Shown one piece after another: positions 1-60,947 of a stretch of DNA of 60,947 nucleotides. The notes below the pieces were generated by a model that made no database searches, had not been told where the DNA came from, and saw only the letters and a list, made by a program, of their open reading frames with translations. This stretch comes from Holophagaceae bacterium (GTDB lineage Bacteria > Acidobacteriota > Holophagae > Holophagales > Holophagaceae): positions 1 to 60,947 of the forward strand of contig JAFJUR010000007.1 in the NCBI GenBank assembly GCA_017859995.1. Direction: 5' to 3'. Both the position numbers and the translations under genes were made by a program. Every line of letters starts with the position of its first letter. Position 1 is the stretch's first letter.

Positions 1-1
1 G

Positions 2-118
2 ACCGACATCCGCGCCCTGGCCGCCATGATGGTGGACTCCGACCTCAAGCTGGCTCAGAAGGAGCTGGTGCTGCGCGAGGCCGGCCACGCCGAGGCGCCT
101 CGAGCTGGGTACCGCTGA
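2..118 (+). CDS. 3' end of an unrecognised gene (partial)
   Basis: An open frame enters from the left edge and stops with TGA at 116-118, giving 38 residues that end in HAEAPRAGYR. It lies 4 bp ahead of the next start codon, so it is probably the upstream member of the same transcript. The visible tail (a short Met/Leu/Lys/Glu helix-like stretch) does not identify a family. I assign no function. Confidence 0.5.
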   Translation, partial: TDIRALAAMMVDSDLKLAQKELVLREAGHAEAPRAGYR

Positions 119-122
119 TCCC

Positions 123-1082
123 ATGGAGAAAGGATTCAAGAGCTTCCTCCAGCGCCTGTCCCGCCTTGGTTCCAGCCGCCACAAACGGCGGATCCAATAC
201 ATCAAGGCCGAGATGGCAGGCTTGCGCCGTCAGGTCTCCAGCACCCTGGAACTCGTTGGCCGGACCGAAGCCAGGCGCGTGGCCGCCATGCCGCCCCACA
301 CTCCGATTGCCGAAACCGAGTTCAGGGTCTATTCCCAGTTTGGCGACGACGGCATTATCCAGTACCTCATCAGCCACCTTCCGGCGATTCCCACCTTCGT
401 GGAATTTGGCGTCGAGGATTACACCGAGGCAAACACCCGCTTTCTCCTGATCGAAAACCAGTGGCGGGGTCTCATTCTGGACGGCAGGCCGGACCTGGAT
501 GAAGTTCTTTCCGCCCAGGGCCTTCCCATGCTCTACAACCTTGAAGTCCGGCCTGCCTTCGTCACCGCCGAGAACATCAATGACCTGATCCTCAGCGCTG
601 GATTCTCTGGCGAGATCGGGCTTCTCAGCATCGACATCGACGGCAACGACTACTGGGTGTGGAAGGCGATCACCTGCGTCCAGCCCCAGATCGTGGTGGT
701 CGAATACAACGCGGTGTTCGGCTCGGAGCGAGCACTCACCATTCCCTACTCGCCGGACTTCAGCCGCCAGCAGGCCCATCACTCCTACCTCTATTTCGGG
801 GCTTCGCTTCCTGCACTCTGCCTGCTAGCCGAGGAAAAGGGCTACGCCTTCGTCGGATGCAATGGGGCCGGCAACAACGCCTACTTCGTCCGCAAGGATC
901 TGGCCAGCCCCTTCCAGGTGTTGTCGCCGGAGGCGGGTTTCGTGGACAGCCGGTTCCGGGAATCCCGCGACGAACGCGGCCGCATGAATCGGCTGAGCGG
1001 TCCAGCCCGTCTAGCGGCCATTGCCAACCTGCCAGTGGTCGACCTCACATCCGGGCAGACCATCCCGTTGCGACCTCTGTGA
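123..1082 (+). CDS. FkbM-like SAM-dependent methyltransferase-like protein
   Basis: Encodes 319 residues. After a basic, probably helical N-terminus (1-50) comes a Rossmann-like core: VEFGVEDYTEANTRF at about 93-107 in the place of the SAM-binding loop, SIDIDGNDYWVW at about 169-180, and VVVEYNAVFG at about 191-200. This pattern resembles FkbM-type methyltransferase-like proteins common in surface-glycan and glycosylation loci. The substrate cannot be read from the sequence. No signal peptide is visible, so it is probably cytoplasmic. The start is 4 bp after the preceding stop. The next gene begins 6 bp downstream, but its exported HEAT/cyclophilin product is not obviously related. The family assignment is moderate; a specific reaction is not supported. 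Confidence 0.6.
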   Translation: MEKGFKSFLQRLSRLGSSRHKRRIQYIKAEMAGLRRQVSSTLELVGRTEARRVAAMPPHTPIAETEFRVYSQFGDDGIIQYLISHLPAIPTFVEFGVEDYTEANTRFLLIENQWRGLILDGRPDLDEVLSAQGLPMLYNLEVRPAFVTAENINDLILSAGFSGEIGLLSIDIDGNDYWVWKAITCVQPQIVVVEYNAVFGSERALTIPYSPDFSRQQAHHSYLYFGASLPALCLLAEEKGYAFVGCNGAGNNAYFVRKDLASPFQVLSPEAGFVDSRFRESRDERGRMNRLSGPARLAAIANLPVVDLTSGQTIPLRPL

Positions 1083-1088
1083 CAGTCG

Positions 1089-2876
1089 ATGAGAATCCAA
1101 CCTCTGCTCCTGCTGCTCCCAGCCGCCCTGCTCGCGCAGGCGCCGCACTTCACGCCCCGGGAGGCCATCCGGGCCGAGTGGGCTCGGCGGCCCCTGGCCT
1201 GGACCGAGGCCCGCAAAGCCGGCCTGCCCCCGGCCGACCGCGCCCGACTGGAACGGACCCTCCAGCGGATCGGCGGCCCTGGGGCTCCCGCCCTGCTGAC
1301 CCCCGAACTGGATAACCCCACCCTGCCGATCTGGGAGGCCAAGGCCCGGGAGGCCCGCTCGCCTGAGGATCGCTTCACCGCACTGTTCTTCCTGAACCGC
1401 CTGAAATCCCCCAAGGCCCTGTCCGCCCTTGAAGGCCTTGGACCCGCCGATGCGGTGACCTGGCCCAGGCACCTGCATCTGGAGGGCGCCGTGTCAACGG
1501 CGCGCCTCAACGGCGCAAATCCCGGCCCGGCGCTGCAGGTCTTCCTCGACGCCCTGGGGAAAGCGGGCAAGGGGGATCCCGTGCGCGCCCAGGCCGCCCG
1601 GCTGCGGCTCACCCTGGCGGGGAAGGAATCGGACCTGCTGCCGCCGATCGCAGCCACCCCGGGCAGCCTGCTGGCCCTGATGGACGCCTGGAACCGCGCG
1701 CCCTGGCCCCAGCGGCGCGAGCTCGCCCTGGGGGCCTTCAAGACCCTCGACCAGAAGTCCCGCGCCTGGGCCGCCCTGGGCCTTCGCGCCCCGGATGCGG
1801 CCACCCTCGACCGGGCCTGCGTGGGCGTGCTCTCCCGTCTGGCTGAGGGCGTGCCCAGACCCGCCCCGGCGGAGGCCTTCCAGGCTGGAGGCCAGCCCTG
1901 GCTCTGCGCGACCCAACCCCTCGCCCGCTGGTACGGCTACCAGGCCCTGGCCAAGCTGGAGGCCCCCCTGCCCGCCCTCCAGCAGGCTCTGGCCCATGAG
2001 CCACCGCTCGGCGCCGACACGCCCATGCTGCTGGGGACCCTCCTCCCGGCGCTCCGGAGGCAGCTGCCCGATCAAGCCGATCAGGCGCGGGCGCGCCTCC
2101 TCGACGGGCCTGATGCGATCGCGCGAGCCGCCGCCATCGAGGACCTGCCATCGGTTCCGGCGGACCTCGACGCATTGACCCGCCGCACCTGGCAGGATGC
2201 CCAGTTCGAATCCCAGCAGGTCCTCATCCAGAGCTACGCGCGGTGGAAGCTCGCGACGGATGAGCAGAAGGCGCGGCTGCGGCCCTGGCTCCAGCACCCC
2301 AACTGGACCTGCCGCTGGGAGGCCTACCAGGCCCTGGCGAAGCTGGATCCGGCCACGCCGTGGCCCGCGGCGCCGAAGCCCACCGAGAAGGACCGGGCCA
2401 TTCTCGCGGAGGCCATGCGGCTCGCCGAGCGCGGCCGACCCGTGCGGCTGCGCATCGCCTTCTCCCATGGCCGCTCAGTCACTTTGAAGCTCGACCCCAC
2501 CGTGGCGCCGATGAACGTGGCCAACCTCGTACTGCTCGCGCGGAAGCGGTTCTTCGACGGCCATCTGGTCCCGCGCGTGGTGCCCGACTTCGTGGTGCAG
2601 ATGGGCTCGCCCTACGACACCATGGATGGCGGCCCCGGGCACACGGTCCGCTGCGAGAACAGCCTCGCCTGGTACGGCCCGGGCAGCGTGGGCATGGCCC
2701 TTTCGGGCAAGGACACAGGCGGCTGCCAGTTCTTCATCACCACGAACGCCACGCCGCACCTCACGGGGCGGTACACCCGCCTCGGCGAGGTCGAGGATCC
2801 GGATCGCGCCTTGAAGCTGCTCGACGACCTGGAACTGGGGGCGAGGATCGAGACCATCACCGTCCTCAATCCTTGA
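1089..2876 (+). CDS. Exported HEAT-like repeat protein with C-terminal cyclophilin domain
   Basis: Encodes 595 residues. Residues 1-17 form a signal peptide (LLLLLPAALLAQAP), so the protein acts in the periplasm or outside. Residues 20-440 are Ala/Leu/Trp-rich helical repeats like HEAT/PBS repeats. From about 452 to the end is a peptidyl-prolyl cis-trans isomerase domain of the cyclophilin type, with the active-site segments VPRVVPDFVVQMG, GSVGMALSGKDTGGCQFFIT and PHLTGRYTRLG. The catalytic Arg and the Phe/Gln of the PDFVVQ segment are present, while the Trp/His positions of human CypA are replaced. The predicted role is folding of exported proteins, with the repeats as a substrate or partner scaffold. 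The gene lies 10 bp before the Wzi-like barrel gene, so a role in outer-membrane protein folding is plausible but inferred. Confidence 0.8.
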   Translation: MRIQPLLLLLPAALLAQAPHFTPREAIRAEWARRPLAWTEARKAGLPPADRARLERTLQRIGGPGAPALLTPELDNPTLPIWEAKAREARSPEDRFTALFFLNRLKSPKALSALEGLGPADAVTWPRHLHLEGAVSTARLNGANPGPALQVFLDALGKAGKGDPVRAQAARLRLTLAGKESDLLPPIAATPGSLLALMDAWNRAPWPQRRELALGAFKTLDQKSRAWAALGLRAPDAATLDRACVGVLSRLAEGVPRPAPAEAFQAGGQPWLCATQPLARWYGYQALAKLEAPLPALQQALAHEPPLGADTPMLLGTLLPALRRQLPDQADQARARLLDGPDAIARAAAIEDLPSVPADLDALTRRTWQDAQFESQQVLIQSYARWKLATDEQKARLRPWLQHPNWTCRWEAYQALAKLDPATPWPAAPKPTEKDRAILAEAMRLAERGRPVRLRIAFSHGRSVTLKLDPTVAPMNVANLVLLARKRFFDGHLVPRVVPDFVVQMGSPYDTMDGGPGHTVRCENSLAWYGPGSVGMALSGKDTGGCQFFITTNATPHLTGRYTRLGEVEDPDRALKLLDDLELGARIETITVLNP

Positions 2877-2885
2877 TCACCCCTC

Positions 2886-4547
2886 ATGCGCTTCCCTACC
2901 CCGGAGTCTGTCCTGCTTCAACGTCCATGTGGTTTACGGCTGGTCATCTTTGCGGTCTTGGCGGTTTCACGACCTCTCCTCGCCCAGGCGCCCCTGCTCC
3001 AGGATGGTGCGGAAGACCTCCGCCAGGCACGGCTGACATGGGCGGTTGGAGAACCTCAGCAAGCGCCATTCCACATCCCATCCCTGGAGGTGGGGTTGGG
3101 CGGTGCCGGATCCGACGGACTCTATGCACCACTCGTTGGCGGCGAAGGTTTCGGGCACGGGATGCAGGGCTGGGGTGTTGGTCTTCAAGGAAAGTATTAC
3201 CGGGGGGGATGGTCGATGTCCGCCACCGCCGTGACCTTCCGTGATGGGGAGGTCACTCGGGGGATCCTGCAACGCGGCACCCTCGCGTACCAGTCTCAGG
3301 GGGGCTGGCGCTTCGCCCTGGAGCAGAATCCCGTCCAATGGGGATTCGGCTCCAGCGGCGGCTACCTCATGGGTGACTCGGCCCGGGCCTTTCCCCGCGT
3401 GTCGGTATCCACCCCCGAGGCGACCCTGCACCTCTGGAGCGTCCCCCTGGGCCGCTGGTCCGCGGAGCTCTTCTACGGTCGTCTGGAGTGGAACCGCGAG
3501 GTCCCAGAGTGGATGAGCAATCGTCAGTTTCAGCTCACCGCTGTGGCGACCTCAGGGGATATCCGCCGCCCGGACCTTTCCGGAGCGAGGTTCACGGGAC
3601 GCTTCGGACCACACGTGGAACTGAATCTCGCTGGAACCTCCATGTGGGGCGGTGTGGATCCGACCGGACGCAACCGCCAGCAAGGCTACACCTGGGAGGA
3701 CTACGCCCTGGGATTCTTCGGAGCCGAGAACATCGGGCGCAGTGAAGCCAGCGGGGTGCAGGGACAGTTCGATCTCAGTAACTTCAAGCAGATCTCCATG
3801 GGACACGCCATGGCCGAAGCCCGCGTGCGGATCCCGGCGCTGGCGGACTACTTCGGCGCCAAGGGGGCGTCTGTCTACTTGAGCCGAGGTTCAAAGAATG
3901 TCAATTGGCAGTGGAAGGATTTCCTGAGGCATCCGTTTTCCGCCATCCGCCGAGACCTCAGCAAGGATTGGGAGCTCATCAAGCGCGGCAATGTCCGGGG
4001 TGGAGACTACATGCAGAGCATCTGGGGAAGGGGCACCCGAGAAGCGGTGCCCACGCTGGAGCACGCTAACGACATGATGGGCCTCCAGTTGGTGTGGGAG
4101 CAGTGGGACCTCGCGTTTGAATATGCGGATACCGTGAACATTCCGGCTGATGGAGAGGGTTATCGGGTCTATTCGCATAGCACCTATCGATCCGGCTACG
4201 CCCGCTATGGGGATTCCATGGGCCTGCCATTCGGGGGGGACGTCATCACCCGCACTGTGGACCTGGGCTTTCCCCTGATTTGGGAGGGCAAGGGCCGCTT
4301 CAAGGTTGTGAATGGTATCCGGGCTTTCCGTGACAACCTTGCCCTCTGGACGACCGCCCATCCAGGCCAGGTCCCGGAATTGGACCGCTTCTGGTTCCTC
4401 CAGGCGGACGCGCAGTGGCGGACACCCAACGGCCGCGTGGGTGCCAGCCTCTCCACCGAGCGGGACCGCAACCTGCAGTTCGTCGCCTCGGCCCCGCCCC
4501 GCTGGGGCTGGGCCTTCAGCGTCTTCCAGGCCTTCCGGGTGTTCTGA
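2886..4547 (+). CDS. Wzi-family capsule-assembly-like outer-membrane beta-barrel protein
   Basis: Encodes 553 residues. An N-terminal hydrophobic segment ending LLAQAP is a signal peptide. The rest alternates aromatic and glycine residues in the manner of a transmembrane beta barrel, and the chain ends in an aromatic residue (VFQAFRVF), a typical outer-membrane insertion signal. Patterns such as FALEQNPVQWG and the LWSVPLGRWSAELFYGRLEW region match the Wzi capsule-assembly family, whose E. coli member is an outer-membrane lectin that anchors capsule polysaccharide. No other capsule genes are adjacent, so the polymer is unknown. No clear Shine-Dalgarno precedes the start, which makes the exact N-terminus less certain. 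Confidence 0.75.
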   Translation: MRFPTPESVLLQRPCGLRLVIFAVLAVSRPLLAQAPLLQDGAEDLRQARLTWAVGEPQQAPFHIPSLEVGLGGAGSDGLYAPLVGGEGFGHGMQGWGVGLQGKYYRGGWSMSATAVTFRDGEVTRGILQRGTLAYQSQGGWRFALEQNPVQWGFGSSGGYLMGDSARAFPRVSVSTPEATLHLWSVPLGRWSAELFYGRLEWNREVPEWMSNRQFQLTAVATSGDIRRPDLSGARFTGRFGPHVELNLAGTSMWGGVDPTGRNRQQGYTWEDYALGFFGAENIGRSEASGVQGQFDLSNFKQISMGHAMAEARVRIPALADYFGAKGASVYLSRGSKNVNWQWKDFLRHPFSAIRRDLSKDWELIKRGNVRGGDYMQSIWGRGTREAVPTLEHANDMMGLQLVWEQWDLAFEYADTVNIPADGEGYRVYSHSTYRSGYARYGDSMGLPFGGDVITRTVDLGFPLIWEGKGRFKVVNGIRAFRDNLALWTTAHPGQVPELDRFWFLQADAQWRTPNGRVGASLSTERDRNLQFVASAPPRWGWAFSVFQAFRVF

Positions 4548-4595
4548 GCCCGCGTTCCGGGCTGCGCTATCCTGGAGGCCCCTTTCGAGGTCTGC

Positions 4596-5258
4596 ATGGC
4601 GCTGTCCCGCGATCAACTCGTCCGCCGAGCGGCGCAGGAACTGCGCGATGGTTTCTACGTGAACCTGGGAATCGGCATCCCCACCCTCATCGCCAACGCG
4701 ATCCCCGCGGGCATGGAGGTGGTCCTCCAGAGCGAGAACGGCCTGCTGGGCATCGGGCCCTTCCCCACGCCCGACGAGGTGGACGCCGACCTCATCAACG
4801 CCGGCAAGCAGACGGTGACCGCGGCGCCTGGCGCCAGCTTCTTCAGCAGCGCCGACAGCTTCGCCATGATCCGCGGGGGCAAGATCGACCTCAGCATCCT
4901 GGGCGCCATGCAGGTGGACATGGAGGGGAACCTCGCCAACTGGATGATCCCCGGGAAGATGGTCAAGGGGATGGGCGGTGCCATGGACCTCGTCGCCGCT
5001 GCCAAGCGCGTGGTGGTGGTCATGGAGCACACCAGCAAGGACGGCGAGTTCAAGATCCTCCGCAAGTGCAGCCTGCCCCTCACGGGCCAGCGCTGCGTGC
5101 ACCGCATCATCACGGATCTGGCCGTCATCGACGTGGTGCCAGGCCGGGAAGGCCTGCGCCTGGTCGAAGTGGCGCCCGGCGTCACCCGCGAGGAGGTCCA
5201 GGCCCGGACCGAGCCGCCGCTGGTGATGGACCATGTGGTCGAAATGTCAGGAGTCTGA
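4596..5258 (+). CDS. scoB: 3-oxoacid CoA-transferase subunit B (SCOT/AtoA type)
   Basis: Encodes 220 residues, the normal size for the beta subunit of succinyl-CoA or acetoacetyl-CoA:3-oxoacid CoA-transferase. The family start [16 protein letters not shown] is present, as is the catalytic Glu in LQSENGLLG (Glu47) that forms the glutamyl-CoA thioester. The enzyme moves CoA between succinate or acetate and a 3-oxoacid. It normally needs an alpha subunit (scoA/atoD) just upstream. None is present here, where a barrel-protein gene precedes it. The stop overlaps the region of the next start (TGATGTG), so the gene is translationally coupled to the lipoprotein gene and then pyrD. Family assignment is firm; the acid substrate is not. 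Confidence 0.88.
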
Positions 5259-5259
5259 T

Positions 5260-5622
5260 GTGATCCCCCTGAACCGCCTCCTGCCCGTGACGGGCGCCCT
5301 CCTCCTGCTCGCCTGCACCCCGCCGGGAGGAACCGTGCCTGCCAAATCGACAGAACCGTTCCAGCCCTCCGCCAGCATCCGACCTCTCGCCGTCAGCCTG
5401 GCCCGGGGCGCCACCCAGGTGTTCCAGGCGGAGATCAACTACCCCGAAGGCACCCGCTACCTGAGGCAGCCGGTGGCCTGGCGCGTGCTGGAAGCCGGGG
5501 GCGGAACCATCACCCCCGCCGGCCTCTACACCGCCCCGGCCGCGTCAGGCACCTTCCATGTCCAGGTGGCCCGCGAAGACTTTCCGGAGGTCACGGCCAC
5601 CGCCACCGTCACGGTGAAGTGA
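5260..5622 (+). CDS. Small lipoprotein with Ig-like beta domain
   Basis: Encodes 120 residues from a GTG start at 5260, chosen because CAGGAG lies at 5248-5253 and the lipobox then falls near the N-terminus (LLAC, Cys19). After the acylated Cys and a Pro/Ser linker, residues 35-120 resemble a single bacterial Ig-like fold: GGGTITPAGLYTAPA followed by a closing strand VTATATVTVK. It is probably a membrane-anchored surface or periplasmic protein. Its TGA overlaps the ATG of pyrD (TGATG). The link to CoA-transferase and pyrD is probably only transcriptional. The function is unknown. Confidence 0.75.
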   Translation: MIPLNRLLPVTGALLLLACTPPGGTVPAKSTEPFQPSASIRPLAVSLARGATQVFQAEINYPEGTRYLRQPVAWRVLEAGGGTITPAGLYTAPAASGTFHVQVAREDFPEVTATATVTVK

Positions 5623-6644
5623 TGGACCTGTACGGCGCCCTGCGTCCGCTGATCTTCCGCCTCGACCCCGAAACCGCCCACGACCTTGCCTTCTGGCTGG
5701 GGGCTCGGGTGTGCGCCTGGCCCCGCCTCCCGGAGCCGGAGCTGCCCGCCGCCCTGCGCCGGACGGCCTTCGGCCTCGACTTTCCCAGCCCCCTGGGCCT
5801 GGCCGCGGGTCTCGACAAGGGCGCGACCCTGCTGCCGCTCTGGAAGGCCCTCGGCTTCGGCCACGTGGAGATCGGCACCGTCACGCCGCGACCCCAACCG
5901 GGCAACCCCAAACCACGCTTGTTCCGCTTCCCCCAGGCGGGCCTCATCCTCAACCGCATGGGCTTCAACAGCGAGGGCGCCGAGGTGGTGGCCGCCCGTT
6001 TGAAACATCGGCCCGAGGGGCTCATCGTGGGCGGCAACCTCGGCAAGAACAAGGAGACGCCGGAGGCCCAGGCCCTGGATGACTACCGCGCCGCGTACCG
6101 CCTCATCGCCCCGCAGGTGGACTACATCGCCCTCAACGTCAGCAGCCCCAACACGCCGGGCCTGCGGAATCTTCAGGCCCCCGAGGCCCTGAAGCCCCTG
6201 CTGGCGGGCATGCTGGATCTGCGCAGGGAACTGGGCCTGGATCGCCAGCCCCTGCTGCTCAAGCTGGCGCCGGACCTGGCCCCGGAAGACCTGGAGGCCA
6301 TCGTCGAGGTGGCCGTGGCCTCCGGCATCTCCGGCCTCATCGCCACCAACACCACCCTGGACCGCGGCGTGGTGGCGGAACCCCTGCGCGCCCTGGTGGA
6401 AGCCAAGGGCGCCGGCGGACTCAGCGGCATGCCCCTCAAGGCCAAGGCCCGTGACGTCCGCCGGCGCATCCTCGCCGCCCTGCGGGGCCGCCTGCCCCTG
6501 GTGGCCTGCGGCGGACTGGGATCGGCCGAAGATGTGCAGGACGCCCTAGATGACGGTGCGGCACTGGCCCAGGTCTACAGCGCGCTGATCTTCGAAGGCC
6601 CCTCCCTGGTGGGGCGTATCCACCGGGGATTGGCCGAGTTCTGA
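5622..6644 (+). CDS. pyrD: Dihydroorotate dehydrogenase (quinone), class 2
   Basis: Encodes 340 residues, the usual length for class 2 enzymes. It oxidises dihydroorotate to orotate in pyrimidine synthesis and passes electrons through FMN to membrane quinone. The N-terminal helix segment (MDLYGALRPLIFRLDPETAH) is the membrane-facing extension of class 2. Later motifs are LGLAAGLDKGA, GTVTPRPQPGNPKPRLFR, NRMGFNS, ALNVSSPNTPGLRNLQ with the catalytic Ser region, and IATNTT near the C-terminal FMN site. ATG 5622 overlaps the upstream stop and fits the class 2 N-terminus, better than an in-frame GTG one codon earlier. The quinone partner would be menaquinone, which fits the next gene, mqnE. Confidence 0.95.
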   Translation: MDLYGALRPLIFRLDPETAHDLAFWLGARVCAWPRLPEPELPAALRRTAFGLDFPSPLGLAAGLDKGATLLPLWKALGFGHVEIGTVTPRPQPGNPKPRLFRFPQAGLILNRMGFNSEGAEVVAARLKHRPEGLIVGGNLGKNKETPEAQALDDYRAAYRLIAPQVDYIALNVSSPNTPGLRNLQAPEALKPLLAGMLDLRRELGLDRQPLLLKLAPDLAPEDLEAIVEVAVASGISGLIATNTTLDRGVVAEPLRALVEAKGAGGLSGMPLKAKARDVRRRILAALRGRLPLVACGGLGSAEDVQDALDDGAALAQVYSALIFEGPSLVGRIHRGLAEF

Positions 6645-6697
6645 ACAAGGCTCGGAGGCCTGGAAGCTCGGCGCTACACTGGAAGGCCGAGGCATTG

Positions 6698-7831
6698 ATG
6701 TTGTCACTGCATTCCAAGATCCGAGACCCCCGACTCCTCCCGCTGGCGGACAAGGTGCTGAACGGCGAGCGCCTGACCTTCGAGGATGGCCTGCTGCTCT
6801 ACGAGACGCCGGATCTCAGCGGTCTCGGCGCCATGGCCCACCATGTGCGCCTGCAGCGCCACGGCCGGGCCGCCTACTACGTGGTGAGCCGGCGCTTGTC
6901 GTACACCAACGTCTGCTACACCCACTGCCAGTTCTGCGCCTTCCAGGCCAAGCCCGGCGATCCCAGGGCCTATTCGCTCTCCGCCGACGACATCATCAAG
7001 GAGCTGGAGAAGCCCGAGAACACCGGCGTGCGCGAGCTGCACATGACCTCGGGCCACAACCCGAAGCTGAAGGTCGAGTATTTCGAGGATCTCTTTCGGA
7101 AGATCAAGGCGCGCTTCCCGGCCATCCACCTCAAGGTCTTCACCATGATCGAGATGGACTACTACGCCCGGCTCTCGGGCCTTAGCACCGACGCCTTCCT
7201 GGACCGCTGCATGGCTGCGGGCCTGGAGAGCTGCCCCGGCGGCGGCGCCGAGATCTTCGACGAGGCGCTGCGGGAGCAGATCTGCATCGGCAAGAAGGAC
7301 GCCCAGGTCTGGCTGGACACCGCCGAGCTCTGCCACCGCAAGGGCCTGCCCACCAACTGCACCATGCTCTACGGCCACATCGAGGAGGCGAAGCACCGGG
7401 TGGACCACCTGCTGCGCCTGCGCGACCTGCAGGATCGTTCGCTGAAGGTGGGCTACACCGGCTTCCTCGCCTACATCCCCCTGGCCTACCAGAACGAGGA
7501 CAACGAACTGAGCGCCACCCACGTCATCCACGAGACCACTGGCACCCAGGACCTGCGCGAGATCGCCGTGGCCCGCCTGCTGCTCGACAACATTCCGCAC
7601 ATCAAGGCGTACTGGGTGATGATCTCGCCGGGCCTCGCTCAGGCGGGCCTCAGCTACGGCGCCGACGACCTGGACGGCACCGTCATCGCGGAAGAGATCG
7701 CCCACCTGGCCGGCGCCAAGAGTCCCCAGGGCCTCCAGCAGACCGAGCTGATCCGCCTCATCCGCGAGGCCGGCTTCGAACCCCTGGAGCGGGACAACCT
7801 CTACAACGTCTACACCGCTCAGATAGGCTGA
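6698..7831 (+). CDS. mqnE: Aminofutalosine synthase MqnE (radical SAM)
   Basis: Encodes 377 residues. The radical-SAM cluster motif CYTHCQFC (Cys73, Cys77, Cys80) follows RRLSYTNV. Further family motifs are MTSGHNPKLKVEYFEDL and GLESCPGGGAEIFDE. MqnE joins the chorismate-derived 3-[(1-carboxyvinyl)oxy]benzoate to SAM to make aminofutalosine, an early step of the futalosine menaquinone pathway. ATG 6698 is preferred over a TTG one codon upstream because GAGG lies at 6689-6692. No other mqn genes are in the window, so the pathway is scattered. The homologous enzyme MqnC is a less likely reading given these motifs. Confidence 0.92.
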   Translation: MLSLHSKIRDPRLLPLADKVLNGERLTFEDGLLLYETPDLSGLGAMAHHVRLQRHGRAAYYVVSRRLSYTNVCYTHCQFCAFQAKPGDPRAYSLSADDIIKELEKPENTGVRELHMTSGHNPKLKVEYFEDLFRKIKARFPAIHLKVFTMIEMDYYARLSGLSTDAFLDRCMAAGLESCPGGGAEIFDEALREQICIGKKDAQVWLDTAELCHRKGLPTNCTMLYGHIEEAKHRVDHLLRLRDLQDRSLKVGYTGFLAYIPLAYQNEDNELSATHVIHETTGTQDLREIAVARLLLDNIPHIKAYWVMISPGLAQAGLSYGADDLDGTVIAEEIAHLAGAKSPQGLQQTELIRLIREAGFEPLERDNLYNVYTAQIG

Positions 7832-7858
7832 AGCTGTTGCTTCAAGGAAAAGGTCACT

Positions 7859-8042
7859 GCCAAGACGCCAAGGCGCCAAGAAAAGCAGGCTGAGCTGAAG
7901 GTCACACCCACCTGATCCGGCAGCTCATGTGAACCATCTGCTCCTGCCTCCACACCTTCGGCCCGCTCCCCCCGTCAACAGTCCCTTCCTTCGTGTCCTG
8001 GCGAGAGTTTCTTGGCAGTTCTTGGCGCCTTGGCGTCTTGGT
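7859..8042. repeat. Inverted repeat pair of the CCAAGACGCCAAGGCGCC type
   Basis: Two 24-base arms, 7859-7882 (begins GCCAAGACGCCAAGG) and 8019-8042 (its reverse complement, begins TTCTTGGCGCCTTGG), match at 23 of 24 positions and are separated by 136 bp. They fill most of the 224-bp gap between the convergent mqnE and PLD-type genes. Repeats built of overlapping CTTGGCG/CCAAG units occur as dispersed intergenic elements in many bacteria. Here they could fold as a long-range stem at the end of both transcripts. No transposase is present, and a T-rich run follows at 8047-8053. Confidence 0.7.
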
Positions 8043-8055
8043 GGTAATTTTTTTC

Positions 8056-9252
8056 TCAGTCGACTTTCCGCTTCTCGTAGGCCTTCACCGGATCCAGCGC
8101 CGCGGCGTAGCGGCTGGTCCACAGGCGGTCGAAGATCCGGGCGGCCTGGCCCGCCAGGGGCGAATCGCGGAAGATGAGCTCGATGTTCCGCGACTCGGTG
8201 AAGTAGCCCTCGTCCCAGTTGCTGGTGCCCAAGGCCAGGTGCGTTTCGTCGGCCACCAGATACTTGCTGTGGATGGTGCGGGAGAACGGGATGTGGCCCT
8301 CCTTCGCCTCGGGAATGGCGGCCACCTTCACCTCCAGGTTCGGGATCAGCGTCAGGGCCTTCAGGTGCGGCAGGGCCCGGCCTCCCAGCACCCAGTCGGA
8401 CACGAGAAGCTTCACCTTCACCCCACGCACGGCGGCGGCCCGCAGCGCGTTGTCCAGCACGGGCCAGTAGCGGTCCTGCCCGGCGATGGGCGAATAGGTG
8501 AGCAGCTGCACCCGCACCGAAACCTTCGCCTGGTCCAGCAGATCCACCAGGGCCTCGATGGAGGGCCGGATGTCCTTGGGGGTGAGGAAGGGCGGGCTGG
8601 CCACCAGCTCCACCTTGGACCGGGCAGACATGGGCGGCTGGGCCGGCAGGGTGGGCAGCTTGCGGGTTTCCGCGAAGGCCCAGTCCACCTCGAAGAGCCG
8701 TGAGAGCCGGGACACGATGACGGGCTCCGTGGTGCGCACGCCCAGTTCGTGGATGTGCTCCAGGGCCCGCCAGTCGAAATTCTGGCTGCCGAGGAAGGCC
8801 TCGCGGCCATCCACCACGAAGTACTTGGCGTGGAGGATTCCCTTGGTCACGCCCGCCAGGTCGAAGCTCCGCACCTCGGCGCCAGGGATGCGGCGGATGC
8901 GCGCCACGGTGTCGGGGTCCTGGCCGAGCATCTTGGCGGAGAGCAGGAAGCGCACCTTCACGCCCCGCGCCCCGGCTCTCTCCAGTTCCACCAGCACCGG
9001 CTCCAGGGCGCTGCCCGCCCGGTTCGTGACATAGAATTCGGCGGCTTCCACGCTCGTCTTCGCGCCCCGGATCAGCGCCACCCACACATCCTTGGCGAAG
9101 GGCAGCCCGGGGTCGGCGAGGTCCGTGTCCGCCGGAACCGACTGGACCAGCCTTGTGGTCGGCGGCGTCCCGGGTTCCTGCGCGGCAAGGGGCAGGGCCA
9201 GGCCGGACATCATGTTCAGCGCGAGCAGCAGGGGCAAGAGGCGGTCAGTCAT
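8056..9252 (-). CDS. Exported phospholipase D-like protein (two HKD motifs)
   Basis: Encodes 398 residues from ATG 9252, preceded by AGAGGTGGAG. Residues 1-24 are a signal peptide ending PLAAQEP. Two PLD catalytic motifs follow: H141-x-K143-x4-D148 in LHAKYFVVDGREAFLGSQNF and H328-x-K330-x4-D335 in IHSKYLVADETHLALGTSNW. Both retain the downstream Gly-Ser/Thr-x-Asn. The family hydrolyses or transfers phosphodiesters in lipids (cardiolipin synthase, PLD) or DNA (Nuc-type endonucleases). The signal peptide and absence of membrane helices suggest a periplasmic or secreted enzyme. Which substrate it uses cannot be told from sequence. Confidence 0.87.
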   Translation of the reverse strand: MTDRLLPLLLALNMMSGLALPLAAQEPGTPPTTRLVQSVPADTDLADPGLPFAKDVWVALIRGAKTSVEAAEFYVTNRAGSALEPVLVELERAGARGVKVRFLLSAKMLGQDPDTVARIRRIPGAEVRSFDLAGVTKGILHAKYFVVDGREAFLGSQNFDWRALEHIHELGVRTTEPVIVSRLSRLFEVDWAFAETRKLPTLPAQPPMSARSKVELVASPPFLTPKDIRPSIEALVDLLDQAKVSVRVQLLTYSPIAGQDRYWPVLDNALRAAAVRGVKVKLLVSDWVLGGRALPHLKALTLIPNLEVKVAAIPEAKEGHIPFSRTIHSKYLVADETHLALGTSNWDEGYFTESRNIELIFRDSPLAGQAARIFDRLWTSRYAAALDPVKAYEKRKVD

Positions 9253-9316
9253 GGGACGCTCCACCTCTGAGGATACGCCGTTGACGGGGGAGCTTCGGCC
9301 CTGCTGAGGTGAAGAG

Positions 9317-9874
9317 ATGGAAACCAAGGCGGAGGTCCGCGCCCACCTGAAGGCCCGGCGGGAGGCCCTGCCGGAAGGCGAGCGCGCAGCCTGGTCCAAG
9401 GCCGTCGCGGGCCACCTCGACCGGCTCTGCCGGGACCGGGGCTTCCACCGCATCGGCGCCTTCTGGCCTTTCGGCGCGGAGGTGGATCTTCGCCCCGCCA
9501 TCACCACCCATCCGGACTGGCTCTGGTTCTTCCCCCGGGTGGCGTCCACCCATCCACCCCGCCTGGTGTGGGGCACCGAGCCCCTGGAGCGGGGACCATG
9601 GGGCCTCATGGAACCGAGCCTCGCCCAGCACTTCCTTCCGCCCGTGCAGCTGCTGCTGGTGCCGGGCCTGGCCTTCGACGACGATGGCTACCGCATGGGC
9701 TACGGTCGCGGTTTCTACGATGCGTTGCTGGCGAAACTGCCCGACGAGGTGCTCACCGTCGGCGTGGGATTCGAGGCCCAGATGCGCCTGCCCGTCCCCG
9801 TGGAGCCCCACGACTGGCCCGTGCAGGCCCTGCTGAGCGAGCGGGGCTTTCGCATGCTGACGCCTGATGATTAG
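9317..9874 (+). CDS. 5-formyltetrahydrofolate cyclo-ligase
   Basis: Encodes 185 residues, normal for the family (also called MTHFS, ygfA/fau). It uses ATP to convert 5-formyl-THF to 5,10-methenyl-THF in folate recycling. The N-terminal KAEVRAHLKARREAL, the central IGAFWPFGAEVD and the nucleotide-binding signature GLAFDDDGYRMGYGRGFYD at about 117-135 are diagnostic. GAGGTGAAGAG precedes ATG 9317. The stop overlaps the end of the convergent kinase-like gene by 4 bp. The product supplies the pool that the formiminotransferase-cyclodeaminase encoded at 36.3 kb also feeds. Confidence 0.93.
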   Translation: METKAEVRAHLKARREALPEGERAAWSKAVAGHLDRLCRDRGFHRIGAFWPFGAEVDLRPAITTHPDWLWFFPRVASTHPPRLVWGTEPLERGPWGLMEPSLAQHFLPPVQLLLVPGLAFDDDGYRMGYGRGFYDALLAKLPDEVLTVGVGFEAQMRLPVPVEPHDWPVQALLSERGFRMLTPDD

Positions 9875-11148
9875 CCGAGTTTGAGGATGCTGGAACCGTC
9901 CGCGTAGTCCTCGGTGGGGGTCTCCCGCATTTTCTGCAGCACCTGCACCAGGGCTCGGATGCGGTCCACCATCTCGCCGATCTTGGCGAGCTTGACCTCT
10001 TCGGGGTATTTCCGCTGCAGCATCTCCACCTGCATGGAGATGATGGCCAGGGGATTGTTGATCTCGTGTTTCAGCGTGCCCGCCATCTGCCGGAAGGACT
10101 CCAGGCGCTCGGCGGCCAGGGCGCGCTGCTGCAGCTCCGTGTGGCCCCGCAACACCTGCAGGCGGTGGTGCAGCGCCTCCCAGCGGAAGCCCTCGGCCAG
10201 CCAGTCGGTGGCGCCCGCTTGGATGAGGCGCGGGGTGTCATCCTCCGTGCAGCGCACCACCAGGATGGGCGTGGTGGCGAAGGAAGGATGATGGCGATAG
10301 GCCCGGATGCAGCCTTCCAGATCGTGGGTGCCCTGGGCATCGATGACGAGGAACCGGAACTTGGGGAGGGGCGGCGGCGGCGGCTCGTGCTCCAGGGGGT
10401 GCAGCCAGAGGTTGCCGGCCTCCGCCACGGTCTGGAAGAGTCCCAGCAGGTTCAGCTCTTCGCTCACCAGGCCCAGCAGGGGCCGGGTGGGCTCCTCGGG
10501 CATGGCGTCGGGGCTTTCCGGAAGGAAGAGGTCCAGGGACTGGTCGGCCCATGCCCACCGAACGCCCGAATCCTGCAGCACACCCTGGGTCCAGGGGTCC
10601 GGCACGGGCCCATGAAGGCCAGCGGGCAGACCCAAGCGGAGGATTCGATACCCCCGTTCCTGATCCCAGCGAGCGGTCACCACGGTGCCAGGCGCGAGCT
10701 GCATGAACATGGGTTCGACGAGGCCCGCGAGGGCGGCCAGGAGGGGCCCGCCGGTCATCCATACGGAGGCAGTGGGTGCCTCGGTGGTGGTGAGCTGGGC
10801 CTTCCGCAGCCCCAGCAGGGATTCCCAGCGGTGGACCAGCTCCTCTTGCAGCGCGGCGAGGGCCAGGGGATGCCCGGCCAGGGGCGCATCCTCCAGGGCG
10901 CCGTCCCGGTGGCCTTGATCCATGAGGGTGCTCACGAGGTCGAGCTGGGAGCGGATGGCCTCGCCCATCGTCGCCGGCAGCTCCTCCGCCCAGCTCTGCA
11001 CGCGGCGCAGGGGACCGGCCATGGCGGCGAGCAGCTGCCCGTGGCGTTCAGCCTCCCGCTGGCGCTCGTTGCGCAGGCGCAGGACCTCGCCCTGCTGCTC
11101 CGCCTGCCCCAGGGCCCGGCGGTTCATCATGGCCTGCCGCAGGGCCAT
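9871..11148 (-). CDS. Histidine-kinase-like C-terminal part of a split sensor: pseudo-receiver plus DHp helix, no ATPase at the end
   Basis: Encodes 425 residues if started at ATG 11148 (GGTGGAG lies just upstream). Residues 1-45 are a coiled coil. Residues 50-230 look like a degenerate kinase core. Residues about 240-345 resemble a receiver fold (FRFLVIDAQG, PILVVRCTEDD, LIQAGATDWLAEGF) in which the usual acidic pocket and Asp are not clear. Residues 350-425 hold a strong phospho-acceptor motif, LKHEINNPLAI (His361), but the chain ends about 60 residues later without an ATP-binding domain. The frame overlaps the FHA-GAF gene out of phase, and the junction cuts a GAF domain. The two are probably one broken gene, or an overlapping coupled pair. 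Any signalling role is inferred. Confidence 0.6.
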   Translation of the reverse strand: MALRQAMMNRRALGQAEQQGEVLRLRNERQREAERHGQLLAAMAGPLRRVQSWAEELPATMGEAIRSQLDLVSTLMDQGHRDGALEDAPLAGHPLALAALQEELVHRWESLLGLRKAQLTTTEAPTASVWMTGGPLLAALAGLVEPMFMQLAPGTVVTARWDQERGYRILRLGLPAGLHGPVPDPWTQGVLQDSGVRWAWADQSLDLFLPESPDAMPEEPTRPLLGLVSEELNLLGLFQTVAEAGNLWLHPLEHEPPPPPLPKFRFLVIDAQGTHDLEGCIRAYRHHPSFATTPILVVRCTEDDTPRLIQAGATDWLAEGFRWEALHHRLQVLRGHTELQQRALAAERLESFRQMAGTLKHEINNPLAIISMQVEMLQRKYPEEVKLAKIGEMVDRIRALVQVLQKMRETPTEDYADGSSILKLG

Positions 11149-11833
11149 GCAGCTCCACCAGGCTCATGCCCCCGAAGCGGGGATCCGCCAGGGGCCGGTT
11201 GGACAGCACCGCGGTGCGCTCGCTCGAGACATAGTCGAGCACCGATCGCGAAAGCCCGATGCCCTCCTGCACATCGCCCACCCGGTGCGCGGTGCGCCAG
11301 CCCATCTCCCCCTGGCGCATGGCCAGGAAGCCCCGGTCGCCGCCCAGCAGGTGGAGGGATTCCTCCAGCAGGCCCTTCACCATGGCGTCCGCGTCGGCCT
11401 GCCGGAGCAGCTTCTCGGTGGATCGCTGGAGCAGCTCGATGCCGCGCACCAGCACCAGGGCCTGGGCCGGTTCGGGACGGACCTCCTGGAACAGGTCCCC
11501 CACCCGCTCGGCGAAGGTGGTGCCGTCCAGGCCCGGGAACCCTTCCGTGAAGGTCAGCCGCCAGTCGCCCAGCTGCAGCTGGTCGCCGTCCTCCAGGGCC
11601 CGCCCCTGGGGCTGGTCGAGGGGCTGGCCATTCACCAGCGTGCCATTGGCGGAATCCAGATCCCGGATCCACCAGATGCCTCCGACCCGGTCGATGGACG
11701 CGTGGATGCGCGAGACCGAGGCCAGCCCGGGCTGGGCCACGGCGCAGGCGACCGGATCACGGCCCACCTGGCACGCCCCGTGGATGGCGTGCCGCATCAG
11801 CTGGGTCCCCTCCGTCCAGGACAGGTAAGGCAT
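11048..11833 (-). CDS. FHA-GAF domain protein, truncated by a frame break
   Basis: Starts at ATG 11833 behind GGTGGAGG. Residues 1-85 are a forkhead-associated domain with the phosphothreonine-binding pattern GRD, SRIHASI and DLDSANGTLVNGQPL. Residues about 95-228 begin a GAF domain (ADAMVKGLLEESLHLLGGDRGFL, AVLSNRPLADPRFGG). Recognisable sequence ends at SLVELH, about position 11150. After that the frame runs 100 bp through Pro/Gly/Ala-rich out-of-frame sequence to a stop at 11048, while kinase-like sequence resumes in another frame from 11148. The second half of the GAF fold appears in neither frame. FHA-GAF architecture is common in phospho-signalling sensors. The present product is probably non-native beyond residue 228. 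Confidence 0.6.
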   Translation of the reverse strand: MPYLSWTEGTQLMRHAIHGACQVGRDPVACAVAQPGLASVSRIHASIDRVGGIWWIRDLDSANGTLVNGQPLDQPQGRALEDGDQLQLGDWRLTFTEGFPGLDGTTFAERVGDLFQEVRPEPAQALVLVRGIELLQRSTEKLLRQADADAMVKGLLEESLHLLGGDRGFLAMRQGEMGWRTAHRVGDVQEGIGLSRSVLDYVSSERTAVLSNRPLADPRFGGMSLVELHGPAAGHDEPPGPGAGGAAGRGPAPAQRAPAGG

Positions 11834-11878
11834 CGAACCTCCACCCCACCCTTTCGGTGCCCGGCGGCGGATCCTGAA

Positions 11879-12178
11879 TTAAGCGGGCAAAGGAAACCGC
11901 GTGTCGTGGGTGCGGCTGGGCCGGAAGAAGAGCATGGTGTGGCCGATGGTCCAGACGTGCTCGAGCCCCGGCACCGCGGCGCAGAGGGCCTTGGCGGCCG
12001 TAGCTTCGTCCTCGAAGCTGTTGGGGTTGATCTTCACCTTCACGAGCTCGAGGCTGTCCACCATCACATCGAGTTCCCTGGCCTGGGCGGGGGTCACGCC
12101 GCCCTTCCCCACATGCATGACGGGCTTGAGCTTGTGGGCCTGGGCCTTGAGGGACTGTCGCTGTTTCGAGGTGAGCAT
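11879..12178 (-). CDS. yhbY: YhbY-family RNA-binding protein (CRM domain)
   Basis: Encodes 99 residues, almost entirely one CRM domain. It opens LTSKQRQSLKAQAHKLKPV, has the GxxG RNA-binding loop in VGKGGVT, then LVKVKIN and a closing beta strand HTMLFFRP. E. coli YhbY binds pre-50S ribosomal particles and helps ribosome assembly. The protein is cytoplasmic. It lies 45 bp downstream of the FHA gene's start on the other side of a short gap. The next gene, the M64 peptidase, is divergent. Confidence 0.92.
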   Translation of the reverse strand: MLTSKQRQSLKAQAHKLKPVMHVGKGGVTPAQARELDVMVDSLELVKVKINPNSFEDEATAAKALCAAVPGLEHVWTIGHTMLFFRPSRTHDTRFPLPA

Positions 12179-12222
12179 CGGATCTCCGGGGTTCCAGTCT
12201 ATCTTGGTTGGCGAGGTGCCCC

Positions 12223-13617
12223 ATGCCCTGCCCGACCCTCCGCCCCCTGCTGCTCGCCCTGGCCACCCTGGCCTGCCTGGCCGCCCCGCCCCGGACCCTC
12301 CGGGTGGACTACGGCCACACCGGGGATGCCGCCGTGGAACGTTTCGGGGTGGATCGCGTGGTGCTGGAGCCCCTGCCCTGGCCCGGCGACCCCGCCAAGG
12401 CCGTGGACACCAGCAACCTCGGGAAGTACTGCTTCGAGGTGGCCGACAAGGCGACCGGGAAGGTGCTCTATTCCCGGGGTTTCGCCAGCATTTTCGGCGA
12501 GTGGGAGACCACCGACGAGGCCAAGGCCCTGAGCCGGACTTTCGGCGAATCCCTGCGGTTCCCCCAGCCCGAGGCGCCGGTGCGCATCCAGGTGAAGAAG
12601 CGCGATGAACGCAACGCCTTCAAGACCCTCTGGACCTTCGATCTGGATCCCAAGGACCCCCTCATCGAGCGGGCCCCGGCCCCCGAGGCGGGTGCGCTCA
12701 TCGCCCTCCAGCAGAGCGGTGATCCGGCGGACAAGGTGGACTTCCTCATCCTGGGTGACGGCTACTCGGTGGCCGAGCGCGGGAAGTTCGAGCAGCAGGC
12801 CCGCAAGGTGATGGAGCTGCTCTTCCAGCAGACGCCCTTCAAGGAACACCGCAAGGATTTCAACGTTTGGGCCCTCTGCCCCGCCTCGAAGGAAAGCGGC
12901 ATCTCGCGCCCCTCCACCGGCGTCCACAAGCGCACGCCCCTGGGCACCACGTACGACGCCTTCGGCAGCGAGCGCTACGTGCTCACCTTCGACAACCGCG
13001 CCTGGCGCGACATCGCCGCGCAGGCCCCCTACGAGTTCGTGGAAATTCTCGTGAACGCTGAGACCTACGGCGGCGGCGGCATCCATAACCTCTACAGCAC
13101 GGCCTCGGCGGGCAACAGCACCATCGGCTACCTCTTCGTCCACGAGTTCGGCCACCACTTCGCGGGCCTGGCCGACGAGTACTACACCTCCGATGTGGCC
13201 GTCACCAACAGCCCCTCCCGGCCCGAGCCCTGGGAACCCAACGCCACGGCCGATCCCAAGCATCCCAAGTGGGCCTCCATGCTGAGCCCCGGCGTGCCCC
13301 TGCCCACGCCCTGGAAGAAGGATGAATTCGAGGCCCACAGCCACGCCTACCAGAAGGAGCGCCGCGCCATCCGCGCCGCCAACAAGCCCGAGTCAGAGAT
13401 GGACGCGCTGTTCGCCCGGGAGAAGGTCTTCGAAACGAAGCTGCTGGGCACCGATGCCCACAGCGGGAAGGTGGGCGCCTTCGAGGGCGCCAACTACGAG
13501 GCCAAGGGCTACTTCCGCAGCCAGGAGGACTGCCTGATGTTCACCCGGGACGACGTGGGCTTCTGCGCCGCCTGCCGGGCCGCCATCGAGCGGGTGATCC
13601 GGCAGTACGCCAAGTAG
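12223..13617 (+). CDS. Exported M64-family zinc metallopeptidase (IgA-peptidase-like)
   Basis: Encodes 464 residues from ATG 12223, chosen over an in-frame TTG at 12208 because GAGG lies at 12213-12216. Residues 1-21 are a signal peptide. An N-terminal beta domain (about 25-145) precedes the catalytic domain, which starts with the M64 pattern DFLILGDGYS. It carries the zinc site H307-E308-x2-H311 in FVHEFGHHFAGLADEY, with Asp318 as likely third ligand. Four cysteines lie near the C-terminus (DCLMF, FCAACRA). M64 enzymes include the Clostridium ramosum IgA protease, but most environmental members have unknown substrates. A secreted protease for protein feeding is a reasonable reading. Confidence 0.88.
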   Translation: MPCPTLRPLLLALATLACLAAPPRTLRVDYGHTGDAAVERFGVDRVVLEPLPWPGDPAKAVDTSNLGKYCFEVADKATGKVLYSRGFASIFGEWETTDEAKALSRTFGESLRFPQPEAPVRIQVKKRDERNAFKTLWTFDLDPKDPLIERAPAPEAGALIALQQSGDPADKVDFLILGDGYSVAERGKFEQQARKVMELLFQQTPFKEHRKDFNVWALCPASKESGISRPSTGVHKRTPLGTTYDAFGSERYVLTFDNRAWRDIAAQAPYEFVEILVNAETYGGGGIHNLYSTASAGNSTIGYLFVHEFGHHFAGLADEYYTSDVAVTNSPSRPEPWEPNATADPKHPKWASMLSPGVPLPTPWKKDEFEAHSHAYQKERRAIRAANKPESEMDALFAREKVFETKLLGTDAHSGKVGAFEGANYEAKGYFRSQEDCLMFTRDDVGFCAACRAAIERVIRQYAK

Positions 13618-13624
13618 GGCAGGT

Positions 13625-13990
13625 TCAGCCAGGCCCCAGCAGGCGCCGGAAGAGGCGGCCCAGCAGGGCTGCGGCGAAGGCCAGCCCGAGACCGAACATC
13701 CCCGCGATCACCACCTCGAAGGGCCAGAGGTTGTGGGAGGTGGGATCCTTCATCGTGTCCACCAGGACGCGCACCATCACGGCAGCCGGCACCGCGGCGC
13801 CCGCGGCGAGGGTGCCCCGGCCCAGCCCCAGGGGCGTCCACCCGGCGGCCCAGGCCGCGATGAGGACGAAGGCCAGGCAGCCCAGGATCGCCAGCGGATG
13901 GGACAGGCTGAAGCGGTTGTAGGGAGCCGTCCACCAGGGCAGGCCCGCCGCCAGGAAGGCGGCGCCGGAACAGGTCAGCCAGAGCTTCAT
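13625..13990 (-). CDS. Small integral membrane protein of unknown function
   Basis: Encodes 121 residues with about four predicted transmembrane helices: roughly 5-20, 32-52, 58-75 and 88-110, the last followed by LLGRLFRRLLG. GGAGG precedes ATG 13990. The conserved-looking interhelix stretch TMKDPTSHNLWPFE suggests a defined family, but I do not recognise it. It converges with the M64 gene 7 bp away. It lies 75 bp downstream of the PD40 propeller gene on the same strand and could be cotranscribed with it. Confidence 0.7.
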   Translation of the reverse strand: MKLWLTCSGAAFLAAGLPWWTAPYNRFSLSHPLAILGCLAFVLIAAWAAGWTPLGLGRGTLAAGAAVPAAVMVRVLVDTMKDPTSHNLWPFEVVIAGMFGLGLAFAAALLGRLFRRLLGPG

Positions 13991-14065
13991 GGGGCCTCCA
14001 TCGCATCGGCGGATGCCTCATTCCGCCATGATTCCGGGCGCCGGGACAAGCCTTGCGGCGAAGGA

Positions 14066-15061
14066 CTAGCGAGGGGCAGCCAGAGCCTTGGCCCGGAGGT
14101 CCCACAGAAACTGTGCGTCCACCCACCAGAGCGTCGTATTCCCGTTGCCGGGCAGGGTCCGCTCGGCCAGGAGGTCGGCCCAGCGGAGGGGCTTCCCCTC
14201 CAGCCGAGGGAGGGTCCGGTTGCTGCCGAAGAAGGCCACCTTGCCGTCCGGGCTGAGGTTGATGGAAAACTCGTCCCGGGCCGCGCTGTTCACGGTGGGG
14301 CCCAGATGGACGGGCTCGGTCCAGGAGCCGTCCTCGCGGCGGAAGTAGGCGTAGTAGTCCGCCCCGCCCAGGGAATCCGGCCGGCCCGCCATGGGCACGA
14401 GAACGAAACGCCCCTCGGGGTCCACCCGGGGGTTGGCCTGGTTGGCGCTCCGGTTGAAGGGGTCGGGGAGTTTCTCCGCCGGGCTCCAGGCGCCATCCTT
14501 CCACGTCGAGCGCATCACCCAGCCGCCCTGCCCCTCCTCCCGCAGGAAATGCAGCGCGCCGTCCCGGGTGACGGAAGGGTAGAAGGCATTGACGGTGCCG
14601 TTGACAGCCTCAGGCAGCCGCCGGGCCTCGCCCCAGCCGGCCCCCTCCCGCGCCATCATCCAGATGCCGAAACGGCCGGGTTCGGTCGCGCTGGGATCCG
14701 CGGGACGATCCGACACGAAGAAGAAGCGCCGGCCATCGGGACTGATGCAGGGTTCGAGGCACCGCCACCTCGGATCTCTCGAGAAGGAGGCCACTTCAGG
14801 GGCCGTCCAGCGGCCCGCCACCTGACGCGTCTCCAGGATCACCGCCTTGCCGAAGCCCGGGAGGAAGACGCCCACATAGATCTCGGCGCCGTCGGGCATC
14901 AGCGCGATGTCGCGGGTGGCCAGGCCGGAGTTCAGGCTGCCTGGCGCGAAGGGCACCGCCTCCCGCCCTGGCAGCGGCTGGCCGAAGTAGGGCGCGGTCT
15001 GGGCGGCCACCGGAAAAGCGGTCAGCAGGCTGGCCAGGGCGAAGATCCGTCGAGCACGCAT
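14066..15061 (-). CDS. Exported PD40/TolB-like beta-propeller protein
   Basis: Encodes 331 residues from ATG 15061 (GGGAGG upstream). A signal peptide (LASLLTAFPVAAQT) precedes WD40-like PD40 repeats with the usual SPDG element: LMPDGAEIYVG, ISPDGRRFFFVSDRP, DPEGRFVLVPM and LSPDGKVAFFGSN. Each is preceded by a Trp-containing strand (GGWVMRSTWKDGAWS). Such propellers are periplasmic or outer-membrane-associated binding modules, as in TolB and OmpA-linked PD40 proteins. No OmpA or peptidase domain is fused here, so the partner is unknown. Confidence 0.8.
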   Translation of the reverse strand: MRARRIFALASLLTAFPVAAQTAPYFGQPLPGREAVPFAPGSLNSGLATRDIALMPDGAEIYVGVFLPGFGKAVILETRQVAGRWTAPEVASFSRDPRWRCLEPCISPDGRRFFFVSDRPADPSATEPGRFGIWMMAREGAGWGEARRLPEAVNGTVNAFYPSVTRDGALHFLREEGQGGWVMRSTWKDGAWSPAEKLPDPFNRSANQANPRVDPEGRFVLVPMAGRPDSLGGADYYAYFRREDGSWTEPVHLGPTVNSAARDEFSINLSPDGKVAFFGSNRTLPRLEGKPLRWADLLAERTLPGNGNTTLWWVDAQFLWDLRAKALAAPR

Positions 15062-15146
15062 GGAACCTCCCGGAGTGCCCCATGGTGACACCCTCCCACC
15101 AGCGGTTGGGATACCTCGGAGCCAGCCGTGAACGTCCCGGGGCGAG

Positions 15147-17189
15147 CTACTGGGCGGGCCCCGTGGCGGGCACGCCGGCGGTCACGTCCAGCAGCCGCTC
15201 CCGGCGGGCATGGTTGATCCGGTCGCGGATTTCCGCCGCCTCCTCGAACTTCATGTGGGAGGCCAGCTCCTTCATGCGCTTTTCCAGCTTCGCCACTTCG
15301 CGCTCGAAGTGCTTCTCCTCGAGGTAGAGCAGCGGCTCCTCAGCGGCCCGCTCCTCCTTGGTGACGTTGATGAATTCCCGGGCCAGGGCCTCGCCCATGA
15401 CGTCATCCAGGTTGCGCTTCACGGTCTCGGGGGTGATGCCGTGCGCGGCGTTGTGGGCGAGCTGCTTCTGCCTGCGGCGCTCCGTCTCGCCGATGGCCTG
15501 CTTCATGGAACCGGTCATCACGTCCGCGTAGAGGATGGCCTTGCCGCTCACGTGGCGGGCCGCGCGGCCGATGGTCTGGATGAGGCTGCGGGTGTTGCGG
15601 AGGAAGCCCTCCTTGTCCGCGTCCAGGATGGCCACCAGGCTCACTTCCGGCAGGTCCAGGCCCTCCCGCAGCAGGTTGATGCCCACGAGCACATCGAACA
15701 CACCACGGCGCAGGTTCTTCAGCAGCTCCACCCGCTCAAGCGTGTCGATCTCGCTGTGCAGGTACTCGGCCTTGATGCCCAGCTCCTGGTAGTAGGCCGT
15801 GAGCTGCTCCGCCAGCTTCTTGGTGAGCACGGTGACCAGCACCCGCTCGTCCCGCGCCACCACCTTGCGGATCTCCTCCAGCAGATCGTCCACCTGGGTG
15901 CCCACGGGGCGCACTTCCACAAGGGGATCCACCAGACCCGTGGGCCGCACCACCTGCTCCACGAAGGCGCCGCCGCACTGCTGCAGCTCGTAGTCGCCGG
16001 GGGTGGCGGAGACGTAGACCACCTGTTTCACGCGGCTCTCGAATTCCTCGAACTTGAGGGGCCGGTTGTCCAGCGCCGACGGCAGGCGGAAGCCGTAGTC
16101 CACCAGGGTGGTCTTCCGCGAGCGGTCGCCGTTGTACATGCCGTGCAGCTGGCCCGTGGCCACGTGGCTCTCGTCCATGAAGACGACGAAGTCCTCGGGG
16201 AAGTAGTCCAGCAACGTGTGGGGCGGCTGGCCGGGCTGGCGGCCATCCAGAAAGCGGCTGTAGTTCTCGATGCCGCTGCAGTGGCCCATCTCCTTCATCA
16301 TCTCCACGTCGTAGATGACGCGCTGATGCAGGCGCTGCAGCTCGACGATCTTTCCATCGGCGCGGAACACGTTCTCCCGGGCCTCCAGCTCCGACTTGAT
16401 GTCGTGGATGGCGGTCTTCAGCTTGTCCTCGGGCGTCACGTAGTGGGTCTTGGGCCAGATGGTGAGCTCGTCCAGCTTCTCGATCACCACGCCCCGCAGC
16501 GGATCCACCTTCGACAGCCGCTCCACCTCGTCGCCCCAGAGCTCGATGCGGTAGGCCACATCCTCGTAGGCCGGATAGACCTCCACCACATCGCCGCGGA
16601 CCCGGAAGATGCCCGGCTCGAAGCTCAGGTGGTTGCGCTGGTACTGGATGGCCACCAGGTCGCGCAGCAGCATGGCGCGGTCGATGGTCTGACCGGTCTT
16701 CAGGGTCACGGACAGGTTCAGGTACGAGCTGGGATCGCCCAGGCCGTAGATGCAGCTGACGGAAGCCACCACGATGGTGTCGCGCCGCTCCAGCAGGCAG
16801 CGGGTGGCGCTGAGGCGCAGCTTCTCCAGCTCCTCGTTGATCTTCGCGTCCTTGTCGATGAACAGGTCCCGCTCGGGCACGTAGGCCTCGGGCTGGTAGT
16901 AGTCGTAGTAGCTGACGAAGTACTCGACCGCGTTCTCCGGAAAGAACTGCTTGAACTCGCTGAAGAGCTGGGCCGCCAGGGTCTTGTTGGGGGCGAAGAT
17001 GAGCGCCGGGCGGCCCGCCCGGGCGATGGTGCTGGCCATGGTGTAGGTCTTGCCCGATCCGGTCACCCCCAGCAGGGTCTGGCAGCGGTCGCCCCGCTGC
17101 AGTCCCTCCACCAGCTGGGCAATGGCCTCGGGCTGGTCCCCGGCGGGAGAGTACGGCGCGTGGAGCTTGAACGGAATCGCTTTGGCCAT
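15147..17189 (-). CDS. uvrB: Excinuclease ABC subunit B
   Basis: Encodes 680 residues, the normal length. UvrB is the damage-verifying helicase of nucleotide excision repair. It receives DNA from UvrA and recruits UvrC. The start [16 protein letters not shown], the Walker [13 protein letters not shown], the beta-hairpin region [20 protein letters not shown], the DEAD-like MDESH and the helicase motif QTIGRAARH are all present. The C-terminal UVR domain that binds UvrC ([21 protein letters not shown]) closes the chain. I place the start at ATG 17189, where UvrB homology begins, although no strong Shine-Dalgarno is visible. uvrA and uvrC are not in the window. Confidence 0.97.
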
Positions 17190-17255
17190 GGGAAACCAGA
17201 AAACCACCAAGCGGCGAGTACGGGAAGGGTTCTTTTCGCCTTTCCTTCGCGTCGC

Positions 17256-18407
17256 CTAGGCGCAGCGAATGTCCCGCACCTGCATTCTCGTGGCCTTCCA
17301 GGCGGACCAGGCCTCCCGGAGGTCCCGCCGGCAGCGGGCCTGGTCCGCCTTCCACGCCTCACGCAAACGGCGCCAATCGGGCCCCTTGGCTTCACCCCGG
17401 CGCTTCCACTCAACCTTCCGCGCCACCCAGGCTTCCCGGTGGTCCTGCAGGGTTCCCAGGGCCTGATCCAGACGTCCCTTGGCCCGGTTCAGCCGGTCCA
17501 CCAGGCCGTCCGCCAGACCGGGCGACGCCCCGGCCAGGATCGAAGCAAGGCGCTTGGCCTCCATGGCCACCCGCGCCTTCCGGATGTCCGTCTCCGGGGT
17601 CCTTCTCAACCCGTGGGCCAGACCCACCCCGGCGAACGCGGAGATGAGCCACTTCCCCGGGTCCCACTGGTACCACCGCGCGGCGTTCCGGTAGTCCCAC
17701 TGCCACATGTGGTGGAAGTTGTGGTACCCCTCCCCGAAGGTGAGCGGCGCCAGCAGTCCGTTGTCCCTGGCGCTGTTGGCATCCGAATAGGGCTGGGTGC
17801 CCCAGCGGTGGGCCGCGGAATTGATGAGGAAGGTGCTGTGATGGGTCAGCACGATCCGCAGCAGCAGGCCCATGACCAGGTGCCCCCAGACATGCCCCGT
17901 GGCCAGACCGACGTAGACGGGAATGAGCGCCACCGCCGCGCCGATCCAGAAATGGTAGCGATGCTGCCAGCGGATGAGGGGGTCCCGCTGGAGGTCCTGC
18001 ACACCCTCCAGGGGCCGCACTTCGCCGTCCATCACCCACAACCAATGGGCGTACCAGAAGCCGCGGGAGATGGCGTAAGGATCGCGGTCCGGATCATCCA
18101 CGTGGCGATGATGCTGCCGGTGGTCGCTGCACCACCACAGGGCCGAGTTCTCGAAGGCGGCGGCACCGAAGAGGAGCACGCCCAGGCGCAGCGGCCAAGC
18201 GGCCCGGAAGGACCGGTGGCTGAACAGCCGGTGGTAGCCGATGGTCACCGACAGGCCCACGAGGGTGTACATCAGCGCCAGCATGCCCACCTCGCTCCAG
18301 CGCAACCCCTGCAGGGCCAGCTTGAGCGGCACCAGGATCAGCGCGAGCGCCAGCGTTCCCAGCAGGAAGAAGGTGTTCAGCAGGGAACGGCGCGCCTGAT
18401 TGGCCAT
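17256..18407 (-). CDS. Membrane fatty-acid (acyl-CoA delta-9 type) desaturase with basic C-terminal extension
   Basis: Encodes 383 residues. The three histidine boxes that bind the di-iron centre are present: H59-RLFSH, HRQHHRH at 96-102 and HNFHH at 229-233. Hydrophobic helix pairs lie at about 12-60, 72-90 and 153-190. The enzyme introduces a cis double bond in membrane fatty acids using O2 and an electron donor. Beyond the desaturase core, residues 265-383 form a Trp/Arg/Lys/Ala-rich, probably helical cytoplasmic tail with repeated REAW/WKA-like units. That tail is longer than in most bacterial relatives. Neighbouring fabF and acpP place it in fatty-acid metabolism. The substrate (ACP, CoA or phospholipid) is not decided by sequence. 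Confidence 0.9.
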   Translation of the reverse strand: MANQARRSLLNTFFLLGTLALALILVPLKLALQGLRWSEVGMLALMYTLVGLSVTIGYHRLFSHRSFRAAWPLRLGVLLFGAAAFENSALWWCSDHRQHHRHVDDPDRDPYAISRGFWYAHWLWVMDGEVRPLEGVQDLQRDPLIRWQHRYHFWIGAAVALIPVYVGLATGHVWGHLVMGLLLRIVLTHHSTFLINSAAHRWGTQPYSDANSARDNGLLAPLTFGEGYHNFHHMWQWDYRNAARWYQWDPGKWLISAFAGVGLAHGLRRTPETDIRKARVAMEAKRLASILAGASPGLADGLVDRLNRAKGRLDQALGTLQDHREAWVARKVEWKRRGEAKGPDWRRLREAWKADQARCRRDLREAWSAWKATRMQVRDIRCA

Positions 18408-18474
18408 GAACCACCTGAGGCGCGAAGATCGCGCCTTCCAGAACCAATATAGGCTTCCGGACGATCCGGGCGGA

Positions 18475-19728
18475 TCAGACCTTCCGCAGCACCAGGCAGC
18501 CGTTGGTGCCGCCGAAGCCGAAGCCGTTGTTCATGGCGTACTCGGCGTCGAAGGTGCCCGCCACGTTGGGTGTGACGTCCAGGTCGCACTCGGAGTCCTG
18601 GTGGTCCACGTTGATGGTGGGGGGGATCTTCCCGGTCTTCACGGCCATGACGGCCACGATGGTCTCCAGCCCGCCCGCGGCGCCCAGGAGGTGCCCGTGC
18701 ATGGACTTGGAGCTGCTCACCTTGATCGTCTTCGCGTGGTCGCCGAAGACCTTCTGGATGGCGGTGCACTCCAGCTTGTCGCCCACGGGCGTGCTGGTGC
18801 CGTGCATGTTCACGTAGCCCACCTGCTCGGGCGCGATGTCGGCATCCTTGATGGCCGCCCGCATGACGCGCTGGCCGCCCTCGCCCTCGGGGGCCGGGGT
18901 GGTGATGTGGTTGGCGTCGCCGCTCATGCCGTAGCCGGCGACTTCCGCGTAGATCTTGGCGCCACGGGCCTTCGCCAGCTCGTATTCCTCGAGAATGACG
19001 ATGCCCGCGCCCTCGCCCATCACGAAGCCGTCGCGGTCCACGTCGAAGGGCCGCGAGGCGCGCTCGGGCTCGTCGTTGCGGGTGCTGAGGGCGCGCATGG
19101 CGGCGAAGCCGCCGACGCCCAGCTGGTTCACCACGGAATCGCTGCCGCCGGCCATCATGCGGTCCGCGTAGCCGAACGCGATGAGGCGTGCCGCGTCGCC
19201 GATGGCGTGGGCCCCGGTGGCGCAGGCGGTGGCCACGGCGCTGTTCGGGCCCTGCAGGCCGTACTTGATGCTGGCCTGGCCGCTGGCCAGGTTCACGATG
19301 AGGCTGGGGATGAAGAAGGGGCTGGTGCGGCGGGGGCCGCGGTAACCGTTGGCCTCGTCCCAGATGGTGCTGAGGCCGCCGATGCCGCTGCCGATGTAGG
19401 TGCCGAACACCTCCCGCTCGGCCTTGGTGAGCTCGATCTGATCGAAGCCCGCGTCCACCCAGGCCTCGTGGGCCGCGCCCAGGGCGTACTGGATGAAGAT
19501 GTCCATCTTCTTCTGTTCTTTCTTGTCGATGAACAGGTCCGGGTTGAAGCCCTTGACCTGGCCGGCGATCTTGCAGGCGAAGTCGGTGACGTCGAACCGG
19601 TCGATGGTGCTGATGCCGCTCTTCCCGGCCAGCAGGTTGTTCCAGGTTTCGGGCACGGTGAGACCGCAGGGATTGATGGTCCCCATTCCGGTGATGACGA
19701 CGCGGCGGCGCTGAACGGTCCTGGTCAT
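18475..19728 (-). CDS. fabF: Beta-ketoacyl-ACP synthase II
   Basis: Encodes 417 residues from ATG 19728 with GAGGTGA upstream. The catalytic triad is intact: Cys169 in AVATACATGAHA, His309 in YVNMHGTSTPVGD and His346 in SMHGHLLGAAGG. The N-terminal RRVVITGMGTINPCG and the C-terminal NNGFGFGGTNGCLVL are typical. The enzyme condenses malonyl-ACP with a growing acyl-ACP and controls chain length and the unsaturated or saturated balance. It lies 82 bp downstream of acpP, separated by a strong terminator hairpin, so fabF is probably read through at a lower level than acpP. Confidence 0.96.
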   Translation of the reverse strand: MTRTVQRRRVVITGMGTINPCGLTVPETWNNLLAGKSGISTIDRFDVTDFACKIAGQVKGFNPDLFIDKKEQKKMDIFIQYALGAAHEAWVDAGFDQIELTKAEREVFGTYIGSGIGGLSTIWDEANGYRGPRRTSPFFIPSLIVNLASGQASIKYGLQGPNSAVATACATGAHAIGDAARLIAFGYADRMMAGGSDSVVNQLGVGGFAAMRALSTRNDEPERASRPFDVDRDGFVMGEGAGIVILEEYELAKARGAKIYAEVAGYGMSGDANHITTPAPEGEGGQRVMRAAIKDADIAPEQVGYVNMHGTSTPVGDKLECTAIQKVFGDHAKTIKVSSSKSMHGHLLGAAGGLETIVAVMAVKTGKIPPTINVDHQDSECDLDVTPNVAGTFDAEYAMNNGFGFGGTNGCLVLRKV

Positions 19729-19752
19729 GGGTTCACCTCGGGTAGGCTCGGG

Positions 19753-19795
19753 AAAACAAACGTGCCGCAGGGCCATGGGGGGCGCTGCGGCACGT
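19753..19795 (-). terminator. Intrinsic terminator or attenuator between acpP and fabF
   Basis: On the minus strand an 11-bp perfect stem (ACGTGCCGCAG paired with CTGCGGCACGT, 19785-19795 with 19760-19770) and a 14-base loop are followed by a T-rich tail (TTTGTTTT, 19760-19753). It begins 15 bp after the acpP stop. This would end most transcripts after acpP and leave partial read-through into fabF, matching the need for far more acyl carrier protein than synthase. Confidence 0.8.
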
Positions 19796-19810
19796 CAACT
19801 ACGCGTAGGA

Positions 19811-20050
19811 TCAAGCCTTCGCGTGCTTCTCGATGTAGGCGATGGCGTCGCCCACGGTGCGGATCTTCTCCTGCTCGCTCTCGGGGATCTCGAGGCTGAA
19901 GGCCTCCTCGATCGCCATGATGATCTCGACCGTATCGAGGCTGTCGGCGCCGAGATCGTCCACGAAGTGGCTGGATTCGGAAATGGAATCTTCGGGCTTG
20001 GCCAGCTGCTCAGCAATGATCGCAATGACCTTCTTACGCACATCAGCCAT
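19811..20050 (-). CDS. acpP: Acyl carrier protein
   Basis: Encodes 79 residues, highly acidic, one four-helix ACP. The phosphopantetheine attachment site is Ser37 in LGADSLDTVE. ATG 20050 follows GGAGGAG at a good distance; an upstream in-frame extension adds residues unlike ACPs and is excluded. It carries growing acyl chains for the fatty-acid synthase and is the partner of the downstream FabF. A terminator directly behind it suggests expression mainly as a short monocistronic message. Confidence 0.97.
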   Translation of the reverse strand: MADVRKKVIAIIAEQLAKPEDSISESSHFVDDLGADSLDTVEIIMAIEEAFSLEIPESEQEKIRTVGDAIAYIEKHAKA

Positions 20051-20064
20051 CGTGGGCTCCTCCA

Positions 20065-20110
20065 AACGAACCTGGAAACCCTAACATACACCCCGGCGGA
20101 AGTCCAAACC
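20065..20110 (-). promoter_or_regulatory. Possible acpP promoter region
   Basis: Upstream of acpP on the minus strand, TTGGAC (a -35-like hexamer near 20105) is followed after about 15 bases by TGTTAG inside TATGTTAG near 20085-20092. The spacing is short of the 17-base ideal, so the exact elements are uncertain. The 135-bp gap to the divergent recombinase gene is the only place for both promoters. Confidence 0.25.
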
Positions 20111-20185
20111 CAGGGTAAGGATGGCGCCGCAAGCCTTCCAGAACGGATGGATTGCGCTGAATCCCCAGGCGTGGAGGATGGTCCC

Positions 20186-21121
20186 ATGGCCGCTCCCACA
20201 CCCAGCGCGGAACCCGAGCACGGCTGGCCCCTCGGCTGGGGCGCCAGCCTGGGCGAGTTCCGCATCCACCTGACGGTGGAACGGGGCCTCTCCACGAACA
20301 CCGCCTCGGCCTACCTCTCGGACTTGAACCACCTGGCCGCCTGGGCCTGCGAGGCCGGAATCCCCGCGGACGCTCTCGACCGCGACCACCTCACGGCCTT
20401 CCTGGTCTCCCAGCAGGCGCAGGGGAAGGCCCCCCGGAGCCTCGCGCGGATGAGCTCCAGCCTCCGTGCCTTCCTCACCTTCCTGCGGATGGAGGGCGGC
20501 GGCGGCGCGGGGCCCGAGGCGGTGGTGAAGGCGCCCCGGCCTCCGCGCATCCTGCCCCGCACGCTCGGCGAGAGCCAGATCGAGGCCCTGCTCAACGCGC
20601 CGGACACCGCCACGCCGCTGGGCGTGCGGGACCGCGCCTGGCTGGAGCTCCTCTACGCCTCGGGCCTGCGCGTATCGGAGCTCGCCGGACTCCCCGCCCT
20701 CTCGGTGTTCCTCGACGAGGGCTTCCTCAAGGTCACGGGCAAGGGTCGCAAGGACCGGCTCATCCCCTTCGGCACCGGCGCCGAGCGCTGGATCCGCGCC
20801 TGGCTCGCCCTCCGGCCCGGCTTCAAGCCCAGCGGAGGGGAACTGTTCGTGGGACAGCGGGGCGAGGGACTCACGCGCCAGCACCTCTGGCGCCTTCTCA
20901 AGGGCTACGCGAGAACCGCGGGCCTCCGGGCCGAGGCCGTGAGCCCCCATGTGCTGCGCCATGCGTTCGCCACCCACCTCCTCGACCACGGCGCCGACCT
21001 GCGCGCCGTCCAGGCCATGCTCGGCCACGCCGACATCAGCACGACCCAGATCTACACCCACGTCCACCAGACCCGGCTCCGCGCCCTCTACGACCAGATG
21101 CACCCGAGGAGCGGGCCTTGA
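20186..21121 (+). CDS. xerD: XerC/XerD-type tyrosine recombinase
   Basis: Encodes 311 residues from ATG 20186 (GTGGAGG at 20171-20177). Residues 15-105 are the SAM-like core-binding domain (GEFRIHLTVERGLSTNTASAY). The catalytic domain has all six residues: Arg162 (ASGLRVSEL), Lys186 (TGKGRKDR), His255 and Arg258 (HVLRHAFATH), His281 (LGHADISTT) and nucleophile Tyr290 (QIYTHV). Size and motif set fit the chromosome-dimer-resolving Xer recombinases rather than an integron or phage integrase. Whether it is XerC or XerD cannot be told with certainty. No dif-like site is obvious nearby. Confidence 0.88.
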   Translation: MAAPTPSAEPEHGWPLGWGASLGEFRIHLTVERGLSTNTASAYLSDLNHLAAWACEAGIPADALDRDHLTAFLVSQQAQGKAPRSLARMSSSLRAFLTFLRMEGGGGAGPEAVVKAPRPPRILPRTLGESQIEALLNAPDTATPLGVRDRAWLELLYASGLRVSELAGLPALSVFLDEGFLKVTGKGRKDRLIPFGTGAERWIRAWLALRPGFKPSGGELFVGQRGEGLTRQHLWRLLKGYARTAGLRAEAVSPHVLRHAFATHLLDHGADLRAVQAMLGHADISTTQIYTHVHQTRLRALYDQMHPRSGP

Positions 21122-21127
21122 GCAGCC

Positions 21128-22006
21128 TCAGAGCTGGGTGAGCAGGACGCCACCGAGCACGAGCACGGCACCGACGGCGAAGGCGGGCGTGATGGGCTGT
21201 CCGTAGAAGAGCCAGGCCAGCACGGCGGTGGCCACTGGCTGGCCGTTGGTGGCGATGGCCACCCGGCTGGGTTCCTTCATGGCCAGGGCATGGAACCAGA
21301 GGAGGTAGGACACCACGCTGGTCATGAGGCCGAGGTACACGAGCCCGATCCAGGCCAGGGGCGGCACCGTGGCCATCGCGAGCTTCGGCAGGCCGACGAG
21401 TCCCATCGGAATGAAGAGCGCCAGGCCGAAGAGAATCGAGAGGGTCGTGGCGCGCTGGGCGCCGTGTTTCTGCACGAGTGGCCGGCTCATCACGGTGTAG
21501 CCCGCCCAGGCCACCACCGCGACCAGCACCAGCAGGTCGCCCAGGATCCACCGCGGCGGAAGGGTTCCGCCCGCCTTGCCCGAGAAGAGCACCAGCACCC
21601 CCGAGAACGCCAGGGCGAGGCCCATCAGCTTGCGCGGCCCGGGTCGCTCCTGGCCGCGGACCCAGGCCAGGAGGAGCACCACGGTGGGCGTGAGCGCGTA
21701 GAGCAGCGCCGCGTGCGAGGGCAGCGTGTAGGCCAGGCCGCCCAGGAAGGCGAGCTGGTTCACGGCCACGCCGAGGAAACCGGCCAGGAGGTAGGTCCGC
21801 CATTCGGCCTTGGCCACGGGCCAGAGCGCCAGGCCCCGGATCCGGGCCAACACCAGGAACCCGGCCCCGGCGATGAGGAAGCGCAGCAGGCCGAGCGCGA
21901 GCGTGGGGATCGCATCCACGGCCGCCTTGCCCAGCAGGAAGGTCCCCACGGAGATGAGGGTGTGCAGGCCCATCACGACGGCGAAGCGGAGGTTCCGGTT
22001 TCCCAT
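21128..22006 (-). CDS. EamA/DMT-family transporter
   Basis: Encodes 292 residues with ten predicted transmembrane helices in two five-helix EamA repeats. The first contains GLLRFLIAGAGFLVLARI and LPSHAALLYALTPTVVLLLAW, and the second contains LVLVAVVAWAGYTVMSRPLV and NGQPVATAVLAWLFYGQPIT. Members export amino acids and other metabolites or are uncharacterised. The start ATG 22006 gives the usual length; the open frame extending further upstream is antisense to the WYL gene and is not real. The gene converges with xerD 6 bp away. The substrate is unknown. Confidence 0.87.
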   Translation of the reverse strand: MGNRNLRFAVVMGLHTLISVGTFLLGKAAVDAIPTLALGLLRFLIAGAGFLVLARIRGLALWPVAKAEWRTYLLAGFLGVAVNQLAFLGGLAYTLPSHAALLYALTPTVVLLLAWVRGQERPGPRKLMGLALAFSGVLVLFSGKAGGTLPPRWILGDLLVLVAVVAWAGYTVMSRPLVQKHGAQRATTLSILFGLALFIPMGLVGLPKLAMATVPPLAWIGLVYLGLMTSVVSYLLWFHALAMKEPSRVAIATNGQPVATAVLAWLFYGQPITPAFAVGAVLVLGGVLLTQL

Positions 22007-22105
22007 GGATCCAGCGTGGCCGCGATGGCTCCCCGCCGTGCCATCGAATTGTGCGGTGGACCGTTCCCGCTCGAGTGGGGGATGATGGGCCAGGAGCCTG
22101 ACACC

Positions 22106-23191
22106 ATGGCCGTGACCAAGACCCCCCGCAAGAAACCCGCGAGCGCAGCCGCCCCTGCCGACGAGGCCAAGCCCGCGGCCAAGACCAAGGCCACGCCGGC
22201 GAAGAAGGCCGCGGCCAAGAAAACCGAAGCCGCCGAGCCCGAAACCGTGAAGCCCATGAAGCCCGCCAAGGCCCCGGCGAAAGCCAAGGCCGCCAAGGCC
22301 GTCGAGCCCGCGCCGGTGGCCGCCCCCGCCCTCCCCGAGCCCGCGCCGGCCGCCCCGGTTGCGGCTCCGGCGGCGAAGGTCGCGGCGGGCACGCCGGCCC
22401 TGTCTCCGCTGGCGCAGACCATCCTGGAGGCCATCTGCGAGGGCCGCGCCGTGGAGTTCATCTTCGCGGATGCAGACGCCAACGCGCCCCGCACCTTCGA
22501 GCCCCGCCACCTCACCTTCGACGCCCTCAGCCAGGCCTGGTACGTCTGGGGCTGGGATCGCCGCTACAACGCCGAGCGCCACCACCGGGTGGACCTCCTG
22601 GCGGAAGTGAACGCCGTGGAGGGCGCCGGCCGCGCGGCCCAGGGCCCCTACCCCGAAGGCACGCCCGCGAACCAGATCGGCGGCTGGCTGGGCGGCGAGC
22701 CCATCGCCGTGAAGGCCACCCTGCTCAAGCAGTGGGTCTTCGCCGTGAAGCAGGCGCCCCCGGCCTTCCCGAACTTCAAGATCGAGGAGCAGGGCGACGG
22801 CCAGGCCCTGGTCTCCTTCACCGCCACGGACCTGCGCGCCATCGCCCGCTGGACCATGCAGTTCGGCGATGGCATCCAGGTGCTGGAACCCGCGCGCCTG
22901 GTGGACCGCATCAAGCAGGTAGGCGCCGTGTGGGCAGGCCGCGAACGCGCCGTCGCGCCCCCGCCACTCCCCCGCGCGGCGCACCGGCCCGAACCGACGC
23001 CTGAGCCGCGCCGTGGGGAATCCCGCCCCCACGCCGACGCCAAGCCAGAGCCGAGGCCGGAGTCGAGGTCCGAGTCCCGGGCCGAGTCCAGGCCGCATCG
23101 GGAACACCGCCCCGACCGTGACCGCGATCGAGACGAGGCTCCGAAGGGCAAGGCCGGCAAAGTCGAGGTTATCCGCTTCGACCGCCTGTAG
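22106..23191 (+). CDS. WYL-domain protein with histone-H1-like N-terminal tail and Arg-rich C-terminal tail
   Basis: Encodes 361 residues from ATG 22106 (CAGGAG at 22091-22096). Residues 1-100 are Ala/Lys/Pro-rich low-complexity sequence of the histone H1-like type (KKAAAKKTEAAEP, KPAKAPAKAKAAKA). Residues about 104-265 form a WYL-like domain (LEAICEGRAVEFIF, AWYVWGWDRRYNAERHHRVD) followed by the WCX-like beta segment. Residues 280-361 are Arg/Glu/Ser/Pro-rich, with repeated PESRSESRAESR-like units. WYL domains sense ligands or nucleic acid in regulators such as PafBC and DriD. No helix-turn-helix is present; the tails could supply non-specific DNA or RNA binding. A regulatory or nucleoid role is inferred. 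Confidence 0.7.
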   Translation: MAVTKTPRKKPASAAAPADEAKPAAKTKATPAKKAAAKKTEAAEPETVKPMKPAKAPAKAKAAKAVEPAPVAAPALPEPAPAAPVAAPAAKVAAGTPALSPLAQTILEAICEGRAVEFIFADADANAPRTFEPRHLTFDALSQAWYVWGWDRRYNAERHHRVDLLAEVNAVEGAGRAAQGPYPEGTPANQIGGWLGGEPIAVKATLLKQWVFAVKQAPPAFPNFKIEEQGDGQALVSFTATDLRAIARWTMQFGDGIQVLEPARLVDRIKQVGAVWAGRERAVAPPPLPRAAHRPEPTPEPRRGESRPHADAKPEPRPESRSESRAESRPHREHRPDRDRDRDEAPKGKAGKVEVIRFDRL

Positions 23192-23200
23192 CCGGGAGGC

Positions 23201-24760
23201 TCAGGGCTCCAGCCACCAGCCGCGACGGCCGGGCACGTAGCCGTAGGTCTGCCCGAGGGGGTTGTAGCCCAGCCCCTTCAGGTGCCGGTCCACCACCAGG
23301 TAGGCCACGCCATAGGTCAGCTGCAACATCGGGTGATCCCGCTGCAGGCGCTCGTTGATGCGCAGGTAGAGGTCCCGCCGCCGGCTTGGATCGAGCTCGT
23401 GGCGGCCCTCCTCGAACCAGCGGTCCACCTCGGGGCTGTGGTAGCGGGTGACGTTCGTGCCGCCCCGCACCCCTTCGGACGTGAACAACGGGCTTTCGTT
23501 GTCCGGGTCCAGCCCCGTGTTCCAGGTGAAGTCCCAGATGTCCCCTTCGCCCTTGATGGCCAGCACATAGGGCTCGTCGATCGGGGTCCGGCGGAGGTCC
23601 ACATCCACGCCCACCTTTCGGAGCGCATCACGGAAGGCCTCGGCATGATCCTGCTTCGAATAGCCCCAGGCGGAGAAGAACACGAGATGGAGGCGCTTGC
23701 CCTTGGCATCCTGCCGGATGCCATCGGGGCCGGGCTTCCACCCCGCCTCGTCAAGGAGGGCCGCCGCCCGCTCAAGCCGCGGCAGGGGGCCCGCCGTCTG
23801 GTCGAACGCCCAGCTCTGGGGGGGCCAGAGGCTGGTGGCCAGGCGCTCCGCCCGCAGCTTGCGCTGGGCTTTCAGGAATTCCCAGGGCAGCGCCGCGGCC
23901 AGGGCGGCCCGGAGTTTCGGGTCGCCGAGCAGGCTCCGCCGGGGATCGCAGTTGAACCAGAAGGTGCTGAAGGAGGCCAGGGGCGTGGATTGCGCGAGGA
24001 GGTTGCCGTCGCCGAAGGCGCCCCGCCGGAGCAGGTAGTGCCGGAACCAGTCGAGTTCGCCGAAGTGGTACTCATGGGCCTTCAACTGGCGGCCGTACTC
24101 CGCCGGATCCGCCGGCTGCACGCGAAACCGGAAGGCCGGCCAGCGACCGGGATGAGGCCCCTGATAGGCCTTCCACAGCTCGAGCCGGATTTCCCGCGAG
24201 TGGGCCCCGGGCAGCACCCGGTAGGGCCCGGAACCAATGGGCGCGAAGTTGAGCGGGTGCTTCAGGGGCTCGCCTGACAGGTCGTAGCTTTTCCGGGGAA
24301 CCGGCTGAAAGTTGTACAGGTCGGAAAGCAGGGAGGCCCGCGCCTTCTTCAGGTGGATTCGCACCCGCAGCGGCCCCTCGGCCACCAGGCTATCCAGGGT
24401 GCGGACGCCCACCAGGTCGTACACCTTCCGCACCTGGGGCAGCGACAGCATCCGCCACGTGGCCACCAGGTCTTCGGCCTCGATGGGCGAGCCGTCGTGC
24501 CAGGTCTGCCCCGGCCGCAGCTTCAGGAGGATGTCCCGGCCGTCCTTCGAGATCTCCCAACCCTCCAGGAGCTGGGGCACGAAGACGCCGTGCTCATCCA
24601 GGGCCACCAGCCGGTCGAAGGCCAGGTCCACCACCTGCGCCTCGACCTCCCGGGCCAAGAGGAGGGGATTCAGGCTCAGCACCGGTTTCTCCAGCGCCAC
24701 GGAAATGGGCTGCGCCACCAGGGACAGCGCCGCCAAACACCAGCCGATCATCCACCGCAT
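23201..24760 (-). CDS. Oligopeptide/solute-binding protein, family 5 (copy 2 of a tandem pair)
   Basis: Encodes 519 residues from ATG 24760, which overlaps the stop of the upstream homologue (TGATG). A signal peptide (WCLAALSLVAQP) precedes an SBP_bac_5 fold: AQVVDLAFDRLVALDEHG, LLEGWEISKDGRDILLKLRPG, WHDGSPIEAEDLVATW and FNCDPRRSLLGDPKLRAALA. Family 5 proteins (DppA, OppA, NikA) capture peptides, nickel or other solutes in the periplasm for an ABC importer. No lipobox is visible, so it is probably soluble. No permease or ATPase genes are adjacent, which is unusual. It resembles the upstream copy throughout. Confidence 0.88.
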   Translation of the reverse strand: MRWMIGWCLAALSLVAQPISVALEKPVLSLNPLLLAREVEAQVVDLAFDRLVALDEHGVFVPQLLEGWEISKDGRDILLKLRPGQTWHDGSPIEAEDLVATWRMLSLPQVRKVYDLVGVRTLDSLVAEGPLRVRIHLKKARASLLSDLYNFQPVPRKSYDLSGEPLKHPLNFAPIGSGPYRVLPGAHSREIRLELWKAYQGPHPGRWPAFRFRVQPADPAEYGRQLKAHEYHFGELDWFRHYLLRRGAFGDGNLLAQSTPLASFSTFWFNCDPRRSLLGDPKLRAALAAALPWEFLKAQRKLRAERLATSLWPPQSWAFDQTAGPLPRLERAAALLDEAGWKPGPDGIRQDAKGKRLHLVFFSAWGYSKQDHAEAFRDALRKVGVDVDLRRTPIDEPYVLAIKGEGDIWDFTWNTGLDPDNESPLFTSEGVRGGTNVTRYHSPEVDRWFEEGRHELDPSRRRDLYLRINERLQRDHPMLQLTYGVAYLVVDRHLKGLGYNPLGQTYGYVPGRRGWWLEP

Positions 24761-26331
24761 CACAATCCGTTCTCCAGCTTCCAGCCGCGCCGCCCGGGCC
24801 AGAAGGCGAAGCTCTGGCCCAACCGGTTGAAGCCTACCCCGTGGAGCCGCCGGTGCACCAGCACCCGGGTCTGCTGGTAGTTGATGGGGATGATCGGTTT
24901 GTCCCGGTGGATGATCTCCGCAATCTGCAGATAGATCTTCCGGCGCGCCTCGGGATCCAGGGTGTGGCGTCCCTCCTCGAAGAGGCGGTCCACTTCGGGA
25001 TTGAGGTAGGAGCTCACATTCGCGTGGGTGAGGTAGCCCTCCCGCGTGAACAGGGGGCTGTCCACGTCGGGGTCGAGGGCCAGCGTCCAGCCGAAGGCCC
25101 AGAGATCCCCTTCGTGGCGGGCGGCCTTCTCGGAGACCACGTGGAACGGCAGGGTGCGGACCTCGACCTGGACCCCGATCTTGGCGGCCTGGACCGCCAG
25201 GAGGTTCAGAACGCTCTGATGGTTGGCGGGCGCCGGCTGGTAGCCCACCAGGGCGAGGCGCCGGCCCTTTCCATCCTGCCGAATGCCGTCAGGGCCGCGT
25301 TTCCAGCCGGCGGCATCCAGGAGGGCCTCGGCCCGCTCCGGCTGAGGCAGGGGACGCGACCGGGTGTCGAAGGGCCAGCTTTCGGGGGGCCAGAAGCCTG
25401 TGGCGAGCCGGCTCGGAAAGAACCTGCGGGCGCGGGCCAGGTGCTGCCAGGGCACCAGTTCCGCGAGGGCCTGGCGAAGCCGCAGATCTCCGAGCAGGCT
25501 GCGCCGTTCGTCGCAGTTCAGGAAATAGGCGCCGAAGGAGGCCAGGGGAACCGACATGGCCTGCACCAGCCCGGCGCCCTGCGCCCCCTTGCGGACGAGG
25601 TAATAGCGGAGGGGCGGCGCGGTGGAAAAATGCAGACGCTCCGCCTTGAACTCGTCGAGCAGAGCCTTCGAGTCGGTGGCGTCCCAGAGCTCGAACGCAT
25701 CCGCCAGCCCTGGGTGGGTACCCCGGTAGCCGCTCCACCGCTCCAGGCGGATGCGCTGAGTCGTGGCGCGTTCCACCACCCGATAGGGCCCTGAACCGAT
25801 GGGCAGGAAATTGACCGGGTCCTCCGCGGGCCGCGGGCCGACGGCGTACCGGTGCCGGGGTACGGGAATGAAATTGTAGAGGTCGGAGAGCAGCGTCCCC
25901 CGGGGCCGCTTCAGGCGGATGCGAACAGTGAACTGGCCCTCCGCCCGCAGGTCATCCAGGCTGGCCACCCCGGACACCGTGTCGGCCACCTGCCTCACCC
26001 GGGGCAGCCGCAACGACCGCCAGGTGAACACCACGTCCTCCGCCTCGATGGGACGACCGTCCTGCCAGGTGAGTCCGGGCCGGAGCCGGAGCACCACCTC
26101 CCGGCCGCCCTTGAGGATGGTCCAGGATTCCAGCAACTCGGGAATGAAATTGCCCTTGGCGTCGAGGGTCACCAGGCGGTCGAAAACCAGATCCACCGCC
26201 TCCGTGTCCGTGTCCTGGGCGATCAGCAGGGGGTTGAGGGTGGTCCACTCACTGACGGAAATGCGGATCGTGTCTCCCGCCGGGAGGGCGGTCGTCAGGC
26301 AGAGGGCCAGCAGGAGGGGGCGCCATGGCAT
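24760..26331 (-). CDS. Oligopeptide/solute-binding protein, family 5 (copy 1 of a tandem pair)
   Basis: Encodes 523 residues from ATG 26331. A short signal peptide (LLLALCLTTALPAGD) is followed by the same blocks as its neighbour: TEAVDLVFDRLVTLDAKG, LLESWTILKGGREVVLRLRPG, WQDGRPIEAEDVVFTW and LNCDERRSLLGDLRLRQALA. The two proteins are clearly paralogues from a tandem duplication and are translationally coupled. The role is periplasmic capture of peptides or related solutes. The cognate ABC transporter must be elsewhere, or the proteins serve another purpose such as signalling or chaperoning. An in-frame extension upstream of ATG 26331 has no signal-peptide character and was excluded. Confidence 0.88.
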   Translation of the reverse strand: MPWRPLLLALCLTTALPAGDTIRISVSEWTTLNPLLIAQDTDTEAVDLVFDRLVTLDAKGNFIPELLESWTILKGGREVVLRLRPGLTWQDGRPIEAEDVVFTWRSLRLPRVRQVADTVSGVASLDDLRAEGQFTVRIRLKRPRGTLLSDLYNFIPVPRHRYAVGPRPAEDPVNFLPIGSGPYRVVERATTQRIRLERWSGYRGTHPGLADAFELWDATDSKALLDEFKAERLHFSTAPPLRYYLVRKGAQGAGLVQAMSVPLASFGAYFLNCDERRSLLGDLRLRQALAELVPWQHLARARRFFPSRLATGFWPPESWPFDTRSRPLPQPERAEALLDAAGWKRGPDGIRQDGKGRRLALVGYQPAPANHQSVLNLLAVQAAKIGVQVEVRTLPFHVVSEKAARHEGDLWAFGWTLALDPDVDSPLFTREGYLTHANVSSYLNPEVDRLFEEGRHTLDPEARRKIYLQIAEIIHRDKPIIPINYQQTRVLVHRRLHGVGFNRLGQSFAFWPGRRGWKLENGL

Positions 26332-26377
26332 GGTGTCCGCTTCATCGGTGCCTGCGGGGCATTCCTGAGTACGGGCG

Positions 26378-26947
26378 TCAGCGCGCCTTGGCACCGGCTT
26401 CCAGCAGTTCCACCAGCGCCTCGGCCATGCTCTGCCCCGCCCGGGGCGGGTTCTCCACCACCGATCCCATCAGCTTCTGGTCGCCGCCGGGCTGGGTGGC
26501 GAAGAGGTAGAAGGTCGGCACCCGGACCACCTTCTGCGGCGCGCACCCCTTGGGCCAGGCAGCGGCGTCGAGCGTCTTGTCGCGGTTCACCCCGAGGTAG
26601 TGCACCTCGACGAAGGGGTTGGGCTCCGCCTCGAGGGCCAGCAGGCCCGGCAGCTGGTAGTGGCTGTCGCCGCACCAGGAGCCGAACACCGCCACGAGGG
26701 TGAAGGGCTGGCGCACGGCCTTCCAGCGGGTCTGCAGGTCGGTCGTGAGCTTCACTGTGGCCAGGTTCTCCCGGAAGACGGCCCGGTGGGCCAGGATGGC
26801 CTTCGCGGTGGTGGGGCCCAGCAGCAGCGGCTGGTGATCCCGGGCGTCCACCAGGGGCCCGGCGGGCAGGTGGCCCGGGGCCGGGGCGGCGACGGGGGCC
26901 TGGGCCAGCAGACAGGCGGTTCCGAGGGCCAGAAGGGCGACTTTCAT
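26378..26947 (-). CDS. Exported thioredoxin-fold protein with a CGDS active site
   Basis: Encodes 189 residues from ATG 26947 (GGAG upstream). Residues 1-17 are a signal peptide (LALGTACLLAQAP). The thioredoxin fold has VAVFGSWCGDSHYQLPGLL, so the usual CxxC is Cys92-Gly-Asp-Ser95 with only the first cysteine. The cis-Pro segment VRVPTFYLFAT is present. Single-Cys WCxDS proteins form a recognised branch of the thioredoxin superfamily and may act as thiol reductases using a monothiol mechanism or as binding proteins. The location is periplasmic by signal peptide. The divergent neighbour is a Cys-rich Rrf2 regulator, so redox control is possible. Confidence 0.78.
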   Translation of the reverse strand: MKVALLALGTACLLAQAPVAAPAPGHLPAGPLVDARDHQPLLLGPTTAKAILAHRAVFRENLATVKLTTDLQTRWKAVRQPFTLVAVFGSWCGDSHYQLPGLLALEAEPNPFVEVHYLGVNRDKTLDAAAWPKGCAPQKVVRVPTFYLFATQPGGDQKLMGSVVENPPRAGQSMAEALVELLEAGAKAR

Positions 26948-26983
26948 GGGCTTCTCCGAGGTGACGTGTAGCCTCGCGATAAA

Positions 26984-27002
26984 CTTGACTCGTTTGCTCA
27001 AG
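26984..27002. promoter_or_regulatory. CTTGA-N9-TCAAG inverted repeat, possible Rrf2 operator
   Basis: In the 85-bp gap between the divergent thioredoxin-like and rrf2 genes, CTTGA (26984-26988) and TCAAG (26998-27002) form a 5-bp palindrome with a 9-base centre. It overlaps a -35-like TTGACT at 26985-26990. Rrf2 regulators often bind such dyads in their own promoters. The arms are short, so chance is possible. Confidence 0.3.
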
Positions 27003-27032
27003 AATACTAGCCTGGAACCTGGAGCGCCCTAC

Positions 27033-27539
27033 GTGAAGATTTCGGCCCGAGGCAGGTACAGCATGCAGGCCCTGTTCGACCTGGCCCACCACAGCCATGG
27101 CCAGCCGGTGCCCCTGCACGTGATCGCCGAGCGCCAGAAGCTCTCCCTGCCCTTCCTCGAGCAGATCTTCAACAAGCTGAAAAAGGCCGGCGTCGTCGCC
27201 AGCGTGCGCGGGCCCAAAGGCGGCTACATCCTCACGCGCCCCTGCAACCAGGTGAGCGTGGGCGAGGTGCTGCGCCTCACGGACAGCAGCTTCTACGCCG
27301 TGGCCAAGCAGGATCCCCGGGCCGGCCAGGCCGCCCTGATGGCCGACGAGCGCATGAGCGAGCTCCTCTGGAACCGGCTCTCCGACCACATCTCCGCCTT
27401 CATGGAGAAGGTCACTTTCGCGGACCTGTGCTCCGAGACCTCCAGCAACACCTGCCCCGACTGCACCTGCCCCGAGTACGTCAAGGACGTGCAGGGCCAG
27501 ATCGTGCGCGGCGAACGCAAGGCCTGCGGCGTGATGTGA
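27033..27539 (+). CDS. Rrf2-family transcriptional regulator with C-terminal cysteine cluster
   Basis: Encodes 168 residues from GTG 27033, chosen because GGAG lies at 27021-27024 and the family start KISARGRYSMQALFDLA begins there. The winged helix has LSLPFLEQIFNKLKKAG and VRGPKGGYIL, diagnostic of Rrf2/IscR/NsrR. IscR and NsrR place three cysteines near residues 92-106. This protein instead has Cys133, Cys141, Cys144, Cys146 and Cys165, the middle group reading CPDCTC, close to the C-terminus. It may bind an Fe-S cluster or zinc. Targets are unknown, and autoregulation at the upstream dyad is inferred. It is not linked to isc or suf genes. Confidence 0.87.
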   Translation: MKISARGRYSMQALFDLAHHSHGQPVPLHVIAERQKLSLPFLEQIFNKLKKAGVVASVRGPKGGYILTRPCNQVSVGEVLRLTDSSFYAVAKQDPRAGQAALMADERMSELLWNRLSDHISAFMEKVTFADLCSETSSNTCPDCTCPEYVKDVQGQIVRGERKACGVM

Positions 27540-27548
27540 CCCGTCTGC

Positions 27549-27568
27549 GGAAGGGCCCTAGCCCTTCC
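27549..27568. terminator. Bidirectional terminator-like hairpin between convergent genes
   Basis: GGAAGGGC (27549-27556), loop CCTA, and GCCCTTCC (27561-27568) form an 8-bp perfect stem exactly between the end of the rrf2 gene and the end of the TPR gene. It includes the last bases of the TPR coding region. There is no T run, so termination strength is uncertain. Confidence 0.45.
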
Positions 27569-29201
27569 CCTTGACGCACAGGCATGAGGTCTCCGCCCTC
27601 ACCTGGGCGCGGCCTTGGGCACGGCGGAGCTCCTCCTCCGCGGCCGCGGCCTCGGGCTTCCGGCCCTGGGATGCGAGCGCCTTCTGGAGGCCCAGGAGGG
27701 ACCAGAAGTTCGCGGGGTAGGCCCGGAGGTCCGCACGGTAGACGACCTCGGCCTCCCTGGCCCGGCCGGCAGACAGGAGCACGGCCCCCAGGGCGTGGCG
27801 GGCGGGGACGACGCAGGCGGGCGGCTCGTCGTATTTGAGGGCGTCCTCCAGGCGCACGGCCTCTTGCAGGCGCTGGATCGCCTCGTCCACCCGGCCCTGG
27901 CCGAAGGCGATCTCACCGGCCAGGAACGCGCGGGACACCTGCATCACCTGGCGGGCGTTGTTGGAACCCCATAGGTGGCTCTCGGGGATCGCGGGGAGGG
28001 CTGCCTCGAAGGCCGCCTGCGCTTTCTGCGCCTCCTCGTTCCGGCCCGTGGCGGCGAAGGCCGTGCCCCGCAGGGCGTGCCAGCAGGCTGTGGCCAGAGG
28101 CAGCCGGGCATCCGGCGCGGGCTCCGCCAGCAGTTCGTCCCATAGGCCGAACCGCTTCAGGGTCTCCCAGTACCGGGTGGCGTAGGCCTCGGCGAAGGTG
28201 GCGTTGGCCACCACCCAATCCAGGGGAAAGGCCGTCACCACGGCCCGGCTCTGCGCGAGGGCCACGTCCTTGCGGCCTTCCATGAGGGCCGTGTAGGCCA
28301 GGAAGTCCGCGTTGTGCACCATGTAGATGCCGTAGAACCCGATTTCCGGCTGGCGGGCCCGATAGCGGCCATCGGCCTCCATGGCCCGCTCGTTGGCCTC
28401 GGCGGCACCGCCCCAGTCGCCGATCCGCGCGTAGATGTGGCCGGGCATGTGGACCAGGTGCCCCGCGTCGGGCACCAGCCGGCGCAGGCGGTCCGCGGCG
28501 GCCTTGGCCCGCTCAGGATGGGGCGAGCCCTCATAGGCGTGGATGGTGAGGTGGAGGGCCAGGGGATGGTTCGGGGCCATGGCCAGGGCCCGGCGGAGGG
28601 CGGCGAGGATCTCCAGGGTGCCGGGCTGGGGTTCGCCCGCCCGCGTCCACTGGTCCCAGGGCCGCGTGTCCATGAGGGCCTCCGCGTAGAGCGCCGCCAC
28701 ATCGGCGTCCTTGGGGAAACGGGCCGCCACCCGGCCCATGGCCTGGGCGTAGGCCGCATCCAGGGCGCCGCGGTCCGCCGGATTGGGCATGCGGTAGCGG
28801 GCCCCCAGGGCCTCGATGAGGGCCCGCTCCAAGGGCGGCGCCCCGGCGGCGCGCTTCTGGGCCTGGCCGAGGGCCTCCCAGGCCGTCTTGGCCTGGGCCT
28901 CCTCCATGACCGGGTTGTTGATGTGGGGCCCATTCACCAGGGCCAGCCCCCACCAGGCCATGGCGCAGTCGGGATCCAGGCGCAGCGCCTCCTGGAAGGC
29001 CCGGGCGGCGGCTTCGTGGTTGAAGGCGTAGGCCCAGACCAGTCCCTGGTCGAAGGCCGCCTGGGCCCCGGGAACCCGTGTCGCGATGCGGCGCTGGTGC
29101 CGTCCCAGGTCGTAGGGCCGCCAGGGCGCCGTCCCGGATTCGGGAACGGTGGCCGAGGCCAAGGCGCAGGTGAGGATCAGCACAGAAAGGATGAAGCCCA
29201 T
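27558..29201 (-). CDS. Exported tetratricopeptide-repeat protein
   Basis: Encodes 547 residues. A signal peptide (ILSVLILTCALASATV) precedes TPR helix pairs: FDQGLVWAYAFNHEAAARAFQEALRL, MAWWGLALVNGPHINNP, LAYTALMEGRKDVAL, FAATGRNEEAQKAQAAFEAAL, FGQGRVDEAIQRLQEAVRL and LLSAGRAREAEVVY. The block LVHMPGHIYARIGDW is strongly conserved in a family of exported TPR proteins found in Acidobacteria, Bacteroidetes and Planctomycetes. Those have no assigned biochemical role. It is probably a periplasmic scaffold. It is expressed from the AT-rich divergent region shared with ttcA. Confidence 0.83.
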   Translation of the reverse strand: MGFILSVLILTCALASATVPESGTAPWRPYDLGRHQRRIATRVPGAQAAFDQGLVWAYAFNHEAAARAFQEALRLDPDCAMAWWGLALVNGPHINNPVMEEAQAKTAWEALGQAQKRAAGAPPLERALIEALGARYRMPNPADRGALDAAYAQAMGRVAARFPKDADVAALYAEALMDTRPWDQWTRAGEPQPGTLEILAALRRALAMAPNHPLALHLTIHAYEGSPHPERAKAAADRLRRLVPDAGHLVHMPGHIYARIGDWGGAAEANERAMEADGRYRARQPEIGFYGIYMVHNADFLAYTALMEGRKDVALAQSRAVVTAFPLDWVVANATFAEAYATRYWETLKRFGLWDELLAEPAPDARLPLATACWHALRGTAFAATGRNEEAQKAQAAFEAALPAIPESHLWGSNNARQVMQVSRAFLAGEIAFGQGRVDEAIQRLQEAVRLEDALKYDEPPACVVPARHALGAVLLSAGRAREAEVVYRADLRAYPANFWSLLGLQKALASQGRKPEAAAAEEELRRAQGRAQVRAETSCLCVKGKG

Positions 29202-29229
29202 CAGTCACCCCCTCAAAAAACTTTGTGCC

Positions 29230-29258
29230 ACCTTATTTCAATGGGACTAAAAAGGCAA
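29230..29258 (-). promoter_or_regulatory. Likely promoter of the TPR gene in an AT-rich divergent region
   Basis: On the minus strand TTGCCT (29258-29253), a 17-base spacer and TAAGGT (29235-29230) make a reasonable sigma-70-like pair 28 bp before the TPR start. The whole 127-bp gap 29202-29328 is strikingly AT-rich for this genome and must also hold the ttcA promoter. Assignment of the individual hexamers is tentative. Confidence 0.35.
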
Positions 29259-29328
29259 TGTCATCATTTTCGCGATCAATAAAACATGCCACCGGCGGTG
29301 CTATTGTTTTGTTTTGGATGCACGCTGA

Positions 29329-30180
29329 ATGAGCAATCCCTGCGCCCTCCCCAGCCTGGCCCTGCCGCCCACCGAGGCCGACCTCGCGACCCTGCCGAAG
29401 CTGGAGCGGAAGATCGCCCGCCGTGTGGGCGAGACGAACGCCGCCTACAAGCTGATCGAGGCGGGCGACCGCATCCTGGTGGCCGTCAGCGGCGGCAAGG
29501 ATTCCTGGGCCCTGCTCGATGTCCTCGAACGGCTGCGGAAGCGGGCCCCCGTGGCCTTCCAGGTGGAGGCGGTCACGGTGGATCCGGGCTTTCCCCAGTT
29601 CAACCCCGATCCCATCGCCGAGACCTGCGAGCGTCTCGGCGTGCCCCACCACATCATCCCGGCCCCCATCGACAAGATGGTGCGCGCCAAGCCCGAAGAA
29701 CTGCCCTGCATCATCTGCTCCCGGCTGCGGCGCGGGGTCCTCTATTCCTTCGCCAAGCAGCGTGGCTTCTCGAAGATCGCCCTGGGCCATCACCTGGATG
29801 ACCTGATCGAAACCCTGCTCATCAACCTCTTTTTCGAGGGCCGCCTCAGCACCATGCCCCTGCGCCTGGTGAGCGACGACGGCGCCAACACCGTCATCCG
29901 CCCCCTGGGCACCTGCGAGGAGAAGGACCTGCAGCGCTACGCCTGGCTGCGCGGCTTTCCCATCGTGCCCTGCGGCTGCCCCCTCTGCGGCTGTTCCAGC
30001 CTGGAGAGCCGCCGCAAGCAGGTGAAGGAACTCATCGCCGGCATGGAATCCAGCATCCCCCGCCTCAAGGCCTCCATGCTCGGCGCCATGGGCAACGTGA
30101 AGCTCTCCCACCTGCTGGACCTCAACCTCGGCGCCCTGCATGCCACGGGCGTGGACGAGGCGGTCGAGCGACTGGGCTAA
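29329..30180 (+). CDS. ttcA: tRNA 2-thiocytidine(32) synthetase TtcA
   Basis: Encodes 283 residues. It has the PP-loop ATP-pyrophosphatase motif SGGKDS (54-59), the CxxC pair Cys127/Cys130 (LPCIICSRLRRG), the GHHLDDLIET motif and a third cysteine group PCGCPLCG (Cys215-Cys220). TtcA uses an oxygen-sensitive 4Fe-4S cluster held by these three sites to thiolate C32 of certain tRNAs. The gene is divergent from the TPR gene and overlaps the convergent methyltransferase gene by 4 bp. The extended N-terminus (LPPTEADLATLPKLERKIAR) is typical of non-enterobacterial members. Confidence 0.93.
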   Translation: MSNPCALPSLALPPTEADLATLPKLERKIARRVGETNAAYKLIEAGDRILVAVSGGKDSWALLDVLERLRKRAPVAFQVEAVTVDPGFPQFNPDPIAETCERLGVPHHIIPAPIDKMVRAKPEELPCIICSRLRRGVLYSFAKQRGFSKIALGHHLDDLIETLLINLFFEGRLSTMPLRLVSDDGANTVIRPLGTCEEKDLQRYAWLRGFPIVPCGCPLCGCSSLESRRKQVKELIAGMESSIPRLKASMLGAMGNVKLSHLLDLNLGALHATGVDEAVERLG

Positions 30181-31367
30181 TCCAAACTCAGCCACAGCCC
30201 CTTGAGGTAGAACCCCTCGGGGTGGTTCAGGCTGTACGGATGGTCGGCGGGCTGGCCCAGGTGCGCCAGCACCCGGGCCTCGCGGCCCGCTTCCAGCAGG
30301 GCGGTCCACACCGCTTCCTGGAAGCGCATCCGGTCGAGGTGCTGGCTGCAGGAGAAGACCCACAGCATCCCGCCGGGCGCCGTGGCGCGGGCGCCGAGGC
30401 GGAAGACGTCCTTGTAGGCCTTGAAGGCCTTGTCCACGTCCTTGCGCTGTTTGGCGAAGGCGGGAGGATCGACGATGACCCGGTCCCAGCCGAAGGGCTC
30501 CAGCGTGCGCATCAGCTCGAAGGCGTCTCCTTCCATCCGCAGATGGCAGGCGGGGTCCAGCCCGTTGCCGGCCCAGTCGCGCTCCGCCTGATCCAGGGCC
30601 GGGGCGCTGATGTCCAGGGTGGCCACCTCCACCGCGCCGCCCAGTCCCGCATGGATGCTGAAGCCGCCGGTGTAGCCGAAGGCGTTGAGCACCCGGCAGC
30701 CGTCGGCGTGGGCGCCCACCTGCAGGCGGTGGGCCCGCTGATCCAGGAAGAAGCCGGTCTTCTGGCCCCGCAGCAGGTCCACCGTGAGTTTCGCGGCGCC
30801 TTCGTGCACGGTGACCGGGCCTGCGAGGCTGCCCTTCAGCAGGCGGTTCACGGGATCGAGTCCCTCCTCCCGGCGACCCGACTGGCTGCGTTCCACGAAG
30901 GCCGTGATGCCCTCGCGCTTGCCGATCTCGAAGAGGATGGGCCACCAGAGGTCACGCAGGGCCTCGAGCCCCGCCGTGCCCACCTGGAGGACCAGGGCGT
31001 GGGCGTAGCGATCCACCACCAGCCCCGGCAGGCCGTCGCCCTCTCCGAAGATCCAGCGGCAACCGCCCCTGGGATCCCACAGGCCCAAGGCTTTGCGCAG
31101 AGCCAGGGCCGCTTCGAAGCGGGCCCGGAAGAAGGCTTCGTCCAGGGGGGCGTCCTCGAAGCGGAAGAGGCGCGCCGCCAGGGGATTCGCCGGGCTCGCC
31201 GTGCCCACCCCGAGCACCTGGCCGGAATCGTCCGCCAGCCGCACCAGGGTGGCCTCCGATGGCTTGGCCAGGGCGCCCGAGAACACCCAGGGGTGGCGCT
31301 TGGAGATCAGCGTCTCCTTGCCGGGTTTGAGGCGCAGGAGGGGGTAGGGCCAACGTGGGGTGCTCAT
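30177..31367 (-). CDS. rlmI: RlmI-like 23S rRNA (cytosine-C5) methyltransferase
   Basis: Encodes 396 residues from ATG 31367. Residues 1-75 form a PUA-like RNA-binding domain (RHPWVFSGAL, NPLAARLFRF). Residues 90-180 are the linker domain with GEGDGLPGLVVDRY. The Rossmann methyltransferase domain contains TGFFLDQRAHR, VLNAFGYTGGFSIHA, LDISAPAL, VIVDPPAFAKQRKD and the Cys of VFSCSQH. In E. coli RlmI makes m5C1962 of 23S rRNA; residue specificity here is inferred by family. Only weak Shine-Dalgarno sequence precedes the start. The frame continues open upstream, but that sequence is antisense to the phosphatase gene. Confidence 0.9.
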   Translation of the reverse strand: MSTPRWPYPLLRLKPGKETLISKRHPWVFSGALAKPSEATLVRLADDSGQVLGVGTASPANPLAARLFRFEDAPLDEAFFRARFEAALALRKALGLWDPRGGCRWIFGEGDGLPGLVVDRYAHALVLQVGTAGLEALRDLWWPILFEIGKREGITAFVERSQSGRREEGLDPVNRLLKGSLAGPVTVHEGAAKLTVDLLRGQKTGFFLDQRAHRLQVGAHADGCRVLNAFGYTGGFSIHAGLGGAVEVATLDISAPALDQAERDWAGNGLDPACHLRMEGDAFELMRTLEPFGWDRVIVDPPAFAKQRKDVDKAFKAYKDVFRLGARATAPGGMLWVFSCSQHLDRMRFQEAVWTALLEAGREARVLAHLGQPADHPYSLNHPEGFYLKGLWLSLD

Positions 31368-31397
31368 GGAACCAGGGTAGCTTGATAACCTGGAGGG

Positions 31398-32558
31398 ATG
31401 CGCCTCTCCGCCCGGTTCCTTCCCATCCTCGCCCCCATCTTCACCCTGGTCCTGCAGGCCGCGCCGCCGGTCCTGATGCTCAGTGCCGACGGGCTGGGCG
31501 CCGACCAGTTCACCGCCCGCACCATGCCGAAGCTCTGGGCGCTCTCGGAGGAGGGGCGCCGCGGCGAAGGGCTGCCCCCCTTCCCCGCCACCACCTTCAA
31601 CGGACACGTGACCCTGGCCACGGGCTGCTGGCCCGAGCACCACGGCGTCGTGGCCAACGGCTACGTGGATCCGGCCTCGAAGACGCTGGTGCCGGTGGCC
31701 TCCCGCATGGAGGACCTGCAACGCGAACCGCTCTGGGTGGCCGCCACCCGCAGCGGGGTGCGCACCGCGGTCTTCCAGTGGGTGGGCGCCACGGGGCCCT
31801 GGGAGGGCGTGTCGCCCTGGCGCCTCGAGGTCTTCCGCCTGGGCCGCCCCGACACGGAGGCCCTGGCCTTCAGCGAAGCCGCCCTCAAGGATGGCGCACA
31901 GCTCGTCATGGCCTACCTCTCGGGCACCGACGAGGAGGGGCACCTGCAGGGGCCCCACAGCGAGGCCGCCCATCGGAAGCTCAAGGCCATGGACGATCAG
32001 CTCGCCCCCTGGCTCCAGCGTCTGCAGGCCGCGTACCCAGGGCTCCGCGTCATCATCACCGCGGACCACGGCATGGCGCCCATGCGCCGCCGGATCCACC
32101 TGCCATCGCTGCTGGACGGCATCGGCTGCGAGCTCATCACGCACGGCGGCAGCGCCTACGTCTACCTCCAGAACCCGCAGGATGCCCCGCGGGCCCTGGC
32201 GCGCCTGCGCCGGGCGGGCCTGAAGGCCTGGTCGCGGGAGCGGATTCCCGCCGCCTACCACCTCGCGGGGAGCCCCCGGGTCGGCGACCTCGTGGTGCTG
32301 GCCAAGCCCGGCCAGTGGCTCTCGAAGGCCCGCTCCAGCCGCGAGGAGCAGGACGAGCGCCACGGACGCTGCGGCGCCCACGCCTATACCTCGGACACCC
32401 CGGCCATGCGCACCTGGCTCGTCGTGCTCGGCGCCGGGCGGGGCCCCCTCGGACCCGTGCCCCTCTGGGATCTGGCCCCCACCGTGGCCTCCTGGCTGGA
32501 CATCCGCTGGAACCAGGCGCCGGACGGACGGCCCGTGCCTAGGCTGACCGGACGGTAG
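31398..32558 (+). CDS. Exported alkaline-phosphatase-superfamily phosphodiesterase (NPP type)
   Basis: Encodes 386 residues. A signal peptide (LPILAPIFTLVLQAAP) precedes the type I phosphodiesterase/nucleotide pyrophosphatase fold. The metal Asp lies in VLMLSADGLG, the nucleophile Thr in FPATTFNGHVTLATGCWPEH, a metal Asp/His site in YLSGTDEEGH and the second one in VIITADHGMAP. Ectoenzymes of this group cleave nucleotides, phosphodiesters or phosphonates in the periplasm. The physiological substrate is not evident. The gene starts 30 bp from the divergent rlmI start and ends 3 bp from the convergent AspT-like gene. Confidence 0.87.
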   Translation: MRLSARFLPILAPIFTLVLQAAPPVLMLSADGLGADQFTARTMPKLWALSEEGRRGEGLPPFPATTFNGHVTLATGCWPEHHGVVANGYVDPASKTLVPVASRMEDLQREPLWVAATRSGVRTAVFQWVGATGPWEGVSPWRLEVFRLGRPDTEALAFSEAALKDGAQLVMAYLSGTDEEGHLQGPHSEAAHRKLKAMDDQLAPWLQRLQAAYPGLRVIITADHGMAPMRRRIHLPSLLDGIGCELITHGGSAYVYLQNPQDAPRALARLRRAGLKAWSRERIPAAYHLAGSPRVGDLVVLAKPGQWLSKARSSREEQDERHGRCGAHAYTSDTPAMRTWLVVLGAGRGPLGPVPLWDLAPTVASWLDIRWNQAPDGRPVPRLTGR

Positions 32559-32561
32559 ACA

Positions 32562-34247
32562 TCACCGGATCAGCGCCAGCAGCACCTGGGCCAGCACGAT
32601 CTTGAGGATGGTGGCCAACGGGTAGACCGTGGCGAAGCCCACGTTGGGCAGGTCGTTGCCCGTCTGGTGGCTGGCGTAGCCCAGGACCACCGGTTGCGTG
32701 TGGGTGCCCGCCAGGATGCCGAACATGATGTTCAGGGGGATGCCGAACAGCTTGTGGCCCAGCACCATGGTCAGCGAATCCGCCACGAAGCAGACGAGGA
32801 AGGCCGCACCCAAGAAGATGGGCAGCACCGAGGCGTCCTTCGAGACGATGGCCCGGAAGCCCTCTCCCGAAATCACGCCGATGCCTGCCGCGAAGAGCAC
32901 GAGGCCGAATTGCCGGATCGTGTGGTTGGCGCTGTAGGGGAAGTTCCAGACCAGCGGCCCGATGCGGTGGAACCGGCCCAGGATCAGCGCCACGGCCAGG
33001 GGACCACCCGCGAAGCCCAACTTGAAGATGATGCCGTGGCCCAGGGGGATGGGCAGCTGGCCCAGGGCGAGGCCGGCGGCGAGCCCCATGGCGAAGGTGA
33101 GGAAGCTCACTTCGCTGAGGGCGCGGTAGCTGTCTCCGAAGAAATCCTCGATGGCCTCGATGTTGTCGCGGCGGGTCGTCACGCGCACCCGGTCGCCCAG
33201 CTCCAGCACCGTGTCGCCATCGGGCACGAACCAGAGGTCGCCCCGGCGCACGCGGGTGATGATGGCCTGGTGCTTGTTCACCAGGTCGAGCCGGCCTAAG
33301 GGCACGCCCACCACGTCCCAGCGCGACACGAAGACCCGCGTGGCGTCCAGGGCGCTCTGATCGCGGTCCAGCTCCACATGGCTGCGCTCGCCGATGAGCG
33401 CCTCCACCTGCGCGAGGTCATCCGGAGAGCCCACCACAGTCACCAGGTCGTCCAGCTTGAGCCGGAAGTCCGGGGTGGGCAGCAGCAGCTCCGCCTTGCG
33501 CAGCACGCGACCGAAGACGACGTGCAGCTGCCCGGCGGCGCAGAGGTCGCGCTTGCTCATGGCTTCGGCCTCGGGCTTGGTCACCCGCACCGTCCAGACC
33601 TCCAGCTTTTGGTGGCCGGTCTGGTAGTCCTTGAGACCGTCCGCCTCCTCCTTCAGGTTCACGCGGAACACCTTGGAGCTGAGGAGAATGATGAGCATGG
33701 GCACCAGCACGCCGATGGGATAGGCAATGGCCGACGCAACGGTGGGCTGGGCCAGCTCCACCGGGCCCACGCCCGCCATGGTCTTCACCCGCTCGATGAC
33801 GCCCGCCAGGGCGGGCATGTTCGTGAAGCTGCCGGTGAGCAGGCCCGCGGCATAGCGGGCGTTGAAGCCCATGGCCTTGGCCAGTACCACCACGAAGGCC
33901 GTGGAGGCCAGCATGACGAGGAAGACCACGGCGTTCTTCTTCATGCCTTCCCGGCTGAAAGCAGCCCAGAAGCTGTGCGAGATGGAGAGGCCCATGGCGT
34001 AGACGAACACCGCCAGGCCCAGTTCATAGACAAGCTTCATCTCTTTGGAGATGTCCTTCTTCAGGCCTGGATCCAGGCCCGGTGCCATCACCAGCGCGCC
34101 GAGGGCGATGCCGGCGAAGAGGATGCTGGCGATGCCGAAGGAGGCGCCGGCGATGCGGATCTTGCTGATGGGGTAGCCCAGGGCCACCACCGCAAACAGC
34201 ATGAGGAGCGGGTTGTGAGCGAAGAAGAAGAGAACCTGTTCGATCAT
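32562..34247 (-). CDS. AspT/YidE-family transporter with paired RCK-C (TrkA-C) domains
   Basis: Encodes 561 residues. The start ATG 34247 sits 5 bases after GGAG; an in-frame GTG two codons upstream has no such signal. Five or six helices (FAVVALGYPISKI to about residue 185) precede two TrkA-C/RCK-C domains (about 205-285, LDDLVTVVGSPDD; 295-375, LELGDRVRVTTRRDN) and then another five helices ending ILKIVLAQVLLALI. This is the aspartate:alanine exchanger family layout (AspT, YidE, YbjL). AspT exchanges aspartate for alanine to drive proton-motive metabolism, but most members have unknown substrates. The repeated motif FTNMPALAGVI / GTHTQPVVLGYA marks the two half-repeats. Confidence 0.9.
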   Translation of the reverse strand: MIEQVLFFFAHNPLLMLFAVVALGYPISKIRIAGASFGIASILFAGIALGALVMAPGLDPGLKKDISKEMKLVYELGLAVFVYAMGLSISHSFWAAFSREGMKKNAVVFLVMLASTAFVVVLAKAMGFNARYAAGLLTGSFTNMPALAGVIERVKTMAGVGPVELAQPTVASAIAYPIGVLVPMLIILLSSKVFRVNLKEEADGLKDYQTGHQKLEVWTVRVTKPEAEAMSKRDLCAAGQLHVVFGRVLRKAELLLPTPDFRLKLDDLVTVVGSPDDLAQVEALIGERSHVELDRDQSALDATRVFVSRWDVVGVPLGRLDLVNKHQAIITRVRRGDLWFVPDGDTVLELGDRVRVTTRRDNIEAIEDFFGDSYRALSEVSFLTFAMGLAAGLALGQLPIPLGHGIIFKLGFAGGPLAVALILGRFHRIGPLVWNFPYSANHTIRQFGLVLFAAGIGVISGEGFRAIVSKDASVLPIFLGAAFLVCFVADSLTMVLGHKLFGIPLNIMFGILAGTHTQPVVLGYASHQTGNDLPNVGFATVYPLATILKIVLAQVLLALIR

Positions 34248-34281
34248 GTTCACTCCGCGACCGGACCGGGTTTCCCCGGGT

Positions 34282-35316
34282 TCATGTCAACCGCTTGATG
34301 GCCGCCGCCAGGGCCTCCACCTCGTCGGGCTGCGCGTCCGGAAGCATCGAGAAACGAAGCACCGACCGCGCGTCTTCCAAACTATACCCCAAGGTCATGA
34401 TTGCGTGGCTCGGCTTCACCGACCCGCTGTGGCAGGCGCTGCCGGTGCTCACGGCGAATCCAGCCAGATCGAGCGATGCGTGCAGAGCCTCGCCGTTCCT
34501 GCCTCTGAACAGCACGCAGCTGGTGTTGGGTAGGCGGGGTGAATCCTGACCAATGATCTCGATGTCGCGGTTCCAGGATGTGATTTCCGTCTCGAATGCC
34601 GCCCGGAGATCCGCCAGAGCCGCGTGTTTAGCTTGACGCTCCGTCAAATGCCGGACCGCGGCGGCCAGGCCCAGGATGGCGGGCAGGTCCTCGGTGCCGC
34701 CGCGCCGGCGCCGTTCCTGCGGCCCCTCCATGAGCGCCTCCCAGGGCAGGCCCGGCCGCATCCAGAGCAGGGCCGCACCCCGGGGGCCGCCCATTTTGTG
34801 GCCGCTGAACACCGCAGCGTCGCAGGTGCTCAGATCCACGGGCACCTTGCCCCAGGCCTGGCAGCAGTCCCGGACGCGGACGGCATCCAGCACCGGCGGC
34901 ATGTCATAGAGGATGCCCGTCTCGTTGCTCGCGGCCATCTGCACCACCGTCGCGCAGTCCCGGGGAAGCTCGGGCAGCCAGGCTATTCGCGACCAGTCCC
35001 GCAAGGGGTTCAGGCAGGCGCTGTGCTCGCCCGGAAACACGGCCGCGGGGCGATCCCCCAGGGCCAGCGCCAGGCCCCGGATCAGCAGATGCAGCGCCTC
35101 GGTGGCGCTGGCGCAGAACACCAGCTCGCCCGGCGCCACCGCCAGGGACGCGGCGATCTCGCGCCGGGCCTCCTCGAGCCTGAACCGCGCCCGCTGGCCC
35201 TCCCGGTGGGTGCTGGTGGGATTGGCCCAGTCCTCGGCCATGGCCTGCCGCATCACCTCCACCACCTCGGGATGGGGCGGCGTGGTGGCGTTGGCGTCGA
35301 AGTAGAGGCGCGGCAT
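34282..35316 (-). CDS. Cysteine desulfurase-family aminotransferase (NifS/IscS-like)
   Basis: Encodes 344 residues from ATG 35316, where family homology begins (RLYFDANATTPPHPEV). The PLP-binding Lys174 is in FSGHKMGGPRG, the catalytic Cys295 loop reads STGSACHSGS, and RRGGTEDLPAILGL is characteristic. Cysteine desulfurases take sulfur from cysteine for Fe-S clusters or tRNA thiolation. This one is somewhat short (IscS about 400) and is not beside iscU, sufU or mnmA. It could supply a thiolation enzyme such as TtcA at 29.3 kb, though that is speculation. It lies 34 bp upstream of the AspT-like gene on the same strand. Confidence 0.87.
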   Translation of the reverse strand: MPRLYFDANATTPPHPEVVEVMRQAMAEDWANPTSTHREGQRARFRLEEARREIAASLAVAPGELVFCASATEALHLLIRGLALALGDRPAAVFPGEHSACLNPLRDWSRIAWLPELPRDCATVVQMAASNETGILYDMPPVLDAVRVRDCCQAWGKVPVDLSTCDAAVFSGHKMGGPRGAALLWMRPGLPWEALMEGPQERRRRGGTEDLPAILGLAAAVRHLTERQAKHAALADLRAAFETEITSWNRDIEIIGQDSPRLPNTSCVLFRGRNGEALHASLDLAGFAVSTGSACHSGSVKPSHAIMTLGYSLEDARSVLRFSMLPDAQPDEVEALAAAIKRLT

Positions 35317-35338
35317 GGGATCAATGTACTCTGGGTCC

Positions 35339-36247
35339 ATGCCCAAATCCCTGGAAGGCAAGCTCGTCGTCGCCATCTCGTCGCGGGCCCTCTTCGATTT
35401 CGAGGAGGAAAACCGGGTGTTCGAGGAAGCGGACGACCGCGCTTACATGGCGCTGCAGCTTTCGCGCCTGGACGTGCCCGCCAAGCCCGGCGTGGCCTTC
35501 CCCCTGGTGAAGAAGCTGCTGGCCTTCAACACGGAGGGCGAGAACCGCGTGGCGGTGGTGATCCTCTCCCGCAACGATCCCGTGAGCGGCCTGCGGGTGT
35601 TCCGCAGCGCCCAGGAATCCAACCTCCAGCTCGAGCGGGGCGTCTTCACCCGGGGCCGCAACCCCTATCCCTACCTCACCTCCCTGGGCGCCAACCTGTT
35701 CCTCTCCGCCAAGGAGGAGGACGTGCGGGCAGCCCTGAACGCCGGGTTCGCCGCCGCGAGGGTCTATCCCGACAGCGCCAAGGCCGCGGACCGCCACCCC
35801 GACGAGATCCGCATCGCCTTCGACGGCGACGCGGTGCTGTTCAGCGACGAGGCCGAGCGCATCTATGCCGAAGGCGGCCTGGCGGCCTTCCAGGCCCACG
35901 AAATCGAACGGGCGGCGGTGCCCCTGCCCCCGGGTCCCTTCAAGCCGCTGCTGGAGGCCCTGCGCCCGCTCCAGGACCTGCCTCCCGGCTCGCCCATGCG
36001 CGTCCGCACCGCCCTCGTCACCGCCCGCAGCGCGCCCGCCCACGAGCGGGCCATCCGCACGCTCATGGCCTGGAACATCCAGGTGGACGAGGCCATGTTC
36101 CTGGGCGGCCTCGAGAAGGCCGACTTCCTGAGGGAATTCGAACCGGACTTCTTCTTCGACGACCAGACCGGCTACTGCGACACGGCCTCCCACGTCGGGC
36201 CCACCGGCCACGTGGTGAGCGGCGTGAAGAACGAGGTCGCCGAGTAG
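35339..36247 (+). CDS. 5'-nucleotidase (cytosolic IMP/AMP-type family)
   Basis: Encodes 302 residues from ATG 35339, the start that yields the family N-terminus GKLVVAISSRALFDFEEENRVF. A HAD-like fold is suggested by VAISSRALFDF, VVILSRNDPVSGLRVF, IRIAFDGDAVLFSDEAERIY and the closing FFFDDQTGYCDTASH. This matches the bacterial 5'-nucleotidase family related to vertebrate cytosolic cN-I, which dephosphorylates nucleoside monophosphates. The start lies only 22 bp from the divergent cysteine desulfurase start, so the two genes share almost no intergenic DNA and promoters must overlap coding sequence. Confidence 0.8.
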   Translation: MPKSLEGKLVVAISSRALFDFEEENRVFEEADDRAYMALQLSRLDVPAKPGVAFPLVKKLLAFNTEGENRVAVVILSRNDPVSGLRVFRSAQESNLQLERGVFTRGRNPYPYLTSLGANLFLSAKEEDVRAALNAGFAAARVYPDSAKAADRHPDEIRIAFDGDAVLFSDEAERIYAEGGLAAFQAHEIERAAVPLPPGPFKPLLEALRPLQDLPPGSPMRVRTALVTARSAPAHERAIRTLMAWNIQVDEAMFLGGLEKADFLREFEPDFFFDDQTGYCDTASHVGPTGHVVSGVKNEVAE

Positions 36248-36341
36248 GCCACCGGTACGGGTATTGACGAATCGTCGGTTCCTGGACCGCCTCCGGCCCG
36301 GAGTCCGCGCCACTGCTAGACTTGGAGCACCTGGAGGAGCC

Positions 36342-38192
36342 ATGTCCCGCAAGCTGGTGGAGTGCGTGCCAAACATCTCGGAAGGCCGTGATGCCGCGAA
36401 GATCAAACAGGTGACGGACGCCATCGCTGCGGTGTCCGGGGTGCGGGTACTCGACGTGGACCCCGGCGCGGACACCAACCGCACCGTGATCACCTTCGTG
36501 GGCGAACCCGAGGCGGTGCTGGAGGGTGCCTTCCGCTGCATCGCCGAGGCCGCCCGCGTCATCGACATGGCCCAGCACAGCGGGGCGCACCCCCGCATGG
36601 GCGCCACGGACGTGGTGCCCTTCGTGCCCGTGGAAGGCGTCACCATGGAGGACTGCGCGGAGCTGGCCCGGCGCCTGGGCGCCCGCGTGGGCACGGAGCT
36701 GGGGATCCCCGTCTACCTCTACGAAGCCGCCGCCTCCCGGCCTGAACGCCGGAACCTTGCCGAGGTGCGGCGCGGCGAGTACGAGGGCCTGCCCGCGAAG
36801 CTGAAGGACGCCGAGTGGAAGCCGGATTTCGGCCCCGCGGCCTTCCACCCCCAGGCCGGCGCCACCATCATCGGCGCCCGGGAATTCCTCGTGGCCTGCA
36901 ACGTGACGCTGAATTCCGGCAGCAAGGACCACGCGACCGACATCGCCTTCGAGCTGCGCGAAAAGGGCCGCGTGGCCCGGCGCGGGCGCGTGAAGCCCTA
37001 CTACCAGGCGGGCGAACTGATCTTCTACGCCGAGGGTTCCTTCCCCTGCGGCAACTGCGACTTCACGGGCGCCACCTTCCAGGAGACGGTGGACCACTGC
37101 GCGGCGACGCACGGCTACGACCTGCCCGGCCTCATGCGCCTGAACGACGTGGATCCCGCGCATCCTGTGGGCCAGAAGGTGCGCCGCCGGGGCACCTTCA
37201 GCCACTGCAAGGCCATCGGCTGGTACGTCGACACCTACCGCCGCGCCCAGATCAGCGTGAACCTCACGGACTACAAGCAGACCGCCCCCCACACCGTGCT
37301 CGAAGAGGCCCGCCGCCTGGCCGCCGAGCGGGGCCTGGTGGTCACCGGCAGCGAGATCGTGGGCCTGGTCCCCTTCCAGTGCCTGCTGACCTCGGGCCGC
37401 CACTACCTGAAGGCCATGGGCAAGTCCACGGGCGTGCCCACCTCCGACATCCTGCAGACCGCCGTGTTCTCCATGGGCCTCGCCGACGTGGCGCCCTTCG
37501 AGGTGGAGAAGAAGGTGCTCGGCCTGCCCACCTTCGATCCGAAAGCCCTCGTCTCCATGCCGGTGCACGCCTTCACGGATGAAGTGAGCCGCGACACCCC
37601 GGCTCCCGGTGGTGGCTCCATCGCGGCCCTGGCGGGCAGCCTGGGCGCGGCGCTGGCCAGCATGGTGGCCAACCTGGCCCAGGGCGGGCCCGATGCGGAG
37701 AAGGATGCGAAGCTCATCGAGCTGGCCGAGCGGGCGCAGGTGTTGAAGGACCGCCTGATGGTGGCCGTGGATGCCGACACCAACGCCTTCAACGCCTTCA
37801 TGGACGCCCGCAGATTGCCGGATGGCACCCCCGAGCAGAAGGCGGCGCGCCAGGCCGCCATGCAGGCCGGGCTCAAGGTGGCCATCGACGTGCCCCTGGA
37901 CACGGCCAAGGCCAGCCTCGCCGCGCTGGAGCTGGCCGGCGAAGCGGCCCGCCTGGGCAAGGTGGCCTCCATCACCGACGCGGCGGTGGGCGCCCAGATG
38001 GCCCATGCGGGCGTGCGCGGCGGCGTCTGGAACGTGATCATCAACCTCAAGGACATCACCGATGGCGCCTACGTGGCCCACATGCAGGACCAGTGCGCGG
38101 ACCTGCTGGCCAAGGCCGAGGGGAAGCTCGCCGAAGTCACGGCCTACGTGGACCAGAAGCTGCTCGACCGCCTGAACAAGGCCAGGAAGTAG
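36342..38192 (+). CDS. ftcD: Bifunctional glutamate formiminotransferase / formimino-THF cyclodeaminase with zinc-finger-like insert
   Basis: Encodes 616 residues from ATG 36342 behind GGAGGAG. Residues 1-400 are the formiminotransferase: VECVPNISEGRD, LDVDPGADTNRTV, the catalytic His83 in HSGAHPRMGATD, and KAIGWYVDTYRRAQISVNL. Residues 405-616 are the cyclodeaminase (DEVSRDTPAPGGGSIAALAG). The enzyme moves the formimino group of formiminoglutamate, from histidine breakdown, to THF and deaminates it to methenyl-THF. About 75 extra residues (about 212-288) interrupt the transferase domain and contain Cys236-x2-Cys239-x12-His252-x4-His257, classical C2H2 zinc-finger spacing. No other hut genes are in the window. 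Core function is certain; the insert's role is unknown. Confidence 0.93.
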   Translation: MSRKLVECVPNISEGRDAAKIKQVTDAIAAVSGVRVLDVDPGADTNRTVITFVGEPEAVLEGAFRCIAEAARVIDMAQHSGAHPRMGATDVVPFVPVEGVTMEDCAELARRLGARVGTELGIPVYLYEAAASRPERRNLAEVRRGEYEGLPAKLKDAEWKPDFGPAAFHPQAGATIIGAREFLVACNVTLNSGSKDHATDIAFELREKGRVARRGRVKPYYQAGELIFYAEGSFPCGNCDFTGATFQETVDHCAATHGYDLPGLMRLNDVDPAHPVGQKVRRRGTFSHCKAIGWYVDTYRRAQISVNLTDYKQTAPHTVLEEARRLAAERGLVVTGSEIVGLVPFQCLLTSGRHYLKAMGKSTGVPTSDILQTAVFSMGLADVAPFEVEKKVLGLPTFDPKALVSMPVHAFTDEVSRDTPAPGGGSIAALAGSLGAALASMVANLAQGGPDAEKDAKLIELAERAQVLKDRLMVAVDADTNAFNAFMDARRLPDGTPEQKAARQAAMQAGLKVAIDVPLDTAKASLAALELAGEAARLGKVASITDAAVGAQMAHAGVRGGVWNVIINLKDITDGAYVAHMQDQCADLLAKAEGKLAEVTAYVDQKLLDRLNKARK

Positions 38193-38209
38193 CGAAAATC
38201 CCAACGACG

Positions 38210-38233
38210 GAAGGGGGCCTCGCGGCCCCCTTC
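38210..38233. terminator. Bidirectional terminator hairpin between ftcD and the Cache gene
   Basis: GAAGGGGGCC (38210-38219), loop TCGC, and GGCCCCCTTC (38224-38233) make a perfect 10-bp stem in the 60-bp gap between two convergent genes. In the minus direction it is followed a little later by a T-containing run (GGGATTTTCGC); in the plus direction no T run is present. It probably serves mainly the minus-strand Cache gene. Confidence 0.6.
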
Positions 38234-38252
38234 TCGCGTACCGGAACCAGGC

Positions 38253-38711
38253 CTACTCGTAGATGCCGGCGCCGATGACCATGCCGTTCTGGAGTTCCAC
38301 CCAGGAGGCCTTCTTCATCACTTTGTTGCCCTGGGCGGGGTTGAGTTCCTTGTACTCGATCCAGCCGCTGCCCTTCTCCTTGACCAGCTTGGTCCAGTCC
38401 TGGATCCAGGGCTTCCCGTCGGGATCCTTGGCGGTCCAGCGGTTGATGCCCACCAGCTCGCGCCGGACCCCGTGCGCCAGGACCTTCCCTTCCAGGTCGT
38501 AGACGAAGATGTAGAGATCGTGGTTCTGCCCCTTGGTGAAGTGGAACTGGCCCTTGGGCCCGCTCACCTCCTCCAGGAACTTGTCCTTGGGGTTCTTCTT
38601 CGCGAACTCCACGGCCTGTTTCACGAAGGCCTTGGCCTGATCGCGGGTCTGAGCCGCCAGCGGGAACGCAACTGCGACCGCCAGTGTCAGGAATCCCCAT
38701 GTCTTCCGCAT
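38253..38711 (-). CDS. Exported single Cache-domain protein
   Basis: Encodes 152 residues from ATG 38711 (GGAGG upstream). A signal peptide (LTLAVAVAFPLAAQT) is followed by one Cache_2-type domain: TRDQAKAFVKQAVEFAKKN, FHFTKGQNHDLYIFVYDLEG, LVGINRWTAKDPDGKPWIQD and the closing NGMVIGAGIYE. Stand-alone periplasmic Cache proteins bind small ligands such as carboxylates and may present them to chemoreceptors or kinases. It is divergent from the haem-binding chemoreceptor gene, so it may be an accessory ligand-binding protein for that receptor. This is inferred from position only. Confidence 0.85.
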   Translation of the reverse strand: MRKTWGFLTLAVAVAFPLAAQTRDQAKAFVKQAVEFAKKNPKDKFLEEVSGPKGQFHFTKGQNHDLYIFVYDLEGKVLAHGVRRELVGINRWTAKDPDGKPWIQDWTKLVKEKGSGWIEYKELNPAQGNKVMKKASWVELQNGMVIGAGIYE

Positions 38712-38810
38712 GTTTCCTCCAAGTCGCCCCACATGGGGCATGCCGGCTTTTTCGGGTCGGCATCCTGCCACCTTGAAAATCGGGATCGGTCACAACTGAA
38801 CGCCAGCAAT

Positions 38811-38838
38811 TCAACCCTCTCAGACAGGAAGCCGAAAG
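38811..38838 (+). promoter_or_regulatory. Candidate sigma-28 (FliA-type) promoter of the chemoreceptor gene
   Basis: TCAA (38811-38814), a 16-base spacer and GCCGAAAG (38831-38838) resemble the flagellar sigma factor consensus (TAAA, 15 bases, GCCGATAA). The element lies 44 bp before the start of a methyl-accepting chemotaxis gene, the expected type of target. One spacer base and two consensus positions differ. Confidence 0.35.
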
Positions 38839-38882
38839 GAACGGAGAGGCGTGGCGCGGTTGCACGTCGGGGAGCCACGAAC

Positions 38883-40418
38883 ATGAAACGGTCTGGCCTA
38901 GCGTTGAAATTCTTTCTGCCGGTCGCCATCTCCCTGGTGGCCCTGCTGGGGCTGGCCATCTGGGGCGCGACGACCTACCAGACCTCCCGGACCGAGAAAG
39001 CCTTCGAGGAACAGCTGACCGCCCTCGCGGTGGCCTCCGGATCCATGTTCCACGCCGATGCCGAGGACTACTGCCGCAGCCGGGGCATGGCTTTCCACCG
39101 GGTGCTGGAGCAGCGCCGCTCGGAGGATCCCGCCGCGGCCGCCTTCGAGCACGAATCCATGGCGACATTCGCCTCCAACCCCGCCCTGCAGGCGCGGACG
39201 ACGCAGCTTCAGGACCGGAACGGCGACCCGCGGCTCTATGTCCTGAGCCCCGGGCGCCTGAAGGATTCCTGCATCCAGTGCCACAGCGCCTTTGGCATCG
39301 ACGCCTTCAAGGACCGGAAGGCCGGCGACCTGGTGGCCGCCTTCGGCGTGTCCATGTCCACCGCCGAACTCTACCGGAGCGAGCGGAACATGCGGCTGGT
39401 CTCCGGTGCCGCGGGCCTGGCCCTCCTCATCCTCATCAGTTCCATGATCGCCCGCCAGGTGCGGGTCTCCATCCTCCGCCCCCTCGACGAACTCTCCAGC
39501 GCCATCAGCCAGGTGGCCGCCGGCGACATGACCGTGAAGGCACCCGTGGGCAGCCAGGACGAGCTCGGCCAGCTGGCCACCACCTTCAACGGCATGGTGG
39601 CCGACCTCAATGGGGCCCTGGGGAACATGGGCCAGGCGTCGGAGCGCGTGGCTTCGGGCAGCACCGAACTGGCCGCCAGCGCCGAGCAGATGAGCGCCAC
39701 CGTGCAGGAAACCGCCCGGGTGGGCGAGGACCTGCGCCAAGCCGGACGGGAAGTGCAGGAGGCCCTCAGCCGTCTGGACGCGAACGTGGAAGCCATGGCC
39801 GAGCATACCCGCCGCACGGGCCTGCGGGCCGAGGAGGCCGTGGGGGACACGGACCGCGGCGCCCTGACCGGCCGGGGCACGGCCGAGGGCATGGCGGCCA
39901 TCCAGGAGGCCACCTCCCGCATCGTCGAGACCGTGCAGGCCATCCAAGGCATCGCCCGCCAGACGAACCTGCTGTCGCTCAATGCCGCCATCGAGGCCGC
40001 CAAGGCCGGCGCCATGGGCAAGGGCTTCGCCGTGGTGGCCGAAGAAGTCCGCATCCTCGCCGACCGCAGCGGCCAGTCCGCCAAGGCCATCGAGGAGATC
40101 ATCCAGGCCATGGAAGCCGCGGTCTCGGGCGGGGTGGACAGCGTCGAGGTGACCCTCCAGCACCTGGAGGCCATCCGGGATCGCATCTCCCAGGTGTCCG
40201 CCAGCATCCAGGAGATCGCGGGCCTCAGCCAGGGCCAGGCCAAGACCAGCCAGGACGTGGGCCGGATGATGAACCAGACCGCGGCCCGGCTGGATCAGAA
40301 CGCCGCCGCCACCCAGCAGCTGGCCGCCACGGTGCAACAGGTGTCCAACACCGCGGACGACCTCTCCAAGGTGGCCGAGGGCCTCCGCGAAACCGTCCAG
40401 AAGTTCCGGCTGCGATAA
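38883..40418 (+). CDS. Methyl-accepting chemotaxis protein with periplasmic c-type haem (DUF3365/Tll0287-like) sensor
   Basis: Encodes 511 residues from ATG 38883. A membrane helix (8-30), a periplasmic domain (31-170), a second helix (172-190), a HAMP domain (about 190-242) and a cytoplasmic signalling hairpin follow in order. The tip region is GIARQTNLLSLNAAIEAAKA. The periplasmic domain carries the haem c motif Cys130-Ile-Gln-Cys133-His134 in LKDSCIQCHSAFGID, with YVLSPGRLKD just before it. This is the arrangement of DUF3365 haem sensors, which respond to redox state or to gases such as O2 or NO. The receptor would signal to CheA/CheW, not in the window. No C-terminal CheR-tethering pentapeptide is seen. 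Confidence 0.92.
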   Translation: MKRSGLALKFFLPVAISLVALLGLAIWGATTYQTSRTEKAFEEQLTALAVASGSMFHADAEDYCRSRGMAFHRVLEQRRSEDPAAAAFEHESMATFASNPALQARTTQLQDRNGDPRLYVLSPGRLKDSCIQCHSAFGIDAFKDRKAGDLVAAFGVSMSTAELYRSERNMRLVSGAAGLALLILISSMIARQVRVSILRPLDELSSAISQVAAGDMTVKAPVGSQDELGQLATTFNGMVADLNGALGNMGQASERVASGSTELAASAEQMSATVQETARVGEDLRQAGREVQEALSRLDANVEAMAEHTRRTGLRAEEAVGDTDRGALTGRGTAEGMAAIQEATSRIVETVQAIQGIARQTNLLSLNAAIEAAKAGAMGKGFAVVAEEVRILADRSGQSAKAIEEIIQAMEAAVSGGVDSVEVTLQHLEAIRDRISQVSASIQEIAGLSQGQAKTSQDVGRMMNQTAARLDQNAAATQQLAATVQQVSNTADDLSKVAEGLRETVQKFRLR

Positions 40419-40455
40419 TCCCGGTGGGCCGGATTCCCGGCCCGCCAGGAGCGCC

Positions 40456-41352
40456 ATGGGCGGCTTGAACGACGGCTTCTCCCACCGGGAGCAGATCGGC
40501 CCCCGGGGGGCCGGCCTGAGCGTGGCGCGCCATCTCGCCCGACGTTACCCGCTGGCTTCCGAGGCGGAATGGCGGCGGCGCATCCAGAACGGCGAGGTGC
40601 GGCTCGACGGCGACCTGGCCCGCGAGGACGACCTGCTGCTGGCCGGCCAGTGGCTCGTGTGGGCCCGGCCGCCCTGGGTCGAGCCCGAGGTGCCCCTGGC
40701 CACGGCCATCCTGTACGAGGACGAAGATCTCCTCGCCGTGGCCAAGCCCAGCGGCCTGCCCACCCTGCCCGGCGGAGGCGAGTTCCTCACCCACACCCTG
40801 CTGGCCCTCGTCCGCCGGCGCCACCCGGAGGCGAGCCCCATGCACCGCCTCGGGCGCGGCACCTCAGGCCTGGTGCTCTTCGCCCGCACCGCCGCCGCGC
40901 GACAGCCCCTCCAGGCCGCGTTCCAGGCGGCCACGACCCGGAAGGTCTACCGCGCCCTCTGCCAGGGCCATCCCGCCCTCGACGCCTTCGAGATCGCGGC
41001 CCCCATCGGGGAGATCGCCTACGGGCCCCTCGGCACCCTGCACGCCGCCACGCCCGGCGGCAAGGCCTCCCTCAGCCGGGTCCGCGTGGTCGCGCGCCGG
41101 GCGGACACCACCCTGGTGGACGTGGAGATCGCCACGGGCCGGCCGCACCAGATCCGCATCCACATGGCCTGGGCGGGGCATCCCCTCGAAGGCGACCCGC
41201 TGTACGGTCCCGGCGGCGTGCCCGCGCCGGGCGCCACGGCGGTGCCCGGCGACCTGGGCTACCTGCTGCACGCCCGGCTGCTGGAGCTGGACCATCCCCG
41301 CACGGGCGCGCGGCTCGCGCTCGCCTGCCAGCCGCCGCCGCCCCTGCGCTGA
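40456..41352 (+). CDS. RluA-family pseudouridine synthase with altered catalytic motif
   Basis: Encodes 298 residues. An S4-like N-terminal segment (VARHLARRYPLASEAEWRRRIQNGEVRLDG, about 23-52) precedes the RluA catalytic domain: LAVAKPSGLPTLPGG, MHRLGRGTSGLVLFA, TRKVYRALCQG and TGRPHQIRIHMAWAGHPLEGDPLYG. The signature HRLD motif reads HRLG, so Gly133 stands where the catalytic Asp is expected. The rest of the active site is intact. Family members isomerise uridine in rRNA or tRNA. Either an acidic residue elsewhere substitutes, or the protein binds RNA without catalysis. The target RNA is unknown. Confidence 0.82.
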   Translation: MGGLNDGFSHREQIGPRGAGLSVARHLARRYPLASEAEWRRRIQNGEVRLDGDLAREDDLLLAGQWLVWARPPWVEPEVPLATAILYEDEDLLAVAKPSGLPTLPGGGEFLTHTLLALVRRRHPEASPMHRLGRGTSGLVLFARTAAARQPLQAAFQAATTRKVYRALCQGHPALDAFEIAAPIGEIAYGPLGTLHAATPGGKASLSRVRVVARRADTTLVDVEIATGRPHQIRIHMAWAGHPLEGDPLYGPGGVPAPGATAVPGDLGYLLHARLLELDHPRTGARLALACQPPPPLR

Positions 41353-41353
41353 C

Positions 41354-42985
41354 TCAGTTGTGGACGCCGGGGGCCTCGCGGCCCATGCGCTCCACATACT
41401 CGGCGTACGAGCCCCCGAACACCACGGGGCCCTCGTGCTCTTCGCCGCCCAGTTCCAGCACCCGGTTCGCCAGGCCGCGCAGGAAGGTGCGGTCGTGGGA
41501 CACAAAGAGCATGGTGCCCTCGAAATCCTTCAAGGCCTCGATGAGCATTTCCTTGGTGGCCAGGTCCAGGTGGTTGGTGGGTTCGTCCAGCACCAGGAAA
41601 TTCGGAGGATTGAAGAGCATCCGGGCCATGACCAGACGGGATTTCTCACCGCCCGAGAGGGCACGCACCCGCTTGTCCACGTCGTCGCCGGAGAACTGGA
41701 AGGCGCCCAGCAGGTTGCGCAGCACGCCCAGCCCCTCCATGGGGAAATCCTTCTGCATCTGCTCGATGACCGTGAGTTCAGGATCGAGGAGGTCCAGGGC
41801 CTGCTGGGAGAAGTACCCAAGGCTCAGGCTGGCGCCCAGTTTCACGCTGCCCGCATCCGGCTGGATGGCGCCGGAGACCATCTTCAGCAGGGTGGATTTG
41901 CCGGCGCCGTTCTTGCCCATAACGCACCAGCGTTCGCCGCGGCGGATGTGGAAGGCGAACTGGTCGTAGATGCGGCGCTGGCCATAAGCCTTGCTCACAC
42001 CTTCCATCATGACCACGTCGTCACCGGAGCGGCCGGGGCTGCGGAAGTCCCACTTCACCACGCGTCGCTGCTTCGGCGGTTCGATGCGCTCGATCTTGTC
42101 CAGCGCCTTCACGCGGCTCTGCACCTGGGCGGCCTTGGCGGCGTGGGCCGAGAACCGCTCGATGAAGCGCCGTTCCTTGGCCAGCTTGGCCTGCTGCCGG
42201 GCGTAGGCCGCCTCCTGATTGGCTTCGCGCTGTTCCCGCTCCTTCACATAGAAATCGTAATTGCCGTTGTAGGTGACGATGTCGCCGCCATCAATCTCCA
42301 GCACCTTGGTCACGATGCGGTTCATGAAGTCCTTGTCATGGCTCGTCATGAGCAGCGTGGCCGGGACATTCTTCAGATAGTTCTCGAGCCAGAGGATGGA
42401 TTCGATGTCCAGGTGGTTGGTGGGCTCGTCCATGAGCAGCACATCGAAGTTGCCGAGCAGCACCTTGGCCATGGACACGCGCATCTTCCAGCCGCCGGAG
42501 AGCGCACCCACGTCGCCGTCGATCTGCGCGTCCTCGAACCCGAGGCCATGGAGGCAGGCCCGGGCCTTGGCTTCCAGCTCGTAGCCGCCCAGGTGCTGGT
42601 ACTCCTCCTGCACGTGGCCGAAGCGCTCGAGGATGGCCTCCAGCTCGTCGCCCCGCTCGGGGTCGGACATGGCGTGCTCGAGATCCAGTAGCTCGTGGTG
42701 CAGGTCGCCCAGGCGGCCGCTGCCGGCGATGGCCTCGTCCAGCACGGGCCGGCCGGCCATCTCATCGACCTCCTGGCGGAAGTAGCCCAGGGTGAGCTTC
42801 TTGGGCAGGGTCACCGAGCCGTCGTCGGGGGACTCCTCCCCCATGATCATGCGGAAGAGCGTGGACTTCCCGGCCCCGTTGGGCCCCACCAGGCCCACCT
42901 TCTCGCCGGGGTTCAGCTGGAAATCCGCTTCGATGAACAGGATCTGCTTGCCGTACTGCTTGCTGACGTTGGAAAACGAAATCAT
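41354..42985 (-). CDS. ABC-F family ATPase (ribosome-associated, EttA/YbiT/Uup type)
   Basis: Encodes 543 residues from ATG 42985, which overlaps the mscS stop (TGATG). Two ABC domains lie in one chain without membrane segments: Walker A LVGPNGAGKST and VMGKNGAGKST, signatures LSGGWKMR and LSGGEKSR, Walker B LLMDEPTNHLD and LVLDEPTNHLD. A charged linker (about 240-320, REQREANQEAAYARQQAK, KRRVV) forms the P-site tRNA interaction motif. ABC-F proteins bind the ribosomal E site and relieve stalling or antibiotic inhibition. The exact subfamily is not certain; the sequence is closest in style to YbiT. Coupling to an MscS channel gene is an odd partnership. Confidence 0.92.
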   Translation of the reverse strand: MISFSNVSKQYGKQILFIEADFQLNPGEKVGLVGPNGAGKSTLFRMIMGEESPDDGSVTLPKKLTLGYFRQEVDEMAGRPVLDEAIAGSGRLGDLHHELLDLEHAMSDPERGDELEAILERFGHVQEEYQHLGGYELEAKARACLHGLGFEDAQIDGDVGALSGGWKMRVSMAKVLLGNFDVLLMDEPTNHLDIESILWLENYLKNVPATLLMTSHDKDFMNRIVTKVLEIDGGDIVTYNGNYDFYVKEREQREANQEAAYARQQAKLAKERRFIERFSAHAAKAAQVQSRVKALDKIERIEPPKQRRVVKWDFRSPGRSGDDVVMMEGVSKAYGQRRIYDQFAFHIRRGERWCVMGKNGAGKSTLLKMVSGAIQPDAGSVKLGASLSLGYFSQQALDLLDPELTVIEQMQKDFPMEGLGVLRNLLGAFQFSGDDVDKRVRALSGGEKSRLVMARMLFNPPNFLVLDEPTNHLDLATKEMLIEALKDFEGTMLFVSHDRTFLRGLANRVLELGGEEHEGPVVFGGSYAEYVERMGREAPGVHN

Positions 42986-44868
42986 CAATCCTCGGCTTTC
43001 ACCTTGAGTTCGCCCGCTTCGCCGCGGGGCCCGTGCATGAGCTCGACCACGGCCTGGTTCAGTCGCAGGCGGGTCTCGTGGCGTTCGAAGGCTCGGGTGA
43101 TGTAGCGGGCCCGGACTTCGATGCCATTCAAGGAGGGTACGACGTTCAGGCCCGGCGCGGTGGAGAAAGCCTTCACCCGGTAGCGGGCCGTGGCGCGCTG
43201 CCATTCCTGCTCGGCCAGGCGGGCATTGGCCTCGGTCTGCTGTTCCACCAGCTTCTGCACCCCGTCGATGACGGGATAGGGGTCCTGGCCCGGGGGAATC
43301 AGGATCCTCAGCTCGTCCCACATCCACTTGCCCGAGGTGGAGAAGTTGAAGAAGTGACCCTCGATGGCGAAGTTGTTCACGAAGGCCACCCGCCGGCCAG
43401 TGGGGTGCCCCGCGTCGCTCCAGCTGCCGGTCTCCATGACCACCGTGCGCAGCAGGCCGATCTCCACCACCTCGCCGCCCACGCCGCGGATCTCCACCCA
43501 GTCGCCCACGCGGATGCCATTGCGGCCCATGAGGATGAACCAGCCGAAAAACGCCACGATGAAATCCTTCATGGCCACCGTGAGGCCGGCGCCCGCCAGG
43601 CCCAGCACGGTCGTGATCTGGCCTGGGATCCCGAAGATGAGGAAGCCGATGATCAGGGCGCAGAGCACCTGGACGGCGAGCTTGATGACGGTCCTCAGCG
43701 TTCCCGCGCCCTTCCGGTCGCCGGCGGCGGCCTTGTGGAACAGGTGGTCGATGAGCAGGCCGGCCAGGTAGGCCAGCAGGACCAGGCCCAGGATCGTCAG
43801 CAGGCGGGCCAGCAGCCCGTGCAGGGCGATGTTGCGGTGGCCGTCCGCCAGGGCCTGCCAGTTGCCGTAGACCACGGACAGTTCCTGCTGATCCTGGATG
43901 CGCCGGCCCATGTCGGACAGGCGGCGCTGGACCTCACCGTACTGGCGGAGGTAGTTCGCAGCGTCATGGGCCTGGTCCCGCCCGGGCCCCCGCCCCGCGG
44001 CGGACTCCTTCACCAGACTGGAGGCCCAGAACTTCGCGGCCTCCCGGTCCTCCTTCTCCTTCTTGGCCCGGGCCTCGATGGTCTCGCGGCGCTTGGTGAG
44101 CACCTGCACCTTCGCAAGCGCCTCCTGGCGGGCCCGGTCGAGGCGCTGCAGCTTGCTGCGCTGAGAGGTCCATTCCAGAATCCGGGCCACCAGGCTGCCG
44201 GCCTGGAAGGCGCTGGCAGGCCGGGCGGCCACCATGGCCTGGGAGGACTCCCGGTCGGCGGCCTCGTGCGCTTCCTTCAGTCGCCGGATCCGGGCCTGGG
44301 GATCCCCGCCCACGCGGACCAGGTCATCCGAGGCGGCGTCCAGTTCATCCTTGTCCAGCTGCAGCTGGGCCTTGGCGACCTCGAGCTGGTCTTCCAGGGT
44401 GTCCTGCTGCGAAGCGGGGGCCGTGGCCAGCTGCTTGGTGAGCCGGGCGATGAGCTGCTCATCGGCATCCACCGTGGCCTGGGCCTTGGCCTTGAGCTCC
44501 GCGAGCTGCTTGTATTCCGGCGTCTGCGGCGGCTGGGCGCTGGCGGCCCGGCGCAGGGCGTCCGCGAAGGCCAGGTCCACCTCGTGGTTGGCCAGCCGCT
44601 CGGCCTGGCGGGCGAACTGCTGTTCTTCCAGCGTGATGGCCAGGGGCACCAGGCTCCGGGCGGTGAGGAGGGGGGTCTGATCCACCAGCCGCTCCCGAAC
44701 GGGGGCCGAGCGCCGCAGGCCCGGCTTGGCGGCGGGGGCCGGTGTCGCCGGGGCACCCTCCTGGGTCTGGGGCGCCGGGACCGGCTCCCGGGTCCACATC
44801 CACCCGGCCGCCGTGGCGCCGGCCAGCAGGACGAGAATGGCGGAGGGGATCCAGGCCCGGACGTTCAT
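42985..44868 (-). CDS. Large MscS-family mechanosensitive channel
   Basis: Encodes 627 residues from ATG 44868. An N-terminal signal or anchor helix (PSAILVLLAGATAAGWMW) is followed by a long periplasmic helical region (about 55-330) rich in Ala/Leu/Glu/Gln heptads (LDKDELDAASDDLVRVGGDP), probably coiled coil. Transmembrane helices lie at about 335-450, then the MscS pore helix and beta domain: IIGFLIFGIPGQITTVLGLAGAGLTVAMKDFI (split by loops), GWFILMGRNGIRVGDWVEIRGVGGEVVEIGLLRTV. A C-terminal alpha/beta domain ends the protein. The layout resembles MscK/YnaI-type channels with extra periplasmic domain and would release solutes on osmotic downshock. Its TGA overlaps the ABC-F start. Confidence 0.87.
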   Translation of the reverse strand: MNVRAWIPSAILVLLAGATAAGWMWTREPVPAPQTQEGAPATPAPAAKPGLRRSAPVRERLVDQTPLLTARSLVPLAITLEEQQFARQAERLANHEVDLAFADALRRAASAQPPQTPEYKQLAELKAKAQATVDADEQLIARLTKQLATAPASQQDTLEDQLEVAKAQLQLDKDELDAASDDLVRVGGDPQARIRRLKEAHEAADRESSQAMVAARPASAFQAGSLVARILEWTSQRSKLQRLDRARQEALAKVQVLTKRRETIEARAKKEKEDREAAKFWASSLVKESAAGRGPGRDQAHDAANYLRQYGEVQRRLSDMGRRIQDQQELSVVYGNWQALADGHRNIALHGLLARLLTILGLVLLAYLAGLLIDHLFHKAAAGDRKGAGTLRTVIKLAVQVLCALIIGFLIFGIPGQITTVLGLAGAGLTVAMKDFIVAFFGWFILMGRNGIRVGDWVEIRGVGGEVVEIGLLRTVVMETGSWSDAGHPTGRRVAFVNNFAIEGHFFNFSTSGKWMWDELRILIPPGQDPYPVIDGVQKLVEQQTEANARLAEQEWQRATARYRVKAFSTAPGLNVVPSLNGIEVRARYITRAFERHETRLRLNQAVVELMHGPRGEAGELKVKAED

Positions 44869-44901
44869 GGGTCCAGACAATCACGAATGGGTCGGGAACG
44901 C

Positions 44902-44928
44902 AAAAACCCCGGAGCGGGCTCCGGGGTT
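44902..44928 (-). terminator. Intrinsic terminator after the small Cys-rich gene
   Basis: On the minus strand AACCCCGGAG (44928-44919), loop CCCG and CTCCGGGGTT (44914-44905) form a 10-bp perfect stem running into TTTTT (44906-44902). It ends the transcript of the small exported Cys-rich protein before the mscS start at 44868. Confidence 0.85.
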
Positions 44929-44964
44929 CTCGGGTGTTCGTCCGGGGCAGGCCCGGGAACCAGT

Positions 44965-45150
44965 TCAGCTCTTCTTGGGGGCTTCCTGCTTCTTGCCGCA
45001 GTCCTTGCAATCCTTGCAGGAGGCAGCCTTGTTCTTCTCGCAGCAGGCCATGCCACAGGACGACTTCTTGGGCTCGGCCTTCTTCTCCTCGGCGGCGAAG
45101 GCCACCAGGGCGAAGGAACTCACGAGGGCGAGCGCCAGGAACTTCTTCAT
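44965..45150 (-). CDS. Small exported cysteine- and lysine-rich protein (possible metal binder)
   Basis: Encodes 61 residues from ATG 45150, preceded by GGAGG. Residues 1-19 are a clear signal peptide (KKFLALALVSSFALVAFAA). The mature part is about 42 residues, with six cysteines (32, 36, 37, 45, 48, 51) arranged CGMACC and CKDCKDC among many lysines. The pattern resembles metallothionein-like or zinc-ribbon-like metal-binding peptides, but I do not recognise a family. It stands alone as a short transcript with its own terminator. A periplasmic metal-scavenging or buffering role is plausible; disulfide-linked structure is an alternative. Confidence 0.8.
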   Translation of the reverse strand: MKKFLALALVSSFALVAFAAEEKKAEPKKSSCGMACCEKNKAASCKDCKDCGKKQEAPKKS

Positions 45151-45221
45151 GGAATCCTCCGGACAGGTGGGACACGATCCCACGACAAGCACCTTACACG
45201 GGTGATGGCTTTCCAGACACC

Positions 45222-45239
45222 AAAAAGGAGCTCAGCTCC
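45222..45239 (-). terminator. Terminator hairpin enclosing the proline dehydrogenase stop codon
   Basis: On the minus strand GGAGC (45239-45235), loop TGA, and GCTCC (45231-45227) are followed by TTTTT (45226-45222). The loop is the stop codon of the proline dehydrogenase gene itself, so translation termination and the hairpin overlap. The stem is only 5 bp, but the T run is good. Confidence 0.6.
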
Positions 45240-46128
45240 CGAACATGTTCTTCATGACCATCACGGCCATGGCCGGGTTGGCCGCCAGGCGCCGCTTCAG
45301 GTAGTGCACCGCGTACTTCCAGTCCTCGGCGAAGGGGACGTAGAGGCGCACGATCTGGCCCCGCTTGACGATCTCCTTCTGCATCTCCGTGCGGGGCACA
45401 CCCAGCAGCATCTGGAACTCATAGGCGTCCTTGGGGACCCCGCGCTTGTCCAGGTATTCCATGCAGCGATGGATGAGCGACTCTTCGTGGGTGGCGATCT
45501 CCGGGTAGTGGCCATGGTCGAGCAGCAGTTGGACGTGCTCGAAGAGCTTGGCCTTCATGTCGGCCTTGTCCTGGAGCGCCACATCCGCCGGCTCGCGGTA
45601 GATGCCAATGCAGATGCGGACCTTGCAGGGTTTCGCGTGCAGGGCCTTGATGTCTTCCGTGGTGCGGAACAGACGGCTCTGGAGCACGATGCCGAAGTTG
45701 TCGAACTCGTTGCGGATGGCCTTGAACATCCGGAGGGTGACGTCCGTGAAGTGGCGGTCCTCCATGTCCAGGGTGATGTGCATGCCGTGCTGGGCCGCGG
45801 CGGCGACGATGCGGCGCAGGTTCTCCTGGCAGTAGGCCTCGCTTTCGTTGATGCCGAGCGAGGTGGGCTTGAGGCTGATGCTGGCGAAGGGGCGGTCCTT
45901 CAGGGCCTCGACCATGCGCAGGTAGATCTGGACCGTGGCCTCCACGTCCTTGCGGCTGAAGACCTCCTCGGCCAGCAGGTCCACCGTGGAGTAGATCCCC
46001 AGCTTCGAGTGGAGGTCATCCGCCTTGGCCACACCGGCGCCAATGCCCTTCCCCGCGATGTAGGGGGAGGCGAAGGTCCGGACCAGGGGGCCCGGCATCA
46101 AGTCGATGATGGTGCGTTTCAGGTCCAC
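45232..46128 (-). CDS. Proline dehydrogenase (monofunctional, FAD)
   Basis: Encodes 298 residues, the size of stand-alone bacterial PRODH. The TIM-barrel motifs are present: ASISLKPTSLGINESEAYCQENL, HGMHITLDMEDRHFTDVTL, GIVLQSRLFRTTEDI, IATHEESLIHRCMEYL, EFQMLLGVPR, and the closing VRLYVPFAEDWKYAVHYLKRRL whose Arg-Arg pair binds the proline carboxylate. It oxidises L-proline to pyrroline-5-carboxylate using FAD and feeds electrons to quinone. The next enzyme, P5C dehydrogenase, is not obvious nearby: the aldehyde-dehydrogenase homologue at 48.2 kb lacks catalytic residues. Proline would be used as carbon and nitrogen source. Confidence 0.9.
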   Translation of the reverse strand: MDLKRTIIDLMPGPLVRTFASPYIAGKGIGAGVAKADDLHSKLGIYSTVDLLAEEVFSRKDVEATVQIYLRMVEALKDRPFASISLKPTSLGINESEAYCQENLRRIVAAAAQHGMHITLDMEDRHFTDVTLRMFKAIRNEFDNFGIVLQSRLFRTTEDIKALHAKPCKVRICIGIYREPADVALQDKADMKAKLFEHVQLLLDHGHYPEIATHEESLIHRCMEYLDKRGVPKDAYEFQMLLGVPRTEMQKEIVKRGQIVRLYVPFAEDWKYAVHYLKRRLAANPAMAVMVMKNMFGS

Positions 46129-46256
46129 GACATTCCTCCCGTCACTGCTGCGTTTCCCGACCCATCCGTAGGGATTGGGGGGCCTTTCAAATATAGCCCC
46201 GCTCCCCCCTCTTGACGCGATGCAGTTGGGCAGTTGTGACGCGAGGACAGACCACG

Positions 46257-46287
46257 AAAAAGCCCGCAGACGTTGGGTCTGCGGGCT
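46257..46287 (-). terminator. Strong intrinsic terminator after trpS/tRNA remnant
   Basis: On the minus strand AGCCCGCAGAC (46287-46277), a 5-base loop and GTCTGCGGGCT (46271-46261) form a perfect 11-bp stem followed by a T tract (46260-46257). It lies directly behind the CCA end of the tRNA-Lys fragment and is the type of terminator normally found after a tRNA gene. Confidence 0.88.
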
Positions 46288-46292
46288 TCGGG

Positions 46293-46341
46293 TGGTGGTC
46301 CCTCCCGGACTCGAACCGGGGACCCTCTGATTAAGAGTCAG
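46293..46341 (-). pseudogene. 3' half of a tRNA-Lys(CTT) gene, 5' half missing
   Basis: Reading the minus strand from 46341: anticodon stem CTGA, loop CTCTTAA (anticodon CTT, lysine), TCAG, a short variable loop, the T arm CCCGG-TTCGAGT-CCGGG, then acceptor strand AGGGACC, discriminator A and an encoded CCA at 46295-46293. The matching 5' acceptor strand (GGTCCCT) and a D arm should lie just upstream. Instead the trpS coding sequence is there, and its last codons and stop (TAA) are formed by the anticodon-arm bases. A terminator follows. It cannot make a functional tRNA as read. Confidence 0.85.
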
Positions 46342-47296
46342 CCATGGTTTCGGCCGCCACGGCCCGGGCCCGGTCGCTGCCGGTGCGGAGCACCTCCTGG
46401 ATCAGCTCGGGCTGGGCGAGGTTGGCTTCGATGCGCTCCCGCACGGGTTCGATGCGGCGGGTCATGGCCTCGGCCACGCGCTTCTTGCAGTCGAAGCAGC
46501 CGATGCCCGCCCGGCGGCACTCGGTGTTCACCAGATGGATGGTGTCGGCGTCGCTGAAGAGCTTGTGGAACTCGAACACGGGGCAGATGTCGGGGTTGCC
46601 GGGGTCGGTCTTGCGGACCCGGGCTGGGTCGGAGGCCATCTGCCGGGTGCACTTCTCGAGGATGACGGCGTTGCTGTCCCTCAGGTAGATGCAGTTTCCG
46701 TAGCTCTTCGACATCTTCCGGCCATCGAGGCCGGGCACCTTGGGCGTCTTCGTCAGCACGGCCTCGGGCTCGGGGAACACCTCCCGCTGGTAGAGGAAGT
46801 TGAAGCGCCGCACCACCTCTCGGGCCAGCTCCAGGTGGAAGAGCTGATCCTCGCCCACGGGCACCTTGTGGGCCTTGTAGACGATGATGTCGGCCGTCTG
46901 GAGCAGCGGGTAGCCGAGGAAGCCGTAGCTGCCGAGGTCGGCCACGGCGTTCTGCAGCTTCTCCTTGTACGTGGGCACCCGTTCCAGCCAGGAGAGCGGC
47001 GTGACCATGGAGAGCAGCAGGTGCAGCTCGGCGTGCTCCTTCACGAGGCTCTGCACGAAGATCGTGGCCTGGTTGGGGTCGAGCCCCGCGGCCAGGTAGG
47101 TCGCCGTGAGCTCCAGCGTGGCGGGCCAGATCTCCTCGACGGACTCGTACTTCGAGGTCAGCGCGTGCCAGTCCGCGATCATGTAGAAGGTCTCGCCCTG
47201 GCCCTGCAGGCGGGTGAAGTTGTCCAGCGCCCCGACCAGGTGGCCGATGTGCTGGGAGCCCGAGGGCTGGATGCCGGAGAGGACGCGGGACTGCAT
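46331..47296 (-). CDS. trpS: Tryptophanyl-tRNA synthetase, C-terminus altered
   Basis: Encodes 321 residues. The class I signatures are present: SGIQPSGSQHIGHLVGAL (HIGH-like) and GRKMSKSYGN (KMSKS). It charges tRNA-Trp. Four cysteines in the C-terminal half (CTRQM, CRRAGIGCFDCKK) resemble the Fe-S or zinc-binding cysteine set of some TrpRS. The last residues read AAETMADS, whereas family members usually continue for about ten residues with a VRxAMGL-like helix. The final codons here come from tRNA-Lys sequence. The enzyme core is intact, so function is probably retained. The start lies 3 bp after the M50 gene stop. Confidence 0.93.
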   Translation of the reverse strand: MQSRVLSGIQPSGSQHIGHLVGALDNFTRLQGQGETFYMIADWHALTSKYESVEEIWPATLELTATYLAAGLDPNQATIFVQSLVKEHAELHLLLSMVTPLSWLERVPTYKEKLQNAVADLGSYGFLGYPLLQTADIIVYKAHKVPVGEDQLFHLELAREVVRRFNFLYQREVFPEPEAVLTKTPKVPGLDGRKMSKSYGNCIYLRDSNAVILEKCTRQMASDPARVRKTDPGNPDICPVFEFHKLFSDADTIHLVNTECRRAGIGCFDCKKRVAEAMTRRIEPVRERIEANLAQPELIQEVLRTGSDRARAVAAETMADS

Positions 47297-47299
47297 GGA

Positions 47300-48049
47300 T
47301 CAGGCTCCAAGGATGAGGCGGGCGACGGGATTCAAGGACCAGGAGAGGAGGGCCCGTACAGGGGTCAGGAAGAAGCCGATCACGCCCGTCAGCATGAGCA
47401 GGAAAAGGACGGGCATGGTGTAGGGGTGGTAGCGCAGGTGGTCATAGCGGGGAAGCCACCGGTCCGGCAGCACGCCCCGCAGCACGCCGGCGCCGTCGAG
47501 GGGCCCCAGGGGCAGCAGGTTGAAGGCCGCCAGCAGGACGTTCATGTAGACCAGGGCTCCGCCCAGCCCGAGCAGCAGCACCTGGCTCATGGGCAGCCCC
47601 AGTTGGATGAGGGTCTCCGGTCCACGGAAGGCGGCCTGCAAAAGCAGCCAGCGGTCCACGGTGCCAGGCACGCTGGCCCGGATGGAGAGGCACATGACCG
47701 CCAGGAAGATGAAGCTGAGCACGATGTTGGACGCAGGGCCCGCGGCCGAGACGATGGCTCCGCCGGTCTTGATCCTGATCTTGCGGGTGAAGTTCACGGG
47801 GTCGAAGGGAACCGGCTTGGCCCAGCCGATGAAGAACCCGCCGAAGATGAGCCCCAGCAGGGGGAACACCACCGTGCCCAGGGGATCCATGTGGGCCACG
47901 GGATTCAGGCTCATGCGGCCCTGGCGGGCGGCGGTGTCATCCCCCAGCAGGAAGGCCGCGGAGGCATGGCTGGCTTCGTGAACGCTGAGGCTGAAGAGCA
48001 GGGCCACATAGCTGACGAGGATGGTGGGGATGGAGATGTTGTCGAACAC
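47300..48049 (-). CDS. Site-2 protease-type M50 membrane metallopeptidase
   Basis: Encodes 249 residues from GTG 48049, with GGAG about 7 bases upstream. The zinc-binding motif His24-Glu25-x2-His28 (SLSVHEASHASAA) lies in the first membrane helix, and the third ligand region NLLPLGPLDGAGVL (the NxxPxxxLDG motif) lies in a later helix. Five or six transmembrane segments in total match the compact M50B/S2P rhomboid-like family (FtsH-like peripheral domains absent). Such proteases cut membrane-bound substrates in signalling or quality control. The natural substrate is unknown. It is transcribed just ahead of trpS. Confidence 0.9.
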   Translation of the reverse strand: MFDNISIPTILVSYVALLFSLSVHEASHASAAFLLGDDTAARQGRMSLNPVAHMDPLGTVVFPLLGLIFGGFFIGWAKPVPFDPVNFTRKIRIKTGGAIVSAAGPASNIVLSFIFLAVMCLSIRASVPGTVDRWLLLQAAFRGPETLIQLGLPMSQVLLLGLGGALVYMNVLLAAFNLLPLGPLDGAGVLRGVLPDRWLPRYDHLRYHPYTMPVLFLLMLTGVIGFFLTPVRALLSWSLNPVARLILGA

Positions 48050-48154
48050 CCGGACTCCGGCAAGGGGACAGTGTACAGGCTGAACCCGTCCCCCGAGGCG
48101 CCGGACCGCGCACCGGGGTGGTTATGCTGGAACCAGTCCAGACCGGAGCCCGGC

Positions 48155-49711
48155 ATGTATCTCAAAGCCAACTCGCCCCATGCCGCTTCGGCCGGGAAGA
48201 GCGTGATCGGATTCAACCTCATCAACGGCAAGGAAGTCGAGGGCGACCTGTCGCTGATCCAGGCCAAGTCCGCCGTGGACAGCCGGGACCTGGTGGGCAT
48301 GTTCCCCGACAGCGGCGAGAAGGACGTGGCCCGCGCCGCCAAGGCCGCCGCGGACGCCTTCCCGGACTGGTCCGCGGCCCCGGTTGCGGCCCGTGCCGCC
48401 CTGCTGCTCCGCGCGGCGGACCTCCTCGCGACGCACCGGGACAAGCTGGCCCGCATCGTCACCCGGGAAATCGGCATGACGCCCCTGGAGGCGCAGGCGG
48501 AACTGCAGGAGGCCCTGAACGCCCTCGCCTTCTACAGCGGCGCCCCGGAACCCGCCCCGGCCGGGCAGGCGGGCGCGTTCCGCCGGCCCCTGGGCGTCTG
48601 CGGCGTCCTGGCCACCGGCATCTCCCCCCTGGCCGCGCCCCTGCGGAAGATCCTCCCCGCCATCCTGTGCGGCAACACCGTGGTGTGGAAGCCCAGCGAC
48701 AACGCGCCGACCTCCGCCTACCTGCTGCTGCGGATCCTCATGGAGGCGGGCCTGCCGCCCGGCGTCGTGAACACAGTCAACGGCCGCGGCCGCGCCGGCT
48801 GCGGCAAGCACTTCCTCGCCGGCATCGAGAAGGGGCATTTCCAGTCCTTCAGCTTCGTGGGCTCACTGGCCCTGGGCCGCACGGTAGGCGAGGTCTGCGG
48901 CCGCAACCTGCTCCAGCCCGACCTGGATCTCACCGGGAAGGGCTCCCTGGTGGTCATGCCCGACGCGGACCTGGACCAGGCCGCCGCCGATGCCCTCCGC
49001 GCCGCCTTCGGACAGTCCGGGCAGCGGCTCACGGGGCTCGCGAACCTGATCGTCCACGAAGCCTGCGTCGCCGGGTTCCGGGAACGCCTCCTGGCGGGCC
49101 TGGCGGGTCTCAAGGTGGGCAATCCCATGACCCATCCAGAGGTCGCCTTCGGCCCCATGCTCAATGCCCGGGTCTCCACCGGCTTCCGCGAGCACTGGGA
49201 GTCCGGCCGGGCCGAGGGCGCCACCCTGCTCACGGGGGGCGAGGCCTGGACCGAGGCCAACCGCACTGCCCAGCTGCAGGGCGACATCGCCCACGGCGTC
49301 TACTTGCAGCCCTGCGTGTGGGAAGGCGTGACGCCGGCCATGGCGCTGTTCTCGAACCAGGTCCTGGGCCCCACCGTGAACCTCTGTTCAGCCAAGGATG
49401 CCGACGAGGCGCTGGCCTGGGCGGACCTCGCACCCTGCCGCCTCGCCTCCAGCCTCTACACCCGGGACCGCGGCCTGATCGAGCGGTTCAAGCGCGAAAG
49501 CCGCGCCGACGTCATCGGCCTCAACGAAATCGGCCACGAGGCCCAGGCCCGGCTGCGGTTTTCGGGCTTCGGCACCCGCCCCGGCGGCCGATCCACCCTT
49601 GATGGCTTCACCCGCTGGGCGGCCATGAGCGAGCCCCCTGTGACCGGCGCCGGCGCGACGGACGGCTGGGCCGCCGGCAGCCCCCTCCAGACCGACTGGG
49701 CCAGCCTCTAG
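48155..49711 (+). CDS. Aldehyde dehydrogenase-superfamily protein lacking catalytic residues
   Basis: Encodes 518 residues from ATG 48155 (CGGAG upstream). The ALDH fold is clear: FSFVGSLALGRTVGE, ILCGNTVVWKPSDNAPTSAYLLL, VVMPDADLDQAA and a C-terminal NQVLGPTVNL region. However, the catalytic Cys position (GQxC) reads GQRL, with Leu292 in place of Cys. The general-base Glu (LELGGK) reads LDLTGK (Asp258), and the oxyanion Asn segment (PWNxP) reads ISPLAAP. All three key residues are missing. It is likely a pseudoenzyme or has a changed function, possibly NAD(P)-binding or structural. Its nearness to proline dehydrogenase once suggested P5C dehydrogenase, which these changes argue against. Confidence 0.85.
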   Translation: MYLKANSPHAASAGKSVIGFNLINGKEVEGDLSLIQAKSAVDSRDLVGMFPDSGEKDVARAAKAAADAFPDWSAAPVAARAALLLRAADLLATHRDKLARIVTREIGMTPLEAQAELQEALNALAFYSGAPEPAPAGQAGAFRRPLGVCGVLATGISPLAAPLRKILPAILCGNTVVWKPSDNAPTSAYLLLRILMEAGLPPGVVNTVNGRGRAGCGKHFLAGIEKGHFQSFSFVGSLALGRTVGEVCGRNLLQPDLDLTGKGSLVVMPDADLDQAAADALRAAFGQSGQRLTGLANLIVHEACVAGFRERLLAGLAGLKVGNPMTHPEVAFGPMLNARVSTGFREHWESGRAEGATLLTGGEAWTEANRTAQLQGDIAHGVYLQPCVWEGVTPAMALFSNQVLGPTVNLCSAKDADEALAWADLAPCRLASSLYTRDRGLIERFKRESRADVIGLNEIGHEAQARLRFSGFGTRPGGRSTLDGFTRWAAMSEPPVTGAGATDGWAAGSPLQTDWASL

Positions 49712-49722
49712 GCCGCCCGCCC

Positions 49723-51084
49723 ATGGCCGATCCGGCAGCCGCCCCCCGCCGCTGGACCGGCCTGGCGATCCTGGCCGCCGCAGTGCTGGCCACGTGGCTG
49801 CTGCTGACGACCATGGCCCCGTCCCGCTCGGGGGCCATCCTCGCGGGGGTCATCCCCGCCATCTGGCTGGCGGCCGTGGGCCTTCTCTACCTTCGGGGCC
49901 AGGACCTGACCCAGGCCCGCCTGTCCTCCGAGCGCGACTCCCAGCAGCGCCTGCTCAAGGCCATCATGGACGCGGCCACGGAAGTGGCGCTCATCGCCAC
50001 GGATGCCACGGGCACCATCCAGCTCTTCAACGCCGGCGCCGAGCAGATGCTCGGGCTCCAGGCCCAGGACGTGATCCACAAGGCCACGCCCGAGCTGTTT
50101 CACCTGCCGGAGGAGGTGGCCGCCCGCGCCCGCGGACTCAGCGCGGCCCTCGGCGAATCGATCCAGGGGTTCGGCGTCTTCTCCGCCCTGCCCGGCCGGG
50201 GCCTGAGCGAAGTCCGGACCTGGACCTACCGCCATGCGGACGGCCATACCTTCCCCGTGAACCTCGCCATCACGGTGCTTCGCGATCGTCACGGCGCCAT
50301 CTTCGGCTATCTGGGCGTCGCCCAGAACCTGCAGGTGCAGCAGGCCCGGGAATCCAGCCTGGAGGCCCAAGCCCAGGAGGCCCAGGAGGCGGCCCGCCTG
50401 AAATCCGTGTTCCTGGCCACCATGAGCCATGAGATCCGCACGCCCATGAACGCCATCATGGCCATGTCCCGTTACCTGCTGACCACCAACCTCGACGAGG
50501 AACAGCGGGAGATCACGGAGATCGGCCGCAAGGCCGCCCGGAACCTGCTGGACATGCTCGACCGGGTGCTCGATCTCTCCAAGGTGGAAGTGGGCGCCCT
50601 GTCCCTCGAGACGTCGCCCTTCTCCCCCATGGCCCTCACCCGGGACTGCGCCGAGCTGTGGCGGGCGGACGCCACAGCCAAGGGCCTGGCCTTCCTGGTG
50701 GCGCTGCCAGCGGAGGCGCCCCTGGTCCTGGGCGATCCCCTACGTCTCAAGCAGGTCATCAACAACCTGCTGGGCAACGCCCTGAAGTTCACGCCGCAGG
50801 GTGGCATCACCCTCCGCCTCTCCGCCCAGGATGAGGGCGGGCAGGTGCGCCTGCGCTGGGCGGTGGAAGACACCGGCATCGGCATGACCCCCGTGGTGCT
50901 GCAACGCCTCTTCCGGCCCTTCACCCAGGCGGACGAGGGCATCACCCGCCAGTACGGCGGCACGGGCCTGGGCCTCGCCCTCAGCCAGGAACTCATGCAC
51001 CTCATGGGCGGCAGCATCCATGTGGAGAGCACCCCGGAAAAGGGCACCACCTTCACGGTCGAGGCGCGATTTCCCAAAGTCTGA
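49723..51084 (+). CDS. PAS-domain sensor histidine kinase
   Basis: Encodes 453 residues. Two membrane helices (about 12-30 and 37-57) have almost no periplasmic loop. A coiled coil and PAS domain (about 70-200, VALIATDATGTIQLFNAGAEQMLG) follow. The DHp domain has phospho-acceptor His236 in TMSHEIRTPMNAIM, and the HATPase domain has the N box NNLLGNALKFTP, G1 DTGIGM, F box LFRPFTQAD and G2 GGTGLGLAL. With no sensory loop outside, it probably senses a cytoplasmic or membrane signal through PAS. No response regulator gene is adjacent, so the partner is unknown. It starts 11 bp after the ALDH-like gene. Confidence 0.93.
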   Translation: MADPAAAPRRWTGLAILAAAVLATWLLLTTMAPSRSGAILAGVIPAIWLAAVGLLYLRGQDLTQARLSSERDSQQRLLKAIMDAATEVALIATDATGTIQLFNAGAEQMLGLQAQDVIHKATPELFHLPEEVAARARGLSAALGESIQGFGVFSALPGRGLSEVRTWTYRHADGHTFPVNLAITVLRDRHGAIFGYLGVAQNLQVQQARESSLEAQAQEAQEAARLKSVFLATMSHEIRTPMNAIMAMSRYLLTTNLDEEQREITEIGRKAARNLLDMLDRVLDLSKVEVGALSLETSPFSPMALTRDCAELWRADATAKGLAFLVALPAEAPLVLGDPLRLKQVINNLLGNALKFTPQGGITLRLSAQDEGGQVRLRWAVEDTGIGMTPVVLQRLFRPFTQADEGITRQYGGTGLGLALSQELMHLMGGSIHVESTPEKGTTFTVEARFPKV

Positions 51085-51119
51085 TCCGCTGGTCGGTAAG
51101 GACCCGGCCTGGTGACCGC

Positions 51120-51899
51120 TTAGAGATCCAGTCCCGCCAGGGCCGTCCCCAGCGATCCGGGCTCGCGGCCCAGGCCCAGGCGCAGGAGGAACTCCGTGTT
51201 GCCCTCGCCGCCCTTGATGGGACTCACGGCCAGGTCCCGGGGCCGCAGGTCCGTGCCCTCGAAGTAGGTCCAGGTCTCCACCAGCACCCGGCGATGGATG
51301 GCCGGATCGCGCACGATGCCGCCGGCCCCCACGTCCTCCCGCCCCGCCTCGAACTGGGGCTTCACGAGCAGCACGGCTTCGGCCCCCGGCAGGAGGCTCG
51401 GCAGCACTGGCGGAATGGCCAGACGCAGCGAGATGAAGCTGAGGTCCGCCACCAGCAGGCCGCAGCGCTCGGGAATCGTCGTCGGATCCCAGGTGCGGAG
51501 GTTCACGCGCTCCATGGACACCACCCGCGGATCGCTCCGCAGCTTCCAGTGCAGCTGATTGGTGCCCACATCCACGGCATAGACCCGGGCCGCGCCCCGC
51601 TGCAGCAGGCAATCCGTGAAGCCGCCGGTGCTGGCCCCCGCGTCGAAGCAGACGAGTCCCGCGGGATCCAGGTGCCAGTGGTCCAGCGCGCCGGCCAGTT
51701 TCAGGCCGCCGCGGCTCACGAAGGGCAGGGCCTCGCCGCGCAGCCGGAGGGCCGCCCCCTCGTCCACGGCGGTGCCGGCCTTGGTGACGGGGCGGTCCTC
51801 CACGAGCACGTCGCCTGCGAGGATGCGGGCCTGGGCCTTGGCGCGGGTCTCGCAGAGGCCCAGCTGCACCAGCAGGAGATCCAGCCGGACCTTAGCCAC
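51120..51899 (-). CDS. tlyA: TlyA-family rRNA 2'-O-methyltransferase
   Basis: Encodes 259 residues from GTG 51899, which lies within the last codons of mltG (8-bp overlap). The N-terminal S4 RNA-binding domain is VRLDLLLVQLGLCETRAKAQARI. The FtsJ-like methyltransferase domain has SRGGLKLAGAL, FDAGASTGGFTDCLLQ, VDVGTNQLHWKLR, ADLSFISL and LVKPQFE with the catalytic Lys. In mycobacteria TlyA 2'-O-methylates cytidines of 16S and 23S rRNA and makes ribosomes sensitive to capreomycin. The target here is inferred. It overlaps the mltG gene upstream and is probably cotranscribed with it. Confidence 0.9.
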   Translation of the reverse strand: MAKVRLDLLLVQLGLCETRAKAQARILAGDVLVEDRPVTKAGTAVDEGAALRLRGEALPFVSRGGLKLAGALDHWHLDPAGLVCFDAGASTGGFTDCLLQRGAARVYAVDVGTNQLHWKLRSDPRVVSMERVNLRTWDPTTIPERCGLLVADLSFISLRLAIPPVLPSLLPGAEAVLLVKPQFEAGREDVGAGGIVRDPAIHRRVLVETWTYFEGTDLRPRDLAVSPIKGGEGNTEFLLRLGLGREPGSLGTALAGLDL

Positions 51900-52908
51900 G
51901 GGCCACTTTCCTCTGCCGGGCGATCTCCTTGCGGTATACACCCACGTTCTTGTTGTGGTCGCGCAGGCTCGGCGCGAAGGTGTGGCCGCCGCGGCCCGTG
52001 GCCACGAAGTAGAGATCCTTCCCCGCCAGGGGCTCCCGGGCGGCGGCGATGGCGGAAGGGCTGGGAATGGCGATGGGCGTGGGCGGCAGGCCGCTCACCG
52101 TGTAGGTGTTGAAGGGATGGGGGCGCCGAATGTCCTGCACCAGGGGCGCCGTGAAGCGCAGGTCGCCGCTGAGCCAGCGGGCGTAGAGGCTGGTGGGGTC
52201 GCACTGCAGACGCATGCCGATGTCGAGCCGCTTCTTGTAGACCCCCGCCACCCGGGGTTGTTCCTCCGGCAGCCTGGTTTCCTTCTCCACCAGGCTCGCC
52301 AGGATCAGGGTCTCGTAGGGCGGCAGCGCCCCGCCCTCCAGCCTCGGCCGCACCTGGTCGCGGAAGGCCTCCACGAGCATGAGCATGATTTCCTCGGGTT
52401 CCATGGCGTGGTGCAGCTTGTAGGTGGCCGGGGCCACCAGGCCCTCGAGGCTCGGCGCCGCCTCGAACCCGGCGGTCTTCGCCAGCCGCGGGCTCTTCCA
52501 GAGGGCCCAGAACACCTCTTCAGGCACGAACTCCTTCAGGCGCCGCTGCACTGCCCAGGCGTGGGCGCCTTCGGGGATCGAGATCGGCGTGTAGTGGATC
52601 TCGGCCCGCCGCAGCTTGCCCGCCACGTCCGACAGGCTGGCCTGGGGGGTGAAGGTGTACTCGCCGCGGATGAGCTGCAGCTTGCGTGACCGGGCCCAGA
52701 GCTTGAAGAGCGAGGCGGAGCGGATGACGCCCTCGCGCTCCAGCTGGTCGGCCATCTGGTTGATGCTCGTGCCCTTCCGCACCAGCACCGTGGCCTCCTG
52801 CTGGAGCGGCCCCTGCCCCTTCCAAGCCCACCACCCGCCCAGGCACGGCAGGGCGGCCAGAAGCACGATGGCCAGGAAGAGCCGGAGGGAGATGGGGGAA
52901 CGAGCCAT
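51892..52908 (-). CDS. mltG: Endolytic murein transglycosylase MltG
   Basis: Encodes 338 residues from ATG 52908. One N-terminal membrane anchor (LRLFLAIVLLAALPCLGGWWAW), a LysM-like periplasmic domain (about 35-105, VLVRKGTSINQMADQLEREGVI) and the YceG catalytic domain follow. The catalytic Glu lies in LILASLVEKETRLPEEQPRVAGVYKKRL (split here: ASLVEKETRLPEE), and DPTSLYAR and HPFNTYTVSGLPPTPIAIPS are diagnostic. MltG cleaves nascent glycan strands at the inner membrane and sets their length. It is the first gene of a two-gene unit with tlyA. Upstream is a 360-bp non-coding region with a long inverted repeat. Confidence 0.93.
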   Translation of the reverse strand: MARSPISLRLFLAIVLLAALPCLGGWWAWKGQGPLQQEATVLVRKGTSINQMADQLEREGVIRSASLFKLWARSRKLQLIRGEYTFTPQASLSDVAGKLRRAEIHYTPISIPEGAHAWAVQRRLKEFVPEEVFWALWKSPRLAKTAGFEAAPSLEGLVAPATYKLHHAMEPEEIMLMLVEAFRDQVRPRLEGGALPPYETLILASLVEKETRLPEEQPRVAGVYKKRLDIGMRLQCDPTSLYARWLSGDLRFTAPLVQDIRRPHPFNTYTVSGLPPTPIAIPSPSAIAAAREPLAGKDLYFVATGRGGHTFAPSLRDHNKNVGVYRKEIARQRKVARG

Positions 52909-52912
52909 AAGA

Positions 52913-53218
52913 GTTCCTAACGGGGCCCCACGTTGCCGCGCGGGAGGCGCCGGGCGAGTGAGGCGAGGAATGCGAGTCAAAGCGTAGCAGGCACTACGCG
53001 CGACGAGCATGACGCTGCATCGCGACGCCCGCCACCTTCCGCCCGGAGGGATGGCGCCAGCCGGGCGCCCCGCGGCGTCAGGTCCCTTGAACAACGAACC
53101 ACGTTGCCCTGCGGGCCCTTCCCTCTCGGTATCGCCTGCGGCGATACGCGAGACAAACCAATATCTACGGTGCATCCAGGCTGGCACCATCGCGGCATCG
53201 TCGGGCCCCGTTAGGAAC
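52913..53218. repeat. 306-bp non-coding element bounded by perfect 16-bp inverted repeats
   Basis: GTTCCTAACGGGGCCC at 52913-52928 and its exact reverse complement GGGCCCCGTTAGGAAC at 53203-53218 bracket DNA without a credible gene. The inside includes smaller dyads, such as GTATCGCC-TGC-GGCGATAC (about 53129-53147), and GC-rich blocks. No target-site duplication or transposase is visible. It fills nearly the whole gap between the divergent mltG and permease genes. It may be a MITE-like or other dispersed intergenic element; promoters for both genes must lie in or beside it. Confidence 0.65.
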
Positions 53219-53269
53219 GCTTCGGCCAGGATGCCGTGATAGCGTGGATCCATCTACCCGAGAGGCACC

Positions 53270-54685
53270 ATGGAATCCACCGGCTACCGGCGTCACGTCG
53301 GCCTGTTCTCCGCCACCATGCTCATCGCCGGGTCCATGATCGGCTCCGGCGTGTTCATCGTGGCCGCCGACATGGTGCGCACGGGCCGGTCCGGCGGGTT
53401 CCTGCTGACGGCCTGGGGCCTCACCGCCGTGCTGACCCTCTTCGCGGCCCTGAGCTACGGCGAGCTGGCGGGCATGTTCCCCAGGGCCGGCGGACAGTAC
53501 ACCTACCTGCGCGAGACCTATGGCGCCGCCACGGGATTCCTCTACGGCTGGACCTTCTTCGTCGTCATCGAGTGCGGCACCATCGCGGCCGTGGCGGTGG
53601 GCTTCGGGAAGTACCTTGGGTCGTTCTTCCCCGCCATCACCGACACCGCCTGGATCGGCCCCCACCTGGACGTGCCGCTTCTGAAGGTGACCCAGGCCAT
53701 CAGCGTGGGCCCGTACCACCTGGGCCTCACGCCGTCGCGCCTCTCCGGCGTCGCCGTCGTGCTGCTGCTGAGCGCCGTGAACCTCTACGGGGTGAGGATG
53801 GGCGCCCGCATCCAGAACCTCTTCACCGTCGCCAAGATCGGCGGGCTCGCGGCCCTGATCCTCCTGGGCCTGCTGCTGAGGCCCCCGGTGGCCGCCAGCC
53901 AGGCGCCCCTGCCCCTCCTGGAGGGCGCCGCCACCCTGCCCTTCCTCACGGCCCTGCTGGTGGTGCAGACGGGCAGCATGTTCTCCGCCGACGCCTGGAA
54001 CTCGATCACCTTCATCGCGGGGGAGGTGAAGGCCCCGGAACGCACGATCCCCTATTCCCTCCTCATCGGCACCACCCTGGTCTGCGGGCTCTACGTGCTG
54101 GCCAATGGCGCCTACCTGAAGGTGCTGGGGCCCGCGGGCATCGCCAACGCCCCCCAGGACCGGGTGGGCAGCGCCGCCCTGCAGGCCCTCCTGGGCCGGG
54201 GCGGGGGCCTGATCATGGCCGGCAGCATCCTGGTGTCCATGTTCGGCTGCCTGAACGGCCTGGTGCTCTCCGGCGCGCGGGTCTACCAGCGCATGGCCGA
54301 GGATGGCCTCTTCTACCCCAAGGCCGCGCTGCTCAATGACCATGGCGTGCCGGCCTTCGGACTGTGGATCCAGGCCCTCTGGACCTGCCTGCTCACCCTC
54401 ACGGGCACCTACGGGCAGCTGCTGGATTTCATCATGCTGCCCACAATCCTCTTCTACGTGTTCACCGTGGGGGGCGTCTTCATCCTGCGCTGGCGCCGGC
54501 CCGAGCTGGACCGCCCGGTGCGGGTCTGGGGCTACCCGCTGGTGCCGGCCCTCTACCTGGTGGGGGCCTGCGCCATCATCGGCGCCCTCTTCATCCACCG
54601 TCCCAGCTATTCCTGGCCGGGCCTCATCCTGGTCGCGCTGGGCCTTCCCGTCTACCTTGCGGTGAAGCCGCGCGTCGCGGCCTGA
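53270..54685 (+). CDS. APC-superfamily amino-acid permease
   Basis: Encodes 471 residues with 12 predicted membrane helices. The first helix carries the unwound substrate-binding segment IAGSMIGSGVFIV typical of APC transporters, and later helices include LTAVLTLFAALSYGELAGMFPRAGGQYTYLRE (in two parts) and FSADAWNSITFIAGEVKAPERTIP. The pattern resembles the LAT/YjeH-like amino-acid/polyamine/organocation group. It is followed 11 bp later by a saccharopine-dehydrogenase-like gene, which suggests uptake of lysine or a related amino acid for the same pathway. That substrate is inferred from context. GAGAGG precedes the start. Confidence 0.9.
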   Translation: MESTGYRRHVGLFSATMLIAGSMIGSGVFIVAADMVRTGRSGGFLLTAWGLTAVLTLFAALSYGELAGMFPRAGGQYTYLRETYGAATGFLYGWTFFVVIECGTIAAVAVGFGKYLGSFFPAITDTAWIGPHLDVPLLKVTQAISVGPYHLGLTPSRLSGVAVVLLLSAVNLYGVRMGARIQNLFTVAKIGGLAALILLGLLLRPPVAASQAPLPLLEGAATLPFLTALLVVQTGSMFSADAWNSITFIAGEVKAPERTIPYSLLIGTTLVCGLYVLANGAYLKVLGPAGIANAPQDRVGSAALQALLGRGGGLIMAGSILVSMFGCLNGLVLSGARVYQRMAEDGLFYPKAALLNDHGVPAFGLWIQALWTCLLTLTGTYGQLLDFIMLPTILFYVFTVGGVFILRWRRPELDRPVRVWGYPLVPALYLVGACAIIGALFIHRPSYSWPGLILVALGLPVYLAVKPRVAA

Positions 54686-54696
54686 AGGAGCTTTCC

Positions 54697-55818
54697 ATGA
54701 CCCACGTTGTCGTTCTCGGAGCAGGCCGCGTCGGCGGCGCCATGGCCAGGGACCTGGCCGCGGATGTGCAGGTCACCGTGGCAGACCGCTCCGAATCAGC
54801 CCTGGGCCGGATGCGCGATGCGGGGCTCCAGACCCGCGCGGCGGACTTGGCCTCGCCGGCCGGCGTGAAGGCCGCCGTGGAGGGGGCCGACCTCGTCGTG
54901 GGCGCCGTGCCCGGCTTCATGGGCTTCGCCACCGCCAAGGCTGTGCTGGAAGCCGGCAAGCCGCTGGTGGACATCTCGTTCTTCAACGAGGACTGCTTCG
55001 AGCTCGACGCCCTCGCCAAGCGCCAGAACCTCACGGCCATCGTGGACTGCGGGATCGCGCCAGGCTGCCACAACATCATCCTGGGCGACGTCTCGAGGCG
55101 CTGGGACCGCATCACCTCCTTCGAGTGCCTGGTGGGCGGCCTTCCGGTGGTGCGCACCTGGCCCTACGAATACAAGGCCGGCTTCAGCCCCATCGACGTC
55201 ATCGAGGAGTACACCCGCCCCACGCGGTACGTGAAGGATGGCAAGGTCGTGGTCTATCCCGCGCTCTCGGAGCCGGAGCTCCTCGACTTCCCCGGGCTGG
55301 GCACCCTGGAATCCTTCAACACCGACGGCCTGCGGAGCCTCATCAAGACCTTCCCCCAGGTGCCGGACATGAAGGAGAAGACCCTGCGGTACCCCGGCCA
55401 CATCGAGAAGATGCGGATGCTCCGGGAGTCCGGATTCTTCGCCAAGGAGCGGATCCGCGTCGGCGACGTGGACGTGAGCCCCCTCGACCTGACCACCGCC
55501 CTGCTCTTTCCGCTCTGGTTCATGGAGGAGGATGACGAGGACTTCACGGTCATGCGGGTCACGGTGGAGGGCGAGAAGGACGGCCAGAAGCTGCGCCAGG
55601 AGCTGAACCTGCTCGACCGCTACGACCGCGCCACGAAGACCACCTCCATGGCGCGCACCACCGGCTACACCTGCACCGCGGTCGTGCGACTGCTGCTGCG
55701 GGGCGGTTTCACCCGCAAGGGCGTCTGCCCGCCGGAATACCTGGGCATGGAACCCGGGGCCTGGGATTTCATCCGCGACGACCTGGCCAAGCGCGGGGTG
55801 ATCTTCACGGAAGGCTAG
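54697..55818 (+). CDS. Saccharopine dehydrogenase-like / lysine 6-dehydrogenase-like oxidoreductase
   Basis: Encodes 373 residues from ATG 54697, preceded by AAGGAG. The N-terminal Rossmann motif VVVLGAGRVGGAMARDLAAD binds NAD(P), and VVGAVPGFMGFATAKAVLEAGK, VDISFF, VDCGIAPGCHNIILGD and WPYEYKAGFSPIDVIEEYTRP match the saccharopine dehydrogenase/homospermidine synthase superfamily. The full-length single-domain form resembles lysine 6-dehydrogenases and related LYS9-like enzymes of amino-acid breakdown. The reaction probably oxidises an amino group or secondary amine of lysine or saccharopine; exact specificity is not readable. It is cotranscribed with the upstream permease. Confidence 0.85.
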   Translation: MTHVVVLGAGRVGGAMARDLAADVQVTVADRSESALGRMRDAGLQTRAADLASPAGVKAAVEGADLVVGAVPGFMGFATAKAVLEAGKPLVDISFFNEDCFELDALAKRQNLTAIVDCGIAPGCHNIILGDVSRRWDRITSFECLVGGLPVVRTWPYEYKAGFSPIDVIEEYTRPTRYVKDGKVVVYPALSEPELLDFPGLGTLESFNTDGLRSLIKTFPQVPDMKEKTLRYPGHIEKMRMLRESGFFAKERIRVGDVDVSPLDLTTALLFPLWFMEEDDEDFTVMRVTVEGEKDGQKLRQELNLLDRYDRATKTTSMARTTGYTCTAVVRLLLRGGFTRKGVCPPEYLGMEPGAWDFIRDDLAKRGVIFTEG

Positions 55819-56547
55819 CCGGGCCCTCCAGCTCGCGGTGGCGGAGGGTCAGGTACGTCACATCGCGCTTCAGCCGGTGCGCCAGGATCTCGACCAGGGC
55901 CACGGAGCGGTGCTGGCCGCCGGTGCAGCCGATGGCCAGCGTGTGGTAGGCCCGGCCCTCCTGCTGCACGAGGGGCAGTGACCACCGCAGCCAGGATTCG
56001 GCCCGCTCCAGGAATTCCCCGGAATGCCCCGCTTGTAGCCGAAGCTGAGGAGGCGCACCGCCGTGTGGCGGGAGGGCACCTGAGGCACCAGGGCGGCGAT
56101 CCGCAGGCGCAGTTCCGAGAGGCTGAGCTGGCTGGTGTCCAGGATCGTGGTGGCCAGGGCGCGGATGGGGGCCAGGAGCTCGCGCTCCCGCCGGATGCCC
56201 TCGCCGGCGGTGCCCAGCAGGGCCAGGTGATGGGGTCGGCGCGTTTCGGAGTAGCGCCGCAGCAGCACGTCATCCCCGGCCTCCGCGAAGACCACCTGCA
56301 CGGAGACGTTTCGCGCCCGGAGGCGGTCCAGCAGCGGGGCGAACTCCTCGGTGAAGTCGGCCTGGCGGCTGTCCATGCCCACCACCAGGCGTTCGCGGGT
56401 GGGCTGCAGCTTGGTCTCCAGCTCCAGCAGGGGTTCCAGCAGCCGCGGCGGAACGTTGTCGAGGGCCGTGCAGCCGCTGTCCTCCAGCGCGCCCAGCACC
56501 GAGTGGCGCCCGGCGCCGGAGAGTCCCGTGACGACGATGAGTTCCAT
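55805..56547 (-). pseudogene. rapZ: rapZ (RNase adapter / nucleotide-binding) broken by an internal out-of-frame deletion
   Basis: From ATG 56547 the frame encodes a RapZ N-terminus: VVTGLSGAGRHSVLGALEDS, TALDNVPP, VGMDSRQADF. It continues to VRLLSFGYKRGIP at about 56020, then turns into Pro/Ser/Arg-rich sequence and stops at 55870. In another frame from 56017 the family C-terminus resumes (GEFLERAESWLR, AYHTLAIGCTGGQHRSVALVE) and ends at a TGA at 55805-55807. The conserved block between them (the DADLVFDVRFLPNP region, about 40 residues) is absent, so this looks like a deletion that also shifts the frame. The Walker A Lys is Arg (GAGR). RapZ controls glmS sRNA turnover in E. coli; here function is doubtful. 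Confidence 0.75.
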
Positions 56548-56587
56548 GGACCTAAAACCTATCAGCTGTCTGCGGTTCGCCGGCAGG

Positions 56588-56620
56588 AAAAACAGCGGGG
56601 GCCCCGACCGCGGCCCCCGC
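56588..56620 (-). terminator. Intrinsic terminator after secA
   Basis: On the minus strand GCGGGGGC (56620-56613), a 10-base loop and GCCCCCGC (56602-56595) are followed by TG and TTTTT (56592-56588). It begins 26 bp after the secA stop and separates secA from the rapZ remnant. Confidence 0.8.
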
Positions 56621-56645
56621 CTGAAGCGCTGATCCGGTGAGGCGG

Positions 56646-59264
<2,619 letters not shown>

Positions 59265-59291
59265 GCAGCCTTCCAGTCGCGTAAACCATTG

Positions 59292-59320
59292 ATTGTAGCC
59301 TGGAGAGGCCTCTTTTCCCA
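59292..59320 (-). promoter_or_regulatory. Possible secA promoter
   Basis: On the minus strand TACAAT (59297-59292) is a near-consensus -10 element 27 bp before the secA start. About 17 bases further upstream is a weak TGGGAA -35. The 139-bp gap to the divergent ndk gene would hold both promoters. Confidence 0.35.
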
Positions 59321-59403
59321 GCGCCGGAGGCCCCACCCAAGCACCCGTGGTTGCCGGAATTACCCGCACAGGGCACACTGATTGTTTGGATTCTGGAGAA
59401 AAC

Positions 59404-59823
59404 ATGCCCCTCGAACGGACCTTTGCCATTGTCAAGCCTGATGCCGTCAAGGACGGCCACCTGGGCGAGATCCTCACCGCCATCGAACAGAGCGGACTCA
59501 AGGTCGTGGGCCTGAAGCTGACCCGCCTCACCCCCGCCATCTGCAAGGGCTTCTACCACGAGCACGTGGGCAAGGGCTTCTACCCCGAGCTGGAGGCCTT
59601 CATGACCGAGGGCCCCGTGGCGATCATGGTGCTGGAGGGCGAGAACGCCATCCTGCGCTGGCGTGACCTCATGGGCGCCACCAACCCGGCCAACGCCGCC
59701 GAAGGCACCCTGCGCAAGCGGTTCGGCGCCAGCATCGGCCGCAACGCCACCCACGGCAGCGACAAGCCCGAGAGCGCCCAGTTCGAAGTCAGCTACTTCT
59801 TCAACGCGTTCGAGCAGATGTAA
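59404..59823 (+). CDS. ndk: Nucleoside diphosphate kinase
   Basis: Encodes 139 residues, the standard NDK length. The enzyme transfers the gamma phosphate from ATP to NDPs through a phosphohistidine, His117 in [30 protein letters not shown], the Kpn-loop region [19 protein letters not shown] and the C-terminal FF(x)nE are all typical. GGAG lies 6 bases before ATG 59404; an upstream in-frame extension is unlike NDK and was excluded. It is followed directly by an unusual tandem repeat array that also contains hairpins which may serve as its terminator. Confidence 0.97.
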
Positions 59824-59888
59824 CCGACCGCCGGGTGACGGAGCAGGCTGCGGGGCAGCCTGCGGAGTCGGGACCCGGCGAGGAGGTT

Positions 59889-59936
59889 ATGCCACCGGTC
59901 AAGAAGACCGCCAATCGGCGGTCTTCGTCGTCATGA
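59889..59936 (+). CDS. Candidate micro-ORF in repeat copy 1 (15 residues, basic)
   Basis: ATG 59889 follows GAGGAGGT at ideal spacing and encodes MPPVKKTANRRSSSS before TGA 59934-59936. The frame is repeated in the next copy with three or four residue changes, including one silent change (AAT to AAC), so the reading frame and SD are kept. The coding bases overlap a 9-bp stem hairpin. It may be a leader-type or regulatory peptide, or only part of an RNA element. Translation is unproven. Confidence 0.35.
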   Translation: MPPVKKTANRRSSSS

Positions 59937-60001
59937 CGAGGCCAACCTCGTCACCACGGCCAAGCCAAGAGCCTGCGGAGTCGGGACCCGGCGAGGAGGT
60001 T

Positions 60002-60049
60002 ATGCCACCGGCCAAGAAGACCGCCAACCGGCGGTCTTCTCCGTTATGA
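60002..60049 (+). CDS. Candidate micro-ORF in repeat copy 2 (15 residues, basic)
   Basis: ATG 60002 follows GAGGAGGT and encodes MPPAKKTANRRSSPL before TGA 60047-60049. It parallels the frame in copy 1: the KKTANRRSS core is identical, Val4 becomes Ala and the last residues differ. The embedded hairpin AAGACCGCC-AACC-GGCGGTCTT keeps both arms. It could be a short basic peptide or a coincidence of a repeated RNA hairpin; I cannot decide from sequence. Confidence 0.35.
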   Translation: MPPAKKTANRRSSPL

Positions 60050-60170
60050 CGAGGCCAACCTCGTCACCGCATCCAAGCCAAGAGCCTGCGGAGTCACCCG
60101 GCGAGGAGGTCATGCCCTTCGCCGTTCTGCCTGGACATTCATGGGGGCGAGGCCTGAATCAGCCGTCCCT

Positions 60171-60644
60171 TCAATCCTCCATCACCGCCTGCAGAGCCGC
60201 CTGGCAGAGGCGCCGGACCCCGGGGAGCAGGTCCACGCTCTGGAGGGCCTTCTCGCTGAACCATTGGCCGCCGGGCGGGGGCGTGGGCAGTTCCCCTTCC
60301 GGCGCCTTGGTGCGCAGGAGATGGCTGAGGTACAGGCGCTGCTGGCCTTCGAGGCCCTCGAGGCGGAGCAGCCAGGGGGTGGGCAGCCGGCTGGTGCGCT
60401 CGTCGAACACCACGGGCAGCGACGACTTGTCCACGAAGCGGAAGGGCATGCCCCAGGCCGCCTCGATCTGGGCGTTGAGCAGGGCCGTGGGCAGGAAGCC
60501 CGGGGACCAGGGGATCTGGGCGGGCATGAGCAGGCCGCGGTGCGGGCTGTGCGGCGTGGGCACGAGCAGCACGAAGGGCGTCTGCTTCCCGTGGACCAGC
60601 ACGCCCTCGATGAAGGTGGTGAGGTGGACCCGGCCTTCGGCCAT
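60171..60644 (-). CDS. Conserved-looking protein of unknown function
   Basis: Encodes 157 residues from ATG 60644, which follows AGGGAGG at good spacing. There is no signal peptide or membrane helix. Visible features are an N-terminal beta-rich stretch (VHLTTFIEGVLVHGKQTPFVLLVP), FLPTALLNAQIEAAWGMPFRFVDK, a Leu-rich centre (WLLRLEGLEGQQRLYLSHLL) and a helical C-terminus (RRLCQAALQAVMED). Codon use matches its neighbours. I do not recognise the family and assign no function. It is preceded upstream by about 300 bp of repeat-like non-coding DNA and followed by the tandem repeat array. Confidence 0.65.
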   Translation of the reverse strand: MAEGRVHLTTFIEGVLVHGKQTPFVLLVPTPHSPHRGLLMPAQIPWSPGFLPTALLNAQIEAAWGMPFRFVDKSSLPVVFDERTSRLPTPWLLRLEGLEGQQRLYLSHLLRTKAPEGELPTPPPGGQWFSEKALQSVDLLPGVRRLCQAALQAVMED

Positions 60645-60654
60645 CAGGGCCTCC

Positions 60655-60947
60655 CTTCAAATTGGATGTGGACCGCGACGCCGGCCAGCCGCGCCCATGG
60701 GAAGGCGCCGGCCGCAGGGCGATGTGGGACATCGTTCAAGGCCGGCAACGCAGCCAGGGGTGCGGCTGGCCACGTCCCCCTCTCCCTATCGCAGGCCCCG
60801 CAGGGGCCTGCTCCTGTCCGGCGGAACGCCGGGCAGAGGACGGAACCGGGCAAGGGGCGGCGCCCGGCGCGATACGGCGTCGAACTCCTCGTCGATAGTG
60901 ACGCTATCGCCATCGTCGTTCTCCTTGTCTCGCTTGGGCGGCGCCCC
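60655..60947. other. Non-coding, dyad-rich DNA at the right edge
   Basis: No convincing gene is seen. The segment is rich in inverted repeats: GGCCAGCCGC (60683-60692) with GCGGCTGGCC (60762-60771); the hairpin GCAGGCCCC-GCA-GGGGCCTGC (60791-60811); and CGATAG-TGACG-CTATCG (60893-60909). A stretch around 60770-60790 (CCACGT, then CCCTCTCCCTATCGC) resembles part of the 52.9-53.2 kb element (CCACGT, then CCCTCTCGGTATCGC). It probably belongs to a dispersed intergenic repeat type and contains the promoter of the gene at 60171-60644. Confidence 0.5.

Follow-up and report, generated by a model that had tools for sequence, protein, structure and literature searches.

The direct passage of trpS into the 3′ half of a tRNA-Lys(CTT) gene, present in one draft genome of the Holophagaceae, is very probably a local assembly error, a judgement drawn from sequence comparison and from the company that the junction keeps; it is most likely not a real biological feature. 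The window analysed, 60,947 nucleotides long and the basis of all coordinates below, is one entire contig (C113) of draft genome G000, whose genus is taken as Geothrix and whose assembly, probably made from a community, consists of 258 contigs and is 88.7% complete. An assembly error is favoured because the fusion is private to this genome, two similar losses are found in the same contig and carB is broken elsewhere in the assembly. The preliminary description of the locus had itself named an assembly deletion as the finding that would overturn its biological interpretation, and this is now the best-supported reading.

On the minus strand, trpS enters the tRNA half without any spacer, and the locus is composed of the following features:

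46331-47296, minus strand: trpS as assembled, 321 residues, ending in ETMADS and a stop codon (Pfam tRNA-synt_1b, E = 7.7e-60).
46337-46345, minus strand: the junction, where the trpS and tRNA alignments overlap at 46337-46341 and the 126-162 nt found in relatives are missing.
46293-46341, minus strand: 3′ half of tRNA-Lys(CTT), made up of the anticodon arm from its second base, the variable loop, the T arm, the acceptor 3′ strand and CCA.
46256-46288, minus strand: the terminator that follows the tRNA half, a hairpin with a U tract, recognised by its fold and by a hairpin at the same position in the relatives' alignment.
45232-46128, minus strand: proline dehydrogenase gene (Pfam Pro_dh), the downstream neighbour, in a flank collinear with relatives that have no element at the tRNA.

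Read from 46341 to 46293, all 49 bases of the half are identical to the 3′ part of same-genus tRNA-Lys(CTT) genes, with relatives matching over exactly these bases at E = 3.4e-19 to 4.2e-19, so that this is a tRNA half and not a chance resemblance. Its presence had been recognised before, with an extent (46293-46345) that has to be trimmed, as 46342-46345 belongs to trpS. The strong terminator reported to follow it is also there: the hairpin and U tract at 46288-46256 lie within a region (46345-46238) whose fold has z = -4.8, and a simple terminator scan listed none at this site. As for the missing 5′ half, ARAGORN found no complete tRNA in the window and Rfam none at its gathering threshold, as expected of a half gene, and the alignment of relatives agrees; with its 5′ half absent, the sequence lacks the complete cloverleaf of a functional tRNA-Lys gene.

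At the other side of the junction, the native tail of TrpRS, about 10 residues of the typical form VRxAMxxPxx, gives way to a Ser codon and a stop codon that belong to the tRNA, while the rest of trpS is an open and conserved frame. A longer tail is encoded in 23 of 23 aligned Geothrix loci (for example MADVRGAMKMPNI before the stop, against MADS in the window). The last four codons, Ala-Asp-Ser-stop, had all been assigned to the tRNA; since Ala-Asp is native in the TrpRS of 15 of the 23 relatives (as MAD), only Ser-stop is plainly tRNA-derived. Similarly, what had been called a missing C-terminal helix amounts to the loss of the last ~10 residues and not of a whole domain. When the TrpRS of a relative was matched to the PDB, each of the 26 sequences found aligned as far as its residue 326 or 327, beyond the end of the window protein.

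The comparison with relatives that the preliminary description had called for was made by aligning the region downstream of trpS from 23 relatives of the same genus, and it recovered the arrangement to be looked for, an intact trpS in every one of them and, in 21, a full tRNA-Lys(CTT). The two positions that meet at the junction are 126-162 nt apart in these relatives (median 127, n = 23). The tRNA count comes from ARAGORN, which was given 28 loci in all and is scored here on the aligned ones; the other two aligned loci (L004 and L020) break off within the tRNA gene, at a contig end. When one mismatch is allowed, the fused junction is found in one of 47 genus genomes, G000 itself, and the relatives with the same junction that would have spoken for an old arrangement did not turn up. 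The anticodon-arm pattern of the tRNA occurs in 42 of the 47; the five genomes without it also have no complete trpS match in their assemblies and are therefore not read as losses. We found no account of the trpS-tRNA-Lys locus in the literature. That trpS and a half tRNA overlap as an old and stable arrangement, or that the tRNA is split with its 5′ half encoded elsewhere, agrees with the sequence as assembled and is extremely improbable: the old fusion was rejected on the presence of the junction in one of 47 genomes, and a split or permuted tRNA on a search of the G000 assembly for the missing segment, including the tRNA 5′ half, which is nowhere else in it, the stronger matches beyond the two flanks being other tRNA genes.

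The assembly of G000 contains 37 tRNA genes, none of them for Lys, Asn, Trp or Ile, so the other tRNA-Lys(CTT) genes that were to be looked for are absent from it, and a tRNA-Lys(TTT) pattern, present in 37 of the 47 genus genomes, was not found in it either. Taken at face value, the assembly would thus lack tRNA-Lys altogether. No cell can live in that state, and the gene set of G000 is therefore incomplete for assembly reasons in any case. Two tRNA-Pro(CGG) genes of G000 (L076 and L077, on contigs C66 and C205) are each no more than about 75 bases away from the end of their contig, and tRNA genes may be places where this assembly breaks.

These observations bear on the possibility, which we consider unlikely, that the living strain really lost about 126 bp, from the Ala-Asp codons of trpS up to the tRNA anticodon stem. 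Such a strain would have a TrpRS shorter by about 10 residues and no tRNA-Lys(CTT), and would read AAG by wobble of tRNA-Lys(TTT), a set of consequences that we regard with the same doubt. The deletion of the trpS tail and tRNA 5′ half had been put forward before, and its extent holds, about 126 bp being missing in comparison with every aligned relative; its biological origin is weakened by the other breaks described below. The join falls at a match of C-N-GAC between the two sequences, which would grow to five bases had the strain GCT as its Ala codon, and what remains of trpS is open and conserved, as a real deletion would allow; moreover, the frequency of the tRNA-Lys(TTT) pattern in the genus implies that loss of the CTT gene could be survivable, and E. 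coli is known to have no tRNA-Lys other than that with UUU. However, GCT stands at the Ala codon in none of the 23 relatives, which makes the five-base match a conjecture, the deletion is shown by none of them, the TTT pattern on which survival would depend was not found in the G000 assembly, and the contig has two more frame-breaking losses, with a broken carB in another. We thus find it improbable that a natural Geothrix strain has lost both the conserved C-terminal end of TrpRS and tRNA-Lys(CTT) in one step at the border of the anticodon stem; as this is a recurrent integration core, an integrative element may have promoted such a loss.

Elements of this kind do occupy the same tRNA in two other genomes of the genus:

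L165 (G004:C35:29300-39300) and L166 (G023:C43:2500-12800): about 8-kb elements in the tRNA-Lys(CTT) behind trpS, with the integrase at the far end, adjoining the duplicated half.

The complete tRNA of G004 and that of G023 are followed, at a distance of about 7.8 and 8.0 kb, respectively, by a second tRNA half, an exact copy of 49 bp that begins at the same base as the half in the window. Both intervals encode a tyrosine integrase with an Arm-DNA-bind_3 domain, and one protein of the G004 element matches DUF3631. An orphan tRNA-Lys(CTT) 3′ half in G048 (L169, G048:C11:4500-8500, at 1909-1957) starts with TTGACTC, at the same position, and is preceded by A+T-rich DNA; it is perhaps the far end of another element. 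Finally, one IMG/VR contig holds a complete tRNA-Lys(CTT).

It had been suggested that the junction is a recombination scar left by an integrated element. In this reading, the element would have used the 3′ half of tRNA-Lys as its attachment site, and its excision would have cost the 5′ half of the tRNA together with the end of trpS. The elements of G004 and G023, the G048 half and the IMG/VR contig all lend themselves to this idea, and the half in the window starts at the crossover core used by elements here, which places the junction on the border of a core that is used repeatedly for integration. A scar is nevertheless very improbable, and the suggestion did not survive comparison of the flanks: no element sequence remains between trpS and the half, neither element sequence nor an integrase adjoins it, and its neighbours, trpS and proline dehydrogenase, are collinear with element-free relatives. 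Past the half, the flank does not differ from the empty site but is the ordinary terminator followed by proline dehydrogenase. Normal excision, furthermore, is not known to include loss of the flanking trpS, and the comparable losses at 11149 and 56018 affect protein genes and not tRNA sites. In its account of integrative elements and satellites, PMC10111431 describes attachment sites that replace the 3′ part of the target tRNA, the same piece as the half in the window, and such elements occur at tRNA-Lys(CTT) in the Geothrix relatives; the window differs from that account in having no element remains, an empty-site flank and a lost end of the neighbouring trpS. The damage to tRNA fragments in that account starts in the acceptor stem, whereas that of the window starts in the anticodon stem.

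Comparison of the whole contig with G046, G009, G016 and G013 revealed the two further losses as equally abrupt joins:

11147-11149, minus strand: second join, in an FHA-GAF-HisKA gene (about 9874-11851), with 140 bp missing in alignment with three of three covering relatives.
56018-56027, minus strand: third join, in rapZ (about 55823-56547), with 124 bp missing in alignment with four of four relatives.

Both losses are private to G000 and break the frame of a conserved gene, neither length being divisible by three, and the protein encoded to either side of each join is about 77-89% identical to that of relatives. The proteins of a relative carry FHA, GAF and HisKA domains at the first gene and RapZ domains at the second, and rapZ has no second match in the G000 assembly. 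Because the two sites are inside protein genes and are not tRNAs, integration does not explain them. The bases shared at the three junctions, as judged from relatives, are few (about 1-5), and no runs of N occur in the stretches of G000 examined.

In the assembly as a whole, 405,504 bases of G000 were examined, most of them without a counterpart in the stretches of relatives compared, and 61, 72 and 61 orthologues were scored against G046, G009 and G013, respectively. Three genes are split in G000 as seen from all three relatives: rapZ, the FHA-GAF gene and carB. In carB (G000:C78:60091; L221, G000:C78:60001-80000), an 8-bp tandem duplication, absent from the three relatives, breaks a frame that matches at 93-96% on both sides; at C110:36320, 14 bp of a conserved gene are missing in comparison with the one relative that aligned. 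As controls, six comparisons among G009, G013 and G046 (59, 120, 67, 69, 118 and 56 orthologues) gave 1, 4, 1, 0, 5 and 0 single splits and no split backed by two relatives. No clean private loss of at least 50 bp was found in G000 in the C78 and C110 comparisons. For G009, the C78 comparison gave one clean 250-252-bp difference that is private to it, and in the C113 comparison it is without about 312-329 bp (unequal lengths), corresponding to window 44913-45232, so that differences of such size are not confined to G000. The stretch absent in G009 includes, at 44965-45192 on the minus strand of the window and between genes, a gene for a small, Cys- and Lys-rich, exported-looking protein. The split at C78:29562, which two relatives had at first indicated, was dropped, as it falls in and around an intergenic stretch and its 'protein', which has no Pfam match, looks like an antisense reading frame. 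Splits at lower identity or seen from a single relative were left uncounted, and some of these look like wrong-frame ORFs, such as G046a_52528_54264_-, which is split in all three subjects.

If the fusion is an assembly error, the real chromosome probably resembles those of the relatives, with trpS intact and separated by a short spacer from a complete tRNA-Lys(CTT), and about 126 bp would have been lost where two assembled pieces met, in joins presumably made by an assembler or a gap closer. With elements of the genus inserting in tRNA-Lys(CTT) and their duplicated half sharing its start base, assembly paths could branch there; the position at the edge of the integration core could also be put to use by a biological reading. 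Several points count against an assembly error, among them the lack of N runs, the lack of clean private losses in C78 and C110 and the private differences of G009. A standard k-mer assembler does not itself join at matches as short as about 1-5 bases, and the three losses are unequal (140, 124, and 126 or more), so that no single fixed overlap length explains them; a uniform loss of k-mer length was considered and is not supported. Local assembly errors and faulty scaffold joins have been described for metagenome-assembled genomes together with a test for them, the diagnostic being the absence of perfect read support (Chen et al. 2020, PMC7111523). As with the errors described there, faulty joins or gaps in a draft genome would give rise to incomplete or incorrect protein-coding genes; losses of 124-140 bp are not described in the passages of that paper that deal with such errors.

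The locus carries a caution: several features of one draft contig can pass for biological scars and yet be explained more economically as assembly joins. Here, the two readings were told apart by setting the suspect junction against the remainder of the contig. A modest positive by-product is that elements of Geothrix have integrated repeatedly in the tRNA-Lys(CTT) gene behind trpS.
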